Positions 1 to 42,992 of a DNA stretch of 42,992 bases are shown piece after piece. Within the stretch, counting starts at the first letter, position 1, and each line of letters begins with the position of its first letter. The notes below the pieces were generated by a model that saw only the letters and a list, made by a program, of their open reading frames with translations, was not told the DNA's origin and searched no databases. Source of the stretch: Candidatus Omnitrophota bacterium (GTDB lineage Bacteria; Omnitrophota; Gorgyraeia; Zapsychrales; Aceulaceae). Location: the NCBI GenBank assembly GCA_029564765.1, contig JAKQPK010000023.1:227640-270631 (forward strand), in the 5' to 3' direction. The position numbers were made by a program, and so were the translations under genes.

Positions 1-737
1 TTGCCACCTAAATTGATGACCTTAAAACCAACCTTTTTGATGGCCTTGACAGTTCCTCGAGCTATATCATCTACATAGGTAAAATCCCGGCTCTGCGTTC
101 CATCTCCAAACACTTCAATAGGCTTTCCTTCATCAATTTTTTTTGTAAAAATAAAAACGGACATATCCGGCCTACCCGCAGGGCCGTAAACCGTAAAATA
201 ACGAACAATGGAAACATCAATCCCATAAAGATGATGATACGAATAACAAAGAGCTTCAGCGCCCTTCTTGCTGGCCGCATATGGTGAAATGGGCGTATTC
301 ACCGCAAGGGTTTCTTTAAAAGGCATCTTTTGCCCCGCGTAAAGTGAAGATGTGGAGGCTAAAAGAAATTTGGAGACCTTATGGTCTCTTGACATTTCTA
401 AGAGATTTAACGTACCAAGGACATTGGTCGTAAAATACACATGCGGATGGCTCATGCTATAGCGGACTCCGGCGCGGGCCGCAAGATTCAAGATCGCGTC
501 AAAGCGATACGAGCTAAATATCTTTTTAAGCGCGGAAATGTTCTCGATGTCGATCTTTTTAAAAACAAATCTAGGAAAGGCTTGAAGAGCTTTGAGCCGA
601 TAGGTTTTAAGCCGAATATCATAATAATCATTGAGATTATCAATACCAACAACTTTATGACCAGCCCTAAGAAGACATTCGGCCGTCTTGCTTGCGATAA
701 ACCCAGCGGTACCTGTCAAAAGATAAGATTTAGACAT
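1..737 (-). CDS. NAD-dependent epimerase, UDP-glucuronate 4-epimerase-like (3' end off window)
   Basis: This is an extended short-chain dehydrogenase of the nucleotide-sugar epimerase family, cut by the left window edge, with 245 residues visible. The N-terminal Rossmann motif reads TGTAGFIA, so the third glycine is Ala. It is followed by the segment NDYYDIRLK, which is typical of UDP-glucuronate 4-epimerases. The catalytic Ser (ASTSS) and the YxxxK motif (PYAASK) are present, as is GDGTQSRDFTYVDD. The likely reaction is UDP-glucuronate to UDP-galacturonate in the cytoplasm, feeding surface polysaccharide. The ATG at 737 lacks a close Shine-Dalgarno, and an in-frame stop just upstream rules out a longer start. 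It has its own promoter-like sequence in the AT-rich gap upstream. UDP-glucose 4-epimerase is a possible alternative. Confidence 0.85.
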   Translation of the reverse strand, partial: MSKSYLLTGTAGFIASKTAECLLRAGHKVVGIDNLNDYYDIRLKTYRLKALQAFPRFVFKKIDIENISALKKIFSSYRFDAILNLAARAGVRYSMSHPHVYFTTNVLGTLNLLEMSRDHKVSKFLLASTSSLYAGQKMPFKETLAVNTPISPYAASKKGAEALCYSYHHLYGIDVSIVRYFTVYGPAGRPDMSVFIFTKKIDEGKPIEVFGDGTQSRDFTYVDDIARGTVKAIKKVGFKVINLGG

Positions 738-814
738 ATCAGTTTTATAATCTTAATGAAATTCCGCTATAACTCCTTGCAAATAAAGCACTTTAGGATT
801 GCTGAAATGCTGTT

Positions 815-842
815 ATTTTATCAAGCTGTAGCATGAAGTCAA
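815..842 (-). promoter_or_regulatory. Putative sigma-70 promoter for the epimerase gene
   Basis: On the minus strand TTGACT (837-842) and TAAAAT (815-820) are separated by 16 bases. This gives a leader of about 70 nt before the ATG at 737. The surrounding gap, 738-944, is the most AT-rich stretch of the window. I see no gene in it, only this promoter and AT-rich sequence that may also end transcription of the upstream glycosyltransferase gene. Confidence 0.5.
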
Positions 843-944
843 ATAAAATAAATAAAGCAAAAAGATGTAAGTATATATAATTAAATAATTTATATAAGAA
901 TATTAATAATATTATTTAATATAATGAAAATGAGAAAAAGTCCT

Positions 945-1682
945 TCAGAAATTAAAAAAAGATCTCCCCCAAATAGCGAGAGTATCAAAGAAAATCGCTA
1001 TAACGTCTGTTAAAGGGATGCGTCTTTTTGCCCGCTTGATACTAACAACGACCGGCGCTTCAACGATCTTATATCCGCGCGCGTGGATCGCGACCAGAAG
1101 CTCCAGGTCGAAAGCGAATCGCTGCACGGTTAAATACGGCGCGACCTCGCGCAAAACCTTTGCTTTAAAAAATTTCAACCCTGTCTGCGTATCGCGGCAC
1201 GGCAGACGGAAAAGAAGACGAACAAGCGCGTAATAAACAAAGCTCATCCACTTGCGGGTCGTTGGGCTTTCCACGCAAGACTTGGGATGCTGCTTGGAGC
1301 CGATCACGACATCCGCGTCGCGTAAGCAGAGCAGCTCATAAAAACCTTTGATCTGCCCCGGGTGCAACTCGAGGTCCGCGTCGAGAAAGACGATATACTC
1401 ACCGTCTGCATACGCGACAGCTTTTTTCAAAGAGCTTCCCTTGCCAACATTGCGCTCGTGCCGCTGGACAATCAACTGCCGGGAATATTGGCCAAGAAGC
1501 TTTTGCGCTGCTTCAAAGGTATGATCGGTCGAGCCGTCATCAAAAACAATGATCTGCCAATCATACCCAAAATGATCAAGCGTACGCGCGACCTCCTCAA
1601 TGCTCGCGGCGATCCGCGACGCTTCGTTGAAGGCGGGAATGATAATGGAGAATTTTCCGGGCATATTTTTTGCTGAGCTCAT
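945..1682 (-). CDS. Family 2 glycosyltransferase, dolichyl-phosphate-mannose-synthase-like
   Basis: A 245-residue GT-A glycosyltransferase. The N-terminus (FSIIIPAFNEASRI) is followed by the nucleotide-sugar motif DDGSTD near residue 50, the metal-binding DADLE near residue 100 and the acceptor-side motif RDTQTGLKFF near residue 165. These are hallmarks of DPM1-type enzymes, which transfer a sugar from a nucleotide donor to a polyprenyl phosphate at the inner membrane. There is no C-terminal membrane domain, so it is the short, soluble or peripheral form. It lies 36 bases downstream of the AbiEii toxin gene, in the same direction, and ends at the AT-rich gap before the epimerase. The sugar donor cannot be read from sequence. 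Confidence 0.85.
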   Translation of the reverse strand: MSSAKNMPGKFSIIIPAFNEASRIAASIEEVARTLDHFGYDWQIIVFDDGSTDHTFEAAQKLLGQYSRQLIVQRHERNVGKGSSLKKAVAYADGEYIVFLDADLELHPGQIKGFYELLCLRDADVVIGSKQHPKSCVESPTTRKWMSFVYYALVRLLFRLPCRDTQTGLKFFKAKVLREVAPYLTVQRFAFDLELLVAIHARGYKIVEAPVVVSIKRAKRRIPLTDVIAIFFDTLAIWGRSFFNF

Positions 1683-1718
1683 CAGCTCAATAGTGTTCGT
1701 TTTTCGATAACTATTTCT

Positions 1719-2585
1719 TTAGGGTGACATCGAAAAAGCTTTTAATTTATCAACTCTGTCTAAAAAAAGATCCGCCTTCCATAGATCGAGTGACGATAAC
1801 TCAGAGGGTTTAATAAAACGCGCGACATCGTTGCGCGCCGCCTGCCAGTCAATAGACAGGATCTTTTCGCGCAGTTGAGCGCAGCACCATTGGCTATCGA
1901 TCTCTATTTTCTGCCCAGCCCAAGGACCCGCTTGTTCGAGGGCAGATGCGAGAAATTTTAAATTAATAGCGGCGCGATAACTTACGTACCATAAAAAATC
2001 ATACCAATCTCTTCCCTTGACATATTCACGACAGAGCAAGGCGTGGATCTTTCCAGCAAAAAGGCTTGGCATGTCTTGAACCGTCAAAGCGCAAACGAAG
2101 GGAAAATCCAAGAATTTATTCTCAAAAAAACCTCCTACTGGCGGATTTGTGTCGACCTCGACCTTGATCCGGATCTTTGACATTGATCGATCAGCTTTTA
2201 AATGTTGTAGCTGCAAAACTTTGCCTAAGGAATCATCTTTGATAAACGCTTTTTTAACTGCCATCTCCACCTTAGACCTATCCACGATCTCGACCTGATA
2301 TCCGTAGGCTCTCAACTCGATCGATAAGTTTTTAAGGTACTTTTCAAGAGAGAAAGCGGTATTGGGCTCTTTGAGAATAAAATCAAGGTCCTCAGAAAAA
2401 CGATTTAATCCGTAAAGGATCCGCAAGCAGGTTCCTCCCTGAAAGGATGCAACTTGATAAAAATCGGACCGTGTAAGAGCCGCGAGAGCAACTTCTTGGG
2501 TGATCTCGCGCAAGGCATGGTCCTCTTCCTGCGCGGAATGGCACTGATAAGATTCCAATCGCTTTTGAATGATCTTAACGCTCAC
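1719..2585 (-). CDS. AbiEii/AbiGii-family nucleotidyltransferase toxin
   Basis: This 288-residue protein has the COG2253 nucleotidyltransferase signature: FQGGTCLRILYG followed by RFSEDLDF near residues 48-70, with the Gly-Gly and Asp-x-Asp of a polymerase-beta fold. AbiEii toxins are nucleotidyltransferases that block growth until countered by AbiEi, forming a type IV toxin-antitoxin or abortive-infection pair. The start overlaps the end of the AbiEi-like gene by 11 bases, which implies translational coupling. The pair sits inside a nucleotide-sugar operon, suggesting acquisition as a cassette. The target is unknown; related toxins act on tRNA or other RNA. Confidence 0.88.
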   Translation of the reverse strand: MSVKIIQKRLESYQCHSAQEEDHALREITQEVALAALTRSDFYQVASFQGGTCLRILYGLNRFSEDLDFILKEPNTAFSLEKYLKNLSIELRAYGYQVEIVDRSKVEMAVKKAFIKDDSLGKVLQLQHLKADRSMSKIRIKVEVDTNPPVGGFFENKFLDFPFVCALTVQDMPSLFAGKIHALLCREYVKGRDWYDFLWYVSYRAAINLKFLASALEQAGPWAGQKIEIDSQWCCAQLREKILSIDWQAARNDVARFIKPSELSSLDLWKADLFLDRVDKLKAFSMSP

Positions 2586-3219
2586 CGCCTAACTCCTTTT
2601 CAATGGACCCCAAAAAACGACAAACACGCTTTGAGGGATAAATCTTTTTAAGTTCACGAAATTCTTTTTTAGGTACACTTTGGAAACTCTCAATATCTAT
2701 TCTTAAGCTATTCATGGCAGAAGTTAACCCTTCCCACTCTTTTCTGTAAAGATAAACATAATCCGCCAACGCCTTGAGCGGCCTTGCCATAAGAAAAATG
2801 CCTCTTTGAGCAGACCCCATCGCCTCAACATCTTCATAAAAGATCTTCAGCGGAACTCTGCGATAGGAAAAATTCCCAACAGGCGTCTTGAAATCTTTGG
2901 AACGGCAGACGCAAACGCTTGTAACGGTATGGACCGCTTCGGGGATCCATCCATGATATGCCAAGGAAGACTCCAAACTAATGTATGAGGGGCCATAGAT
3001 CTTCTGAGCGATCTCAAAAAGATCTAAAGGATATCGGCGATACTTTGGCGCGAGACAATACAATCCTTTGCGTAAATGGATGATCTCTTTTGAGGCGATA
3101 GCTCGTTTGATCATGGCATAACGCCGATCTTTGGATCCTGGGATAAGATTGATCAATGCCGCGTGAGAAAACACATCGTAGGGAATCTTCTGGATAACGA
3201 GATCAATGATCTTGTTCAT
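2575..3219 (-). CDS. AbiEi-family antitoxin / transcriptional regulator
   Basis: A 214-residue protein of the COG5340 AbiEi type. Residues 1-60 form a winged-helix-like N-terminal domain (FSHAALINLIPGSKDRR and HLRKGLYCL). The segment SYISLESSLAYHGWIPE and the rest of the C-terminal domain follow. Family members repress their own operon by binding inverted repeats and neutralise the AbiEii toxin. The ATG at 3219 is preceded by a good AGGAG site. A perfect 16-bp-arm palindrome lies immediately upstream, over the predicted transcription start, as expected for an autorepressor. The last 11 bases overlap the toxin gene. Confidence 0.87.
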   Translation of the reverse strand: MNKIIDLVIQKIPYDVFSHAALINLIPGSKDRRYAMIKRAIASKEIIHLRKGLYCLAPKYRRYPLDLFEIAQKIYGPSYISLESSLAYHGWIPEAVHTVTSVCVCRSKDFKTPVGNFSYRRVPLKIFYEDVEAMGSAQRGIFLMARPLKALADYVYLYRKEWEGLTSAMNSLRIDIESFQSVPKKEFRELKKIYPSKRVCRFLGSIEKELGGER

Positions 3220-3228
3220 ATTATCTCC

Positions 3229-3263
3229 TGTACGTAACTGTCATATAATGACAGTTACGTACA
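3229..3263. promoter_or_regulatory. Palindromic operator upstream of the abiE pair
   Basis: Arms at 3229-3244 and 3248-3263 are exact reverse complements (16 bp each) around a 3-base ATA spacer. The core is TACGTAACTGTCAT. The palindrome starts two bases downstream of a -10 box and ends nine bases before the antitoxin ATG, so a bound protein would block initiation. AbiEi autorepression through inverted repeats is known for this family; that this site is its operator is inference. Confidence 0.75.
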
Positions 3264-3264
3264 T

Positions 3265-3293
3265 AATATAACACATAAAACAAAGATAATCAA
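3265..3293 (-). promoter_or_regulatory. Sigma-70 promoter of the abiE operon
   Basis: On the minus strand TTGATT (3288-3293) is followed after 17 bases by TATATT (3265-3270). The start site would fall inside the palindrome at 3229-3263. This gives the toxin-antitoxin pair expression independent of the sugar operon it sits in. Confidence 0.65.
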
Positions 3294-3321
3294 ACATTTA
3301 GTATATTGCTATCATAAATCC

Positions 3322-4518
3322 TTAGCGAACCTTACTTTTGATAAAATCCCGTATCGTTGCCATCACATAGTCAATATGCTCTTGATGGATGTCTTGATGA
3401 ACACCGATATGAAGGCCGTTGTTACCGGCATATTCGGCATTGGGAAAATCACCGAGCTGATGTCCTAAGTAATCAAATCCAGGACATTGCGTTGGCATGG
3501 ATGAGAAAAGATCTCGCGTGTCAATTTCATGTTTATCAAGAAAATCAACAAGTTCATCCCGCGTGAAAGGAGCGCCTTTTTTGACGATCATCGGAAAAGC
3601 GTGCGGGCCGATACGCTCATCTTTTTCTTCATGAATGGTCATGAGGTACTGGTCAAATTCTTTGAGACGATCGATCATCGTGATGAGATTGTGGTGGCGC
3701 TTGTCGATGATCTGCTGATACATATCCAGGCTTGAGAGACCCACAGCAGCCTCCAGCTCGTTCATCTTGGATGAATAACCAACACGCTCAAAGATAAAGC
3801 GAATATCTTTTCCTTGCGCAAAGCGTTTGGCGCAATAGCTATTGGACGTATTCACAACGCAGACCTTGCATTTACATGCCCTGCCGTGGCAACGGAGCGA
3901 GCGTAAGATTTCAGCGAAATCTTCCCGGTTGGTCGTGACAACGCCGCCTTCGACGGTCGTGATAATATGCGCGAGATAGACGCTGTACGCGGCCATGTCT
4001 CCCCACTCCCCGACATTTTTTCCTTTGTACATCGCGCCGTGCGCTTCTGCTGCGTCCTCGACAACAACAAGGTTGTGCTTTTTAGCGATCTGCATGATAA
4101 CATCCATCTTAGCAGGCTTACCCATCAAATGAACCGGCATGATCGCGCGTGTTTGCGGCGTAATGGCTGCCTCGATCTTCGCAGAGTCGATGTTCAACGT
4201 TTCTAGCTCAACATCCACGAACACAGGCTTAAATCCCGCGTGCAAAACTGCATTACCGGTGGCGACAAACGATAGCGATGGGACAATAACCTCGTCCCCG
4301 CGCTTAGCGCCTAAGTCATACAGAACTGCCAGTGCCAAGACATCGGCATCAGTGCCACTGCTCACGGCGATCGCTTCCTTAGCGTTCACGAGCTTGGCAA
4401 ATCGCTCCTCGAACTGGCGGACGAACTTACCGTTAGATACGCGGCCTGTGTTGAGTGCCTCGTTGACAAGGTCTTTGGCCTTTTGATCGATCGTGATGGT
4501 TCCAAATGGGACTTTCAT
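3322..4518 (-). CDS. DegT-fold 3-dehydratase-like enzyme (E1/RfbH/ColD type) lacking the PLP lysine
   Basis: A 398-residue DegT/DnrJ/EryC1/StrS-fold protein. The start is set at 4518 (MKVPFG), where an AGGAG site overlaps the rmlD stop codon; the frame is open 11 codons further. In normal sugar aminotransferases the PLP lysine sits in a SFxPxK motif. Here the segment is SVYLAHIITTVEGG, with His184 at that position. His in place of Lys is the mark of the E1 and ColD 3-dehydratases, which remove a hydroxyl instead of transaminating. Residues 210-229 hold cysteines C210, C215, C217, C220 and C229 before KRF, in the region where E1/RfbH binds a [2Fe-2S] cluster. It probably makes a 3-deoxy or 3,6-dideoxy sugar from a 4-keto nucleotide sugar supplied by the rml genes. 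No E3-type reductase gene is in the window. Confidence 0.75.
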   Translation of the reverse strand: MKVPFGTITIDQKAKDLVNEALNTGRVSNGKFVRQFEERFAKLVNAKEAIAVSSGTDADVLALAVLYDLGAKRGDEVIVPSLSFVATGNAVLHAGFKPVFVDVELETLNIDSAKIEAAITPQTRAIMPVHLMGKPAKMDVIMQIAKKHNLVVVEDAAEAHGAMYKGKNVGEWGDMAAYSVYLAHIITTVEGGVVTTNREDFAEILRSLRCHGRACKCKVCVVNTSNSYCAKRFAQGKDIRFIFERVGYSSKMNELEAAVGLSSLDMYQQIIDKRHHNLITMIDRLKEFDQYLMTIHEEKDERIGPHAFPMIVKKGAPFTRDELVDFLDKHEIDTRDLFSSMPTQCPGFDYLGHQLGDFPNAEYAGNNGLHIGVHQDIHQEHIDYVMATIRDFIKSKVR

Positions 4519-4528
4519 AAAATTTCTC

Positions 4529-5383
4529 CTAATCCTTATACGTTTGAACAAATTTCACAACCGCATCCTGCCAAGAAGGGATGCTGATACGTAATGCCCC
4601 GCTTAAGCTCTGATTGCTCATCGCGGAAAATCTTGGCCTCTTTGCTGGCAGAGGGAATTCGTCGGCTGAAACAGGGACAATTGTATTATTAATCCCAGCG
4701 TTTTGAAAGAAAAATTTCACCCACGCGTAACGCGAACAAAACCCTGTATTGTTAGCATGATAAAGCCCTGTCAACCCTCTTGAAAATGCCAAAAGGGTTG
4801 TGGACACAATATCGTCGACAAAGCTTGGGCAAGAGACCTCGTCATCAGCAATCCGCAGTTCTTTCCGCTCTTGAGCCCACTGGCTTGCCTTGAAAAGAAA
4901 ATTCCGCTCACCCTGACCGAACACCCAGCTGACGCGCAACAGAAGATGGTCGTTCAAAAGGTTTGTAACCGCCTGCTCCCCTTGAAGCTTGGTTGCGCCA
5001 TACTGATTGATCGGATCCGGCATGTCTTTCTCATCGTAAGGAGCTTTCTTTTCCCCGCTAAAGACATAATCTGTGCTGTAATGCACCAAAAAAATCTTTT
5101 GGTCGCGACAGATCTGCGCTAAAGTTGCCACACCGTGAGCGTTCACCGCCAAGGCATCCTGGGGGCAACTTTGCGCTAAGTCAACATTATTAAATGCCGC
5201 GCAATTGATCACAACGCTTGGCTTAAGCTCTTTGACAACAGAATGGACCTGGTCGGAATCGGCAATATTGAACTGTGCCTTGGACAAGCAATAAAAAGGC
5301 TGGCCATTTTTCTGAAAATAGCGCTCGAACGCGCGTCCAAGCTGTCCTTGAGCCCCGGAAACCAGAAAGGAATGTGATAACAT
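4529..5383 (-). CDS. rmlD: dTDP-4-dehydrorhamnose reductase
   Basis: A 284-residue RmlD-type short-chain reductase that converts dTDP-4-dehydro-L-rhamnose to dTDP-L-rhamnose with NAD(P)H. It shows the N-terminal GxxGxxG (GAQGQLG), the STDYVFSG motif, the catalytic YGATK and the C-terminal RPRFSAMSN substrate segment. It follows rmlA, rmlC and a GNAT gene in the same direction, with an 8-base gap from the GNAT gene. No rmlB (4,6-dehydratase) gene is visible, so that step must be encoded elsewhere. Because a GNAT gene and a 3-dehydratase-like gene flank it, the operon product may be a modified deoxysugar and not plain rhamnose. Confidence 0.9.
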   Translation of the reverse strand: MLSHSFLVSGAQGQLGRAFERYFQKNGQPFYCLSKAQFNIADSDQVHSVVKELKPSVVINCAAFNNVDLAQSCPQDALAVNAHGVATLAQICRDQKIFLVHYSTDYVFSGEKKAPYDEKDMPDPINQYGATKLQGEQAVTNLLNDHLLLRVSWVFGQGERNFLFKASQWAQERKELRIADDEVSCPSFVDDIVSTTLLAFSRGLTGLYHANNTGFCSRYAWVKFFFQNAGINNTIVPVSADEFPLPAKRPRFSAMSNQSLSGALRISIPSWQDAVVKFVQTYKD

Positions 5384-5391
5384 TTTTGATC

Positions 5392-6117
5392 TTATTTTTT
5401 TGTCCGATAGAACGTCACTTCCGCGTCAAACATGGAAAATCCGTTCTTGATATAGAGATTGACCGCCGCGTTATTCGTCGCCTGGGTCTTAACAATGATC
5501 TCTTGACTGCCATGGCGCACAGCCGCAGCGATAAGGGCGCGCACAATGCTTGAACCGATTCCCTGCCCGCGATAACGCTTGTCCGCGGCCACAAGGCCGA
5601 TCACACTGTTTTTGCCTTTGACATGCAGCGTCCCAAAACCCAACAGGCGCTTGCCGCGAAAATATCCATAGCAGTCATCGGCGAAGCCTTGGATACTGTT
5701 AAACATCCAGGCGCGATGGATCTTCTTGCAATATTTCTTCAAGAGAACATCATCGGTGTAACGATTATGATTGGCCGCGAATGCCTCGTCACTGATACCA
5801 AAAACCTGTTGCCTGTCTTTCAAAGACAATGGCTTGATATGGGTGTCGCTCACGCGCGAAGCATCGTGAAGGTTTAGCTTTAAATGCACAATGGTCGAGT
5901 TGTAGCAAAAACCCCGCGACATAAGAAAGCGGATGAAGCGCTGCTGGCACGCGCCAGTCTTGACAATGATATGATACGGGCACAAGCGAAGCTCTTGCCC
6001 AAGTTTTTTGAGGTCTTTCCATCGGACAATGGTATAGATCGGCTGGCCAACGACCTGGCTTTCAAAGTCCGCGGGCGCGATGGCGCGGTAAGCTCTACTC
6101 TTCATAGGTAAAATCAT
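5392..6117 (-). CDS. GNAT-family N-acetyltransferase, WecD-like
   Basis: A protein of about 241 residues with a C-terminal GNAT domain. The acetyl-CoA loop RGQGIG follows VIGLVAADKRYR near residue 185, and the family's NNAAVNLYIKNGF helix follows it. The N-terminal half resembles the extra domain of sugar N-acetyltransferases such as WecD. The ATG at 6117 is chosen because AAGGA lies 8 bases upstream; a GTG two codons earlier is possible. The start overlaps rmlC by 23 bases. Its place between rmlC and rmlD suggests it acetylates an amino-deoxysugar nucleotide, but no aminotransferase with a PLP lysine is next to it, so the substrate is open. Confidence 0.8.
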   Translation of the reverse strand: MILPMKSRAYRAIAPADFESQVVGQPIYTIVRWKDLKKLGQELRLCPYHIIVKTGACQQRFIRFLMSRGFCYNSTIVHLKLNLHDASRVSDTHIKPLSLKDRQQVFGISDEAFAANHNRYTDDVLLKKYCKKIHRAWMFNSIQGFADDCYGYFRGKRLLGFGTLHVKGKNSVIGLVAADKRYRGQGIGSSIVRALIAAAVRHGSQEIIVKTQATNNAAVNLYIKNGFSMFDAEVTFYRTKK

Positions 6118-6655
6118 GATCACTGTCCTTGAGCAAAGGATACTGCGTGTCCTTGGGCGAAAGAACAGGGTCTTTGACCGGCCAGGCGATCTTCAGCTGC
6201 GGGTCATGGTACGCGATCCCCCGTTCATGCGCGGGTGAATAGATGTCCGAACAATAATATTCGATCTGCGCTTCGTCGGAAAGCGCAACAAATCCATGCG
6301 CGAAACCTTCCGGGATAAAAAGCATCTGGTGATCCTGCGCTTGCAAGGTCACGGCCGCCCATTGCCCATAATACGGCGAACCGCGACGGATATCAACCGC
6401 CACATCAAAGATCTTTCCCGCAAGGACCTGAATAAGCTTTGCCTGAGCGAACGGTTGTTTCTGGTAATGAAGGCCGCGTAAAACGTTTTTCCTCGAATGG
6501 GAACGGTTGATCTGGGCTAAGGGCTTTTTCACGCCAAAAGCGAGAAAATCGGGAAGCTTAAAGACTTCCTTAAAGAACCCTCGCTCATCGTGGAACACAA
6601 CAGGATCAATAAGAAGAGGCCCTGGAATATTAAGCTGATGGAATGTAAACGGCAT
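6095..6655 (-). CDS. rmlC: dTDP-4-dehydrorhamnose 3,5-epimerase
   Basis: A 186-residue cupin-fold epimerase of usual RmlC length. It carries DERGFFKE, the catalytic-histidine segment VLRGLHYQ near residue 62, VDIRRGSPYYGQW and the FIPEGFAHGF strand. It inverts C3 and C5 of dTDP-4-dehydro-6-deoxy-D-glucose. The ATG shares one base with the TAA of rmlA (TAATG), so translation is probably coupled; the AAGGA upstream lies in the rmlA end. The downstream GNAT gene begins inside its last codons. Confidence 0.94.
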   Translation of the reverse strand: MPFTFHQLNIPGPLLIDPVVFHDERGFFKEVFKLPDFLAFGVKKPLAQINRSHSRKNVLRGLHYQKQPFAQAKLIQVLAGKIFDVAVDIRRGSPYYGQWAAVTLQAQDHQMLFIPEGFAHGFVALSDEAQIEYYCSDIYSPAHERGIAYHDPQLKIAWPVKDPVLSPKDTQYPLLKDSDHDFTYEE

Positions 6656-7524
6656 TATTTTCCTTCGTTAGCGATCTGCAGCAAATACTCTCCGTAACTT
6701 GTCGAGAATTCTTTGGCGATCTTCACAAGTTGCGCGCGAGAGATAAAACCTTTACGGAACGCGACCTCTTCAATACAGCCGATCTTCAATCCTTGACGCT
6801 GTTCAATGGTCTTGATAAAAATGGAAGCTTCAATGAGCGATTCATAGGTTCCGGTGTCCAGCCACGCGTATCCCCGGCCAAGCAATTTCACATTCAGCTT
6901 ATTCTCTCGCAAATAGGCTAAGTTCACATCCGTGATCTCTTTTTCTTGGCGCTTGGAAGGCTTGATACGTTTTGCGATATCCACGACCTTGTTATCATAA
7001 AAATAAAGGCCCGTGACCGCGTACGAGGATCTTGGGCGAGAAGGCTTTTCTTCGATAGAAACAGGCTTGTTCTGATGATCAAGTTCGATCACGCCATAAC
7101 TTTCAGGATGGCTCACATAATACCCGAATATGGTCGCGCCTTTTTCTTGCTGGGCAGCTTCTTGAAGGACACGCGAAAGCCCTTGGCCAAAGAAAATATT
7201 ATCTCCTAAGATCAGCGCGACAGGGTCCTTGCTGATAAATTTCTCGCCGATAATGAAGGCCTGGGCGATGCCATTGGGCTCGCTTTGTACCGCGTAATCC
7301 AAAGAAATGCCGAATTTGCGGCCATCTCCTAAAAGCTCCTGAAAACGCGGCAGGTCCTTAGGGGTAGAAATGATCAGGATCTCTGTGATACCGGAAAGCA
7401 TCAACACGGATAAAGGATAGTAGATCATCGGCTTATCGTAAACAGGCAAAAGCTGTTTACATGTCGCCCGCGTGATAGGATACAGGCGCGTAGCCTTGCC
7501 GCCTGCGAGAATAATACCTTTCAT
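6655..7524 (-). CDS. rmlA: Glucose-1-phosphate thymidylyltransferase
   Basis: A 289-residue RmlA. The N-terminal nucleotide-binding signature is [11 protein letters not shown] (Ala where Gly is usual), followed by [26 protein letters not shown] near residue 110, IEEKP and [12 protein letters not shown]. It joins glucose-1-phosphate to dTTP to start dTDP-sugar synthesis and is normally feedback-inhibited by dTDP-rhamnose. It is the first gene of the leftward sugar operon. AAAGGA lies 6 bases before the ATG, and an extended -10 promoter is found about 30 bases upstream. Confidence 0.95.
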
Positions 7525-7552
7525 AGGAAATCCTTTCAGCTAAAGATGCCTC

Positions 7553-7561
7553 ATTATAGCA
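7553..7561 (-). promoter_or_regulatory. Extended -10 promoter for rmlA
   Basis: The minus strand reads TGCTATAAT: a perfect TATAAT (7553-7558) with an extended TGn. No good -35 lies at 16-18 bases, consistent with an extended -10 promoter. It faces away from the metF promoter 50 bases away. Confidence 0.6.
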
Positions 7562-7606
7562 AATTTTCCAAAAATTTATAACTAAATAGCCCGAAAACTA
7601 TTGAAA

Positions 7607-7615
7607 TGCTATAAT
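7607..7615 (+). promoter_or_regulatory. Extended -10 promoter for metF
   Basis: The plus strand reads TGCTATAAT (7607-7615), the same extended -10 as on the opposite side of the gap. Transcription would start near 7622, only a few bases before the ATG at 7626, so the mRNA may be leaderless or nearly so. No Shine-Dalgarno is visible. This argues against the ATG at 7614, which lies in the -10 box. Confidence 0.5.
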
Positions 7616-7625
7616 GCTAACCGTT

Positions 7626-8504
7626 ATGAAGAAAGTCACAGATATTTTCTCCCAAAAAAAACGAACGTTCTCCTTAGAGCTTTTTCCTCCACGGACACCT
7701 GAGGGCTATGAGAAACTTTTGAAAACCTTGGAGCTTTTTGCGCGCCTCGATCCTGACTTTATCTCTTGCACCTACGGGGCCGGAGGCGGAAGCCGCGAAA
7801 AGACCTTGGATATCGTTGAGCACATTCAAAAAGCCCATCATATCCCCGCGATCGCGCATTTAACATGCGTTCTTAACACCAAGGATCAGATCAGAAATAT
7901 CTTAAGCGATATCAAAATCCGCGGCATCCAAAATGTCCTGGCACTGCGTGGTGATCCTCCCGCGGATGATCCTAGCTGGCAGCCGGCTGAAGATCATTTT
8001 CACTATGCTTATGAACTATGCGATTTTATTAAAACATCTTTTCCTGATGCCTTCGCGATCGGTGTGGCAGGATTTCCTGAAGGGCATATCTCCTGCCCCA
8101 ATAAAGAACAGGATGTCCTTTACCTAAAAATGAAAATAGACGCTGGCGGCCAATTCATCATGACACAGCTCTTTTTTGATAACCATGATTACTTTGACTA
8201 TGTCAAACGTTTGCGCGCCCTCAAGATCAACTGCCCTGTCTTGCCGGGCATTTTACCGATCACGGACTACCACGGGATGATCAACTTTTGTAAGCGATGT
8301 GGCACAAAGGTGCCAGACCCTATTCATCGCTTGTTTAGCTCAACCGCTGATGACAAGGACACGACCGTTAAGAAAGGTATTGACCTTTGTATCAAGCAAT
8401 GCAGAGACCTTTTAAACAATGGCGCCCCGGGAATACACTTTTATCCTCTGAACAAGATCCACCCTTTAGACGCCATCATTGCCAACATAAAGGATGCCTT
8501 ATGA
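7626..8504 (+). CDS. metF: Methylenetetrahydrofolate reductase
   Basis: A 292-residue MetF of the flavoprotein TIM-barrel family. It carries the N-terminal FSLELFPPRTPEG, DFISCTYGAGGGSR, HLTCV, VLALRGDPP near residue 105, FMTQLFFD and the C-terminal PGIHFYPLNK. It reduces 5,10-methylene-THF to 5-methyl-THF for methionine synthesis or one-carbon pathways. The ATG at 7626 is preferred over that at 7614 because the latter lies in a promoter -10 box. The TGA overlaps the ATG of the next gene (ATGA), so the two are co-transcribed. With that neighbour it is the only plus-strand gene here. Confidence 0.95.
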   Translation: MKKVTDIFSQKKRTFSLELFPPRTPEGYEKLLKTLELFARLDPDFISCTYGAGGGSREKTLDIVEHIQKAHHIPAIAHLTCVLNTKDQIRNILSDIKIRGIQNVLALRGDPPADDPSWQPAEDHFHYAYELCDFIKTSFPDAFAIGVAGFPEGHISCPNKEQDVLYLKMKIDAGGQFIMTQLFFDNHDYFDYVKRLRALKINCPVLPGILPITDYHGMINFCKRCGTKVPDPIHRLFSSTADDKDTTVKKGIDLCIKQCRDLLNNGAPGIHFYPLNKIHPLDAIIANIKDAL

Positions 8505-9094
8505 AAAAAATGTTTCTTCTGATGATCCCTTGTTTGTTCATCACGCGCCTGGCATGGGCCTCAGCAGGACAAGCGATCCAGCAGCAACGCCAAATGCAGG
8601 AAATGGCCATACAAAAAGCGATTGCCGAACAGCAGATCCAGCAGCAGATCGCGGCGCAACAGCAGATCGCGGCGCAACAGCAGATCGTTGTCCAGGAACA
8701 TATCGCCTTACAAACCCAACCCCGCCCCTCACCTACAGGCGAGGAATACATCGTCTCCTTAAAAGATGTCTTCAAATCCCTGGAGACCTCCAGCAAGGCG
8801 TGGGCCCTGATGATCGACCGCGACCCGAAAATTTTAGTGGTCACGGAATATATTGATTATTTTAAGGACAATCGGATCAATATCAGGAAGCCAGCGGAGT
8901 ATTATGTTGACTTGATCGACATGATGGCGGAACAAGACCCGGTGATGTTAACAAATCCTTTTAAGAATGTTTTTCAGCTTGTATCGATCTTGGAATATGA
9001 TTTTGATAACGGGCAGGATAAAGATAAGATGATCATGAACCTTCTTGGGCGTGAAGGATACCTGCAGAACAAAAAACGCCTGGGCCTTCCTTAG
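8501..9094 (+). CDS. Gln-rich secreted protein, function unknown
   Basis: A 197-residue protein I cannot assign. It starts with a clear signal peptide (MKKMFLLMIPCLFITRLAWASA) cleaved near residue 20. Residues 25-70 are very rich in Gln, Ala and Ile and include tandem repeats of QQIAAQ that probably form a coiled coil. The rest (about 80-197) is a soluble domain with EYIVSLKDVFKSLE and several Asp-rich stretches. AAGGA sits 7 bases before the ATG, and the ATG overlaps the metF stop. The stop lies 2 bases from the stop of the convergent membrane/TPR gene. It is probably periplasmic. Confidence 0.8.
   Translation: MKKMFLLMIPCLFITRLAWASAGQAIQQQRQMQEMAIQKAIAEQQIQQQIAAQQQIAAQQQIVVQEHIALQTQPRPSPTGEEYIVSLKDVFKSLETSSKAWALMIDRDPKILVVTEYIDYFKDNRINIRKPAEYYVDLIDMMAEQDPVMLTNPFKNVFQLVSILEYDFDNGQDKDKMIMNLLGREGYLQNKKRLGLP
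8642..8687 (+). repeat. 18-bp tandem repeat, about 2.5 copies, in the Gln-rich gene
   Basis: The unit CAGCAGATCGCGGCGCAA occurs exactly at 8642-8659 and 8660-8677, and its first 10 bases recur at 8678-8687. It encodes QQIAAQ repeats. Exact copies suggest recent slippage, so copy number may vary between strains. Confidence 0.85.
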
Positions 9095-9096
9095 AG

Positions 9097-10938
9097 CTAC
9101 CGCTTCTTTTCTCTTTCAAAAACCTCTTTTTTTGTCGCGAGGACTTCCTGCAGATTCTGGCGTAACGACCCCGACAGCGGGTCAAGCTTTAAGGCCCGGC
9201 GCAATATCCCTTCCGCGCGAAAATAGTTCGCGTTGTGAATATGATAGAACGCTAGATTGTTCAAAGCCATGATGTCGCGCGGATCAAGCTTAAGCGCCCT
9301 TCGAAAGCAAGCGGCAGCTTTGTCGAATTCCCTGATAAAAAAATAATTGAGCCCCATATTGTTGTACACGCGGCCATCCTTGGGGCGAAATCTCAAAGCT
9401 CGCCGATATTCATCCAGCGCGCGAAGAGGATCTTGTAGCGCTTCATAACAATGCGCTAGATCAAAATGTATCTCGAACATCAATTCCTCATATGTCGCCT
9501 GCGCCTTTGTCCCTGAGGATCTTTGGGCGTATCCTGCCATAATATCCAAAGCGCGCTGATATTCCGCGATCGCAAGATCATAATCACCGTTAAAATAATA
9601 CGCCCGGGCCAATAAGATACGCACCCGCCCAAACTGAGGCTGATAACGCAACGTTCTTTGAAAAAGAGGGATCTCCCCTTGCCAATAACGGGATTGTTCC
9701 TTAGCGATCAATGCCAGAAGAAATACCGCTAAAACAAAAAAAGCTATCGCGATCCGCTGTATTTTAGCGGCAGGCAAAATTCTATACGCCCATCGTGCGG
9801 CCGCCAGGATCGCCAACAAAAAACCGAACAACGGCACATACAGGAAATGTTCTGATGTTAGGATCAGCGCGTATTCGTTGATCAAGGGAACGATGTTCAT
9901 TATAGGCGCCAACGCGATGACGAACCACCCAATACCAAAATAAAAAACCTTCCTCGCCTGAGGGTCGAGCTTTCTCGACAGCCAGATCACGCCGGCCGAT
10001 AGCGCCAGCAGAACAACGATCGGCAAGAACGAAAAGTGAAGGATATCCAAGCTACGATAATAGTGCAGGTCTGCTGGGAGGATCAAAACACGCACGTACA
10101 TCAAAAGTGTTTGGGGGATCGACAAAAGACGCAGCCCTAGTTCCTCTGGATGATCAAAGATCGCCGGCATAGAAACAGCGGCCAGGCGGCGCAAGGTAAA
10201 ATATCCGGCCAGAAATAATAGATAAACCCCCAAGGGCAAAAAATAGCGGGACCACTTTTTCTGCCCTTGTTGGCCAGAAGGAAAAAGGAGCGCGTAAAGA
10301 AAAATAAGCGCTGGTAATATCACGATACTTTCTTTGCAAAGAAGCGCTAACAGAAAGAAAAACCCAGCCGTCACGAGCCTTGCGTTCTTTGAAAAGACTG
10401 TGACTGCGGATCGATAACGCAGATAAGAAAGAAAACTTAAAAAACAAAAAAAAGCGGATAGCAAATTCGATACACCCGCGATAGCGCAAACAGCTTCGCT
10501 TTGGACAGGATGCACAAGGAACAAAAGGCCGCATCCAAACGCCGTCAAAGGCCCAAGGGTCATTGCGCGCAAGATCAGAAAGGCCAGGACGCTGTTGAAA
10601 ACATGGCAAAGGACATTGACAAAATGATACCCGCGCGGAAGGCCACCAAAGAGCAGGAATAAAAACCGGTTGAAGATGTCCAATAGCGGCCGATAATACG
10701 CATTCACGTTATCTTGGCCGATAAACGTACCAGAGGGCTTGCCCAAGAAGACCTGCGACACATTATCCCATCGTTCGATCTGCGCGTTGCCGACGATAAA
10801 AATATAATCATCATGGACAAAAGGATAGGACAGAACGTTGCCGTATAACAAAAACCCCACCAACAAAAATACCGCGAAGACATGCCACGCGCGCATATCA
10901 TGTGATCTTTGATTAAGAAAATCTTTTAGAGGTCTCAT
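9097..10938 (-). CDS. Multi-pass membrane protein with C-terminal TPRs (TMTC/GT-C-like)
   Basis: A 613-residue protein. Residues 1-410 hold about ten hydrophobic segments. The first loop carries FVHDDYIFI, an acidic pair like that in GT-C glycosyltransferases and the TMTC family. Residues about 430-600 hold four TPR units (for example VYNNMGLNYFFIREFDKAAACFRRAL and similar). TMTC proteins use a polyprenyl-linked mannose donor for protein O-mannosylation; whether this one does is inference. It is likely an inner-membrane enzyme with the TPRs facing the periplasm. The gene lies 40 bases after the Hpt gene and ends 2 bases from the convergent Gln-rich gene. The start has no strong ribosome site, and an ATG 14 codons in is possible. 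Confidence 0.8.
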   Translation of the reverse strand: MRPLKDFLNQRSHDMRAWHVFAVFLLVGFLLYGNVLSYPFVHDDYIFIVGNAQIERWDNVSQVFLGKPSGTFIGQDNVNAYYRPLLDIFNRFLFLLFGGLPRGYHFVNVLCHVFNSVLAFLILRAMTLGPLTAFGCGLLFLVHPVQSEAVCAIAGVSNLLSAFFCFLSFLSYLRYRSAVTVFSKNARLVTAGFFFLLALLCKESIVILPALIFLYALLFPSGQQGQKKWSRYFLPLGVYLLFLAGYFTLRRLAAVSMPAIFDHPEELGLRLLSIPQTLLMYVRVLILPADLHYYRSLDILHFSFLPIVVLLALSAGVIWLSRKLDPQARKVFYFGIGWFVIALAPIMNIVPLINEYALILTSEHFLYVPLFGFLLAILAAARWAYRILPAAKIQRIAIAFFVLAVFLLALIAKEQSRYWQGEIPLFQRTLRYQPQFGRVRILLARAYYFNGDYDLAIAEYQRALDIMAGYAQRSSGTKAQATYEELMFEIHFDLAHCYEALQDPLRALDEYRRALRFRPKDGRVYNNMGLNYFFIREFDKAAACFRRALKLDPRDIMALNNLAFYHIHNANYFRAEGILRRALKLDPLSGSLRQNLQEVLATKKEVFEREKKR

Positions 10939-10978
10939 AGGATAAAAGGTGGGTTGTGCTGACCTTGCAAAGGCTTGC

Positions 10979-11332
10979 TCACGATGACAGCTGTTTTCTC
11001 ACAGCTGCCATATGTCCTTGAAATTGCGCGAATTCTAAAAGCGCTTTATCAAAACTTTCCTGGAACAAAGGCAGGTCCTTTTGCTTGGCGGCGTCTTCCA
11101 TGGTCTTGAATAATGACCATAGACGTTTCGCGCCAATATTGCCGGCCGCCCCTTTGACCGCGTGGGCCGCGTCAGCCAATATCGGAAAATCTACACTCGT
11201 TAATGCCTGTCGGATCCCCTCCAACCGCTGAGGAACGTCTTCTAAGAAGATATCGATCAGCTCAAGCAATAAGACCTTATCCCCCTGAATACGGTATAAC
11301 ACATCTTCCAGATCAAGAATGGGTTCGTCCAT
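10979..11332 (-). CDS. Hpt-domain phosphotransfer protein
   Basis: A 117-residue single-domain histidine phosphotransfer protein. The phosphorylated His is His57 in AAHAVKGAAGNIGA, and the rest is predicted helical, as in four-helix Hpt bundles. Its ATG follows the TAA of the hybrid kinase with no gap (TAAATG). A GGAG lies 9 bases upstream inside the kinase gene, so the two are probably made in fixed ratio. It should accept phosphate from the kinase's receiver Asp and pass it to a response regulator. No such regulator gene lies in the window. Confidence 0.92.
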   Translation of the reverse strand: MDEPILDLEDVLYRIQGDKVLLLELIDIFLEDVPQRLEGIRQALTSVDFPILADAAHAVKGAAGNIGAKRLWSLFKTMEDAAKQKDLPLFQESFDKALLEFAQFQGHMAAVRKQLSS

Positions 11333-12910
11333 TTAAGCGCTCTCCTTCGGCAAGCCAACAACCCCTTCGATCGTGCCGTAAAATTTTTGCGCGTCGATCG
11401 GCTTGGAGATATAAGCGTCCATACCGGCATCAAGGCATTTTTTTTCGTCCTCCGCCATCGCGCGCGCGGTCATGGCAACCACAGGGATATGTTCTTTGCT
11501 TATCTTCTCGCGCTCACGGATCATGCGCGTCGCCTGAAGCCCATCTAAAACAGGCATTTGAACGTCCATCAAGACCAGGTCGAATTTTTTCTGCGCGACT
11601 TGGTCGACAGCTTGTTGGCCATTCTCAACAGTCGTGACCAGCCATCCCCGCTTTTCCAAAAGCTTCACGGCAATCTTCTGGTTCAAAGGATTATCTTCCG
11701 CCAGCAAAATGTTCAAGATCCTCAATCCTTTAGAGGAAACTTCAGGCCGCTGAAAGAATTCATTTTCTTTATGGGCAGAGGACATCGGCATGCCAGTATC
11801 CGGTTTGGCCTTCAAGCGGATGGAGAAAATGAACGTGCTTCCTGTTCCTTCCTCGCTTTCGATACGAATATGACCGTCCATCATTTCAACAAGCTTTTTA
11901 CAGATCGCAAGTCCCAGCCCCGTACCGCCATAGCGACGCGTGATCGAAGCGTCCGCTTGGGTAAAGACATCAAAGATCGTTGCTTGCTTATCCTTAGGGA
12001 TCCCGATACCCGTGTCTGAGATCGAAAATGTCAAGATCACTTCATCATCCAAGGCAAAGGCCGCGTCCACGATAATCTCAACCTGGCCTTCATGCGTGAA
12101 TTTAATAGCGTTATTAACAAGATTGATGATGATCTGCCGCAAACGCGTTGAATCCCCGACCACCAAACGCGGGACATTCGGCTTAACGCGCGAGACAAGC
12201 TTGATATTTTTTTTATGCGCCAAAACAGAGAGCCCTTTTGTAATGCTGTCGATCACCTGCCAAAGGTTGAATTCAATAGCTTCCAGCTTGATCTTGCCTG
12301 ATTCCACGCGGGAAATATCCAAAATATCATTCAGAAGGTTCAGCAGATTATCCGCTGCTTCCTTGGCAGTCATTAAGTTGTCACGCTGTTCCTGCGTAAG
12401 GTCCATATCAAGGGTCAGATCCAACATGCCGATCACAGCGTTCATCGGCGTGCGAACCTCGTGCGACATGTTCGCTAAGAACATGCTCTTGGCGCTATTG
12501 GCTTCCTCAGCGGCGATCTTAGCCTGCAACAGGCCTTCACGCGCTTTTTTATGCTCTGTGATATCTTCAACAACGCCATCAACGACCAAGTTGCCGCTAT
12601 CCTTTGCTTTGGCAAGAACGGCGTTCAGGGAGCACTCGATCACCTGTCCGTCCCCTTTTTTGATCTTGATCCATTCGTTGCGGACACGGCCTTCGCTAGA
12701 GATCTTGGTCATCAGGCGATCAAATTCTTCCGTGTCCTTAAAAATGTCTTTCAGGCGCACATGAGAAATATTCTGATCGGAATAACCAAGCATACGGTTA
12801 AAAGCAGGGTTGGCAAAAAGAACCTGGCTGTTGGAATCCAGGGACCATCGAAAAATGCCGGCTTCCAGGTTGCGGATCAATTCTTCACACTGCAGATGGG
12901 ATTCATGCAT
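11333..12910 (-). CDS. Soluble PAS hybrid sensor histidine kinase
   Basis: A 525-residue kinase with no membrane segments. Domains in order: PAS/PAC (about 10-125); HisKA with His150 in ANMSHEVRTPMNA; HATPase with NNAIKFT, DTGIGI and GGTGLGLA (about 190-365); and a receiver domain with Asp449 in LMDVQMPVLDG and a SKP lysine near 503. It would sense a cytoplasmic or redox signal through PAS and relay phosphate His-Asp to the adjacent Hpt protein. The ATG at 12910 (MHESHLQ) is chosen because the 29-codon open extension overlaps the upstream membrane-protein gene. The upstream small membrane protein could be its membrane partner, but that is only suggested by linkage. Confidence 0.92.
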   Translation of the reverse strand: MHESHLQCEELIRNLEAGIFRWSLDSNSQVLFANPAFNRMLGYSDQNISHVRLKDIFKDTEEFDRLMTKISSEGRVRNEWIKIKKGDGQVIECSLNAVLAKAKDSGNLVVDGVVEDITEHKKAREGLLQAKIAAEEANSAKSMFLANMSHEVRTPMNAVIGMLDLTLDMDLTQEQRDNLMTAKEAADNLLNLLNDILDISRVESGKIKLEAIEFNLWQVIDSITKGLSVLAHKKNIKLVSRVKPNVPRLVVGDSTRLRQIIINLVNNAIKFTHEGQVEIIVDAAFALDDEVILTFSISDTGIGIPKDKQATIFDVFTQADASITRRYGGTGLGLAICKKLVEMMDGHIRIESEEGTGSTFIFSIRLKAKPDTGMPMSSAHKENEFFQRPEVSSKGLRILNILLAEDNPLNQKIAVKLLEKRGWLVTTVENGQQAVDQVAQKKFDLVLMDVQMPVLDGLQATRMIREREKISKEHIPVVAMTARAMAEDEKKCLDAGMDAYISKPIDAQKFYGTIEGVVGLPKESA

Positions 12911-12915
12911 AAAAG

Positions 12916-13209
12916 TTAGCCGCGCTTTATTTTGATGTTGACCGCGATGGCGTAAAAACAAAAAACACCTGTGATCATGCTCAAGAACATCAGGCAAACA
13001 GGGATCGGAGACAGCGTCCCTTGAGAAAGGTCCATGATCGACCGGATCTGGGTCACATAAGCGATGGCGATAAGTCCAAGCGTGATGACCGATCCAGATA
13101 CGATCAAGATAAGCAATGAAAACAGAAAAGAGATCAAGACGACAAAAAAATTGTACGAAAAAAGGCTTCCTTTAGCGATGTGACTAGCGGCGATACCGAT
13201 ACGTTGCAT
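12916..13209 (-). CDS. Small membrane protein, unknown
   Basis: A 97-residue protein I do not recognise. It has a hydrophobic stretch at about 18-52, long enough for one or two membrane spans, and another at about 68-90, ending in a positive tail (IKIKRG). It lies 18 bases after the M48 protease gene and its stop is 5 bases before the kinase start, so it is co-transcribed with the phosphorelay. It could anchor or inform the soluble kinase. Nothing in the sequence proves a function. Confidence 0.7.
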   Translation of the reverse strand: MQRIGIAASHIAKGSLFSYNFFVVLISFLFSLLILIVSGSVITLGLIAIAYVTQIRSIMDLSQGTLSPIPVCLMFLSMITGVFCFYAIAVNIKIKRG

Positions 13210-13227
13210 ATGCGAAAATAGTTAAGA

Positions 13228-14016
13228 TTATTGCGAATAATTGCCTATATGGCCATATTTTGCCGACGCCAAAGGGATCTCCTCTTTGACGCGTTTGATC
13301 CTGTCCTCAATAAAAGGGTGCGTGCGAAGCCACAGCGGAACAAAATCCCCTTTTGATTCTTTTTGCAATAATTCGAATGCGTCTATCATACCATTTAGGT
13401 CATATCCTGCCAAGTATAGATACTTGATCCCAAGGCTATCCGCCTGATATTCATCCTTACGGCTGAACGCTGAAAAGACAAGGTTCATCGCCACATCCGC
13501 GGATTGGGACGCGATAGCGCGGGCCTGCGCGTTGAGCTGGCTTAAAACGACCGTTCCGATGATATTATATCCTAACGCGGCCTGGAATTTCTTGGCGATG
13601 TGCCGCGCGGAACAGTGCCCCAACTCATGCGCCACGACACCGGCGATCGCGTCGTCTGTCTTTAATTTATCAAAAAGCCCTGTATACATATACACAAAAC
13701 CACCAGGTGTGGTAAAAGCGTTCAGTTCATCTTTTTCGATCAAATAAAACGAATACAGATAGTCCTGACGGTCACTGATAACAGAAAGACGGCGCCCGAT
13801 CTGCTGCAAGCGGTTGACCTTCACAGGATCAGCGCTAAAACGATACTCTTTGCTAATGCTTTTATGCAGGTCCTGGCCCATGGACACTTCCGTCGCGGTC
13901 GAAAGCAAAATGCTTTCGTTCTTTCCGGTCGCGGGGTTATAGATGGTCGTGCAGGCGGACAAGAAAAAACATCCAACGATCAGCAGGATCCTTTGTGCCC
14001 AAGAAAAATGCGCCAT
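13228..14016 (-). CDS. M48-family metalloprotease lipoprotein
   Basis: A 262-residue protein with a lipoprotein signal ending FFLSAC (Cys22) and an M48 zinc-protease domain. The zinc motif is HELGH at residues 130-134. The third ligand is probably Glu189 in KDEYQADSLG. Similar BepA/YcaL/LoiP proteins act in the periplasm on misassembled outer-membrane proteins. It lacks the TPR domain of BepA. The ATG at 14016 is preferred over an upstream TTG that lies within the end of the HD-like gene. Lipid anchoring to the outer or inner membrane is likely; the substrate is unknown. Confidence 0.88.
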   Translation of the reverse strand: MAHFSWAQRILLIVGCFFLSACTTIYNPATGKNESILLSTATEVSMGQDLHKSISKEYRFSADPVKVNRLQQIGRRLSVISDRQDYLYSFYLIEKDELNAFTTPGGFVYMYTGLFDKLKTDDAIAGVVAHELGHCSARHIAKKFQAALGYNIIGTVVLSQLNAQARAIASQSADVAMNLVFSAFSRKDEYQADSLGIKYLYLAGYDLNGMIDAFELLQKESKGDFVPLWLRTHPFIEDRIKRVKEEIPLASAKYGHIGNYSQ

Positions 14017-14020
14017 ATTC

Positions 14021-14638
14021 TTATCGTTCAAATTTTACAACGTTCTGCCACCAGCAAGAACTGTCCCAGCGGCAAAGGCTGCGCCACATCCGGCGCGCGG
14101 TCTTTGTCTTTAGAAATTCTGGAGCCCGTGTTAAAAAGATCTTGGCCTTCAGATGCCCTGATTGATAATACTCCTTGGCTTGCACCAGGCATTCTAAGAT
14201 ATCCGCATCGCGCGCGATCAAGCTTTCCTTGGTCTTTTGCGCGTCGTATTCTTTACGCAGGCTCGTTAATTCACTTTTCACTTTCTCGTCAAGGCTATTG
14301 ACCTGATCCGCAAAAACTTTCTTTTCCGCCGCTTTAAAGTCAATATAATAATGGCCCATCTTGTGCAGATCGTTGATACGGGCTTCATGGATATCATTAA
14401 AAAGCGCCATCATAACCACCCGATAGGGATCCGCGTCCTCTAAAAGAGCGATATAATGCGCCATGATCGCGCAACGAAACGAATGTTCGGCAACGCTCTC
14501 AGGGTCCTTGATACCAGCGACCCACCAGCCGCTGCGCTTGACCTTCTTTAAGAGCCCCGCTTCAGCGAAAAAATCTAATGACGCGCGTGGGTCTTTAAGA
14601 ACGTTCTTACTTTTTTTCTTTTTGTCGGGTGATTTCAT
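14021..14638 (-). CDS. HD-domain-like hydrolase (YfbR/HDDC2 type) with altered HD motif
   Basis: A 205-residue protein resembling 5'-deoxynucleotidases and HDDC2. It has WWVAGIKDPESVAEHSFR near residue 40 with the first metal-binding His, and MALFNDIHEARINDLHK near residue 78. The usual HD pair in the second motif is ND here, while the downstream Glu and Asp are kept. The distal Asp is probably in ARDADILE near 143. It may hydrolyse nucleoside monophosphates in the cytoplasm if Asn can replace His at the metal site. The gene overlaps rlmB by 32 bases. Confidence 0.8.
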   Translation of the reverse strand: MKSPDKKKKSKNVLKDPRASLDFFAEAGLLKKVKRSGWWVAGIKDPESVAEHSFRCAIMAHYIALLEDADPYRVVMMALFNDIHEARINDLHKMGHYYIDFKAAEKKVFADQVNSLDEKVKSELTSLRKEYDAQKTKESLIARDADILECLVQAKEYYQSGHLKAKIFLTRAPEFLKTKTARRMWRSLCRWDSSCWWQNVVKFER

Positions 14639-15329
14639 AGCAAAGAATGGTTGTGGCTTGCGCCGCGTTAAGCGACAGCCGGGGTTGTCGCATCGGGATC
14701 GTTATTTTTAGGTCCAGCTGATTGAGCACGATCTCACGAATGCCTTTTTGTTCGGAACCTATGACCAGCCCTAAAGGAAAATGGAGCGATGTATCAAAAA
14801 CGCTTTCGCCATCACCGACCACGGCTCCGACGATCCAAAAGCCTTTCTTTTTCGCCATACTGATCGCGGCGACAAGGTTCGACGTCCTCGCTACAGGCAC
14901 ATGATTATCCGCGCCTGAAGCGACACGGCAAACCGTATCGGTAATATCCACAGAATCCTTACGCGGTAACACGATCCCGAAATGACCTAAGCACGCGAGG
15001 CTACGCATGATCGAACCTAAATTCTGAGGGTCCTTGAGGCCGTCTAAAAAAAGAAGGGACATGTGATCACGCGCGGCCTTTTCCAGCAGATCATCGTAGG
15101 ACATGTATTGAAAATCTTCCACATCAGCCAAGATGCCCTGGCTGTGGATATTACGGGTCAGCTTTAACATCTTTGTCGCTGGGATCTGACAGAAGCCGAT
15201 GTTCCATTGAGCAGCTTTTTTGCGCACGTACCCAGCGTCCGGATGCCCCTGCTCAACAAGGATCTTGCGGATCGATTTAGGATTCGCCTTAAGACGCTCA
15301 ATAACTGGATTCTTACCGTAGAGTCTCAT
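14607..15329 (-). CDS. rlmB: TrmH/SpoU-family rRNA 2'-O-methyltransferase, RlmB-like
   Basis: A 240-residue SPOUT methyltransferase. Residues 1-75 form the L30e-like RNA-binding domain (MRLYGKNPVIERLK). The SPOUT domain holds motif 1 NLGSIMRS near residue 103, motif 2 VIGSEQKGI near 190 and motif 3 SLNAAQA near 218. RlmB methylates G2251 of 23S rRNA; other TrmH-family specificities are possible. The ATG overlaps the stop of the zinc-ribbon gene (ATGA), and its end overlaps the HD gene by 32 bases. Confidence 0.88.
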   Translation of the reverse strand: MRLYGKNPVIERLKANPKSIRKILVEQGHPDAGYVRKKAAQWNIGFCQIPATKMLKLTRNIHSQGILADVEDFQYMSYDDLLEKAARDHMSLLFLDGLKDPQNLGSIMRSLACLGHFGIVLPRKDSVDITDTVCRVASGADNHVPVARTSNLVAAISMAKKKGFWIVGAVVGDGESVFDTSLHFPLGLVIGSEQKGIREIVLNQLDLKITIPMRQPRLSLNAAQATTILCYEITRQKEKK

Positions 15330-16051
15330 CCTATAGTATCAAAATGGTAGATCTTGTTTAAAAGCGGCATCGCGATCAAGACCAGCAAATATACATAGAT
15401 AATGATCGAAACGATGATCGAAATGACATCGAGTGTTTTCTCCCACGTCATGTTCCTGTCCAAAAGGTCCTTTAAGGCGCTGCGCTGGCCCTTTTTGACC
15501 TTGGCATCCGATATCTGGCGGACAGGATCGAGATCGATAAAAACTTTTCCGGAAAAAACCTCCTGCTCGATCATATCATATTCTTGATTATAAGAACACT
15601 CCGCCGGATCATGTTGCGCTTCCCCATGCGCGGGAATATATTGGTATCCGCATTTAGCGCAATAAGATTTAGGCGTAAAAAAATACACCATGGAATAAAT
15701 AACGTTCACAAAAAGCCACGGGATCTTGATCAGGGTCCCCAGGTCAGGCGGACGGATGAAGAATCTTTTCGCGGCGCGCCCTTTCTTGAGCTCATGCAGA
15801 TTGAAACGATAAGAGGACAAAAAAGTCGATCCCCGAAAGAATGTTCCTATCAAGTATTCTTTGCGGTCATGGGTTATTTTATCTTGGAATTTCAGCTCTT
15901 TGGCCTTGGACAAATCGAAAGCTGAGCCCTTATTTTGGCTTTCACCTATAAAATCGGCTTCTTTAGCTGTTAACAGGGATCCTTCGCAATACAGGCATTT
16001 CAACTGCGCATCTTCCTTATACACAACACGGCACCGAGGACATTTTTTCAT
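15326..16051 (-). CDS. Zinc-ribbon membrane protein, unknown
   Basis: A 241-residue protein of unknown role. The N-terminus is a four-Cys zinc ribbon (CPRC near 4-7 and CLYC near 19-22). A second CxxC (CAKC) follows near 132. Hydrophobic segments lie at about 108-127 and 205-232, so it probably has two membrane spans with the ribbon on one side. It sits between a glycosyltransferase gene and rlmB, overlapping rlmB by 4 bases. Linkage to the sugar trio upstream hints at an envelope role. Confidence 0.75.
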   Translation of the reverse strand: MKKCPRCRVVYKEDAQLKCLYCEGSLLTAKEADFIGESQNKGSAFDLSKAKELKFQDKITHDRKEYLIGTFFRGSTFLSSYRFNLHELKKGRAAKRFFIRPPDLGTLIKIPWLFVNVIYSMVYFFTPKSYCAKCGYQYIPAHGEAQHDPAECSYNQEYDMIEQEVFSGKVFIDLDPVRQISDAKVKKGQRSALKDLLDRNMTWEKTLDVISIIVSIIIYVYLLVLIAMPLLNKIYHFDTIG

Positions 16052-16058
16052 AATTCAC

Positions 16059-16790
16059 CTACCTTTTTATTCCAAGCCCCAAATAAAAAACCGGTTTGAG
16101 GATGCTCCACCATCCTACGATCGGCTTCATTTTTGTATAACCCAGCTTTTTTGCCGGATATCTCTTGGTCACGAACACTTCCTGGAATCGATACCCTAAA
16201 CGAATGACTTTAAATAAAATATACGGCTCTAACTCATAATGGTCAAGCCATGATTGATCGATATTAATACGCGTGTCGTCAAAGATCGACAGCCTGATCG
16301 CGCGAAAACCATTTGTGCTGTCTGTTACGCGTCGAGAAACAAACAAGGAAAAAAGAAATGGATGCAGCCGTGTCGCTAGGCGACGGTATAGAGGCATGTC
16401 CCCTTGAGCGCCATTGCCTTCTTTGTAACGAGAACCTTGCACAAGATCCGCTTTTTCCTGAGCAATGGGATCAACAAGCGAAAGGATCTCGTTGGGCTCA
16501 TCTTTATCGTTGCCAGCCATCACGACCAAAATGGTATATTTATTTTCTATCGCGTAACGAATAGCCGTACGGATCGCGGCTCCAACGCCGCGCTGTGAAA
16601 CATGACGGAGGGTCTTGACCCCGCGCGCGGCATACCCCTCAACGATCGATGTCGTCTCATCTGTTGATCCGTCATCTAAAACCAAATAATCAACCTTGTC
16701 GTAAGCCGTGCTCGATAAAAAGCGTTCGATCGCGTTCTTGATCTTCACGTGTTCGTTAAACGCGATCGGAGTGACAAGGACCTTATGCAT
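16059..16790 (-). CDS. Family 2 glycosyltransferase, DPM1-like
   Basis: A 243-residue GT-A enzyme. It has [12 protein letters not shown] at the N-terminus, [10 protein letters not shown] near residue 38, [14 protein letters not shown] near 88 (the metal motif differs from the common DADxQ) and [13 protein letters not shown] near 150. It is probably a soluble or peripheral transferase to a polyprenyl phosphate or lipid-linked glycan. Its start overlaps the acetyltransferase gene by 8 bases, making a unit with it and the oxidoreductase. Confidence 0.85.
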
Positions 16791-17349
16791 GGACAGTGAG
16801 TCCTGTCTTTGTTTTCTGATACTTTAGCCCGCAAGAACACGAGAATTTTTTATCAAGCTTTCGTCCGCAGCGACACGCGTAGCCGATCATCTTCGCCGGA
16901 TTGCCAGCGACCAATGCGTAGGCGGGAATATCTTTTGTGACAACGCTTCCCGCGCCAACGAACGCGTACATGCCGATCGTCAGCCCGCAAAGAATGGTCG
17001 CATTGCTGCCGATCGTGGCACCCTTTTTAACGGTCGTCGACTCTAAGGTCCAGACATCCTTGCGATGACTGCGCGGACGACGGTCATTAATAAAAACGAC
17101 ATTTGTCCCGCAAAAAACATCATCTTCGATCTTAACTCCATCGAACAATGCCACACCGTTCTTGACCGTGACATGATCGCCGATCACAACCCCTTTTTCG
17201 ATAAAGCAATGATCCGCGATATTGCAATGAGCGCCGATACGGGCACCGTCTTGAACATTCACGAACGCCCAGATACGGGTCTTCTCTTTGATCACGGCTT
17301 TTTTGCCAACAAGGGCCTTGGGGTGTTTAAAATATTTCATATCATTCAA
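16783..17349 (-). CDS. Left-handed beta-helix sugar acetyltransferase, WbpD-like
   Basis: A 188-residue acyltransferase built of hexapeptide repeats (residues 15-150), with [25 protein letters not shown] near the end, the usual C-terminal motif of xenobiotic/WbpD-type enzymes. A short Cys tail (CRCG and CSCG, about 159-173) probably binds zinc; such tails occur in this family. It would N-acetylate an amino sugar nucleotide. It pairs with the upstream oxidoreductase, as WbpB and WbpD do in UDP-diacetamido-uronic acid synthesis, with a WbpE-like gene at 35921-37027. Confidence 0.87.
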
Positions 17350-18358
17350 CCTTCATGGGGTGTCCGCCGCTATCCATTGACCTCTGGATCGCCTCCAATG
17401 TGCGAACGATATCAAAGGCTTTTTGCGCGTCGATCAGGCCTGCGGACATCTTTTTGTTGATACAATCAATAAAATATTGGTTCTGAGTCCTGAGAGGCTC
17501 CCGCGCGGAAACCTTGGGGATCGTGATACTTCCTTCTTTGGATAAAAGCTGAAAATCGCCATACGTTTGATAAAAAACCTGGGTCTTTTCAACATGCTTA
17601 TCATAAAGCTTGATAGGGCCTAGATTGTCCAGGTCATCCCAGACAACCATTTTTTTATCACCAACGATCGTGATCTGGCGCACCTTACGCGGATCAAGCC
17701 AGCTGACGTGGATATTGACAAGCACGTTGTGTGGATATTCCAAGGTCGCGAACGCGAGATCATCCAAGGGAGTGTTCAAACATTTCTGGCCTCTGGCGGA
17801 TACGCTGGTCGCAGCGCCATCAAAAAGATAGTTAAAAATCGAAAGATCATGAGGCGCCAGGTCCCAAAGAGCGTTGACATCATAACGAAAAGGCCCTAAG
17901 TTCGTCCTTTCAGAATGCGCGTAATAAATATTACCTAATTCCCCTGACTGAATATATTCCTTAAGCTTACGGATCCCCTCGTTGAATAAAAAGATATGGC
18001 CTACGGCCAAGATCTTGCCCTGATGATCAGCTAAACTCTTTAATTCTAAGCACTCTGATGCCTGCAGACTCAATGGTTTCTCGCAGAGGACATGCTTACC
18101 AGCCTGCAACGCTTCTTTTACAAGATGATAATGTGTTGCCGTGGGTGTCGCGATGCAAACAGCATCGATAGCGGGGTTACCTAAGATCCTTTTATAATCC
18201 TTTGTCGTCTGAATGTCAGGAAAAGACGCGCTGACCGCCTGCAAGCGTGCCTCATCAAGGTCTGAGCACATACTCACTTTCGCGCCTGAGACCTGAGAGA
18301 AGATGCGAATGTGATTCGGCCCCCAATGCCCGCATCCAACAACGCCGATAGAAACCAT
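17342..18358 (-). CDS. Gfo/Idh/MocA-family oxidoreductase, WbpB-like
   Basis: A 338-residue NAD(P)-dependent oxidoreductase with a Rossmann N-terminus ([12 protein letters not shown]), the family motif CEKPLS near residue 93 and [21 protein letters not shown] near 155. It probably oxidises C3 of a UDP-GlcNAc-uronic acid so that an aminotransferase and the adjacent acetyltransferase can act. The ATG at 18358 is chosen because GAGGTG lies 5 bases upstream; a GTG two codons earlier overlaps that site. The end overlaps the acetyltransferase gene by 8 bases. Confidence 0.88.
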
Positions 18359-18368
18359 GAACACCTCG

Positions 18369-18842
18369 TTATCGTTCGATCTTTGTTATTTTATACTTTA
18401 AGGTTCCCGCTGGAACATTGATCTCGATGGCCTCACCTACCTGCCGGCCTAACAATGCTTTGCCTATCGGTGACTGGATCGATATCTTGCCGGATTCATA
18501 ATCAGATTCTTCCGGCGAAACCAGCATATAACGATCTTTCGACCCGGAATCAACGTCAACGATCGTGACGAAAGCGCCTATAAAAGCTTTATCCTTGGGA
18601 ATATCTTCATTGTCGATGATACGCACGCGGGACAATTTTTCCTCAAGCTCCGCGATGCGGGCCTCACAGTGCGCCTGCGCGTCCTTGGCCGCGTCATACT
18701 CAGCGTTCTCGGAGATATCACCTAGAAGCCGCGCCTCACCGATCGCCCTTGAGATCTTGTTGCGTTCAACGGTCTTAAGGCGCTCAAGCTCTGTCTGTAA
18801 TTTTTCGTACCCTTCTTTTGTCAAATAAACTTCACCGGCCAT
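18369..18842 (-). CDS. greA: Transcription elongation factor GreA
   Basis: A 157-residue GreA of normal length. It has an N-terminal coiled coil with the acidic tip GDISENAEYDAAKD near residue 40 and a C-terminal FKBP-like domain (SPIGKALLGRQVGE). It stimulates cleavage of backtracked RNA in RNA polymerase. The ATG at 18842 has AAGGA upstream. The frame stays open 50 codons further, through an upstream hairpin and the previous gene, which is rejected as coding. It lies 10 bases before the oxidoreductase gene, so the two may share a transcript. Confidence 0.94.
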   Translation of the reverse strand: MAGEVYLTKEGYEKLQTELERLKTVERNKISRAIGEARLLGDISENAEYDAAKDAQAHCEARIAELEEKLSRVRIIDNEDIPKDKAFIGAFVTIVDVDSGSKDRYMLVSPEESDYESGKISIQSPIGKALLGRQVGEAIEINVPAGTLKYKITKIER

Positions 18843-18864
18843 GTCCCATCCTTTTGTTATATGA

Positions 18865-18898
18865 CTGGGCAGGACGAGCAGATCCTCGTCCTGCCCAG
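18865..18898 (-). promoter_or_regulatory. Perfect 14-bp hairpin before greA
   Basis: Arms 18865-18878 and 18885-18898 are exact complements with a 6-base loop; the stem includes GGGCAGGACGAG. It follows the stop of the 76-residue gene by 6 bases and is 22 bases before the greA ATG. No U-run follows on the minus strand, so it is not a standard terminator. It could attenuate or set greA expression, or protect an mRNA end. Role is inference. Confidence 0.6.
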
Positions 18899-18904
18899 GA
18901 TCAT

Positions 18905-19135
18905 TTACATGCTCTGCAGCGCCTTTGTCAAAACTGGAAGTACTTCCTGGGCTTCCTGTCTGGTCATGCGTCCAAGCTTGGCAAAGCGCCATTCTTCCGC
19001 GGTCCTATTTTCACGAGAGATCTGAAGTTTCTTTTCCCCTCCATTATAGGAAAAAACGCCAACGGTCACGCGCGTGTCTTCAAACTCTTTGGTTTCTTTA
19101 AAGACTTCCATATCTAACGATTTATCATACGGCAT
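18905..19135 (-). CDS. Small conserved-looking protein, unknown
   Basis: A 76-residue soluble acidic/basic protein (VTVGVFSYNGGEKKLQISR and FAKLGRMTRQEAQEVLPVL). The pattern is like small hypothetical proteins seen in deltaproteobacteria and candidate phyla; a PC4-like fold is possible but unproven. GAGGAG lies 6 bases before the ATG. It is placed between ybaB and greA, in a unit of nucleic-acid-related genes. I do not name a function. Confidence 0.7.
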   Translation of the reverse strand: MPYDKSLDMEVFKETKEFEDTRVTVGVFSYNGGEKKLQISRENRTAEEWRFAKLGRMTRQEAQEVLPVLTKALQSM

Positions 19136-19171
19136 AACAACTCCTCACTTTCGGGTAATGATGTTTGTTGA

Positions 19172-19468
19172 TTAAAAACCAGGTAACCCGCCAAGACCCA
19201 TCATCCCCTTCATCTGGTCCGCGGCCATGGATTGCGATCGCGCGATCGCTTTGTTTAAACTTTTGACCAGATCACGCTCAAGCGCTTCTTTACGCTTAAG
19301 ATCAATGAGCTGCTCATTGATCGTGATGGAATGAAAACGTTGGGCGCCGTCAATGACGATCTGAATGCCGTCGACATCCTGGACCTCAGCGCGCATTGTT
19401 TCCAGCTGACGCTTTATTTTATCCGCCTGCTGCTTCATTTCCATCAATTTCTTCATCTGATCGAACAT
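19172..19468 (-). CDS. YbaB/EbfC nucleoid-associated protein
   Basis: A 98-residue protein of YbaB type: an N-terminal helix (MFDQMKKLMEMKQQADKI), a central strand region (VDGIQIVIDGAQRFHSITI) and C-terminal helices ending in a Gly-rich tail (MMGLGGLPGF). It forms a homodimer that binds DNA in the nucleoid. AAGGAG sits 7 bases before the ATG. Unlike many genomes, neither dnaX nor recR is next to it. Confidence 0.9.
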   Translation of the reverse strand: MFDQMKKLMEMKQQADKIKRQLETMRAEVQDVDGIQIVIDGAQRFHSITINEQLIDLKRKEALERDLVKSLNKAIARSQSMAADQMKGMMGLGGLPGF

Positions 19469-19492
19469 GCGTGACTCCTTACTATAACAAGA

Positions 19493-19786
19493 TTAACGTA
19501 ATCGATATCCGAGATCAAAAAGCGTTGACACAAGAAATGACCTTAAAAAAATGATCATCAAAAAAGCTACGATCGGTGATAGATCAATAGCGGACATCGG
19601 CAAAAAACGGCGGATCGGCTCCAGGACAGGTTCTGTCGTCTTGTGTAAAAGCACAACGATCGTATTCGAAGGATCCGGATTGACCCAGCTAATAAGGGCC
19701 CGGATCAGGATAAGCCAATAAAAAAGAGTGAGCAGGATCTCAACGACTCGCGCCAAAGCAAAGACAAAATTGCTAAAAACGAACAT
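19493..19786 (-). CDS. YggT-family membrane protein
   Basis: A 97-residue protein with two YggT membrane segments (about 5-30 and 70-92). The motif WLILIRALISWVNPDPSN is followed by TEPVLEPIRRFLP. YggT proteins are inner-membrane proteins linked to osmotic stress and cell division in other bacteria. The strong AAGGAGG just before the ATG suggests high translation. It precedes ybaB by 24 bases. Confidence 0.9.
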   Translation of the reverse strand: MFVFSNFVFALARVVEILLTLFYWLILIRALISWVNPDPSNTIVVLLHKTTEPVLEPIRRFLPMSAIDLSPIVAFLMIIFLRSFLVSTLFDLGYRLR

Positions 19787-19854
19787 ACATCCTCCTTGTT
19801 AAATATGTTAGTACATTGCTGATACGAACACAGCCAGGACCCTTGCCAGGACAA

Positions 19855-20454
19855 CTAAAAAACCCTGAACAATGTCCCATCGATCAAACGCTGTTCTATA
19901 CGGTTCAAGATACGCTTGATCGTCTTGAACCGGTCCTTGACCTCCACCATCATGGAGTCGATCGCCTTGGCGGTCTCTTGAAGCGAGAGCGCGGTCTGGC
20001 CGAATGTCTTAGCTAGGTCCTGAACGTCTAAAGGATCCTCTCCAACTACAGGCTTGTTCAGGTCGATCCGTCGACGAGACCCTTCACTGCTTTTGTTGAT
20101 CTGAACGAATTTCTGCCCTAGCATGCCTTCTGTCTTGATCTGAAAGCTTTCGCTGGCGGCCAGCTGATCCTTATAGCGGTCATAGAGATTCAAAACGACT
20201 TCTACGTTGCGCCCATCAAACTCCTGGCTCAAAAAATCGATCCTGGCAACAGTCCCGACATTGACCCCTGACAAACGGACCGGAGCACCCACCACAAGCC
20301 CTCCGACTTCTGAGAATAGAACGCGCATCTTGAATTTTGAACGCATGATCCCTTTATCCATACCGATCGACAAGACCACAACGCAGATCAAAACGACACC
20401 GATCAAAAAGAATAAACCCGCGTAAAAATTCCTGGAAAACTCTTTTTGCTCCAT
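19855..20454 (-). CDS. mlaD: MlaD-type MCE lipid-binding protein
   Basis: A 199-residue MCE protein. An N-terminal anchor helix (about 10-32) is followed by the MCE domain (FSEVGGLVVGAPVRLSGVNVGTV near 48) and a C-terminal helical tail (about 135-199). It would form a hexameric periplasmic ring with MlaE and MlaF and carry phospholipid between membranes. It is the last gene of the set mlaE, lipoprotein, mlaF, mlaD, 12 bases after mlaF. No mlaC or mlaB is visible nearby. Confidence 0.92.
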   Translation of the reverse strand: MEQKEFSRNFYAGLFFLIGVVLICVVVLSIGMDKGIMRSKFKMRVLFSEVGGLVVGAPVRLSGVNVGTVARIDFLSQEFDGRNVEVVLNLYDRYKDQLAASESFQIKTEGMLGQKFVQINKSSEGSRRRIDLNKPVVGEDPLDVQDLAKTFGQTALSLQETAKAIDSMMVEVKDRFKTIKRILNRIEQRLIDGTLFRVF

Positions 20455-20466
20455 AAGCCCTCTCGT

Positions 20467-21183
20467 TTAATGAATAAATTCCCTAACAAAATCATTTTGG
20501 CTCGCCCGGACTTCCTGAGGCGTTCCCTGAGCGACAACCTGGCCGTCTTTTAAGATCGCGACCTTATCCGCGATGCGAAAAGCGTTAGCAATATCATGCG
20601 AGGCAATAACGGTCGTTGTTCGAAAATGCCGAGAAATATCCCTGATCAAGTTCGATATATCCCGGCTTAAGATCGGATCTAGGCCCGACGTCGGTTCATC
20701 ACAAAAAAGGATCTTTGAATCCAAGATCACAGCCCGCGCCAAAGCGACCCGCTTACGCATCCCGCCACTGAGCTGAGCGGGATATTTGCGTTCAACGCCT
20801 TCCAACCCAACAAGCTGTAGAATATTCTCGGCTTTAGCCTTGATCTCTAAAACAGACAGCGCGGTATGTTCCTGCAGAGGGAACGCGACATTCTCAAAGA
20901 CCGTCATGAAATCATACAAAGCGCCTTCTTGAAAAAGATATCCCATCGTGCGCCGCAGGTCCAGCCATTGCTGAGCCGTGAGATGGTCTAACCGTAAACC
21001 ATTGATCTCGATCGCGCCTTGATCAGGATGGAATAAGCCGATCATATGCTGCAACAGGACGCTTTTGCCCACACCGCTTTGACCTAAGATGACCCAGATC
21101 TCCGAATCGTTGATGGTCAGGTCGATATCTTTAAGCACAAGTTCCCGGTTAAGGCTTTTATATAAATGCGATATCTTAATCAT
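20467..21183 (-). CDS. mlaF: MlaF-type ABC transporter ATPase
   Basis: A 238-residue ABC ATPase. Walker A is GQSGVGKS near residue 36, the Q-loop LFQEGALYDFMTVFEN, the signature LSGGMRKRVALARA near 139 and Walker B ILFCDEPTSGLDP near 160. The FQEGALYD and GMRKR features are typical of MlaF/Ttg2A. It powers lipid movement by MlaE. The ATG at 21183 overlaps the lipoprotein gene by 8 bases; an upstream open extension lies in that gene and is rejected. Confidence 0.94.
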   Translation of the reverse strand: MIKISHLYKSLNRELVLKDIDLTINDSEIWVILGQSGVGKSVLLQHMIGLFHPDQGAIEINGLRLDHLTAQQWLDLRRTMGYLFQEGALYDFMTVFENVAFPLQEHTALSVLEIKAKAENILQLVGLEGVERKYPAQLSGGMRKRVALARAVILDSKILFCDEPTSGLDPILSRDISNLIRDISRHFRTTTVIASHDIANAFRIADKVAILKDGQVVAQGTPQEVRASQNDFVREFIH

Positions 21184-21514
21184 TATATTTCTGTTGATAG
21201 CTACGGTATCGATTTTCGTTAAATTTTGTATATAACTTATCATAAGGACGAACGTCTATCTTGCTTGCGAAAAATTGAACCCCTTGATATTCCCCTAAAA
21301 GATACACCTCGCTATCTAAAAAAACATCCACATCATCCTGAGGATACCACGATTGGCCTTCAAAGATGATCGGGTCGCCGTTACGGATCCACTCCGGCTC
21401 ACTGCTGGGAAAAGCGTAGCGTCCACGGCTAGCCCCGCTGAGCGTTCCCGCGCATCCGAAACAAAAAACCAAACAAAAAAGGAAAATCATCTCTCGCGAT
21501 AATAAACGCCTCAC
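21176..21514 (-). CDS. Small lipoprotein between mlaE and mlaF, unknown
   Basis: A 112-residue protein. The start is taken as the GTG at 21514 because AGGAGG lies 5 bases upstream, just after mlaE. The signal FCLVFCFGC puts the lipidated Cys at residue 21. The mature part has PIIFEGQSWYPQDDVDVFLDSEVYLLG and ends in a basic, Tyr-rich tail (RYRSYQQKYND). I find no family. Its place inside the Mla set, overlapping mlaF, suggests a partner for the lipid transporter, perhaps at the outer membrane. A longer frame into mlaE is rejected. Confidence 0.78.
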   Translation of the reverse strand: MRRLLSREMIFLFCLVFCFGCAGTLSGASRGRYAFPSSEPEWIRNGDPIIFEGQSWYPQDDVDVFLDSEVYLLGEYQGVQFFASKIDVRPYDKLYTKFNENRYRSYQQKYND

Positions 21515-21525
21515 AGAACCCTCCT

Positions 21526-22323
21526 TTATCCCCAAAAAGTTAAGATGATCTTTGTTAGGACCGTGTTGGATAAAACAACAAAAATATAAGCAAAAGCTAC
21601 GGCGCGGGTCGTGTAATGGCCGACGCCGATCGAGCCGCCCTTGGTGTAATAGCCTTGGTAACAACAAACCCATCCGATCAAGATCGCGAAAAAGAATGTT
21701 TTGATAAAGCCACTAAGAAAATCAACATAATTGATCGAACGCAGCGTTTGATGGATATAGAACGATCCTGGAATATCTGCCTGAAAAACAGCGACCAAAT
21801 ATCCACCCATAATACCGATGACCTGCGAGAACACAACAAGGATCGGCAGGACCAAGACGCAAGCCAACATGCGAGGTAGAACAAGGAATTCTAGCGGGTC
21901 CACACCCATCACTTTCGTTGCGGTGATCTGATTGTTCACGCTCATCGCGCCCAATTCCGCTGTCACGCGGGCCCCCGCTTTTCCGGAAAAAATAAGCGAT
22001 GTAAAGACAGGGCTGAGTTCTCGCACCAACGACAAAGCGACAAGAGAGGCAACTTTTTCTTTCGCGCCAAAGCGTTCCAGCATCATATATCCTTGTAACG
22101 CTAAAACAATACCTGTCGCGGCCGATGTTAGGGCCACAACCACAACGGACTGCATTCCCTGCTCATAGATCTGTTTCATCAGTTCGCTCAAGCGGATCTT
22201 TCCTTTAAGCCCCAGCGAACACACATCCGCAAAAAAATACAAAGCCCGCCCAAACCCAGAAAGTTTTTGCGCAATGATCAAAAAAGTTTGGCGATAAAAG
22301 AAGAAAAGGTCGATCTTCTGCAT
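21526..22323 (-). CDS. mlaE: MlaE-type ABC transporter permease
   Basis: A 265-residue permease with about six hydrophobic segments. The diagnostic region reads LVRELSPVFTSLIFSGKAGARVTAELGAM near residue 100, and the motif VMGVDPLEFLVLPR follows near 140. It binds MlaF and the MlaD ring. Its ATG lies 3 bases after the NYN-domain gene stop. Confidence 0.94.
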   Translation of the reverse strand: MQKIDLFFFYRQTFLIIAQKLSGFGRALYFFADVCSLGLKGKIRLSELMKQIYEQGMQSVVVVALTSAATGIVLALQGYMMLERFGAKEKVASLVALSLVRELSPVFTSLIFSGKAGARVTAELGAMSVNNQITATKVMGVDPLEFLVLPRMLACVLVLPILVVFSQVIGIMGGYLVAVFQADIPGSFYIHQTLRSINYVDFLSGFIKTFFFAILIGWVCCYQGYYTKGGSIGVGHYTTRAVAFAYIFVVLSNTVLTKIILTFWG

Positions 22324-22326
22324 ATG

Positions 22327-22824
22327 CTATTTGAGCCAGATACCCTCAAGTTCATCGTTGATCTGAGAAGCCTCTGTTGCCGAAATATATTTTTCTTCGG
22401 TTGAGCGCGCTACCCGCTGTTGTCGTGACGATGCCTTTGTGCTGGGCATCACCGACGCGAAAAACTCTTTCACGCGGATCGTCCTCGCGCCTAAGGCCCT
22501 GATGCTTTGCGCGAGCGCCTTATCATCGGTGATCGCGTAGATGCTTTTCTTTGTCGAGGATCTCTCGACCATAGCCCGCATCAGATCATCCGCGCTTTGA
22601 GATGTTGAAAAGACAACCTTGACAAAGGAAGAAGTTCCAACATGATCCACGCCCGGTTGCCCATCAAAAACAACGGTCAAGCGGTTGCGAACGCTTCCTG
22701 AAAAATTGCCCGTGACCAAAAGCCTGATCAAAGATTCCCGTGCCTCACGTAAACTTTTTTTACAGGCTAGAGCCGGGATCTGATGGATCACGTTGTACCC
22801 GTCCAGAAAATATTGAACAGACAT
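22327..22824 (-). CDS. NYN-domain (YacP-like) predicted nuclease
   Basis: A 165-residue protein beginning MSVQYFLDGYNVIHQIP, the acidic start of a YacP/NYN PIN-like domain, with VVFDGQPG near 64 and AITDDKALAQSIRALGA near 108. These Asp residues would bind a metal for RNA cleavage. The ATG at 22824 has GGGAG upstream; a TTG six codons earlier is less likely. It overlaps the flippase-like gene by 65 bases, the longest overlap in the window. The RNA target is unknown. Confidence 0.85.
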   Translation of the reverse strand: MSVQYFLDGYNVIHQIPALACKKSLREARESLIRLLVTGNFSGSVRNRLTVVFDGQPGVDHVGTSSFVKVVFSTSQSADDLMRAMVERSSTKKSIYAITDDKALAQSIRALGARTIRVKEFFASVMPSTKASSRQQRVARSTEEKYISATEASQINDELEGIWLK

Positions 22825-23743
22825 AGACGATCGCTCCCACAAGGCCTACGGCCACCACGTACGAAAAATTGATCAAGCTTAAGCTCATGGCTGCCGCTGT
22901 TGACATGCCGACCTTCGTAAATAAAAAGACAGATCCGAAATCTCTAAAACCCAACCCTCCAATGGAAGGCATCGCGGCCGCAACACATGTTAGAGGCGCG
23001 AAGGCTATGCAATAGATCAATTCCACATCTTGATGCAAGGCCTTAGCCGTAAAAAAGAACGTCACACCTAAGATGATCTGCGCTAAACAAGACATGGAAA
23101 TGACCAGCATCATAAAAAAAAGTTTTCCGCGGACCAAGGCGATCGCATGATGCAGTTTCAGCAATTTCTCTTTTGCTCTGGGGAAACGGTTAAAGATCCC
23201 GCAAGCCCATGTATAAAGTTTTTCATTCAGCAAAAACAGTAGGCCACTCCAGGAAATGAACAAAAGCCCAACGATCACGAACAAAAGAAGGCGATCTTGG
23301 GCGATCTTACGCGCCACGAAATAAGAAACAAATGCGACAAGAATGATCCCGATAAAACCAAAAACACGGTCCAGCAGCACAGAGGCAACGACCTTGGCCC
23401 TGTCTGGCGTATCCTTACACAGCCCGATGGTTTTGATCACATCTCCTCCTGAAGATGTCGGCAAAAAAAGATTAAAAAAATTCCCGATAAAGAACCAGCG
23501 AATGACATTCCCTATGGGCATCGTGATCCGCATATGCCAAATGATCACAAGCCAACGCAATAAAATGATGCCAAAGATCAGAAATGTGAACAGCAAACCC
23601 AGCAGAAGGTAGGCTATGTTTGCGCTCTTGACGATTTCCCATGTTTTAGAAATATCCGCCTTATAAAATAGATAAACCAACAGCGCTGCGCTTAAACCGA
23701 AACGCAAAAGAAAAGACACAGCTTCTTTCATTTTCTTCTTCAT
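22760..23743 (-). CDS. Flippase-like integral membrane protein (LPG synthase TM/UPF0104 family)
   Basis: A 327-residue protein with about eight membrane spans and the UPF0104 signature LPTSSGGDVIKTIGL near residue 95, plus PSIGGLGFRDFG near 268. The fold matches the flippase half of MprF and AglD/YbhN-type proteins. There is no synthase domain. It may move a lipid or lipid-linked sugar across the inner membrane. Its ATG overlaps the lipA stop by 4 bases. Confidence 0.87.
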   Translation of the reverse strand: MKKKMKEAVSFLLRFGLSAALLVYLFYKADISKTWEIVKSANIAYLLLGLLFTFLIFGIILLRWLVIIWHMRITMPIGNVIRWFFIGNFFNLFLPTSSGGDVIKTIGLCKDTPDRAKVVASVLLDRVFGFIGIILVAFVSYFVARKIAQDRLLLFVIVGLLFISWSGLLFLLNEKLYTWACGIFNRFPRAKEKLLKLHHAIALVRGKLFFMMLVISMSCLAQIILGVTFFFTAKALHQDVELIYCIAFAPLTCVAAAMPSIGGLGFRDFGSVFLFTKVGMSTAAAMSLSLINFSYVVAVGLVGAIVYVCSIFSGRVQRDPSDPGSSL

Positions 23744-24633
23744 ATCAATGTTCTTCCTGCCGCCAAATTTTTAGCACAACATGCCTCATACATTTCTTTA
23801 GCCATATACGAACTACGCACCAAAGGGCCGCTGACCACACCTTTAAAACCTAGAGCTAAAGCCTTATCCTTGTAGCGCTGAAAATCATCAGGATGGACAA
23901 AGCGCTGGACGACAATATGTCTTGATGTCCGCGAGGGAGATAGGTATTGTCCCAATGTTAAAATATCGCATCCGTGATCCAAGAGTTCACGCATCGCTTC
24001 CATGATGTCGGCGTCCGTTTCACCCAGGCCGAGCATCAAGCCAGATTTCACGAAAATGCCAGGGGCGTGATCCTTGGCGATGCGCAACACCTTCAAAGAA
24101 CGATGATAGTCCGCTTGAGGCCTAAAGACAGACGACAATCTTTTGACCGTTTCAATGTTGTGCCCAAAGACCTGAGGCGCGCACTCGATGATCTTCTGGA
24201 TCAGCAAAGGATCCGCGCGAAGATCAGGAACCAAGACCTCAATGCAGGCTTCTTCTCGATGCGAACGGATCGCGCTCATTGTCCTGCAAAACTGATCCAC
24301 GCCTTGATCCTTAAGATCGTCACGTGTTACAGATGTAAGGACAACATAATCAAGCCCTGCATCTCGCACAGCGTCAGCTATTGCAAATGGCTCTTTTTCA
24401 TCAACGGCCTTAGGCGTGCCTGATGTCACAGCGCAAAAACGGCAAGCCCGCGTGCAGACATCGCCTAAGATCATGAATGTCGCGACTTTTTGCTGCCAAC
24501 AGCGGGTCAAATTAGGACAATGCGCGCCTTGGCAGACAGTGTAAACATGTTTACTTTTTAGAAAAGCCTTAAAATTTAAAACCTTTTCTTGCTCTGGAAA
24601 AGGTTGCCGAAACCATGACGGAAGTCGATTCAT
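23740..24633 (-). CDS. lipA: Lipoyl synthase
   Basis: A 297-residue radical SAM enzyme. The auxiliary cluster Cys are C34, C39 and C45 (CQGAHCPNLTRC). The SAM cluster is CTRACRFC at residues 60-67. The C-terminal RSSY, which supplies the Ser ligand, is present. It inserts two sulfurs into octanoyl-protein to make lipoate. It follows def with 12 bases between, and overlaps the flippase gene by 4. Confidence 0.96.
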   Translation of the reverse strand: MNRLPSWFRQPFPEQEKVLNFKAFLKSKHVYTVCQGAHCPNLTRCWQQKVATFMILGDVCTRACRFCAVTSGTPKAVDEKEPFAIADAVRDAGLDYVVLTSVTRDDLKDQGVDQFCRTMSAIRSHREEACIEVLVPDLRADPLLIQKIIECAPQVFGHNIETVKRLSSVFRPQADYHRSLKVLRIAKDHAPGIFVKSGLMLGLGETDADIMEAMRELLDHGCDILTLGQYLSPSRTSRHIVVQRFVHPDDFQRYKDKALALGFKGVVSGPLVRSSYMAKEMYEACCAKNLAAGRTLI

Positions 24634-24645
24634 CCTGCTTGCTCA

Positions 24646-25170
24646 CTAACCATTGGCCTTAAGAGCTTCTCGTGTCTTATTCTCTAGCTGACCAAGAAGG
24701 TCCTTTTTTTCTTCAGCCTCTTTTCTTGTCGCATGGTCAACAAGTAATTTTCCATTCAGATGGTCTGTCTCATGCAGGACAACGCGCGCGTAGAATCCCT
24801 CGCACTCCAAATGGCGCGGATTATTATATTCGTCAAGATAATCAAGCCAAATCTTGCGAGGCCGTGTCACCTTGAACGCGATCCCGGGGAAGCTTAAACA
24901 TCCTTCTTCCATCGTCTCTTTACCTTCTGTCCTGGTGATCTTTGGATCAACAAAAACATGGGGAAAATCAGGAAGATCAACAACAAAGATCTGCTTATTG
25001 ATGCCTATTTGTGGCGCGGCAAGTCCAATATCCGTCTCTTTTTCGCCGATCGTAGCTAGCATGGCCTCGATCAACATGCGCTCGGCTGGACCGACCTTCT
25101 TGACGCAAGCGGATCTTTGACGCAGGCAGGGATCGCCAAAGGTCCTAATTTTTAATTTTGTTGTGATCAT
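24646..25170 (-). CDS. def: Peptide deformylase
   Basis: A 174-residue Def with all three motifs: GLAAPQIG at 49-56, EGCLSFPG around Cys91 and HETDH at 133-137 (Thr where Ile is usual). It removes formyl from new proteins. The ATG overlaps the panD end by 26 bases. fmt, the enzyme that adds the formyl group, is encoded about 5.5 kb away, not next to it as in many genomes. Confidence 0.95.
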   Translation of the reverse strand: MITTKLKIRTFGDPCLRQRSACVKKVGPAERMLIEAMLATIGEKETDIGLAAPQIGINKQIFVVDLPDFPHVFVDPKITRTEGKETMEEGCLSFPGIAFKVTRPRKIWLDYLDEYNNPRHLECEGFYARVVLHETDHLNGKLLVDHATRKEAEEKKDLLGQLENKTREALKANG

Positions 25171-25495
25171 CTAGATAAACAAGCTTTGCTTTGTATGGTT
25201 TAGTTTGGTCTTTCTCAACAAGGCCATAACTCAAAATGATCAACGTGTCCCCTACACAGCCTGAGCGTGCCGCCGGACCGTTCAAGCAAAAAACGCCTGA
25301 ACCTGCCTTGGCTTCGATCGTGTATGTTTCGATCCGAGAACCATTGTTGACGTTCAAAACTTCGACCTTTTCACCAGGCAAAATGTCTGCGGCAGCGAGA
25401 ATATCCTTATCAACGGAAATGCTGCCTTCATAATATAGTTCTGACTGGGTAACCTTCGCGTTTGCGATCTTCGACTTAAGAACTGTGATCAACAT
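25145..25495 (-). CDS. panD: Aspartate 1-decarboxylase
   Basis: A 116-residue PanD proenzyme. The self-cleavage site Gly24-Ser25 lies in YYEGSIS; the serine becomes the pyruvoyl cofactor. It makes beta-alanine for pantothenate. NGPAARSGCVGD and the C-terminal KPYKAKLVYLD match the family. It lies 18 bases after trxA and overlaps def by 26 bases. Confidence 0.95.
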   Translation of the reverse strand: MLITVLKSKIANAKVTQSELYYEGSISVDKDILAAADILPGEKVEVLNVNNGSRIETYTIEAKAGSGVFCLNGPAARSGCVGDTLIILSYGLVEKDQTKPYKAKLVYLDDHNKIKN

Positions 25496-25513
25496 AATGC
25501 TTCCTTTTCTTGC

Positions 25514-25834
25514 TCATAAATATTTTCTAAGATTCTGCAAAAGCGTCTCTTTGGCCATAGCACCGGCTGACTGCTCAACCACCTCGCCATCCTTGAACAC
25601 AAGCAGCGAGGGGATCGACATGATGCCATACTGGCCTGCTAGATCTTGAGCTTCATCAACATTCACTTTCCCCACTTTGATCTTTCCGTCTAGCTCCTTG
25701 GCGATATCATCGATCACGGGGCCCATCATGCGACAAGGCCCGCACCACTCAGCCCAAAAATCGACCAGAACAGGAACCGTTGATTGCAAAACTTCTCTCG
25801 AAAAATTCTCTCCATTCAAGTGTAGAACACCCAT
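25514..25834 (-). CDS. trxA: Thioredoxin
   Basis: A 106-residue thioredoxin with the redox motif WCGPC (C31, C34), [14 protein letters not shown], the cis-Pro loop MSIPSLLVF and standard length. It is a cytoplasmic disulfide reductase. AAGGAGG sits just before the ATG, and a near-consensus promoter (25874-25902) lies upstream. It is the first gene of a long leftward run including panD, def, lipA and mla genes. Confidence 0.97.
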
Positions 25835-25873
25835 AAGACCTCCTTATTTGATCTTGGACGAATCGAGGGTTGT

Positions 25874-25902
25874 ATTATACAAATATTAATTTTATATATC
25901 AA
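25874..25902 (-). promoter_or_regulatory. Sigma-70 promoter of the trxA operon
   Basis: On the minus strand TTGATA (25897-25902) and TATAAT (25874-25879) are 17 bases apart in an AT-rich setting. It lies about 40 bases before the trxA ATG, giving a leader with a strong ribosome site. It is one of the best promoter matches in the window. Confidence 0.75.
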
Positions 25903-25956
25903 TAATAATCTTAATAGCAGGACAAAAAGACGCTTAACCTATTGCTTTACAAAGTA

Positions 25957-26706
25957 TTATGCGCTTTTTCCTTGATGAGCGACCGCGTCTGCGGCTTTAC
26001 GGACACTCTCAGGATCTCCAAGATAATAATGAGACAAAGGCCTTAATTTCTGATCAAGTTCATAGACAAGAGGGATCCCTGTGGGAATGTTCAGCTTGAT
26101 GATGTCATCATCTGAAACACGATCAAGATGCTTGACCAAGGCGCGCAAGCTGTTGCCGTGGGCCACGATCAAAACACGTTGACCATTTACAAGCGCGGGA
26201 AGGATCGTCTGATGCCAATACGGTAGAAAACGACTGATCGTATCTTTCAGACTTTCTGCCAGAGGAAGGTCTGATGAGGGCAGGTCCTTGTATTTCTCTT
26301 CCTTTCCAGGATATCGCGCGTCATCGGATGTGAGCGCGGGAGGCTTGATATCATAACTGCGACGCCAGATCTGTATCTGTTCCTCGCCATATTGCGCGGC
26401 CATTTCAGCTTTATTCAGGCCTTGCAAGGATCCATAATGACGCTCGTTGAGCCTCCAAGAGCGGTAGATCGGGATCATTCCCTGGCCAAGCTCCTGCAAC
26501 ACGATATCAAGCGTGTGTGTCGCGCGCACTAGAACGGATGTAAAAGCGATATCAAAACAAAAACCTTCTTTCTTAAGCAGGCGACCAGCATCACGGGCTT
26601 CCCTGATCCCTCTTTGGGACAAGTCGACATCTGTCCATCCCGTAAAACGGTTTTCTTGATTCCAAATGCTCTCGCCATGGCGAACAAGAACTAGCTTATG
26701 TGTCAT
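25957..26706 (-). CDS. gpmA: 2,3-bisphosphoglycerate-dependent phosphoglycerate mutase
   Basis: A 249-residue histidine-phosphatase-fold mutase. The phosphoryl-accepting His10 is in [10 protein letters not shown], followed by [27 protein letters not shown] and the second His in [14 protein letters not shown] near 180. It interconverts 3- and 2-phosphoglycerate in glycolysis. It is 3 bases after the channel-like gene and in the same direction. I see no clear terminator after it. Confidence 0.95.
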
Positions 26707-26709
26707 ATT

Positions 26710-27369
26710 TTACCTACGAGCTTCGTAACTATACGAAAGGATGGCCAAGCGGGCAATAAAAAAGAAAAGGAATACCTGCCCTGTCAAGGCCTCAAGGCCG
26801 ACAAGATGATATGCCACAGGATGACAAGCGGCAAATGTGCCCTGTCCAGTAAGAAAACTTAAAGCAAAGAAACTAAAATAAAAGAAAGAAACATTATGAA
26901 CAGACACACCCGAAAAGATCGAAGGATTTAACGCGCTAATGAAAGTGTAAATCTCCATCCAAAAGAAGCCAAGTAAAAGATAACCGCAAATGCCGCTCTT
27001 TAACAAGCTTTTAGGATTATGTTCGGTACTGGCAAGATTCCTTACAAGAAGCCAGACGCAGGCCCCCAGGCAAACAGTATAGATCCCATGTGAAGAAAAA
27101 ATAAGAAAGAATTCCAAGAGAGGGTGAAATGTGATCAAAAGCAACAGATCAAAACATAGCGCTAAGATAGATAAAATAATAAGAAACCATTTATATTTTG
27201 ACGATGCAGGAAGGATCCTGGAACTCAGAAAAAGAACGAGGGTGAGAACGAAGGCCGTTAAATGGAACGGGAGTGGCCGGACCTCAGCAAAAGGCATCAA
27301 AAAGAAAACTAGGGCAAAGCCTAAAAGGGTAAATGTAAGTCTTCTTTGTTCGATCTTCTGGCTTTCCAT
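26710..27369 (-). CDS. Multi-pass membrane protein with channel-like C-terminus
   Basis: A 219-residue protein with about six hydrophobic segments. The C-terminal 60 residues resemble a two-pore potassium-channel (Ion_trans_2) domain: FYFSFFALSFLTGQG, then PVAYHLVGLEALTGQVFL and IARLA, which match the pore helix and final helix of that family. The selectivity filter usual as TVGYGD or TLGYGD is replaced by FLTGQGTF, so it may not conduct potassium. It starts an operon with gpmA. The family assignment rests on pattern resemblance only. Confidence 0.7.
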   Translation of the reverse strand: MESQKIEQRRLTFTLLGFALVFFLMPFAEVRPLPFHLTAFVLTLVLFLSSRILPASSKYKWFLIILSILALCFDLLLLITFHPLLEFFLIFSSHGIYTVCLGACVWLLVRNLASTEHNPKSLLKSGICGYLLLGFFWMEIYTFISALNPSIFSGVSVHNVSFFYFSFFALSFLTGQGTFAACHPVAYHLVGLEALTGQVFLFFFIARLAILSYSYEARR

Positions 27370-27372
27370 ATT

Positions 27373-27400
27373 GTTTTATTGTACTCAAAAAACTTGACAA
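27373..27400 (-). promoter_or_regulatory. Possible promoter for the channel-like/gpmA unit
   Basis: On the minus strand TTGTCA (27395-27400) and TAAAAC (27373-27378) are 16 bases apart. The -10 is weak. It follows the gapA terminator, so some promoter here is expected. The start site would leave almost no leader before the ATG at 27369. Confidence 0.35.
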
Positions 27401-27424
27401 GATAAAGCATGTTTTATGGAAAAG

Positions 27425-27457
27425 AAAGCGCCCCGCAGAAATCCTGCGGGGCGCTTT
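27425..27457 (-). terminator. Intrinsic terminator of gapA
   Basis: Arms 27425-27438 and 27444-27457 pair perfectly over 14 bp with a 5-base loop; the stem holds GCGCCCCGCAG. On the minus strand it is followed by CTTTTCC, a short U-run. It lies 23 bases after the gapA stop. The only plausible read-in is from gapA, as no plus-strand gene is near. Confidence 0.9.
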
Positions 27458-27480
27458 TCTAAAAACACATCATGTCAAAA

Positions 27481-28521
<1,041 letters not shown>

Positions 28522-28533
28522 TTAAGAAAATCT

Positions 28534-28561
28534 ATTATAGTCATTCCTTAAGTTTAGTCAA
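28534..28561 (-). promoter_or_regulatory. Sigma-70 promoter of gapA
   Basis: On the minus strand TTGACT (28556-28561) and TATAAT (28534-28539) are 16 bases apart. It leaves a leader of about 45 bases with a strong AAGGAGG site before the gapA ATG. Confidence 0.8.
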
Positions 28562-28606
28562 GCGCTTATCGATCTTAAAACAAGGGATTGGCTGAACGCG
28601 GGAATG

Positions 28607-29605
28607 TTATGCGGCCTGCCGTAAATATTTGGCAGCGTCGGCTGGATCCGTCAAAACAACATAAAACCCCGTCCCCCACTCGAATCCGGCCATATTCGTG
28701 AGCTTTGGGATAATTTCAATATGCCAGTGATAGCTATGATGATGCTTGTATTTTGTCGGCGCCGTGTTAATAAAGAAATTATATGACGGGTTGCCCAAAC
28801 AAATCCTGTTACGCCGTAGGATATCTTTTAACATGCACCCTAAATTATATCGCTGTCCATCGTTCATTTCAGCGAAATTCGCCTGATGGAATTTTGGCAT
28901 GATCCATGATTCAAACGAAAAACGAGAAACAAAGGACGCAAAGCACAAGAAATCATCATTTTCAGCGATCACACGCGTGCCGTCCTTCTTCTCTTGGGCT
29001 ATCATATCGCAATAGATGCAACGTTTATTATGTTCAAAATAATTTTGCGAACCTTCTAAAGATTCGGCGACATATTTAGGCACCATAGGAAGAGCGATGA
29101 CCTGGCTATGGGCATGTTCAAGGCTCGCGCCAGCGGCCGAGCCATAATTCTTAAAAATAAGGATATATTCAAAACGCTTGTCCCGCGCTAGATCCCCGGC
29201 ACGGCTACAGTACTTATTAACGACCTGAAGCATCTCCTGCTCATTAAGGTCCGGGCAATCCTTAGTATGGCTAGGCGTCTCGACAATGATCTCATGGGCG
29301 CCAATACCATTACACATATCGAACAAGCCAATCGCGCGTCTTTCGATATCGCCATGAATATCCAGCGCTGGAAAACGATTAGGGACAACACGCACGCTCC
29401 AACCCGGCGCGTTCGGATAACTACCATCAAACCGTACCGCTTCTATCTCCGGAGGTGTTCGGCTTTCTCTGCCAGGACAAAACGGACATACCCCTTCCTG
29501 ATGAAGCTCTCGTGTTTCTTTTTCATAATCCTGAGGCTTGAGCGAATTAAGGGTGTTCACGATAACCCAACGCCCAACGACAGGATCTCGCCGTAGTTCT
29601 CCCAT
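28607..29605 (-). CDS. GalT-like hexose-1-phosphate nucleotidylyltransferase (copy 1)
   Basis: A 332-residue HIT-superfamily protein with the GalT pattern: RRDPVVGRWVIV start, CPFC near residue 40, a catalytic HAHSQ near 164, CIYC near 197 and YHWHIEIIPKL near 293. In E. coli GalT the motif is HPHGQ; here HAHSQ keeps the nucleophilic His. It transfers UMP or a related nucleotide between hexose-1-phosphates; donor and sugar cannot be fixed from sequence. The ATG shares one base with the stop of the paralogue before it. Confidence 0.86.
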   Translation of the reverse strand: MGELRRDPVVGRWVIVNTLNSLKPQDYEKETRELHQEGVCPFCPGRESRTPPEIEAVRFDGSYPNAPGWSVRVVPNRFPALDIHGDIERRAIGLFDMCNGIGAHEIIVETPSHTKDCPDLNEQEMLQVVNKYCSRAGDLARDKRFEYILIFKNYGSAAGASLEHAHSQVIALPMVPKYVAESLEGSQNYFEHNKRCIYCDMIAQEKKDGTRVIAENDDFLCFASFVSRFSFESWIMPKFHQANFAEMNDGQRYNLGCMLKDILRRNRICLGNPSYNFFINTAPTKYKHHHSYHWHIEIIPKLTNMAGFEWGTGFYVVLTDPADAAKYLRQAA

Positions 29606-30645
29606 TAGATCTCAACCTCTCGCAAATATCCAGCGGCATCCTCCGGTGGGATAGGACAAATATAAAACCCTGTTCCTTTTTCAAACCCTGCCGTATGCGT
29701 TAACCGCGGAATGACCTCAATATGCCAATGATAATCCTTTTCGATAGTATCAAACTCGCAGCCTTCTCCTTTTTTACGCGAAAAAGGCCCTGTGTGGATC
29801 ACAAAATGATACGCGGGATCGTTGACGCCTTCTTTCAACCGCGCCAATACTTCCTTAAGGGTTTGCGCCAAGGAAGCTTCTTGGCCTTTCACCCCTTTCC
29901 AGAAATAAGCATGATGCTGCTTGGGCAGGATCCACATTTCAAAAGGAAAACGCGACGCGAATGGAACAAGCGCTATGAAATCATCATTTTCCGTCACAAT
30001 GCGCCGTCGATCGCTGCATTCCTGCTTGATCAGGTCACAAAAAATGCATCGCTCATGGTAATCATAATATTTGCGAGCACCTTTTAATTCCTCGCGGACG
30101 CGCATCGGAATAACAGGAGTAGCGATCAGCTGAGAGTGCGTGTGCGGGATATTCTGATTATCACGGGACCAATTATAATTCTTGTGCGCTAGGACATAAC
30201 GCAAGCTTGTGTCCTTTTCTAATGTCTCGATACGGTCAACATAAGCGTCAATAACATGCTTGATCTGCTTTGCATCCAGATCAGCCATGTTAGCGACGTG
30301 ATCGGGCGATTCTACAACGATCTCGTGGACCCCATGGGCATCCAACACTTCGTAGAGTCCCTGCATTTTAGGCTTAAGGCTGACATCTTCTTTGAAGATC
30401 GGAGCCTTATCTTCGATCACGCGCACACTCCAGCCAGGCATATTGACCTTGGATCCGCTCTTGCGAACAGCGAAGACTTCTCGAGGGGTTTGCATCTCGT
30501 TGCCTTCACAGAATTGGCATTTTTTTAGAGATTGAGGGTCGAGGCTACTTTTGTCCGAAGCGATGAACGTTCCAGGTCTACGCGCCCTACCGGTAGCGAT
30601 AATGACCCAGCGTCCAATAATGGGGTCTTTGCGAAGTTCTTGCAT
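29605..30645 (-). CDS. GalT-like hexose-1-phosphate nucleotidylyltransferase (copy 2)
   Basis: A 346-residue paralogue of the next gene. It has RKDPIIGRWVIIATGRA, CQFC near 43, the catalytic segment IPHTHSQ near 168, CIFC near 203 and YHWHIEVIPRL near 306. An extra loop follows HTGPFSRKKGEG. Both copies keep the Cys pairs and the active His, so both are probably active on different substrates. AAAGGA lies 6 bases before the ATG and an extended -10 promoter is upstream. Confidence 0.86.
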   Translation of the reverse strand: MQELRKDPIIGRWVIIATGRARRPGTFIASDKSSLDPQSLKKCQFCEGNEMQTPREVFAVRKSGSKVNMPGWSVRVIEDKAPIFKEDVSLKPKMQGLYEVLDAHGVHEIVVESPDHVANMADLDAKQIKHVIDAYVDRIETLEKDTSLRYVLAHKNYNWSRDNQNIPHTHSQLIATPVIPMRVREELKGARKYYDYHERCIFCDLIKQECSDRRRIVTENDDFIALVPFASRFPFEMWILPKQHHAYFWKGVKGQEASLAQTLKEVLARLKEGVNDPAYHFVIHTGPFSRKKGEGCEFDTIEKDYHWHIEVIPRLTHTAGFEKGTGFYICPIPPEDAAGYLREVEI

Positions 30646-30668
30646 AATATCCTTTATAACGTGAGGTG

Positions 30669-30677
30669 ATTATAACA
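30669..30677 (-). promoter_or_regulatory. Extended -10 promoter of the galT pair
   Basis: The minus strand reads TGTTATAAT (30669-30677), a perfect TATAAT with TGn extension. No good -35 is visible. It lies about 25 bases before the first galT-like ATG. Confidence 0.55.
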
Positions 30678-30725
30678 TAAAGGCAAGCGTGACGAAAATT
30701 GTTTCTTGAAAGTTTTGCTTACTGC

Positions 30726-31661
30726 TCAAGAAAATCGGAACCCGACGGACAACTTATGCCCTGCGACAAAACTTTTCGCGTCCATCGAGCGGGACGACTC
30801 CAAATGGACCTTTTTGACAAGCAAGGCGCCACGGCCTGCGCGCACGACAAATCCGTCCTTTAAAACAGCCAATACCTCTCCGGGAACACCTTGCGGATAT
30901 TCTGGAGCGATGATCTTTGTCTGCAGGATCTTTAACGCTTTATCTTCAAAATAGGTATACGCACCCGGCCACGGAATAAGCCCGCGCACAAGATCATGGA
31001 TCGCTATAGCATCCTTTTTCCAGTCGATCCTGCCGATCTCCTTGGAAAGCTTAGGCGCCAGGCTGACGCGCAGGCTGTTTTGCTTCATCAGGCAAAATTC
31101 ACCCTGTTCGATATCCCGCAAAACATCCAGCAAAAAACGCGGGCCTGCGCTCTTCATCTTTTCCTTTAAAATCACAGCGTCATCCATTATGTCAATAGCG
31201 ATGGGTTGCTGCGCGACGATATCCCCCTCGTCCAGCTTGGGACTTATCTTGATCACGGATAACCCTGTTTCGACCTCCCCGTTGATCAAGGCCCAATTAA
31301 TAGGCGCGGCTCCTCGATATTTAGGCAACAAAGAGGCATGAAGATTAACAGCGAAGATCCGAGGGAGCGCGAGGACTTCTGCCGTTAAGATACGGCCATA
31401 AGCGATCACAACGAACAGATCCGCCCCCAATAAACGTAACTTTGTTATAAAATCCTGATCCGCCAAGTCTAACGGCTGTAATACAGCGATATTATTTTTT
31501 ATCGCAAAATCTTTAACAGCTGTTGAGGTGATCTGCAGTTCCCGGCCCTTAGGACGGTCCGGTTGTGTGACGCACGCCAGAACGCTATGGCCAGCACAGC
31601 GCACAATCGCTTCCAAGCATTCTTTTGCCAGATCATCACTTCCAAAAAAAACGATCCTCAT
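30726..31661 (-). CDS. fmt: Methionyl-tRNA formyltransferase
   Basis: A 311-residue Fmt. It has the N-terminal VFFGSDDLA, VVIAYGRIL, the catalytic-loop segment NLHASLLPKYRGAAPINWAL near 105, and a C-terminal domain with WPGAYTYF. It formylates initiator Met-tRNA. It is 3 bases after priA and is the last gene of the long upstream run. Confidence 0.96.
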   Translation of the reverse strand: MRIVFFGSDDLAKECLEAIVRCAGHSVLACVTQPDRPKGRELQITSTAVKDFAIKNNIAVLQPLDLADQDFITKLRLLGADLFVVIAYGRILTAEVLALPRIFAVNLHASLLPKYRGAAPINWALINGEVETGLSVIKISPKLDEGDIVAQQPIAIDIMDDAVILKEKMKSAGPRFLLDVLRDIEQGEFCLMKQNSLRVSLAPKLSKEIGRIDWKKDAIAIHDLVRGLIPWPGAYTYFEDKALKILQTKIIAPEYPQGVPGEVLAVLKDGFVVRAGRGALLVKKVHLESSRSMDAKSFVAGHKLSVGFRFS

Positions 31662-31664
31662 GGA

Positions 31665-33509
31665 TCAGGGCTCCATATTGACCACGGTTGTCGTTGGGCC
31701 TGCTTTTTTAACATGTTTGAGCGTTGTCCGGATAAAACGCATCAAATGGCTCCGTGAACGGCTCTTGGCTACTATAGCAAACCGATACTGATCGCGCAAT
31801 CGCGCTAACGATAAAACTTGCGGCTCGGCAAAGCTGAACCTCTTTCCGCTCTTTTTCATGAACTCCTCATAAAGGCGCTGCGATCGTTGAAAAGCCGCCT
31901 GACTGTTCATCGAGCGCGTAACGATCTGCGCTAAATGAACGAAAGGAGGAAATTGTAGTTCGCGCCGCAACGCAAGCTCTTGCTTATAAAAATCCTTTAT
32001 CTTGTTCTTTAAGAATGTTTTCAAGCAGTCATTATCTTTTAAACGCGCTTGAACATAAAGTGTATCTTGTGTCATCGCTTCGAGATCTGTCAGCAAGGCA
32101 AATGTTTTTTCCGCGGCCTGAAAATCAAGACGGTTGAGCTCAGAATCAACATCCATAACACATGAGATCTGGAACGTCCTTGCGTAAAGCCGTGTAAAGA
32201 TCTGTGTGGCAATAATGATATCACAATGCTCAGACGGCTTATCCGTGTCGTTCGAATAACATTGAACCTTGGCTGACGGAAAAAGTCTCGAAACTTCACT
32301 TTCCAGCTTTTCGATCCCCATCCCGCTAAAATTCACATACGCCCCCTGGCACTGAGGACATGCGGATGGACGATCAGCCTTATATTGACAATGACGGCAG
32401 ACGATCTTTTGCTCTTGATACAAAAAAGTCAAAGGGACATCGCAGCGTGGACACTTCAAGACGTGCTGGCATTTCGCGCAGGAACCAAAACTGCCAAATC
32501 CTTTTTTATTCATTACCAAAAGGACTTTCCCTTTCTGAGCCAATGTTCTCTCGATAGCGCATTGCAAAGGAATTGAAATGGCCTGATTCTTGCGGTATTT
32601 ATAATTGGACAGATCGATCAGTTGCTTGGTCGGTGCGTGCGCCCTAGATCGTACCTGCGTGACGGCTATCTTTTCCTTCTGGACCATATGCTGAAGTTGC
32701 ACGCTCACAAAGCGATTAATGAAGATCAAAGAAATATTCTCAGATCTCGCACGCAGCAACACTGCCTGACGGGCATGATAAAAAGGTGTTTGATCCTGCT
32801 TGTACGAAAAATTGTTCTCCTCCAGCATGATGATCAATCCTAATCGTTGAGCCGGCGCAAAGATCGCAGATCGGCTCCCGAGGACAAAGCAACATTTTCC
32901 TTCCTGGATAGCGATCCAGTCCCTTTCCTGGTCTTTGCTGCTTGCCTCCTTATCAAAGATCGCCAAAGGCCGCGCGAATCTTTTTTGGACCTGCTGCGCG
33001 AGGTCAGGAATATGATCGTTTTCCGGCACAATGATCATGACCTGCTGATTCTTTTCGATCGCTGCCGCAATAGGCTCTGAGACGGCCGGCCAAAAACTAC
33101 AAAGCGATTCATCGCGGATGACCATTGTGCGCGCCAGCGTATCGTTGCGCTGTGAGGTGCCGATAGAAAAATCGATCCCTTTTTTACGCTTTTTGAAATT
33201 AGAAGGCAAGAATGTGGCGATCGCTTCGCCCAGCGAGCAATAATACTCCTGAGAAAAATCTTTGGCATATTGAAGCATCGTCATGGAGACGACAGGGTTC
33301 TGATCCAAAACTTTTAGGATAGACTTGAGCTGAGGGAATGCACTCTCGTCCTTGAGCGCGACAACATAGCCGATCAATGTCTTAACATGGAAAGGCGCCA
33401 AGACCCTGTGGCCGACCTGGATCGAAGGCTGAAGCATCTGTGGGATATCATAATCAAAAGGCCCTTCCACGGGAAGATCAAAAACAACTTGAGCAACGGA
33501 ATTTTTCAT
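31665..33509 (-). CDS. priA: PriA-like primosomal protein with degenerate helicase motifs
   Basis: A protein of about 614 residues homologous to PriA but shorter than the usual 730 or so. It keeps the N-terminal 3'-binding domain (VFDLPVEGPFDY), IVPEN and the zinc-binding region with four CxxC pairs (CAKC, CPRC, CRHC, CPQC, about 344-389). The ATPase is lost: the GVTGSGKTE Walker A is replaced by RDESLCSFW with no Lys; DEEH is LEENN; GSATPS is FINRF; and VAGRAGR is LEAMTQD. The reading frame is intact, so it is not a simple pseudogene. It may act only as a DNA-binding loader. The ATG at 33509 is chosen over a TTG six codons upstream. It follows the GT28-type gene and precedes fmt. Confidence 0.85.
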   Translation of the reverse strand: MKNSVAQVVFDLPVEGPFDYDIPQMLQPSIQVGHRVLAPFHVKTLIGYVVALKDESAFPQLKSILKVLDQNPVVSMTMLQYAKDFSQEYYCSLGEAIATFLPSNFKKRKKGIDFSIGTSQRNDTLARTMVIRDESLCSFWPAVSEPIAAAIEKNQQVMIIVPENDHIPDLAQQVQKRFARPLAIFDKEASSKDQERDWIAIQEGKCCFVLGSRSAIFAPAQRLGLIIMLEENNFSYKQDQTPFYHARQAVLLRARSENISLIFINRFVSVQLQHMVQKEKIAVTQVRSRAHAPTKQLIDLSNYKYRKNQAISIPLQCAIERTLAQKGKVLLVMNKKGFGSFGSCAKCQHVLKCPRCDVPLTFLYQEQKIVCRHCQYKADRPSACPQCQGAYVNFSGMGIEKLESEVSRLFPSAKVQCYSNDTDKPSEHCDIIIATQIFTRLYARTFQISCVMDVDSELNRLDFQAAEKTFALLTDLEAMTQDTLYVQARLKDNDCLKTFLKNKIKDFYKQELALRRELQFPPFVHLAQIVTRSMNSQAAFQRSQRLYEEFMKKSGKRFSFAEPQVLSLARLRDQYRFAIVAKSRSRSHLMRFIRTTLKHVKKAGPTTTVVNMEP

Positions 33510-33530
33510 GAATGTTGAGAATACCAAGGG

Positions 33531-34616
33531 TTACGAGATCAGCTTGATGATATCACAAACAGAATGGGGACGGGCTATTTTTTCAATATTGGTTTTAGCG
33601 TTCTTAAGGTACATGGGGTCATTGCTCAACTTGTGGATCTCTGCCGCGATCCCTTCGATCGAAAGACCGCTTGCGCCAACACCAAATTCCTGCAAGACCT
33701 TGATATTATTCGTTTCCTGCCCAGGGATAGCGCTAAAAAATATCAACGGCAAGCCAACAGCGAGCGCCTCAGAGATGGAAAGCCCACCGGGTTTCGTGAT
33801 CAAAGCATCAGCCGCCATCATATATTCCTGCATGTTGTTGATAAAACCGCAGATCTTGGCGTTAGGAAACTGTTGCGCTGAAAGCGTGGTGCACAGTTTC
33901 TGATTATGCCCGCAGACGACTACGCACTGGATATCTGAAAGCTGACGGACGATGTCTTCGATGGGGCCAATACCAAAAGAGCCCGTGGCGATAAGGACTG
34001 TGAACATATCTGGCTTGAGCCCCAAGCGAGAACGCAAGGAACCTTTTTCATAAGAGGTCAAAAATTTCTCATCGACCGGAATGCCAGTGACAGCGATCTT
34101 CTCTTCGTCCACGCCCAAAGAAAGAAGTTTGTTCTTTGTGTACGCGCAAGCAACCGCATAATGATCCACATGCTGGCCCAGCCAAATGCTATGCGCGTCA
34201 TAATCTGTGACCACGCAGATCAGCTTAGAGGTGATCTTTTTCTCTCCCTTCAAGGCCGAAACGACTTCCGTTGAGAAAAAGTGGGTCGTGATCACATAGT
34301 CAAAATTCTCTTGCGTAAGGAATGCTTCGAATCTCCTGCCGTTAATATGATTAAAGACCCGCCGCACGACCTGCACCAATGGCAAAAGTAAGCGAATATC
34401 CGCCAACCAGAAGAAAAATGCCCATACCAAAGATAAATGTGAGATCAAGATGATGTAGGTCTTGCGATAAAGGTCTTTGTAGAAAGGATTCGTATGGTCG
34501 AGGACATCAACGCAGCGCACATCATGAGTGGTGTGCTTCTTGAGGCCGTTAAAAACGGCTTCAGCCGCTTTGCTATGACCGGCGCCGGCGCTGGCGTGGA
34601 CTATGAGTATTTTCAT
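33531..34616 (-). CDS. UgtP/MGD-like lipid glycosyltransferase (GT28 type)
   Basis: A 361-residue GT-B enzyme. It has ILIVHASAGAGHSKAAEAV at the start, the acceptor-side TDYDAHSIWLG near 136 and the donor-site TKPGGLSISEALAVGLPLIF near 278. This is the pattern of diacylglycerol glucosyl- or galactosyltransferases (UgtP, MGD). It probably acts at the inner-membrane face to make a glycolipid. The ATG at 34616 is chosen because a TTG upstream lies in the gmhB end; overlap with gmhB is 44 bases. Confidence 0.86.
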   Translation of the reverse strand: MKILIVHASAGAGHSKAAEAVFNGLKKHTTHDVRCVDVLDHTNPFYKDLYRKTYIILISHLSLVWAFFFWLADIRLLLPLVQVVRRVFNHINGRRFEAFLTQENFDYVITTHFFSTEVVSALKGEKKITSKLICVVTDYDAHSIWLGQHVDHYAVACAYTKNKLLSLGVDEEKIAVTGIPVDEKFLTSYEKGSLRSRLGLKPDMFTVLIATGSFGIGPIEDIVRQLSDIQCVVVCGHNQKLCTTLSAQQFPNAKICGFINNMQEYMMAADALITKPGGLSISEALAVGLPLIFFSAIPGQETNNIKVLQEFGVGASGLSIEGIAAEIHKLSNDPMYLKNAKTNIEKIARPHSVCDIIKLIS

Positions 34617-35163
34617 TGATAATGATGTGGGTTGCCTCAACTATGGTTTTGGCGATAAGATCTGGCTTTACGCGCCATGACTTGACGACATCAGCTGTCG
34701 TATTTTTTCCTGAAAGGACAAAAATAGTTTTGCATTTGGCATTGTGACCTGCCTCAATATCCGTCCGGTCGTCACCGACAAAATACGCGTAGCGTGCCTT
34801 GGCTAATGGTTTCTTCATCAGCTGCATCGCACGTTTAACGGATCCGATGCGGGGTTTTCGACAATCGCAATCAGCATCTGAGCGATGTGTGCAATAAAAC
34901 GCCCTGTTGATCCTCCCGCCTGCCTGGCGGATATGACGCAGCATGTAGTTATTGATACGTCGCAGCTTGTCTCGCGAATAAATACCTTTCCCAATACCGG
35001 CTTGATTCGAAACAATAAAAATAGAATAACCATGACGGGTCAGCTGAACGATAGAAGCAATGGCTCCTGGCAAAAATTTAAATTCCTTGACCTTGGTCAC
35101 ATAATTCCCATGGCCTGGAAATTGATTGATGACACCGTCTCGATCAAAAAAAACGATCTTCAT
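34573..35163 (-). CDS. gmhB: D-glycero-D-manno-heptose-1,7-bisphosphate phosphatase-like HAD protein
   Basis: A 196-residue HAD-IIIA phosphatase. Nucleophile and acid Asp are D7 and D9 in FFDRDGVIN; SNQAGIGKG near 52 and GDDRTD near 130 follow. The zinc-loop segment DADCDCRKP near 97 is typical of GmhB. With hddA and hddC nearby it fits the heptose pathway. HisB-N-type activity is a less likely alternative. The start overlaps the WaaE-like gene by 4 bases (ATGA). The basic C-terminal tail (PRQRRRRS) is unusual. Confidence 0.86.
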   Translation of the reverse strand: MKIVFFDRDGVINQFPGHGNYVTKVKEFKFLPGAIASIVQLTRHGYSIFIVSNQAGIGKGIYSRDKLRRINNYMLRHIRQAGGRINRAFYCTHRSDADCDCRKPRIGSVKRAMQLMKKPLAKARYAYFVGDDRTDIEAGHNAKCKTIFVLSGKNTTADVVKSWRVKPDLIAKTIVEATHIIINENTHSPRQRRRRS

Positions 35164-35924
35164 TTTCTAACACCTTCTTTTTTCATCTGCCAATACTTAG
35201 CATAGCTCATGACTTGGTAAAGGGAAGCAAAAAAAGCGATCATAAACCCGATGAACCCATCCTTATACCCTTTCTTCCCAATAAAAGACCGAAAAAAACG
35301 GTCGATCGTTCTCCACAGCGCGCGCCCACCAGACATCTGACGGCCGGTCGTGATCCATTTTTCCGCCTCAAGCGTTGTTTGACGATTGAGGCTGGCGAGA
35401 AAATGTTCAAAGTCAGGATAGCCTTTATGAACGATATCTTTTGTCAGATGTCCCGTCTGACCATTGACAAAAACACGCGGATGCACACCCACTTCTTCAT
35501 ACTTAAATCGGTTTTTCATAAAAAGGCGCAACTTCCCTGCCGGATACCATCCGCCATGGCGTACCCAGTAACTCCCGATAAAATTACGCAGCGGAATAGA
35601 AAAGGCGTGAAACGGCGTATTCGCCAAAACAGCGCTGATCTCCTGCTTAAGCTCCTCTGTGACCATTTCATCGGCGTCCAGGCTCAAGACCCATTCATTG
35701 TGCGCCTGAGCATACGCCCAATTGCGATGAAGCCCTTCGTTATCCATCTTACGATGATAGATCGTCGCTTGGTATTTTTTAGCGATCTCAACAGTTCGGT
35801 CGGCGCTCTCGTCATCGACTAAAACAAGCTCATCCGCCCAGCCGAACACACTGCCAAAACATTCATCAATGTTCTTTTCTTCGTTCTTGGCGATCACAAC
35901 AACAGATAAGGGGATCTTGCTCAT
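35160..35924 (-). CDS. WaaE/KdtX-like family 2 glycosyltransferase
   Basis: A 254-residue GT2 of the WaaE type: VVIAKNEEKNIDEC, LVDDESADRT near 35, the metal motif SLDADEMV near 83 and the HKGYPDFEHFLASLNRQT region near 165. WaaE adds glucose to inner-core heptose of LPS; the exact sugar here is unknown. The ATG overlaps the aminotransferase stop by 4 bases. Confidence 0.87.
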   Translation of the reverse strand: MSKIPLSVVVIAKNEEKNIDECFGSVFGWADELVLVDDESADRTVEIAKKYQATIYHRKMDNEGLHRNWAYAQAHNEWVLSLDADEMVTEELKQEISAVLANTPFHAFSIPLRNFIGSYWVRHGGWYPAGKLRLFMKNRFKYEEVGVHPRVFVNGQTGHLTKDIVHKGYPDFEHFLASLNRQTTLEAEKWITTGRQMSGGRALWRTIDRFFRSFIGKKGYKDGFIGFMIAFFASLYQVMSYAKYWQMKKEGVRK

Positions 35925-37027
35925 GGGGTCACACTCTTTCGTAAAACATCACAGACGTTATCGATCTGTTCTGTGGTCATATGCGGGAACATAGGGATGG
36001 ACAAAATTTCGCTGGCGATCTTTTCTGATGTCGGAAAATCACCTTTGCGATATCCTAATTCTTCATAAGCTTTTTGTAGGTGAAGCGGAATGGGATAATG
36101 GATCAAGACCCCGATACCGGCTGCCTGCATTTTCTGGCAAACAGCATCGCGATCCTTCACGCGAATCACGAAGGTTTGATAAACATGGCCCCGGCCCTCT
36201 GCTGTCACAGGGACAATAACGCCTTCGATCGTGCTCAAGATCTTTATATATTGCTGTGCCGCCTTCTGCCGCATCGCGTTCCATCGATCAAAATGTTTTA
36301 ACTTGGCTGCCAAGACGACAGCCTGCACGGTGTCAAGCCGCGAATTGTAACCTTTGATAATATGTTCGTAGCGATCCTTGCGTCCATAATCGCGAAACAT
36401 CAAAACCTTGCGAAAAAAAGCTTCATCGCTGGTCACGATCATGCCGCCATCGCCAAAGGCGCCCAAACCCTTGGTGGGATAAAAACTAAAACATCCCGCT
36501 AAGCCGAATGACCCGACCTTTCGGCCTTGATATAAGGCTCCGTGCGCTTGAGCACAGTCCTCAATGACCGCAATATTCTTTTCTTTGGCGATCTTCACGA
36601 TCTGCGTGATATTCGCTGCCTGTCCATAGAGGTGGACCGGCATGATGGCCTTGGTTCTTGGCGTGATGGCGTTTCGGATCTTCTCAGGATCGATATTGTA
36701 AATATCTTCCTGAATATCTACAAAGACAGGCTTAGCCCCTGTATAGCTAACGGCGAGCGCTGTCGCGATGAACGTAAAAGATGGGACGATCACTTCATCG
36801 CCTTGCTGAACGCCTAATGCGCGCAGGGCAAGATGCAACGCGTCCGTTCCCGAGTTGACACCGATCCCATACGCGCTTTCGCAATAAGAAGCGAACTGCG
36901 CCTCGAAATCCTTCACTTCCTGGCCTAAGATAAAATTTGACCTCTCAAAAACCTTTTCCAGTCCAGCATGGACCTGATCTTTAACCTCTTGGTATTGCGG
37001 TAAAAAATCAACAAAAGGAACCTTCAT
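35921..37027 (-). CDS. DegT/DnrJ/EryC1/StrS sugar aminotransferase, WbpE-like
   Basis: A 368-residue PLP enzyme. The PLP lysine lies in SFYPTKGLGAFGDGG near residue 184. It has GVNSGTDALHLALRAL near 57 and EDCAQAHGA near 157. It would put an amino group on a keto-sugar nucleotide. With the WbpB- and WbpD-like genes 18 kb away it could complete a UDP-diacetamido-sugar pathway. It contrasts with the lysine-less relative at 3322-4518. ATGA overlap with the heptosyltransferase gene. Confidence 0.9.
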   Translation of the reverse strand: MKVPFVDFLPQYQEVKDQVHAGLEKVFERSNFILGQEVKDFEAQFASYCESAYGIGVNSGTDALHLALRALGVQQGDEVIVPSFTFIATALAVSYTGAKPVFVDIQEDIYNIDPEKIRNAITPRTKAIMPVHLYGQAANITQIVKIAKEKNIAVIEDCAQAHGALYQGRKVGSFGLAGCFSFYPTKGLGAFGDGGMIVTSDEAFFRKVLMFRDYGRKDRYEHIIKGYNSRLDTVQAVVLAAKLKHFDRWNAMRQKAAQQYIKILSTIEGVIVPVTAEGRGHVYQTFVIRVKDRDAVCQKMQAAGIGVLIHYPIPLHLQKAYEELGYRKGDFPTSEKIASEILSIPMFPHMTTEQIDNVCDVLRKSVTP

Positions 37028-38103
37028 ATGATCTCTCCGATCCGACTCAAAACATCATCTACGCTAATACGTTTGATACATTGACGGTGCGAACATTCAG
37101 CCACCCGAAAACGCCGATAACAGGGCCGGCATAGAACAGACGCTGTCACGGTATGATGACCCTGCGACGGATACGGGCCATACACTTTTTCATCCACGGG
37201 GCCAAAGATCGAGACCGTCGGCACGCCAACCGCTACGGCAACATGGAGCGGCCCACCGTCGTTAACGATGGCTAAACGGCATCGAGATAAAAGTGCTGCG
37301 AACTGACCTAAGCTCGTTTTGCCAAGGACCTTGATGCAAGGCGAAACCATCTGCTGCATTACTTCTTCACACAAGATTTCTTCTAAAGCATCTCCTATCA
37401 GTATAATTTTGGCATGGCTTTTTTCAATAATTTTATCAGCTAATTTTGCGTATCTCTGCGCGGGCCATCGTTTGTATCCTGCGGCTTTTCCCCAGCTGGC
37501 ACCACCTCCGGGGATACAAGCGACAAGGGTATCGCGAGAATTGACACCCTGCGCTCTTAAAAAGTTTTCTGCCCACGCGTGGTCTTCAGCCTGCACATCC
37601 AACAAAAGCTTTCTTTCCTGAACGCGAATGCCCATTTTTTCTAAAAGATCCAAATAAAAATCAGCAACCGGTTTACCTTCATATCCAGCTAATTTTATTT
37701 TTTGCGTCAACCAAAAACCTCGACCGCGATAATCAAATCCGATACGTTCTCGAATGCCGGCCATCAAAGCAAAAAAACCGGCTTGTGGACTTAGCGAAAG
37801 ATCGATCATGGCGTCATAGCGCGTATTTTTGACCGTGCGAAAAAGATCCCAGACGCTGCATACGCACTGCTTTTTATCGGCTTTCCACATGCCAACAAGA
37901 TCATCCCTTTCATAAACATACACATTCTGAATATCTTTATTGGTTTTTACAACCGCTTCCGCGCGCTTGTTGCACACAAAATCGATGCGCGCCTGTGGTA
38001 ACGCCAGCTTGATATTGCGCGCAAGCGGTGTCGCGAACAGAACATCCCCTATGCCAAAAATATTAACGATCAGAATACGTTGATAAGAAACAGGCGATGC
38101 CAT
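37024..38103 (-). CDS. Family 9 glycosyltransferase (ADP-heptose:LPS type)
   Basis: A 359-residue GT9 protein. It has ILIVNIFGIGDVLFATPLA at the start, IPGGGASWGKAAGYKRWP near 205 and the donor-site NDGGPLHVAVAVGVPTVSIFGP near 290. GT9 enzymes add heptose to LPS core. A C-terminal Cys cluster (CRPCYRRF and CSHRQC) is typical of this family's end. The ATG immediately follows the stop of the preceding GT2 gene (TGAATG). Confidence 0.9.
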   Translation of the reverse strand: MASPVSYQRILIVNIFGIGDVLFATPLARNIKLALPQARIDFVCNKRAEAVVKTNKDIQNVYVYERDDLVGMWKADKKQCVCSVWDLFRTVKNTRYDAMIDLSLSPQAGFFALMAGIRERIGFDYRGRGFWLTQKIKLAGYEGKPVADFYLDLLEKMGIRVQERKLLLDVQAEDHAWAENFLRAQGVNSRDTLVACIPGGGASWGKAAGYKRWPAQRYAKLADKIIEKSHAKIILIGDALEEILCEEVMQQMVSPCIKVLGKTSLGQFAALLSRCRLAIVNDGGPLHVAVAVGVPTVSIFGPVDEKVYGPYPSQGHHTVTASVLCRPCYRRFRVAECSHRQCIKRISVDDVLSRIGEII

Positions 38104-38946
38104 TCAGCTGATCTTTTCTTTAACGCGATGGAATGTTTTATATCGAACCTTAAACCAGCGACAAGGATGCCACCAATACTGCTGATGAACGTATTCTAGG
38201 TCGGATTCGCTTGTTTCGTGGGATCTCACTAGCTGCTGCATCACGCGCGGATGAGAACCGAAATAAGCCGGAAAACGACCTAGGTCCCCGAACGTATAAA
38301 GCGATTGACGCTCCTCAGCCTTGAGCTGGACAAATCCAATATCTTCTGCATTCTTCCGTCGAGAAGCCATAACATCTTGCGGCTGCACCCAGCCATAATG
38401 ATAAACAAAACAATCAGTATTTTTTCGCCTTAAGGGCTTTCCATCTTTACGCTGAAAAGCGTATGCATCTCCAAAAGATTCAACAGTGCCGTTATTGCGG
38501 ATAATGCGGTCTTGTTTCTGATACCACCCATGGTCAATGCGGTAGCGATAATAGCTACCGTAGAAATGCAACCACTTAAAGCGCAGCGCGTCGACGTCCC
38601 TATCGAGTAGAAACTTCTTCATACATCTCCATAATCGAGGAAGATCCTCTTCATGAATAACTTCATCTGACTGCACATAGAACGCCCAATCCCCGCTGCA
38701 ATGGGAGAGCGCGATATTGGTCTGCTGCGACAAAACTTCTTTGCCTTGGGCCATATCCCAACGCGTTTCAACGATCTTGATCTTCGGGTCATTTAGAGAG
38801 AGGATCAGCGCGCGTGTATCATCCTCGCTATCTCCAATATTGATAACGAACTCATCACAGATCGGCAAAATGGATCGGATCGATTCCAAGACCGGATAGT
38901 TGTATTTTCGCGCATTACGTACGATCGTAAACCCGCTAACTTTCAT
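38104..38946 (-). CDS. Glycosyltransferase, GT2-like
   Basis: A 280-residue protein with a GT-A start (FTIVRNARKYNYPVLESI), INIGDSEDDTRAL near 36, and WAFYVQSDEVIHEEDL near 87, where SDE replaces the DxD. The C-terminal part is rich in Trp and Tyr. It lies between the GT4 and GT9 genes, so it most likely builds the same surface glycan. The start overlaps the GT4 gene by 11 bases and has GGGGAC before it. Donor and acceptor unknown. Confidence 0.78.
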   Translation of the reverse strand: MKVSGFTIVRNARKYNYPVLESIRSILPICDEFVINIGDSEDDTRALILSLNDPKIKIVETRWDMAQGKEVLSQQTNIALSHCSGDWAFYVQSDEVIHEEDLPRLWRCMKKFLLDRDVDALRFKWLHFYGSYYRYRIDHGWYQKQDRIIRNNGTVESFGDAYAFQRKDGKPLRRKNTDCFVYHYGWVQPQDVMASRRKNAEDIGFVQLKAEERQSLYTFGDLGRFPAYFGSHPRVMQQLVRSHETSESDLEYVHQQYWWHPCRWFKVRYKTFHRVKEKIS

Positions 38947-40060
38947 GTCTGTCCCCGCAAACCTCTTGATACACGGCTAATGTTTCTCGAGCTGTTTTTT
39001 CAAACGAAAAATCCTGAGCGCGCATACGCGCTTTCTTCTGAAGATCCGCCTTAAGATCTTTGTCCTCTAGGATACGCTGTATACCGCGCGCAATGTCTTT
39101 GACATCCGCCGGATTCACGCAGCAAGCTGCATCACCCGCGACTTCTGCGCAGGAAGATGTGTTTGATGTCACGACCGCAGCCCCACAATTGAACGCTTCC
39201 AGGATCGGAAAGCCAAATCCTTCATAAAAAGAAGGAAAAACGAACACCTCAGCTGTATTATAAAGGCCGCAAAGCTCTTCATCCGTTAAATATCCTAAAA
39301 AAACAATCTCTCCCTCGAGCCCTTGCGCAGCAATATCTGATGCCAAATGCTCCTGCATCCAACCTTTCATGCCAGCGACCACAAGTTTTCCAGAAAATAT
39401 TTTTTGCGTTTTAAGCAAACGAAATGCCTGGATCAAGTTTGAAAGATTTTTTCGCGGTTCAATAGTTCCAATGAACAATAAAAAGGGTTCTACCACGCCT
39501 TTGACCTTAAGGGCATGCTTCATGGATCGCTGCTCCTGTTCGGTCAAAACGCGAAAGATTTTCTTGTCCACGCCCTGAGGAATAACCGCAACCCGCGAAT
39601 TATCGATAGTAAAGAATTTCTGCAGGTCAAGACGCGTATTGTTCGAGCAACAAATGATCTTATCCGCACGGGCAACGATCTGCTGAAAATGTTCTTCTGT
39701 TTGTTCGATGGTTTCTGCGGTATGCCCTTGAAGATAAACCCTATGGATAAGATCATGCACCGTCACGACTATCCTTCCCTTGATATCCGGTAAAGCTTCT
39801 GGACTTGGCGCATGATAAAGATCAATACCGCCAAACATCTTTGGCCCTCGGCCAAAAAGATCAAGCCGAGGATGAAAATTCTTTGCGGCGATCCTTGGAA
39901 GCGACCGCTTAAGATCAAACAACCCTTTGCGCGCATACAAAAAATATTGGTTCTCGTGGTCGATCGCCGCTAAAGATCTGACGAGATTATGGGCATAACG
40001 GCCGATCCCTGTGTATTTCTTCAAAAGGAATGAACGGCAGTTGATAGCGATGCGTGACAT
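38936..40060 (-). CDS. Family 4 glycosyltransferase
   Basis: A 374-residue GT-B enzyme of family 4. It has YTGIGRYAHNLVRSL near 16, LLFIGTIEPRKNLSNLI near 194 and the donor motif FPSFYEGFGFPILEAFNCG near 275. It probably adds mannose or a related sugar to a lipid-linked glycan. It is 3 bases after hddC, so it may use GDP-heptose; this is inference. Confidence 0.88.
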   Translation of the reverse strand: MSRIAINCRSFLLKKYTGIGRYAHNLVRSLAAIDHENQYFLYARKGLFDLKRSLPRIAAKNFHPRLDLFGRGPKMFGGIDLYHAPSPEALPDIKGRIVVTVHDLIHRVYLQGHTAETIEQTEEHFQQIVARADKIICCSNNTRLDLQKFFTIDNSRVAVIPQGVDKKIFRVLTEQEQRSMKHALKVKGVVEPFLLFIGTIEPRKNLSNLIQAFRLLKTQKIFSGKLVVAGMKGWMQEHLASDIAAQGLEGEIVFLGYLTDEELCGLYNTAEVFVFPSFYEGFGFPILEAFNCGAAVVTSNTSSCAEVAGDAACCVNPADVKDIARGIQRILEDKDLKADLQKKARMRAQDFSFEKTARETLAVYQEVCGDRHES

Positions 40061-40063
40061 AAC

Positions 40064-40768
40064 TTAATGAAGTTCGGTTTGTGCCCGCTGATAGCGATCG
40101 GGCGTGCCGATATCCAAGAACTGATGCTCCGTAACGAATCCGTAAAATCCCTTACCGACCAAAAGAGGAAAGAATTCACGCTCGATCGAAAACGCATTCT
40201 GGGCGGGCATATGGTCAAAAGCCTTCTTATCAAAACAATAAATACCAACGCTAACAAAAGGCGAGCTTATCAAATTGGCTTTTTCTTGAAAGTTTATGAT
40301 CTCATTATTCTCGCTAAGAACAACGGACCCAAAATCACTTTTTTCTTCTACCTTGTTCAGCACAAGAGAAGCCAGAGCTTTCTTTTCGTTGTGGTACGCA
40401 AAAAATTTCTCAAAGGGCACAGAACAGAAACAGTCCCCATTGAGCCCAAAAAAGACAGGGCTTTGGATCTTCTTTTGCGCTAATTTAAATGCGCCACCTG
40501 TTCCCAACGGAATTTCTTCACGGGAAAACTCAATACAGAGATCGAGCGAAGAATGACGGTAATGAGATTCGATCTCTTCAGCTTTGTACCCTGTGCACAG
40601 AATAACCCGTCGAAAACCTTGCGAAGCAATATTAGAAAGTAAGAGATCGAGAAAAGGAATGCCGTTAACCTGAGCTAAGACTTTCGGGGTATCCCCTGTT
40701 TGCGGCTGCAAACGTTTTCCTAATCCTCCAGCTAACACAACCACATCAATGTCTCGTAGTTGAAGCAA
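40064..40768 (-). CDS. hddC: Sugar-1-phosphate nucleotidyltransferase, HddC-like
   Basis: A 234-residue nucleotidyltransferase: VVVLAGGLGKRLQP near residue 9, PKVLAQVNGIPFLD, GTGGAFKLAQ near 90 and FLDIGTPDRYQRAQ at the end. With hddA next to it, it is likely the GDP-D-glycero-D-manno-heptose guanylyltransferase. The start is the TTG at 40768, preceded by GGAAGG in the hddA end; there is no early ATG. A mannose-1-phosphate enzyme is an alternative. Confidence 0.82.
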   Translation of the reverse strand: MLQLRDIDVVVLAGGLGKRLQPQTGDTPKVLAQVNGIPFLDLLLSNIASQGFRRVILCTGYKAEEIESHYRHSSLDLCIEFSREEIPLGTGGAFKLAQKKIQSPVFFGLNGDCFCSVPFEKFFAYHNEKKALASLVLNKVEEKSDFGSVVLSENNEIINFQEKANLISSPFVSVGIYCFDKKAFDHMPAQNAFSIEREFFPLLVGKGFYGFVTEHQFLDIGTPDRYQRAQTELH

Positions 40769-40769
40769 A

Positions 40770-41768
40770 TTATTTTACCTTCCCTGAATCAGGTTGATAA
40801 AAAATGATCTGGCTTCCCAAGCTCTCAAAACGGAACGGGATCTCAAGGAAATTCTTAAGTCGTTTGCGGATCGCTGCATGCCTTCCGGGCTCCGCAAAGA
40901 TCAGAACAAACCCGCCACCTCCAGCCCCTAGAAGCTTTCCACCCAAGGCTCCAGCTTTCTTTGCTGCCGTATAAATTTCATCCACGTGTGGAGTTGTGAT
41001 CTTGTCGGACAATTGCCGCTTGATCAACCACCCCTTATCTAATAGCTTACCAAAACGGATCCAATCATGTTTATCAAGGCATCGCAGGCCTTCTTTGGCC
41101 ATTTGATGGAGTTCTTTCAAGTCCTGCTTCTTGACAGGGATATTTTTAATCTGGTGCTTAGCGATCTCGGATGCCATTCTCGAAAATCCTGTAAAAAATA
41201 ACATCAAATGACCTTGCAGCTCGAACAGCTTATCCGAAGAAAGAGTGACCTTGGTCACGCGCAGATGATTGGACCCGCCAAATTCGATATAATTAAGCCC
41301 GCCGTACGCGGCCAAAACCTGATCCTGACAACCCACGCACTCGCGGCACATCTCTTGCTCCACATAGATCGCCTCGCTGGCAAGCTGCTCTTTACTGACC
41401 ATCCTGCCTTTCAAAGCGTACAATACGTTAAGAAGCCCAACGGTAAAAGCAGAGCTGGACCCAAGCCCCGTGCGCGCCGGCAGGTCACCATCGTGATGAA
41501 TTTCGATCCCTTCCTGGACTTTCATGAACCTTAAGACCTCGCGCACCGAAGGATGTTCAATATCATTAATACTCTTGACATGCTCCATTTTAGAATAGAT
41601 GATCCGCGACTTATGGTCAAAAAAAGGCGGCAAATAACGGCACGTTATCCAGCAATATTTATCGATCGTTGTCGCTAGCGTTGCTCCGGTATTCTCCTGA
41701 AACCACGCTGGGTAATCTGTACCTCCACCAAAAAATGACACACGAAATGGGGTTCGGCTGATGATCAT
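40770..41768 (-). CDS. hddA: GHMP kinase, D-glycero-D-manno-heptose 7-phosphate kinase-like
   Basis: A 332-residue GHMP kinase. It has ISRTPFRVSFFGGGTDYP at the start, the ATP loop LPARTGLGSSSAFTVGLLN near 96 and GAGGGGFVLIFAEP near 285. The pattern matches HddA kinases, which phosphorylate heptose-7-phosphate at C1. It lies directly before hddC; gmhB supplies the phosphatase. No gmhA isomerase is in the window. The ATG overlaps the radical SAM stop by 4 bases. Confidence 0.86.
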   Translation of the reverse strand: MIISRTPFRVSFFGGGTDYPAWFQENTGATLATTIDKYCWITCRYLPPFFDHKSRIIYSKMEHVKSINDIEHPSVREVLRFMKVQEGIEIHHDGDLPARTGLGSSSAFTVGLLNVLYALKGRMVSKEQLASEAIYVEQEMCRECVGCQDQVLAAYGGLNYIEFGGSNHLRVTKVTLSSDKLFELQGHLMLFFTGFSRMASEIAKHQIKNIPVKKQDLKELHQMAKEGLRCLDKHDWIRFGKLLDKGWLIKRQLSDKITTPHVDEIYTAAKKAGALGGKLLGAGGGGFVLIFAEPGRHAAIRKRLKNFLEIPFRFESLGSQIIFYQPDSGKVK

Positions 41769-42992
41769 ACGCTCACTCCCTGTTTATAATAAGACAAAAT
41801 ATTGCGTTTCAGTTTAGTTTGCAACATCTGCTGGACATGCTTCACTGTCTTTGACCCGAATTTTTTCTGGATCATATCAAGATAGCGCGGATCGCGAAAA
41901 TACGCGTCAAAAGCTTCATCGCGGAATTTTAAGACTTGAGCCGCGGAAAGATGTTTTGTTGGCAGCGGCAGCGTTTCCGGGCTTAACTGTGAATATCCGA
42001 TCCAGCTCTGTGGAAGCTGCCAACCTTGGATCAACGCGTCCTCATACAATGGCGACCCTGGGTAAGCCATCGTAGCGTAAAAATTCACATACTCACAGTT
42101 CAATTCTTGCGCGAGGGAAAAAGTTTCTTTCATGGTCTCCATCGTATCGTCAGGAAGCCCGAACATAAAATTACCGATAATATGGATCCCGGCATCATGA
42201 GTCATGGCAACCGCCTTGCGCACCGCTTCCTGATCAAATCTTCCCTTGGAAACTCCCTGACGGACATCATGTGAACCTGCCTCAATACCGAAGGCCAGCC
42301 AATTAACACCGGCTTTCTTTAATTTCTTTAGGACATCTTCGGAAACAGTGTCAATACGCGCATATGCCCAAAAATTCAACCCATAGTTGCGCTCGATCAA
42401 AAGATCGCAGATCTTAAACATGCGGTCCTTGTTGATCACAAAGAGCTCGTCAAGGATCTTAATATGGCGTACATGATATTTATGATATAACAAGTCGATC
42501 TCTTCCACGACACGCTCAGGGCTGCGAAAACGAATACCAGGCTTTCCTGTATATAGCGCGTGAATATTGCAATAATGGCAATGAAAAGGACAACCCAGGC
42601 TAGAATAAATGATCGCATAAGGGGAACGACGCTCAATATCATCAAAACAGTGCCAGTTATGCGCTCGATATTTCTCCATCGGCAATAGATCCCAGGCCAC
42701 GAACGGTAACGCATCTAGATCTTCAACGGCATCCGCCCATCCATTGTCAATAACCTTGCCGTCCTTGAGATACCATAACCCCTTGATATTAAAATTATTT
42801 TCTCCGGACCTTAATGTCCGCAGCAAAGCTTCTACAGGATAAAATGCCTCGCCCCTAACAATAAAATCGCCGCCTTCCTCACGTAGTGTGCGCTCCGGAA
42901 GCGCTGCGGGATGGATCCCATAAATGAAGACTTTGCATGAAAGTTTTCGCTCTCTAAAACTGTTCAAAAGATGCCGAACGCCTGACATCTTC
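41765..42992 (-). CDS. B12-binding radical SAM protein (5' end off window)
   Basis: At least 407 residues, with the start beyond the window. It has the radical SAM cluster motif CPFHCHYC near residue 133 of the visible part, preceded by the end of what looks like a cobalamin-binding domain (FIVRGEAFYPVEALLRTL). FWAYARIDTVSEDVLKKLKKAG and FGIEAGSHDVRQG follow. Such proteins do methylations or other radical steps; the substrate is unknown. Its linkage to heptose genes suggests sugar or lipid modification. An ATG at 42988 is in frame, but the family length argues for an earlier start. Confidence 0.83.
   Translation of the reverse strand, partial: KMSGVRHLLNSFRERKLSCKVFIYGIHPAALPERTLREEGGDFIVRGEAFYPVEALLRTLRSGENNFNIKGLWYLKDGKVIDNGWADAVEDLDALPFVAWDLLPMEKYRAHNWHCFDDIERRSPYAIIYSSLGCPFHCHYCNIHALYTGKPGIRFRSPERVVEEIDLLYHKYHVRHIKILDELFVINKDRMFKICDLLIERNYGLNFWAYARIDTVSEDVLKKLKKAGVNWLAFGIEAGSHDVRQGVSKGRFDQEAVRKAVAMTHDAGIHIIGNFMFGLPDDTMETMKETFSLAQELNCEYVNFYATMAYPGSPLYEDALIQGWQLPQSWIGYSQLSPETLPLPTKHLSAAQVLKFRDEAFDAYFRDPRYLDMIQKKFGSKTVKHVQQMLQTKLKRNILSYYKQGVSV

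What the first reader, a model, noticed from the sequence alone, without database searches (positions are those of the whole stretch)
31665..33509. PriA homologue that has lost its helicase/ATPase motifs but kept an intact frame and zinc site
Seen: the segment that should be GVTGSGKTE is RDESLCSFW, DEEH is LEENN, GSATPS is FINRF and the RecG-like VAGRAGR is LEAMTQD, while all eight zinc cysteines, the N-terminal DNA-binding domain and flanking motifs such as YKQ and FYHAR remain. The protein is about 110 residues shorter than usual. Known: actinobacterial PriA is annotated as lacking helicase motifs. Inference: a second, perhaps independent, lineage uses PriA as a non-motor replication-restart loader.
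Basis: partly seen in the sequence, partly recalled or inferred. Interest (0 to 1): 0.8.

Follow-up and report, generated by a model that had tools for sequence, protein, structure and literature searches.

The report
Motor-less PriA across many Omnitrophota
In a large part of the uncultured bacterial phylum Omnitrophota, PriA, the protein that restarts stalled DNA replication, has lost every part of its ATP-driven motor yet is still kept by selection with its DNA-binding and usually its zinc parts intact, so it probably works there as a passive fork-recognition and loading platform.

Summary
Window 31665-33509 (-) encodes the only PriA of a 98%-complete Omnitrophota genome (kin of Ca. Aceula). 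Motifs I, II, III, V and VI of the helicase are erased, while the 3'-end-binding domain, aromatic-rich loop, eight zinc cysteines and C-terminal domain remain. It is neither an error nor a decaying copy. All examined relatives in its order, and about 20 families in all, share the loss. dN/dS is 0.10-0.20. The gene sits at the same mgdg-priA-fmt locus as motor-bearing PriA in sister families, and AlphaFold predicts a full PriA fold (pLDDT 95). Four or five lineages of the phylum are motor-less; point-estimate trees favour separate losses, but an AU test does not firmly reject a single one (p=0.06). Some sublineages also lost the zinc region. The missing winged helix is not part of the loss, because motor-bearing Omnitrophota PriA lacks it too. 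A motor-less PriA is known (Deinococcus, shown biochemically), so this is a new, widespread and more extreme variant. Most likely function, not tested here: an ATP-independent fork-recognition and DnaB-loading platform. Unexpected side finding: the same clade has replaced the universal Pro-Phe tip of its chromosomal SSB.

The parts
31665..33509 (-). priA, motor-less PriA of 614 aa from ATG (620 aa to 33527 if the in-frame TTG start is used)
33204..33491 (-). 3'-DNA-binding domain (3'BD); F-D-Y of the 3'-end pocket at 33450-33464
   Evidence: Pfam PF17764 2.3e-23; F16 and D17 (E. coli numbering) kept in 66/66 big-clade sequences
33090..33116 (-). former motif I / Walker A, now RDESLCSFW (P-loop erased)
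32811..32825 (-). former motif II / Walker B (DEEH), now LEENN
32769..32807 (-). YKQ and aromatic-rich loop SYKQDQTPFYHAR, retained
   Evidence: P333 100%, Y335 95%, Y327 93% kept in the clade
32709..32723 (-). former motif III (GSATP), now FINRF
32349..32480 (-). cysteine-rich zinc region, eight cysteines retained
   Evidence: PF18319 3.7e-6; Cys 99-100% among zinc-bearing members of 116 sequences
32187..32219 (-). former motif V (IGTQMLAKG), now IATQIFTRL
32064..32084 (-). former motif VI (VAGRAGR), now LEAMTQD with a short deletion
31698..31946 (-). PriA C-terminal domain, retained
   Evidence: Pfam PF18074 9e-10
30726..31661 (-). fmt (methionyl-tRNA formyltransferase), 3 bp downstream of priA
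   Evidence: Pfam; priA-fmt adjacency shared by motor-bearing and motor-less loci
33531..34640 (-). MGDG-synthase-like glycosyltransferase directly upstream, conserved neighbour
   Evidence: Pfam PF06925

Best explanation
This is the orthologous, functional PriA of the organism, descended in place from a motor-bearing PriA, that has become a pseudohelicase. Shown by sequence: ATP-binding and hydrolysis motifs I, II, III, V and VI are gone, the gene is under purifying selection across much of the phylum, and the fork-reading parts and fold are conserved. Inferred: PriA binds a stalled fork or D-loop through the 3'-end pocket of the 3'BD and the aromatic-rich loop at the junction, holds single-stranded DNA in the two inert RecA lobes, and offers the zinc region and C-terminal domain as a docking surface that brings DnaB (with the DciA-type loader these genomes encode) to the lagging-strand template. 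It does so without ATP, so it cannot unwind the lagging arm. It would act on forks or D-loops that already expose single-stranded lagging template, or depend on another helicase or nuclease to expose it.
For: Family membership and domains. Only PriA in the genome. Motif loss in every examined relative of the order and in about 78 sequences over about 24 families. dN/dS 0.10-0.20. Same mgdg-priA-fmt locus as motor-bearing PriA. Selective retention in 66 big-clade sequences: F16, D17 and Y18 100%, G302 96%, R304 86%, F308 95%, E322 96%, P333 100%, Y335 95%, against K230 4%, T231 0%, R584 1%, R587 3%; eight Cys 99-100% where the zinc region is present. AlphaFold pLDDT 95, pTM 0.93, best PDB match E. 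coli PriA on a fork (8fak, TM 0.89), next the winged-helix-deleted E. coli PriA (6dcr). Literature: E. coli PriA ATPase is dispensable for PriA-PriB restart in vivo and for DnaB reloading in vitro (PMC10175261); D. radiodurans PriA hydrolyses no ATP, unwinds no DNA, binds forks and binds DnaB (PMC4504706); Asp17 is crucial for 3'-end recognition (PMC4129139). DciA is present in the window genome.
Against: No biochemistry exists for any Omnitrophota PriA. The zinc-region docking step cannot be general, since f51, part of f7 and one f4 member lost that region. DnaB or DciA contact was not tested. Residual ATP binding by a changed pocket cannot be excluded from sequence.
Confidence: 0.78

Rival explanations
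1. The gene is a decaying pseudogene, or the motifs were destroyed by assembly error.
For: Every motor motif is degraded, and the family evolves faster than motor-bearing PriA: mean pairwise identity in lobe 1 is 0.29 against 0.61.
Against: Open frames of 560-680 aa across dozens of unrelated assemblies. dN/dS 0.10-0.20. Zinc cysteines 99-100% kept. Confident fold.
Confidence: 0.02
2. PriA no longer restarts replication but has been recruited to another DNA task, for example as a structure-specific anchor or regulator of a separate translocase such as RecG, or a protector of 3' ends.
For: Loss of motor plus, in sublineages, of the zinc region. Clade-specific residues at the old P-loop (Arg 75%, Trp 62%) and at other sites suggest new contacts. 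The SSB tail that PriA normally docks on is rewritten in the same clade.
Against: Fork-reading residues are the most conserved part. No other restart initiator was identified. D. radiodurans PriA keeps DNA and DnaB binding without a motor (PMC4504706). RecG is present with or without the PriA motor.
Confidence: 0.13
3. It is a slow or atypical motor that still binds and uses ATP through substituted residues.
For: A glutamate of the former DEEH (E322) is 96% conserved, and both RecA-like lobes are predicted intact.
Against: The P-loop Lys and Thr and both motif VI arginines are absent in 96-100% of sequences, and the Q-motif segment is deleted. In E. coli, Lys230 substitution alone abolishes ATPase (PMC4504706).
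Confidence: 0.04

Closest known systems
Deinococcus radiodurans PriA pseudohelicase (Deinococcus-Thermus PriA; PMC4504706)
   Same: PriA orthologue with ruined Walker A and B motifs; DNA-binding domain, zinc region and fold type retained; in a bacterium without PriB and DnaT.
   Different: Deinococcus keeps a recognisable P-loop (Lys to Arg). Here the P-loop, Q motif and motifs V and VI are erased or deleted, the trait spans many families, and some members also lost the zinc region.
Actinobacterial PriA (NCBIfam PRK14873 models)
   Different: Window protein scores at most 193 bits with these models against 344 with general PriA models, so it is not of that lineage.
E. coli / K. pneumoniae PriA, motor-bearing
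   Same: Same domain order apart from the winged helix; predicted structure matches at TM 0.89; FDY pocket, aromatic-rich loop, eight cysteines, CTD.
   Different: No helicase motifs I-III, V, VI; no winged helix.
Motor-bearing PriA of sister Omnitrophota families (L035-L064)
   Same: Same locus mgdg-priA-fmt; same winged-helix-less architecture; eight cysteines.
   Different: They keep GxTxSGKTE, DEEH, GSATPS and GRAGR; position 17 is T/H/Q/S instead of the invariant Asp of the motor-less clade.

Membership tests
PriA (primosomal protein N', TIGR00595) | Score above the curated family cut-off | tested here: met
   306 bits against 230.35
PriA (primosomal protein N', TIGR00595) | N-terminal 3'BD with 3'-end pocket | tested here: met
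   PF17764 2.3e-23; F16 and D17 conserved
PriA (primosomal protein N', TIGR00595) | Cysteine-rich region with eight zinc ligands | tested here: met
   Eight Cys at residues 350, 353, 359, 362, 377, 380, 390, 393; lost in f51, part of f7 and L031
PriA (primosomal protein N', TIGR00595) | C-terminal domain and overall fold | tested here: met
   PF18074 9e-10; TM 0.89 to 8fak chain H
PriA (primosomal protein N', TIGR00595) | Orthologous locus | tested here: met
   mgdg-priA-fmt shared with motor-bearing PriA loci
SF2 helicase (active PriA helicase) | Motifs I, II, III, V, VI for ATP binding and hydrolysis | tested here: not met
PriA pseudohelicase (Deinococcus type) | Walker A/B ruined in an otherwise conserved PriA | tested here: met
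PriA pseudohelicase (Deinococcus type) | No ATPase and no unwinding, but fork and DnaB binding | not testable with these tools
   needs purified protein; shown only for D. radiodurans (PMC4504706)
Actinobacterial PriA (PRK14873) | Best match among PriA models | tested here: not met
   at most 193 bits against 344 for PRK05580.1-3

The most novel reading that the evidence does not exclude
In a broad Omnitrophota clade the fork-restart interface has been rebuilt as a whole. PriA became a pure DNA-structure-reading scaffold, in some branches even without its zinc region, with a new conserved element at the dead ATP site. At the same time the SSB C-terminal tip that recruits PriA and many repair proteins elsewhere changed from acidic-Pro-Phe to other acidic ends; in the window's order it is D-(I/V/M)-(A/S/T)-W-(D/E)-E. 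This would be a different SSB docking code together with ATP-free restart.
Probability: 0.3. Interest if true: 0.8.

Novelty: new variant of a known kind. Interest (0 to 1): 0.6.

Why it matters
PriA's motor is dispensable in E. coli in the laboratory, yet it is conserved in nearly all bacteria, and why is an open question. A phylum in which motor-bearing and motor-less PriA occupy the same locus in sister lineages, probably with several losses, gives a natural comparison of what the motor is for and what the minimal restart protein is. Variants that have also lost the zinc region narrow the minimum further. The accompanying change of the SSB tip in the main clade challenges the assumption that the Pro-Phe tip is a universal bacterial docking code.

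Tried and rejected
Pseudogene or error: rejected. Second intact PriA: none found (the other hits, on 632 and 677 aa frames, are weak partial matches that I take for other helicases). Winged-helix loss as part of motor loss: rejected, since motor-bearing relatives lack it too. Loss of RecG or gain of a RecG-type helper as a correlate: rejected, RecG is found in 60 of 61 genomes of both kinds. DciA divergence as a correlate: DciA is weak or undetected in much of the main clade but normal in the other motor-less lineages, so it looks like a clade effect. SSB-tail change caused by motor loss: rejected for the same reason. K. pneumoniae SSB-pocket residues (Arg697 and others): not conserved even in motor-bearing Omnitrophota, uninformative. 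A single loss in the phylum: disfavoured (log-likelihood 64 lower), but AU p=0.06, and two partial groupings were not rejected (p=0.41 and 0.33), so not excluded. Two further AU tests did not finish.

Full report
WHAT IS THERE. The ORF at 31665-33509 (-) (614 aa from ATG; 620 aa from an upstream in-frame TTG at 33527) is PriA: TIGR00595 306 bits over a cut-off of 230, Pfam 3'BD 2e-23, PriA C-terminal domain 9e-10, zinc ribbon 4e-6, but no Pfam helicase domain. Aligned with E. coli PriA, motif I GVTGSGKTE is DESLCSFWP, motif II DEEHD is LEENN, motif III GSATPALE is INRFVSVQ, motif V GTQMLAKG is ATQIFTRL and motif VI GRAGRAG is AMTQD plus a gap. The eight zinc cysteines, YKQ and FYHAR are intact. 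It lies 3 bp upstream of fmt and just downstream of an MGDG-synthase-like gene.

WHO HAS IT. The window genome (98% complete) has one PriA only. Named relatives are Candidatus Omnitrophota, the nearest being Ca. Aceula. In the same order 33 of 35 genomes matched, and all ~30 aligned proteins lack the motifs in open frames. In 236 genomes of the phylum, PriA scores are bimodal: 94 genomes (my count from the listing) at 560-686 bits, then, apart from one 433-aa fragment, nothing down to 444 bits. I read the motifs in 30 of the high-scoring ones (all intact) and in about 78 of the lower-scoring, non-fragment ones from about 24 families (all lost). Unread genomes are classified by score only. No motor-less genome has a second, better PriA.

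IT IS SELECTED, NOT DECAYING. Ten pairs of motor-less genes give dN/dS 0.10-0.20; motor-bearing pairs give 0.06-0.13 (Nei-Gojobori; several dS values are near 1, so these are approximate). The gene stands at the same locus (mgdg-priA-fmt, often galT) in motor-bearing and motor-less genomes, so it is the same gene changed in place.

WHAT WAS KEPT. In 66 sequences of the main clade: Walker Lys 4%, Thr 0%, motif VI Arg 1% and 3%; but F16, D17 and Y18 of the 3'-end pocket 100%, G302/R304/F308 of motif Ib 96/86/95%, Pro and Tyr of the aromatic-rich loop 100/95%, and E322 of former DEEH 96%. Asp17, crucial for 3'-end recognition in E. coli (PMC4129139), is invariant here, whereas motor-bearing Omnitrophota carry T/H/Q/S. 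The eight cysteines are 99-100% where present, but f51, part of f7 and L031 lost the zinc region. At the dead P-loop an Arg (75%) and Trp (62%) have become common (the window has Phe-Trp). AlphaFold gives pLDDT 95, pTM 0.93 for the window protein and 91, 0.90 for a zinc-less one. The best PDB matches are E. coli PriA on a fork (TM 0.89) and the winged-helix deletion of E. coli PriA. The winged helix is missing in motor-bearing Omnitrophota too: the linker is 119 aa in E. coli, 51-60 in motor-bearing, and median 28 in motor-less ones.

HOW OFTEN IT AROSE. On an RpoB+RpoC tree of 60 genomes plus E. coli the motor-less state takes five changes with FastTree and with IQ-TREE: one clade of about 20 families (100% support, which also shares an ~80-residue RpoB deletion), plus f18, f31/f44, f43 and f51. 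In IQ-TREE f51 is sister to the large clade and may share its loss. PriA's own tree without motif columns agrees: the large clade is 100%, and f43, f44 and f51 fall with motor-bearing PriA. An AU test of one single clade gives p=0.06, and partial groupings are not rejected, so several losses are favoured but not proven. Deep relations in this phylum are known to be unstable (PMC10066038).

MECHANISM. PriA without ATPase is not absurd: in E. coli ATPase is not needed for the PriA-PriB pathway, and K230A PriA is used for DnaB reloading in vitro (PMC10175261). D. radiodurans PriA has neither ATPase nor unwinding but binds forks and DnaB (PMC4504706). The anatomy here fits the same role: read the nascent 3' end and the junction, hold single-stranded DNA, present a docking surface, and let DnaB with a DciA-type loader (present in the window genome) assemble. 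Shown: motif loss, selection, conserved DNA-reading residues and predicted fold. Inferred: fork binding, DnaB loading, absence of ATPase.

NEIGHBOURING FINDING. The chromosomal SSB, normally ending in an acidic Pro-Phe tip used as a docking site for PriA, RecG and others, has lost it in 39 of 41 genomes of the main motor-less clade (exceptions: both f13 genomes). It is kept in 28 of 29 motor-bearing genomes (exception G109, which appears as two loci) and in 6 of 6 genomes of the other motor-less lineages. In the window's order the new end is PED(I/V/M)(A/S/T)W(D/E)E, and a second SSB in two genomes has taken the same ending. Because the other motor-less lineages keep Pro-Phe, this is a clade trait rather than a consequence of motor loss. 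Targeted literature searches found no description of it, which is not proof of absence.

VERDICT. It is a new, unusually widespread and extreme variant of a known kind (PriA pseudohelicase).

Noticed in passing
L263 (window genome G000:C20:81327-81734) and L265-L346: Chromosomal SSB of the main motor-less clade lacks the Pro-Phe C-terminal tip in 39/41 genomes, with new acidic Trp-containing ends in the window's order (...PEDIAWDE...KPENISWDEEENVA in the window genome). Motor-bearing and the other motor-less lineages keep Pro-Phe.
   Followed up: partly
RpoB of window genome G000:C61:98032-101427 and clade: RpoB of the main motor-less clade lacks about 80 residues (model positions ~219-297), a marker shared by about 20 families.
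   Followed up: partly
L220 (G184:C22:32000-41600): RpoB and RpoC lie in one 2590-codon open frame, a natural fusion in family f42.
   Followed up: no
G180:C2:71997-75263: rpoB lies in a reported 25,093-codon frame without stops; masked sequence or a giant frame, not examined.
   Followed up: no
window genome G000: No canonical RecG found (best 370 bits, a partial match to a 632 aa frame), while the other 60 genomes have one; may be an assembly gap.
   Followed up: no
L111 (G106:C78), G061:C1, G114, G117, G071, G137: f13 PriA is extremely divergent yet keeps eight cysteines; several fairly complete genomes give no convincing PriA at all.
   Followed up: partly
PF05258 matches: The helicase-loader family DciA is weak or undetected in much of the main motor-less clade but normal elsewhere, suggesting fast evolution there.
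   Followed up: partly
window 28607-30645: Two tandem galactose-1-phosphate uridylyltransferase-like genes downstream of fmt, often present as a pair in relatives.
   Followed up: no
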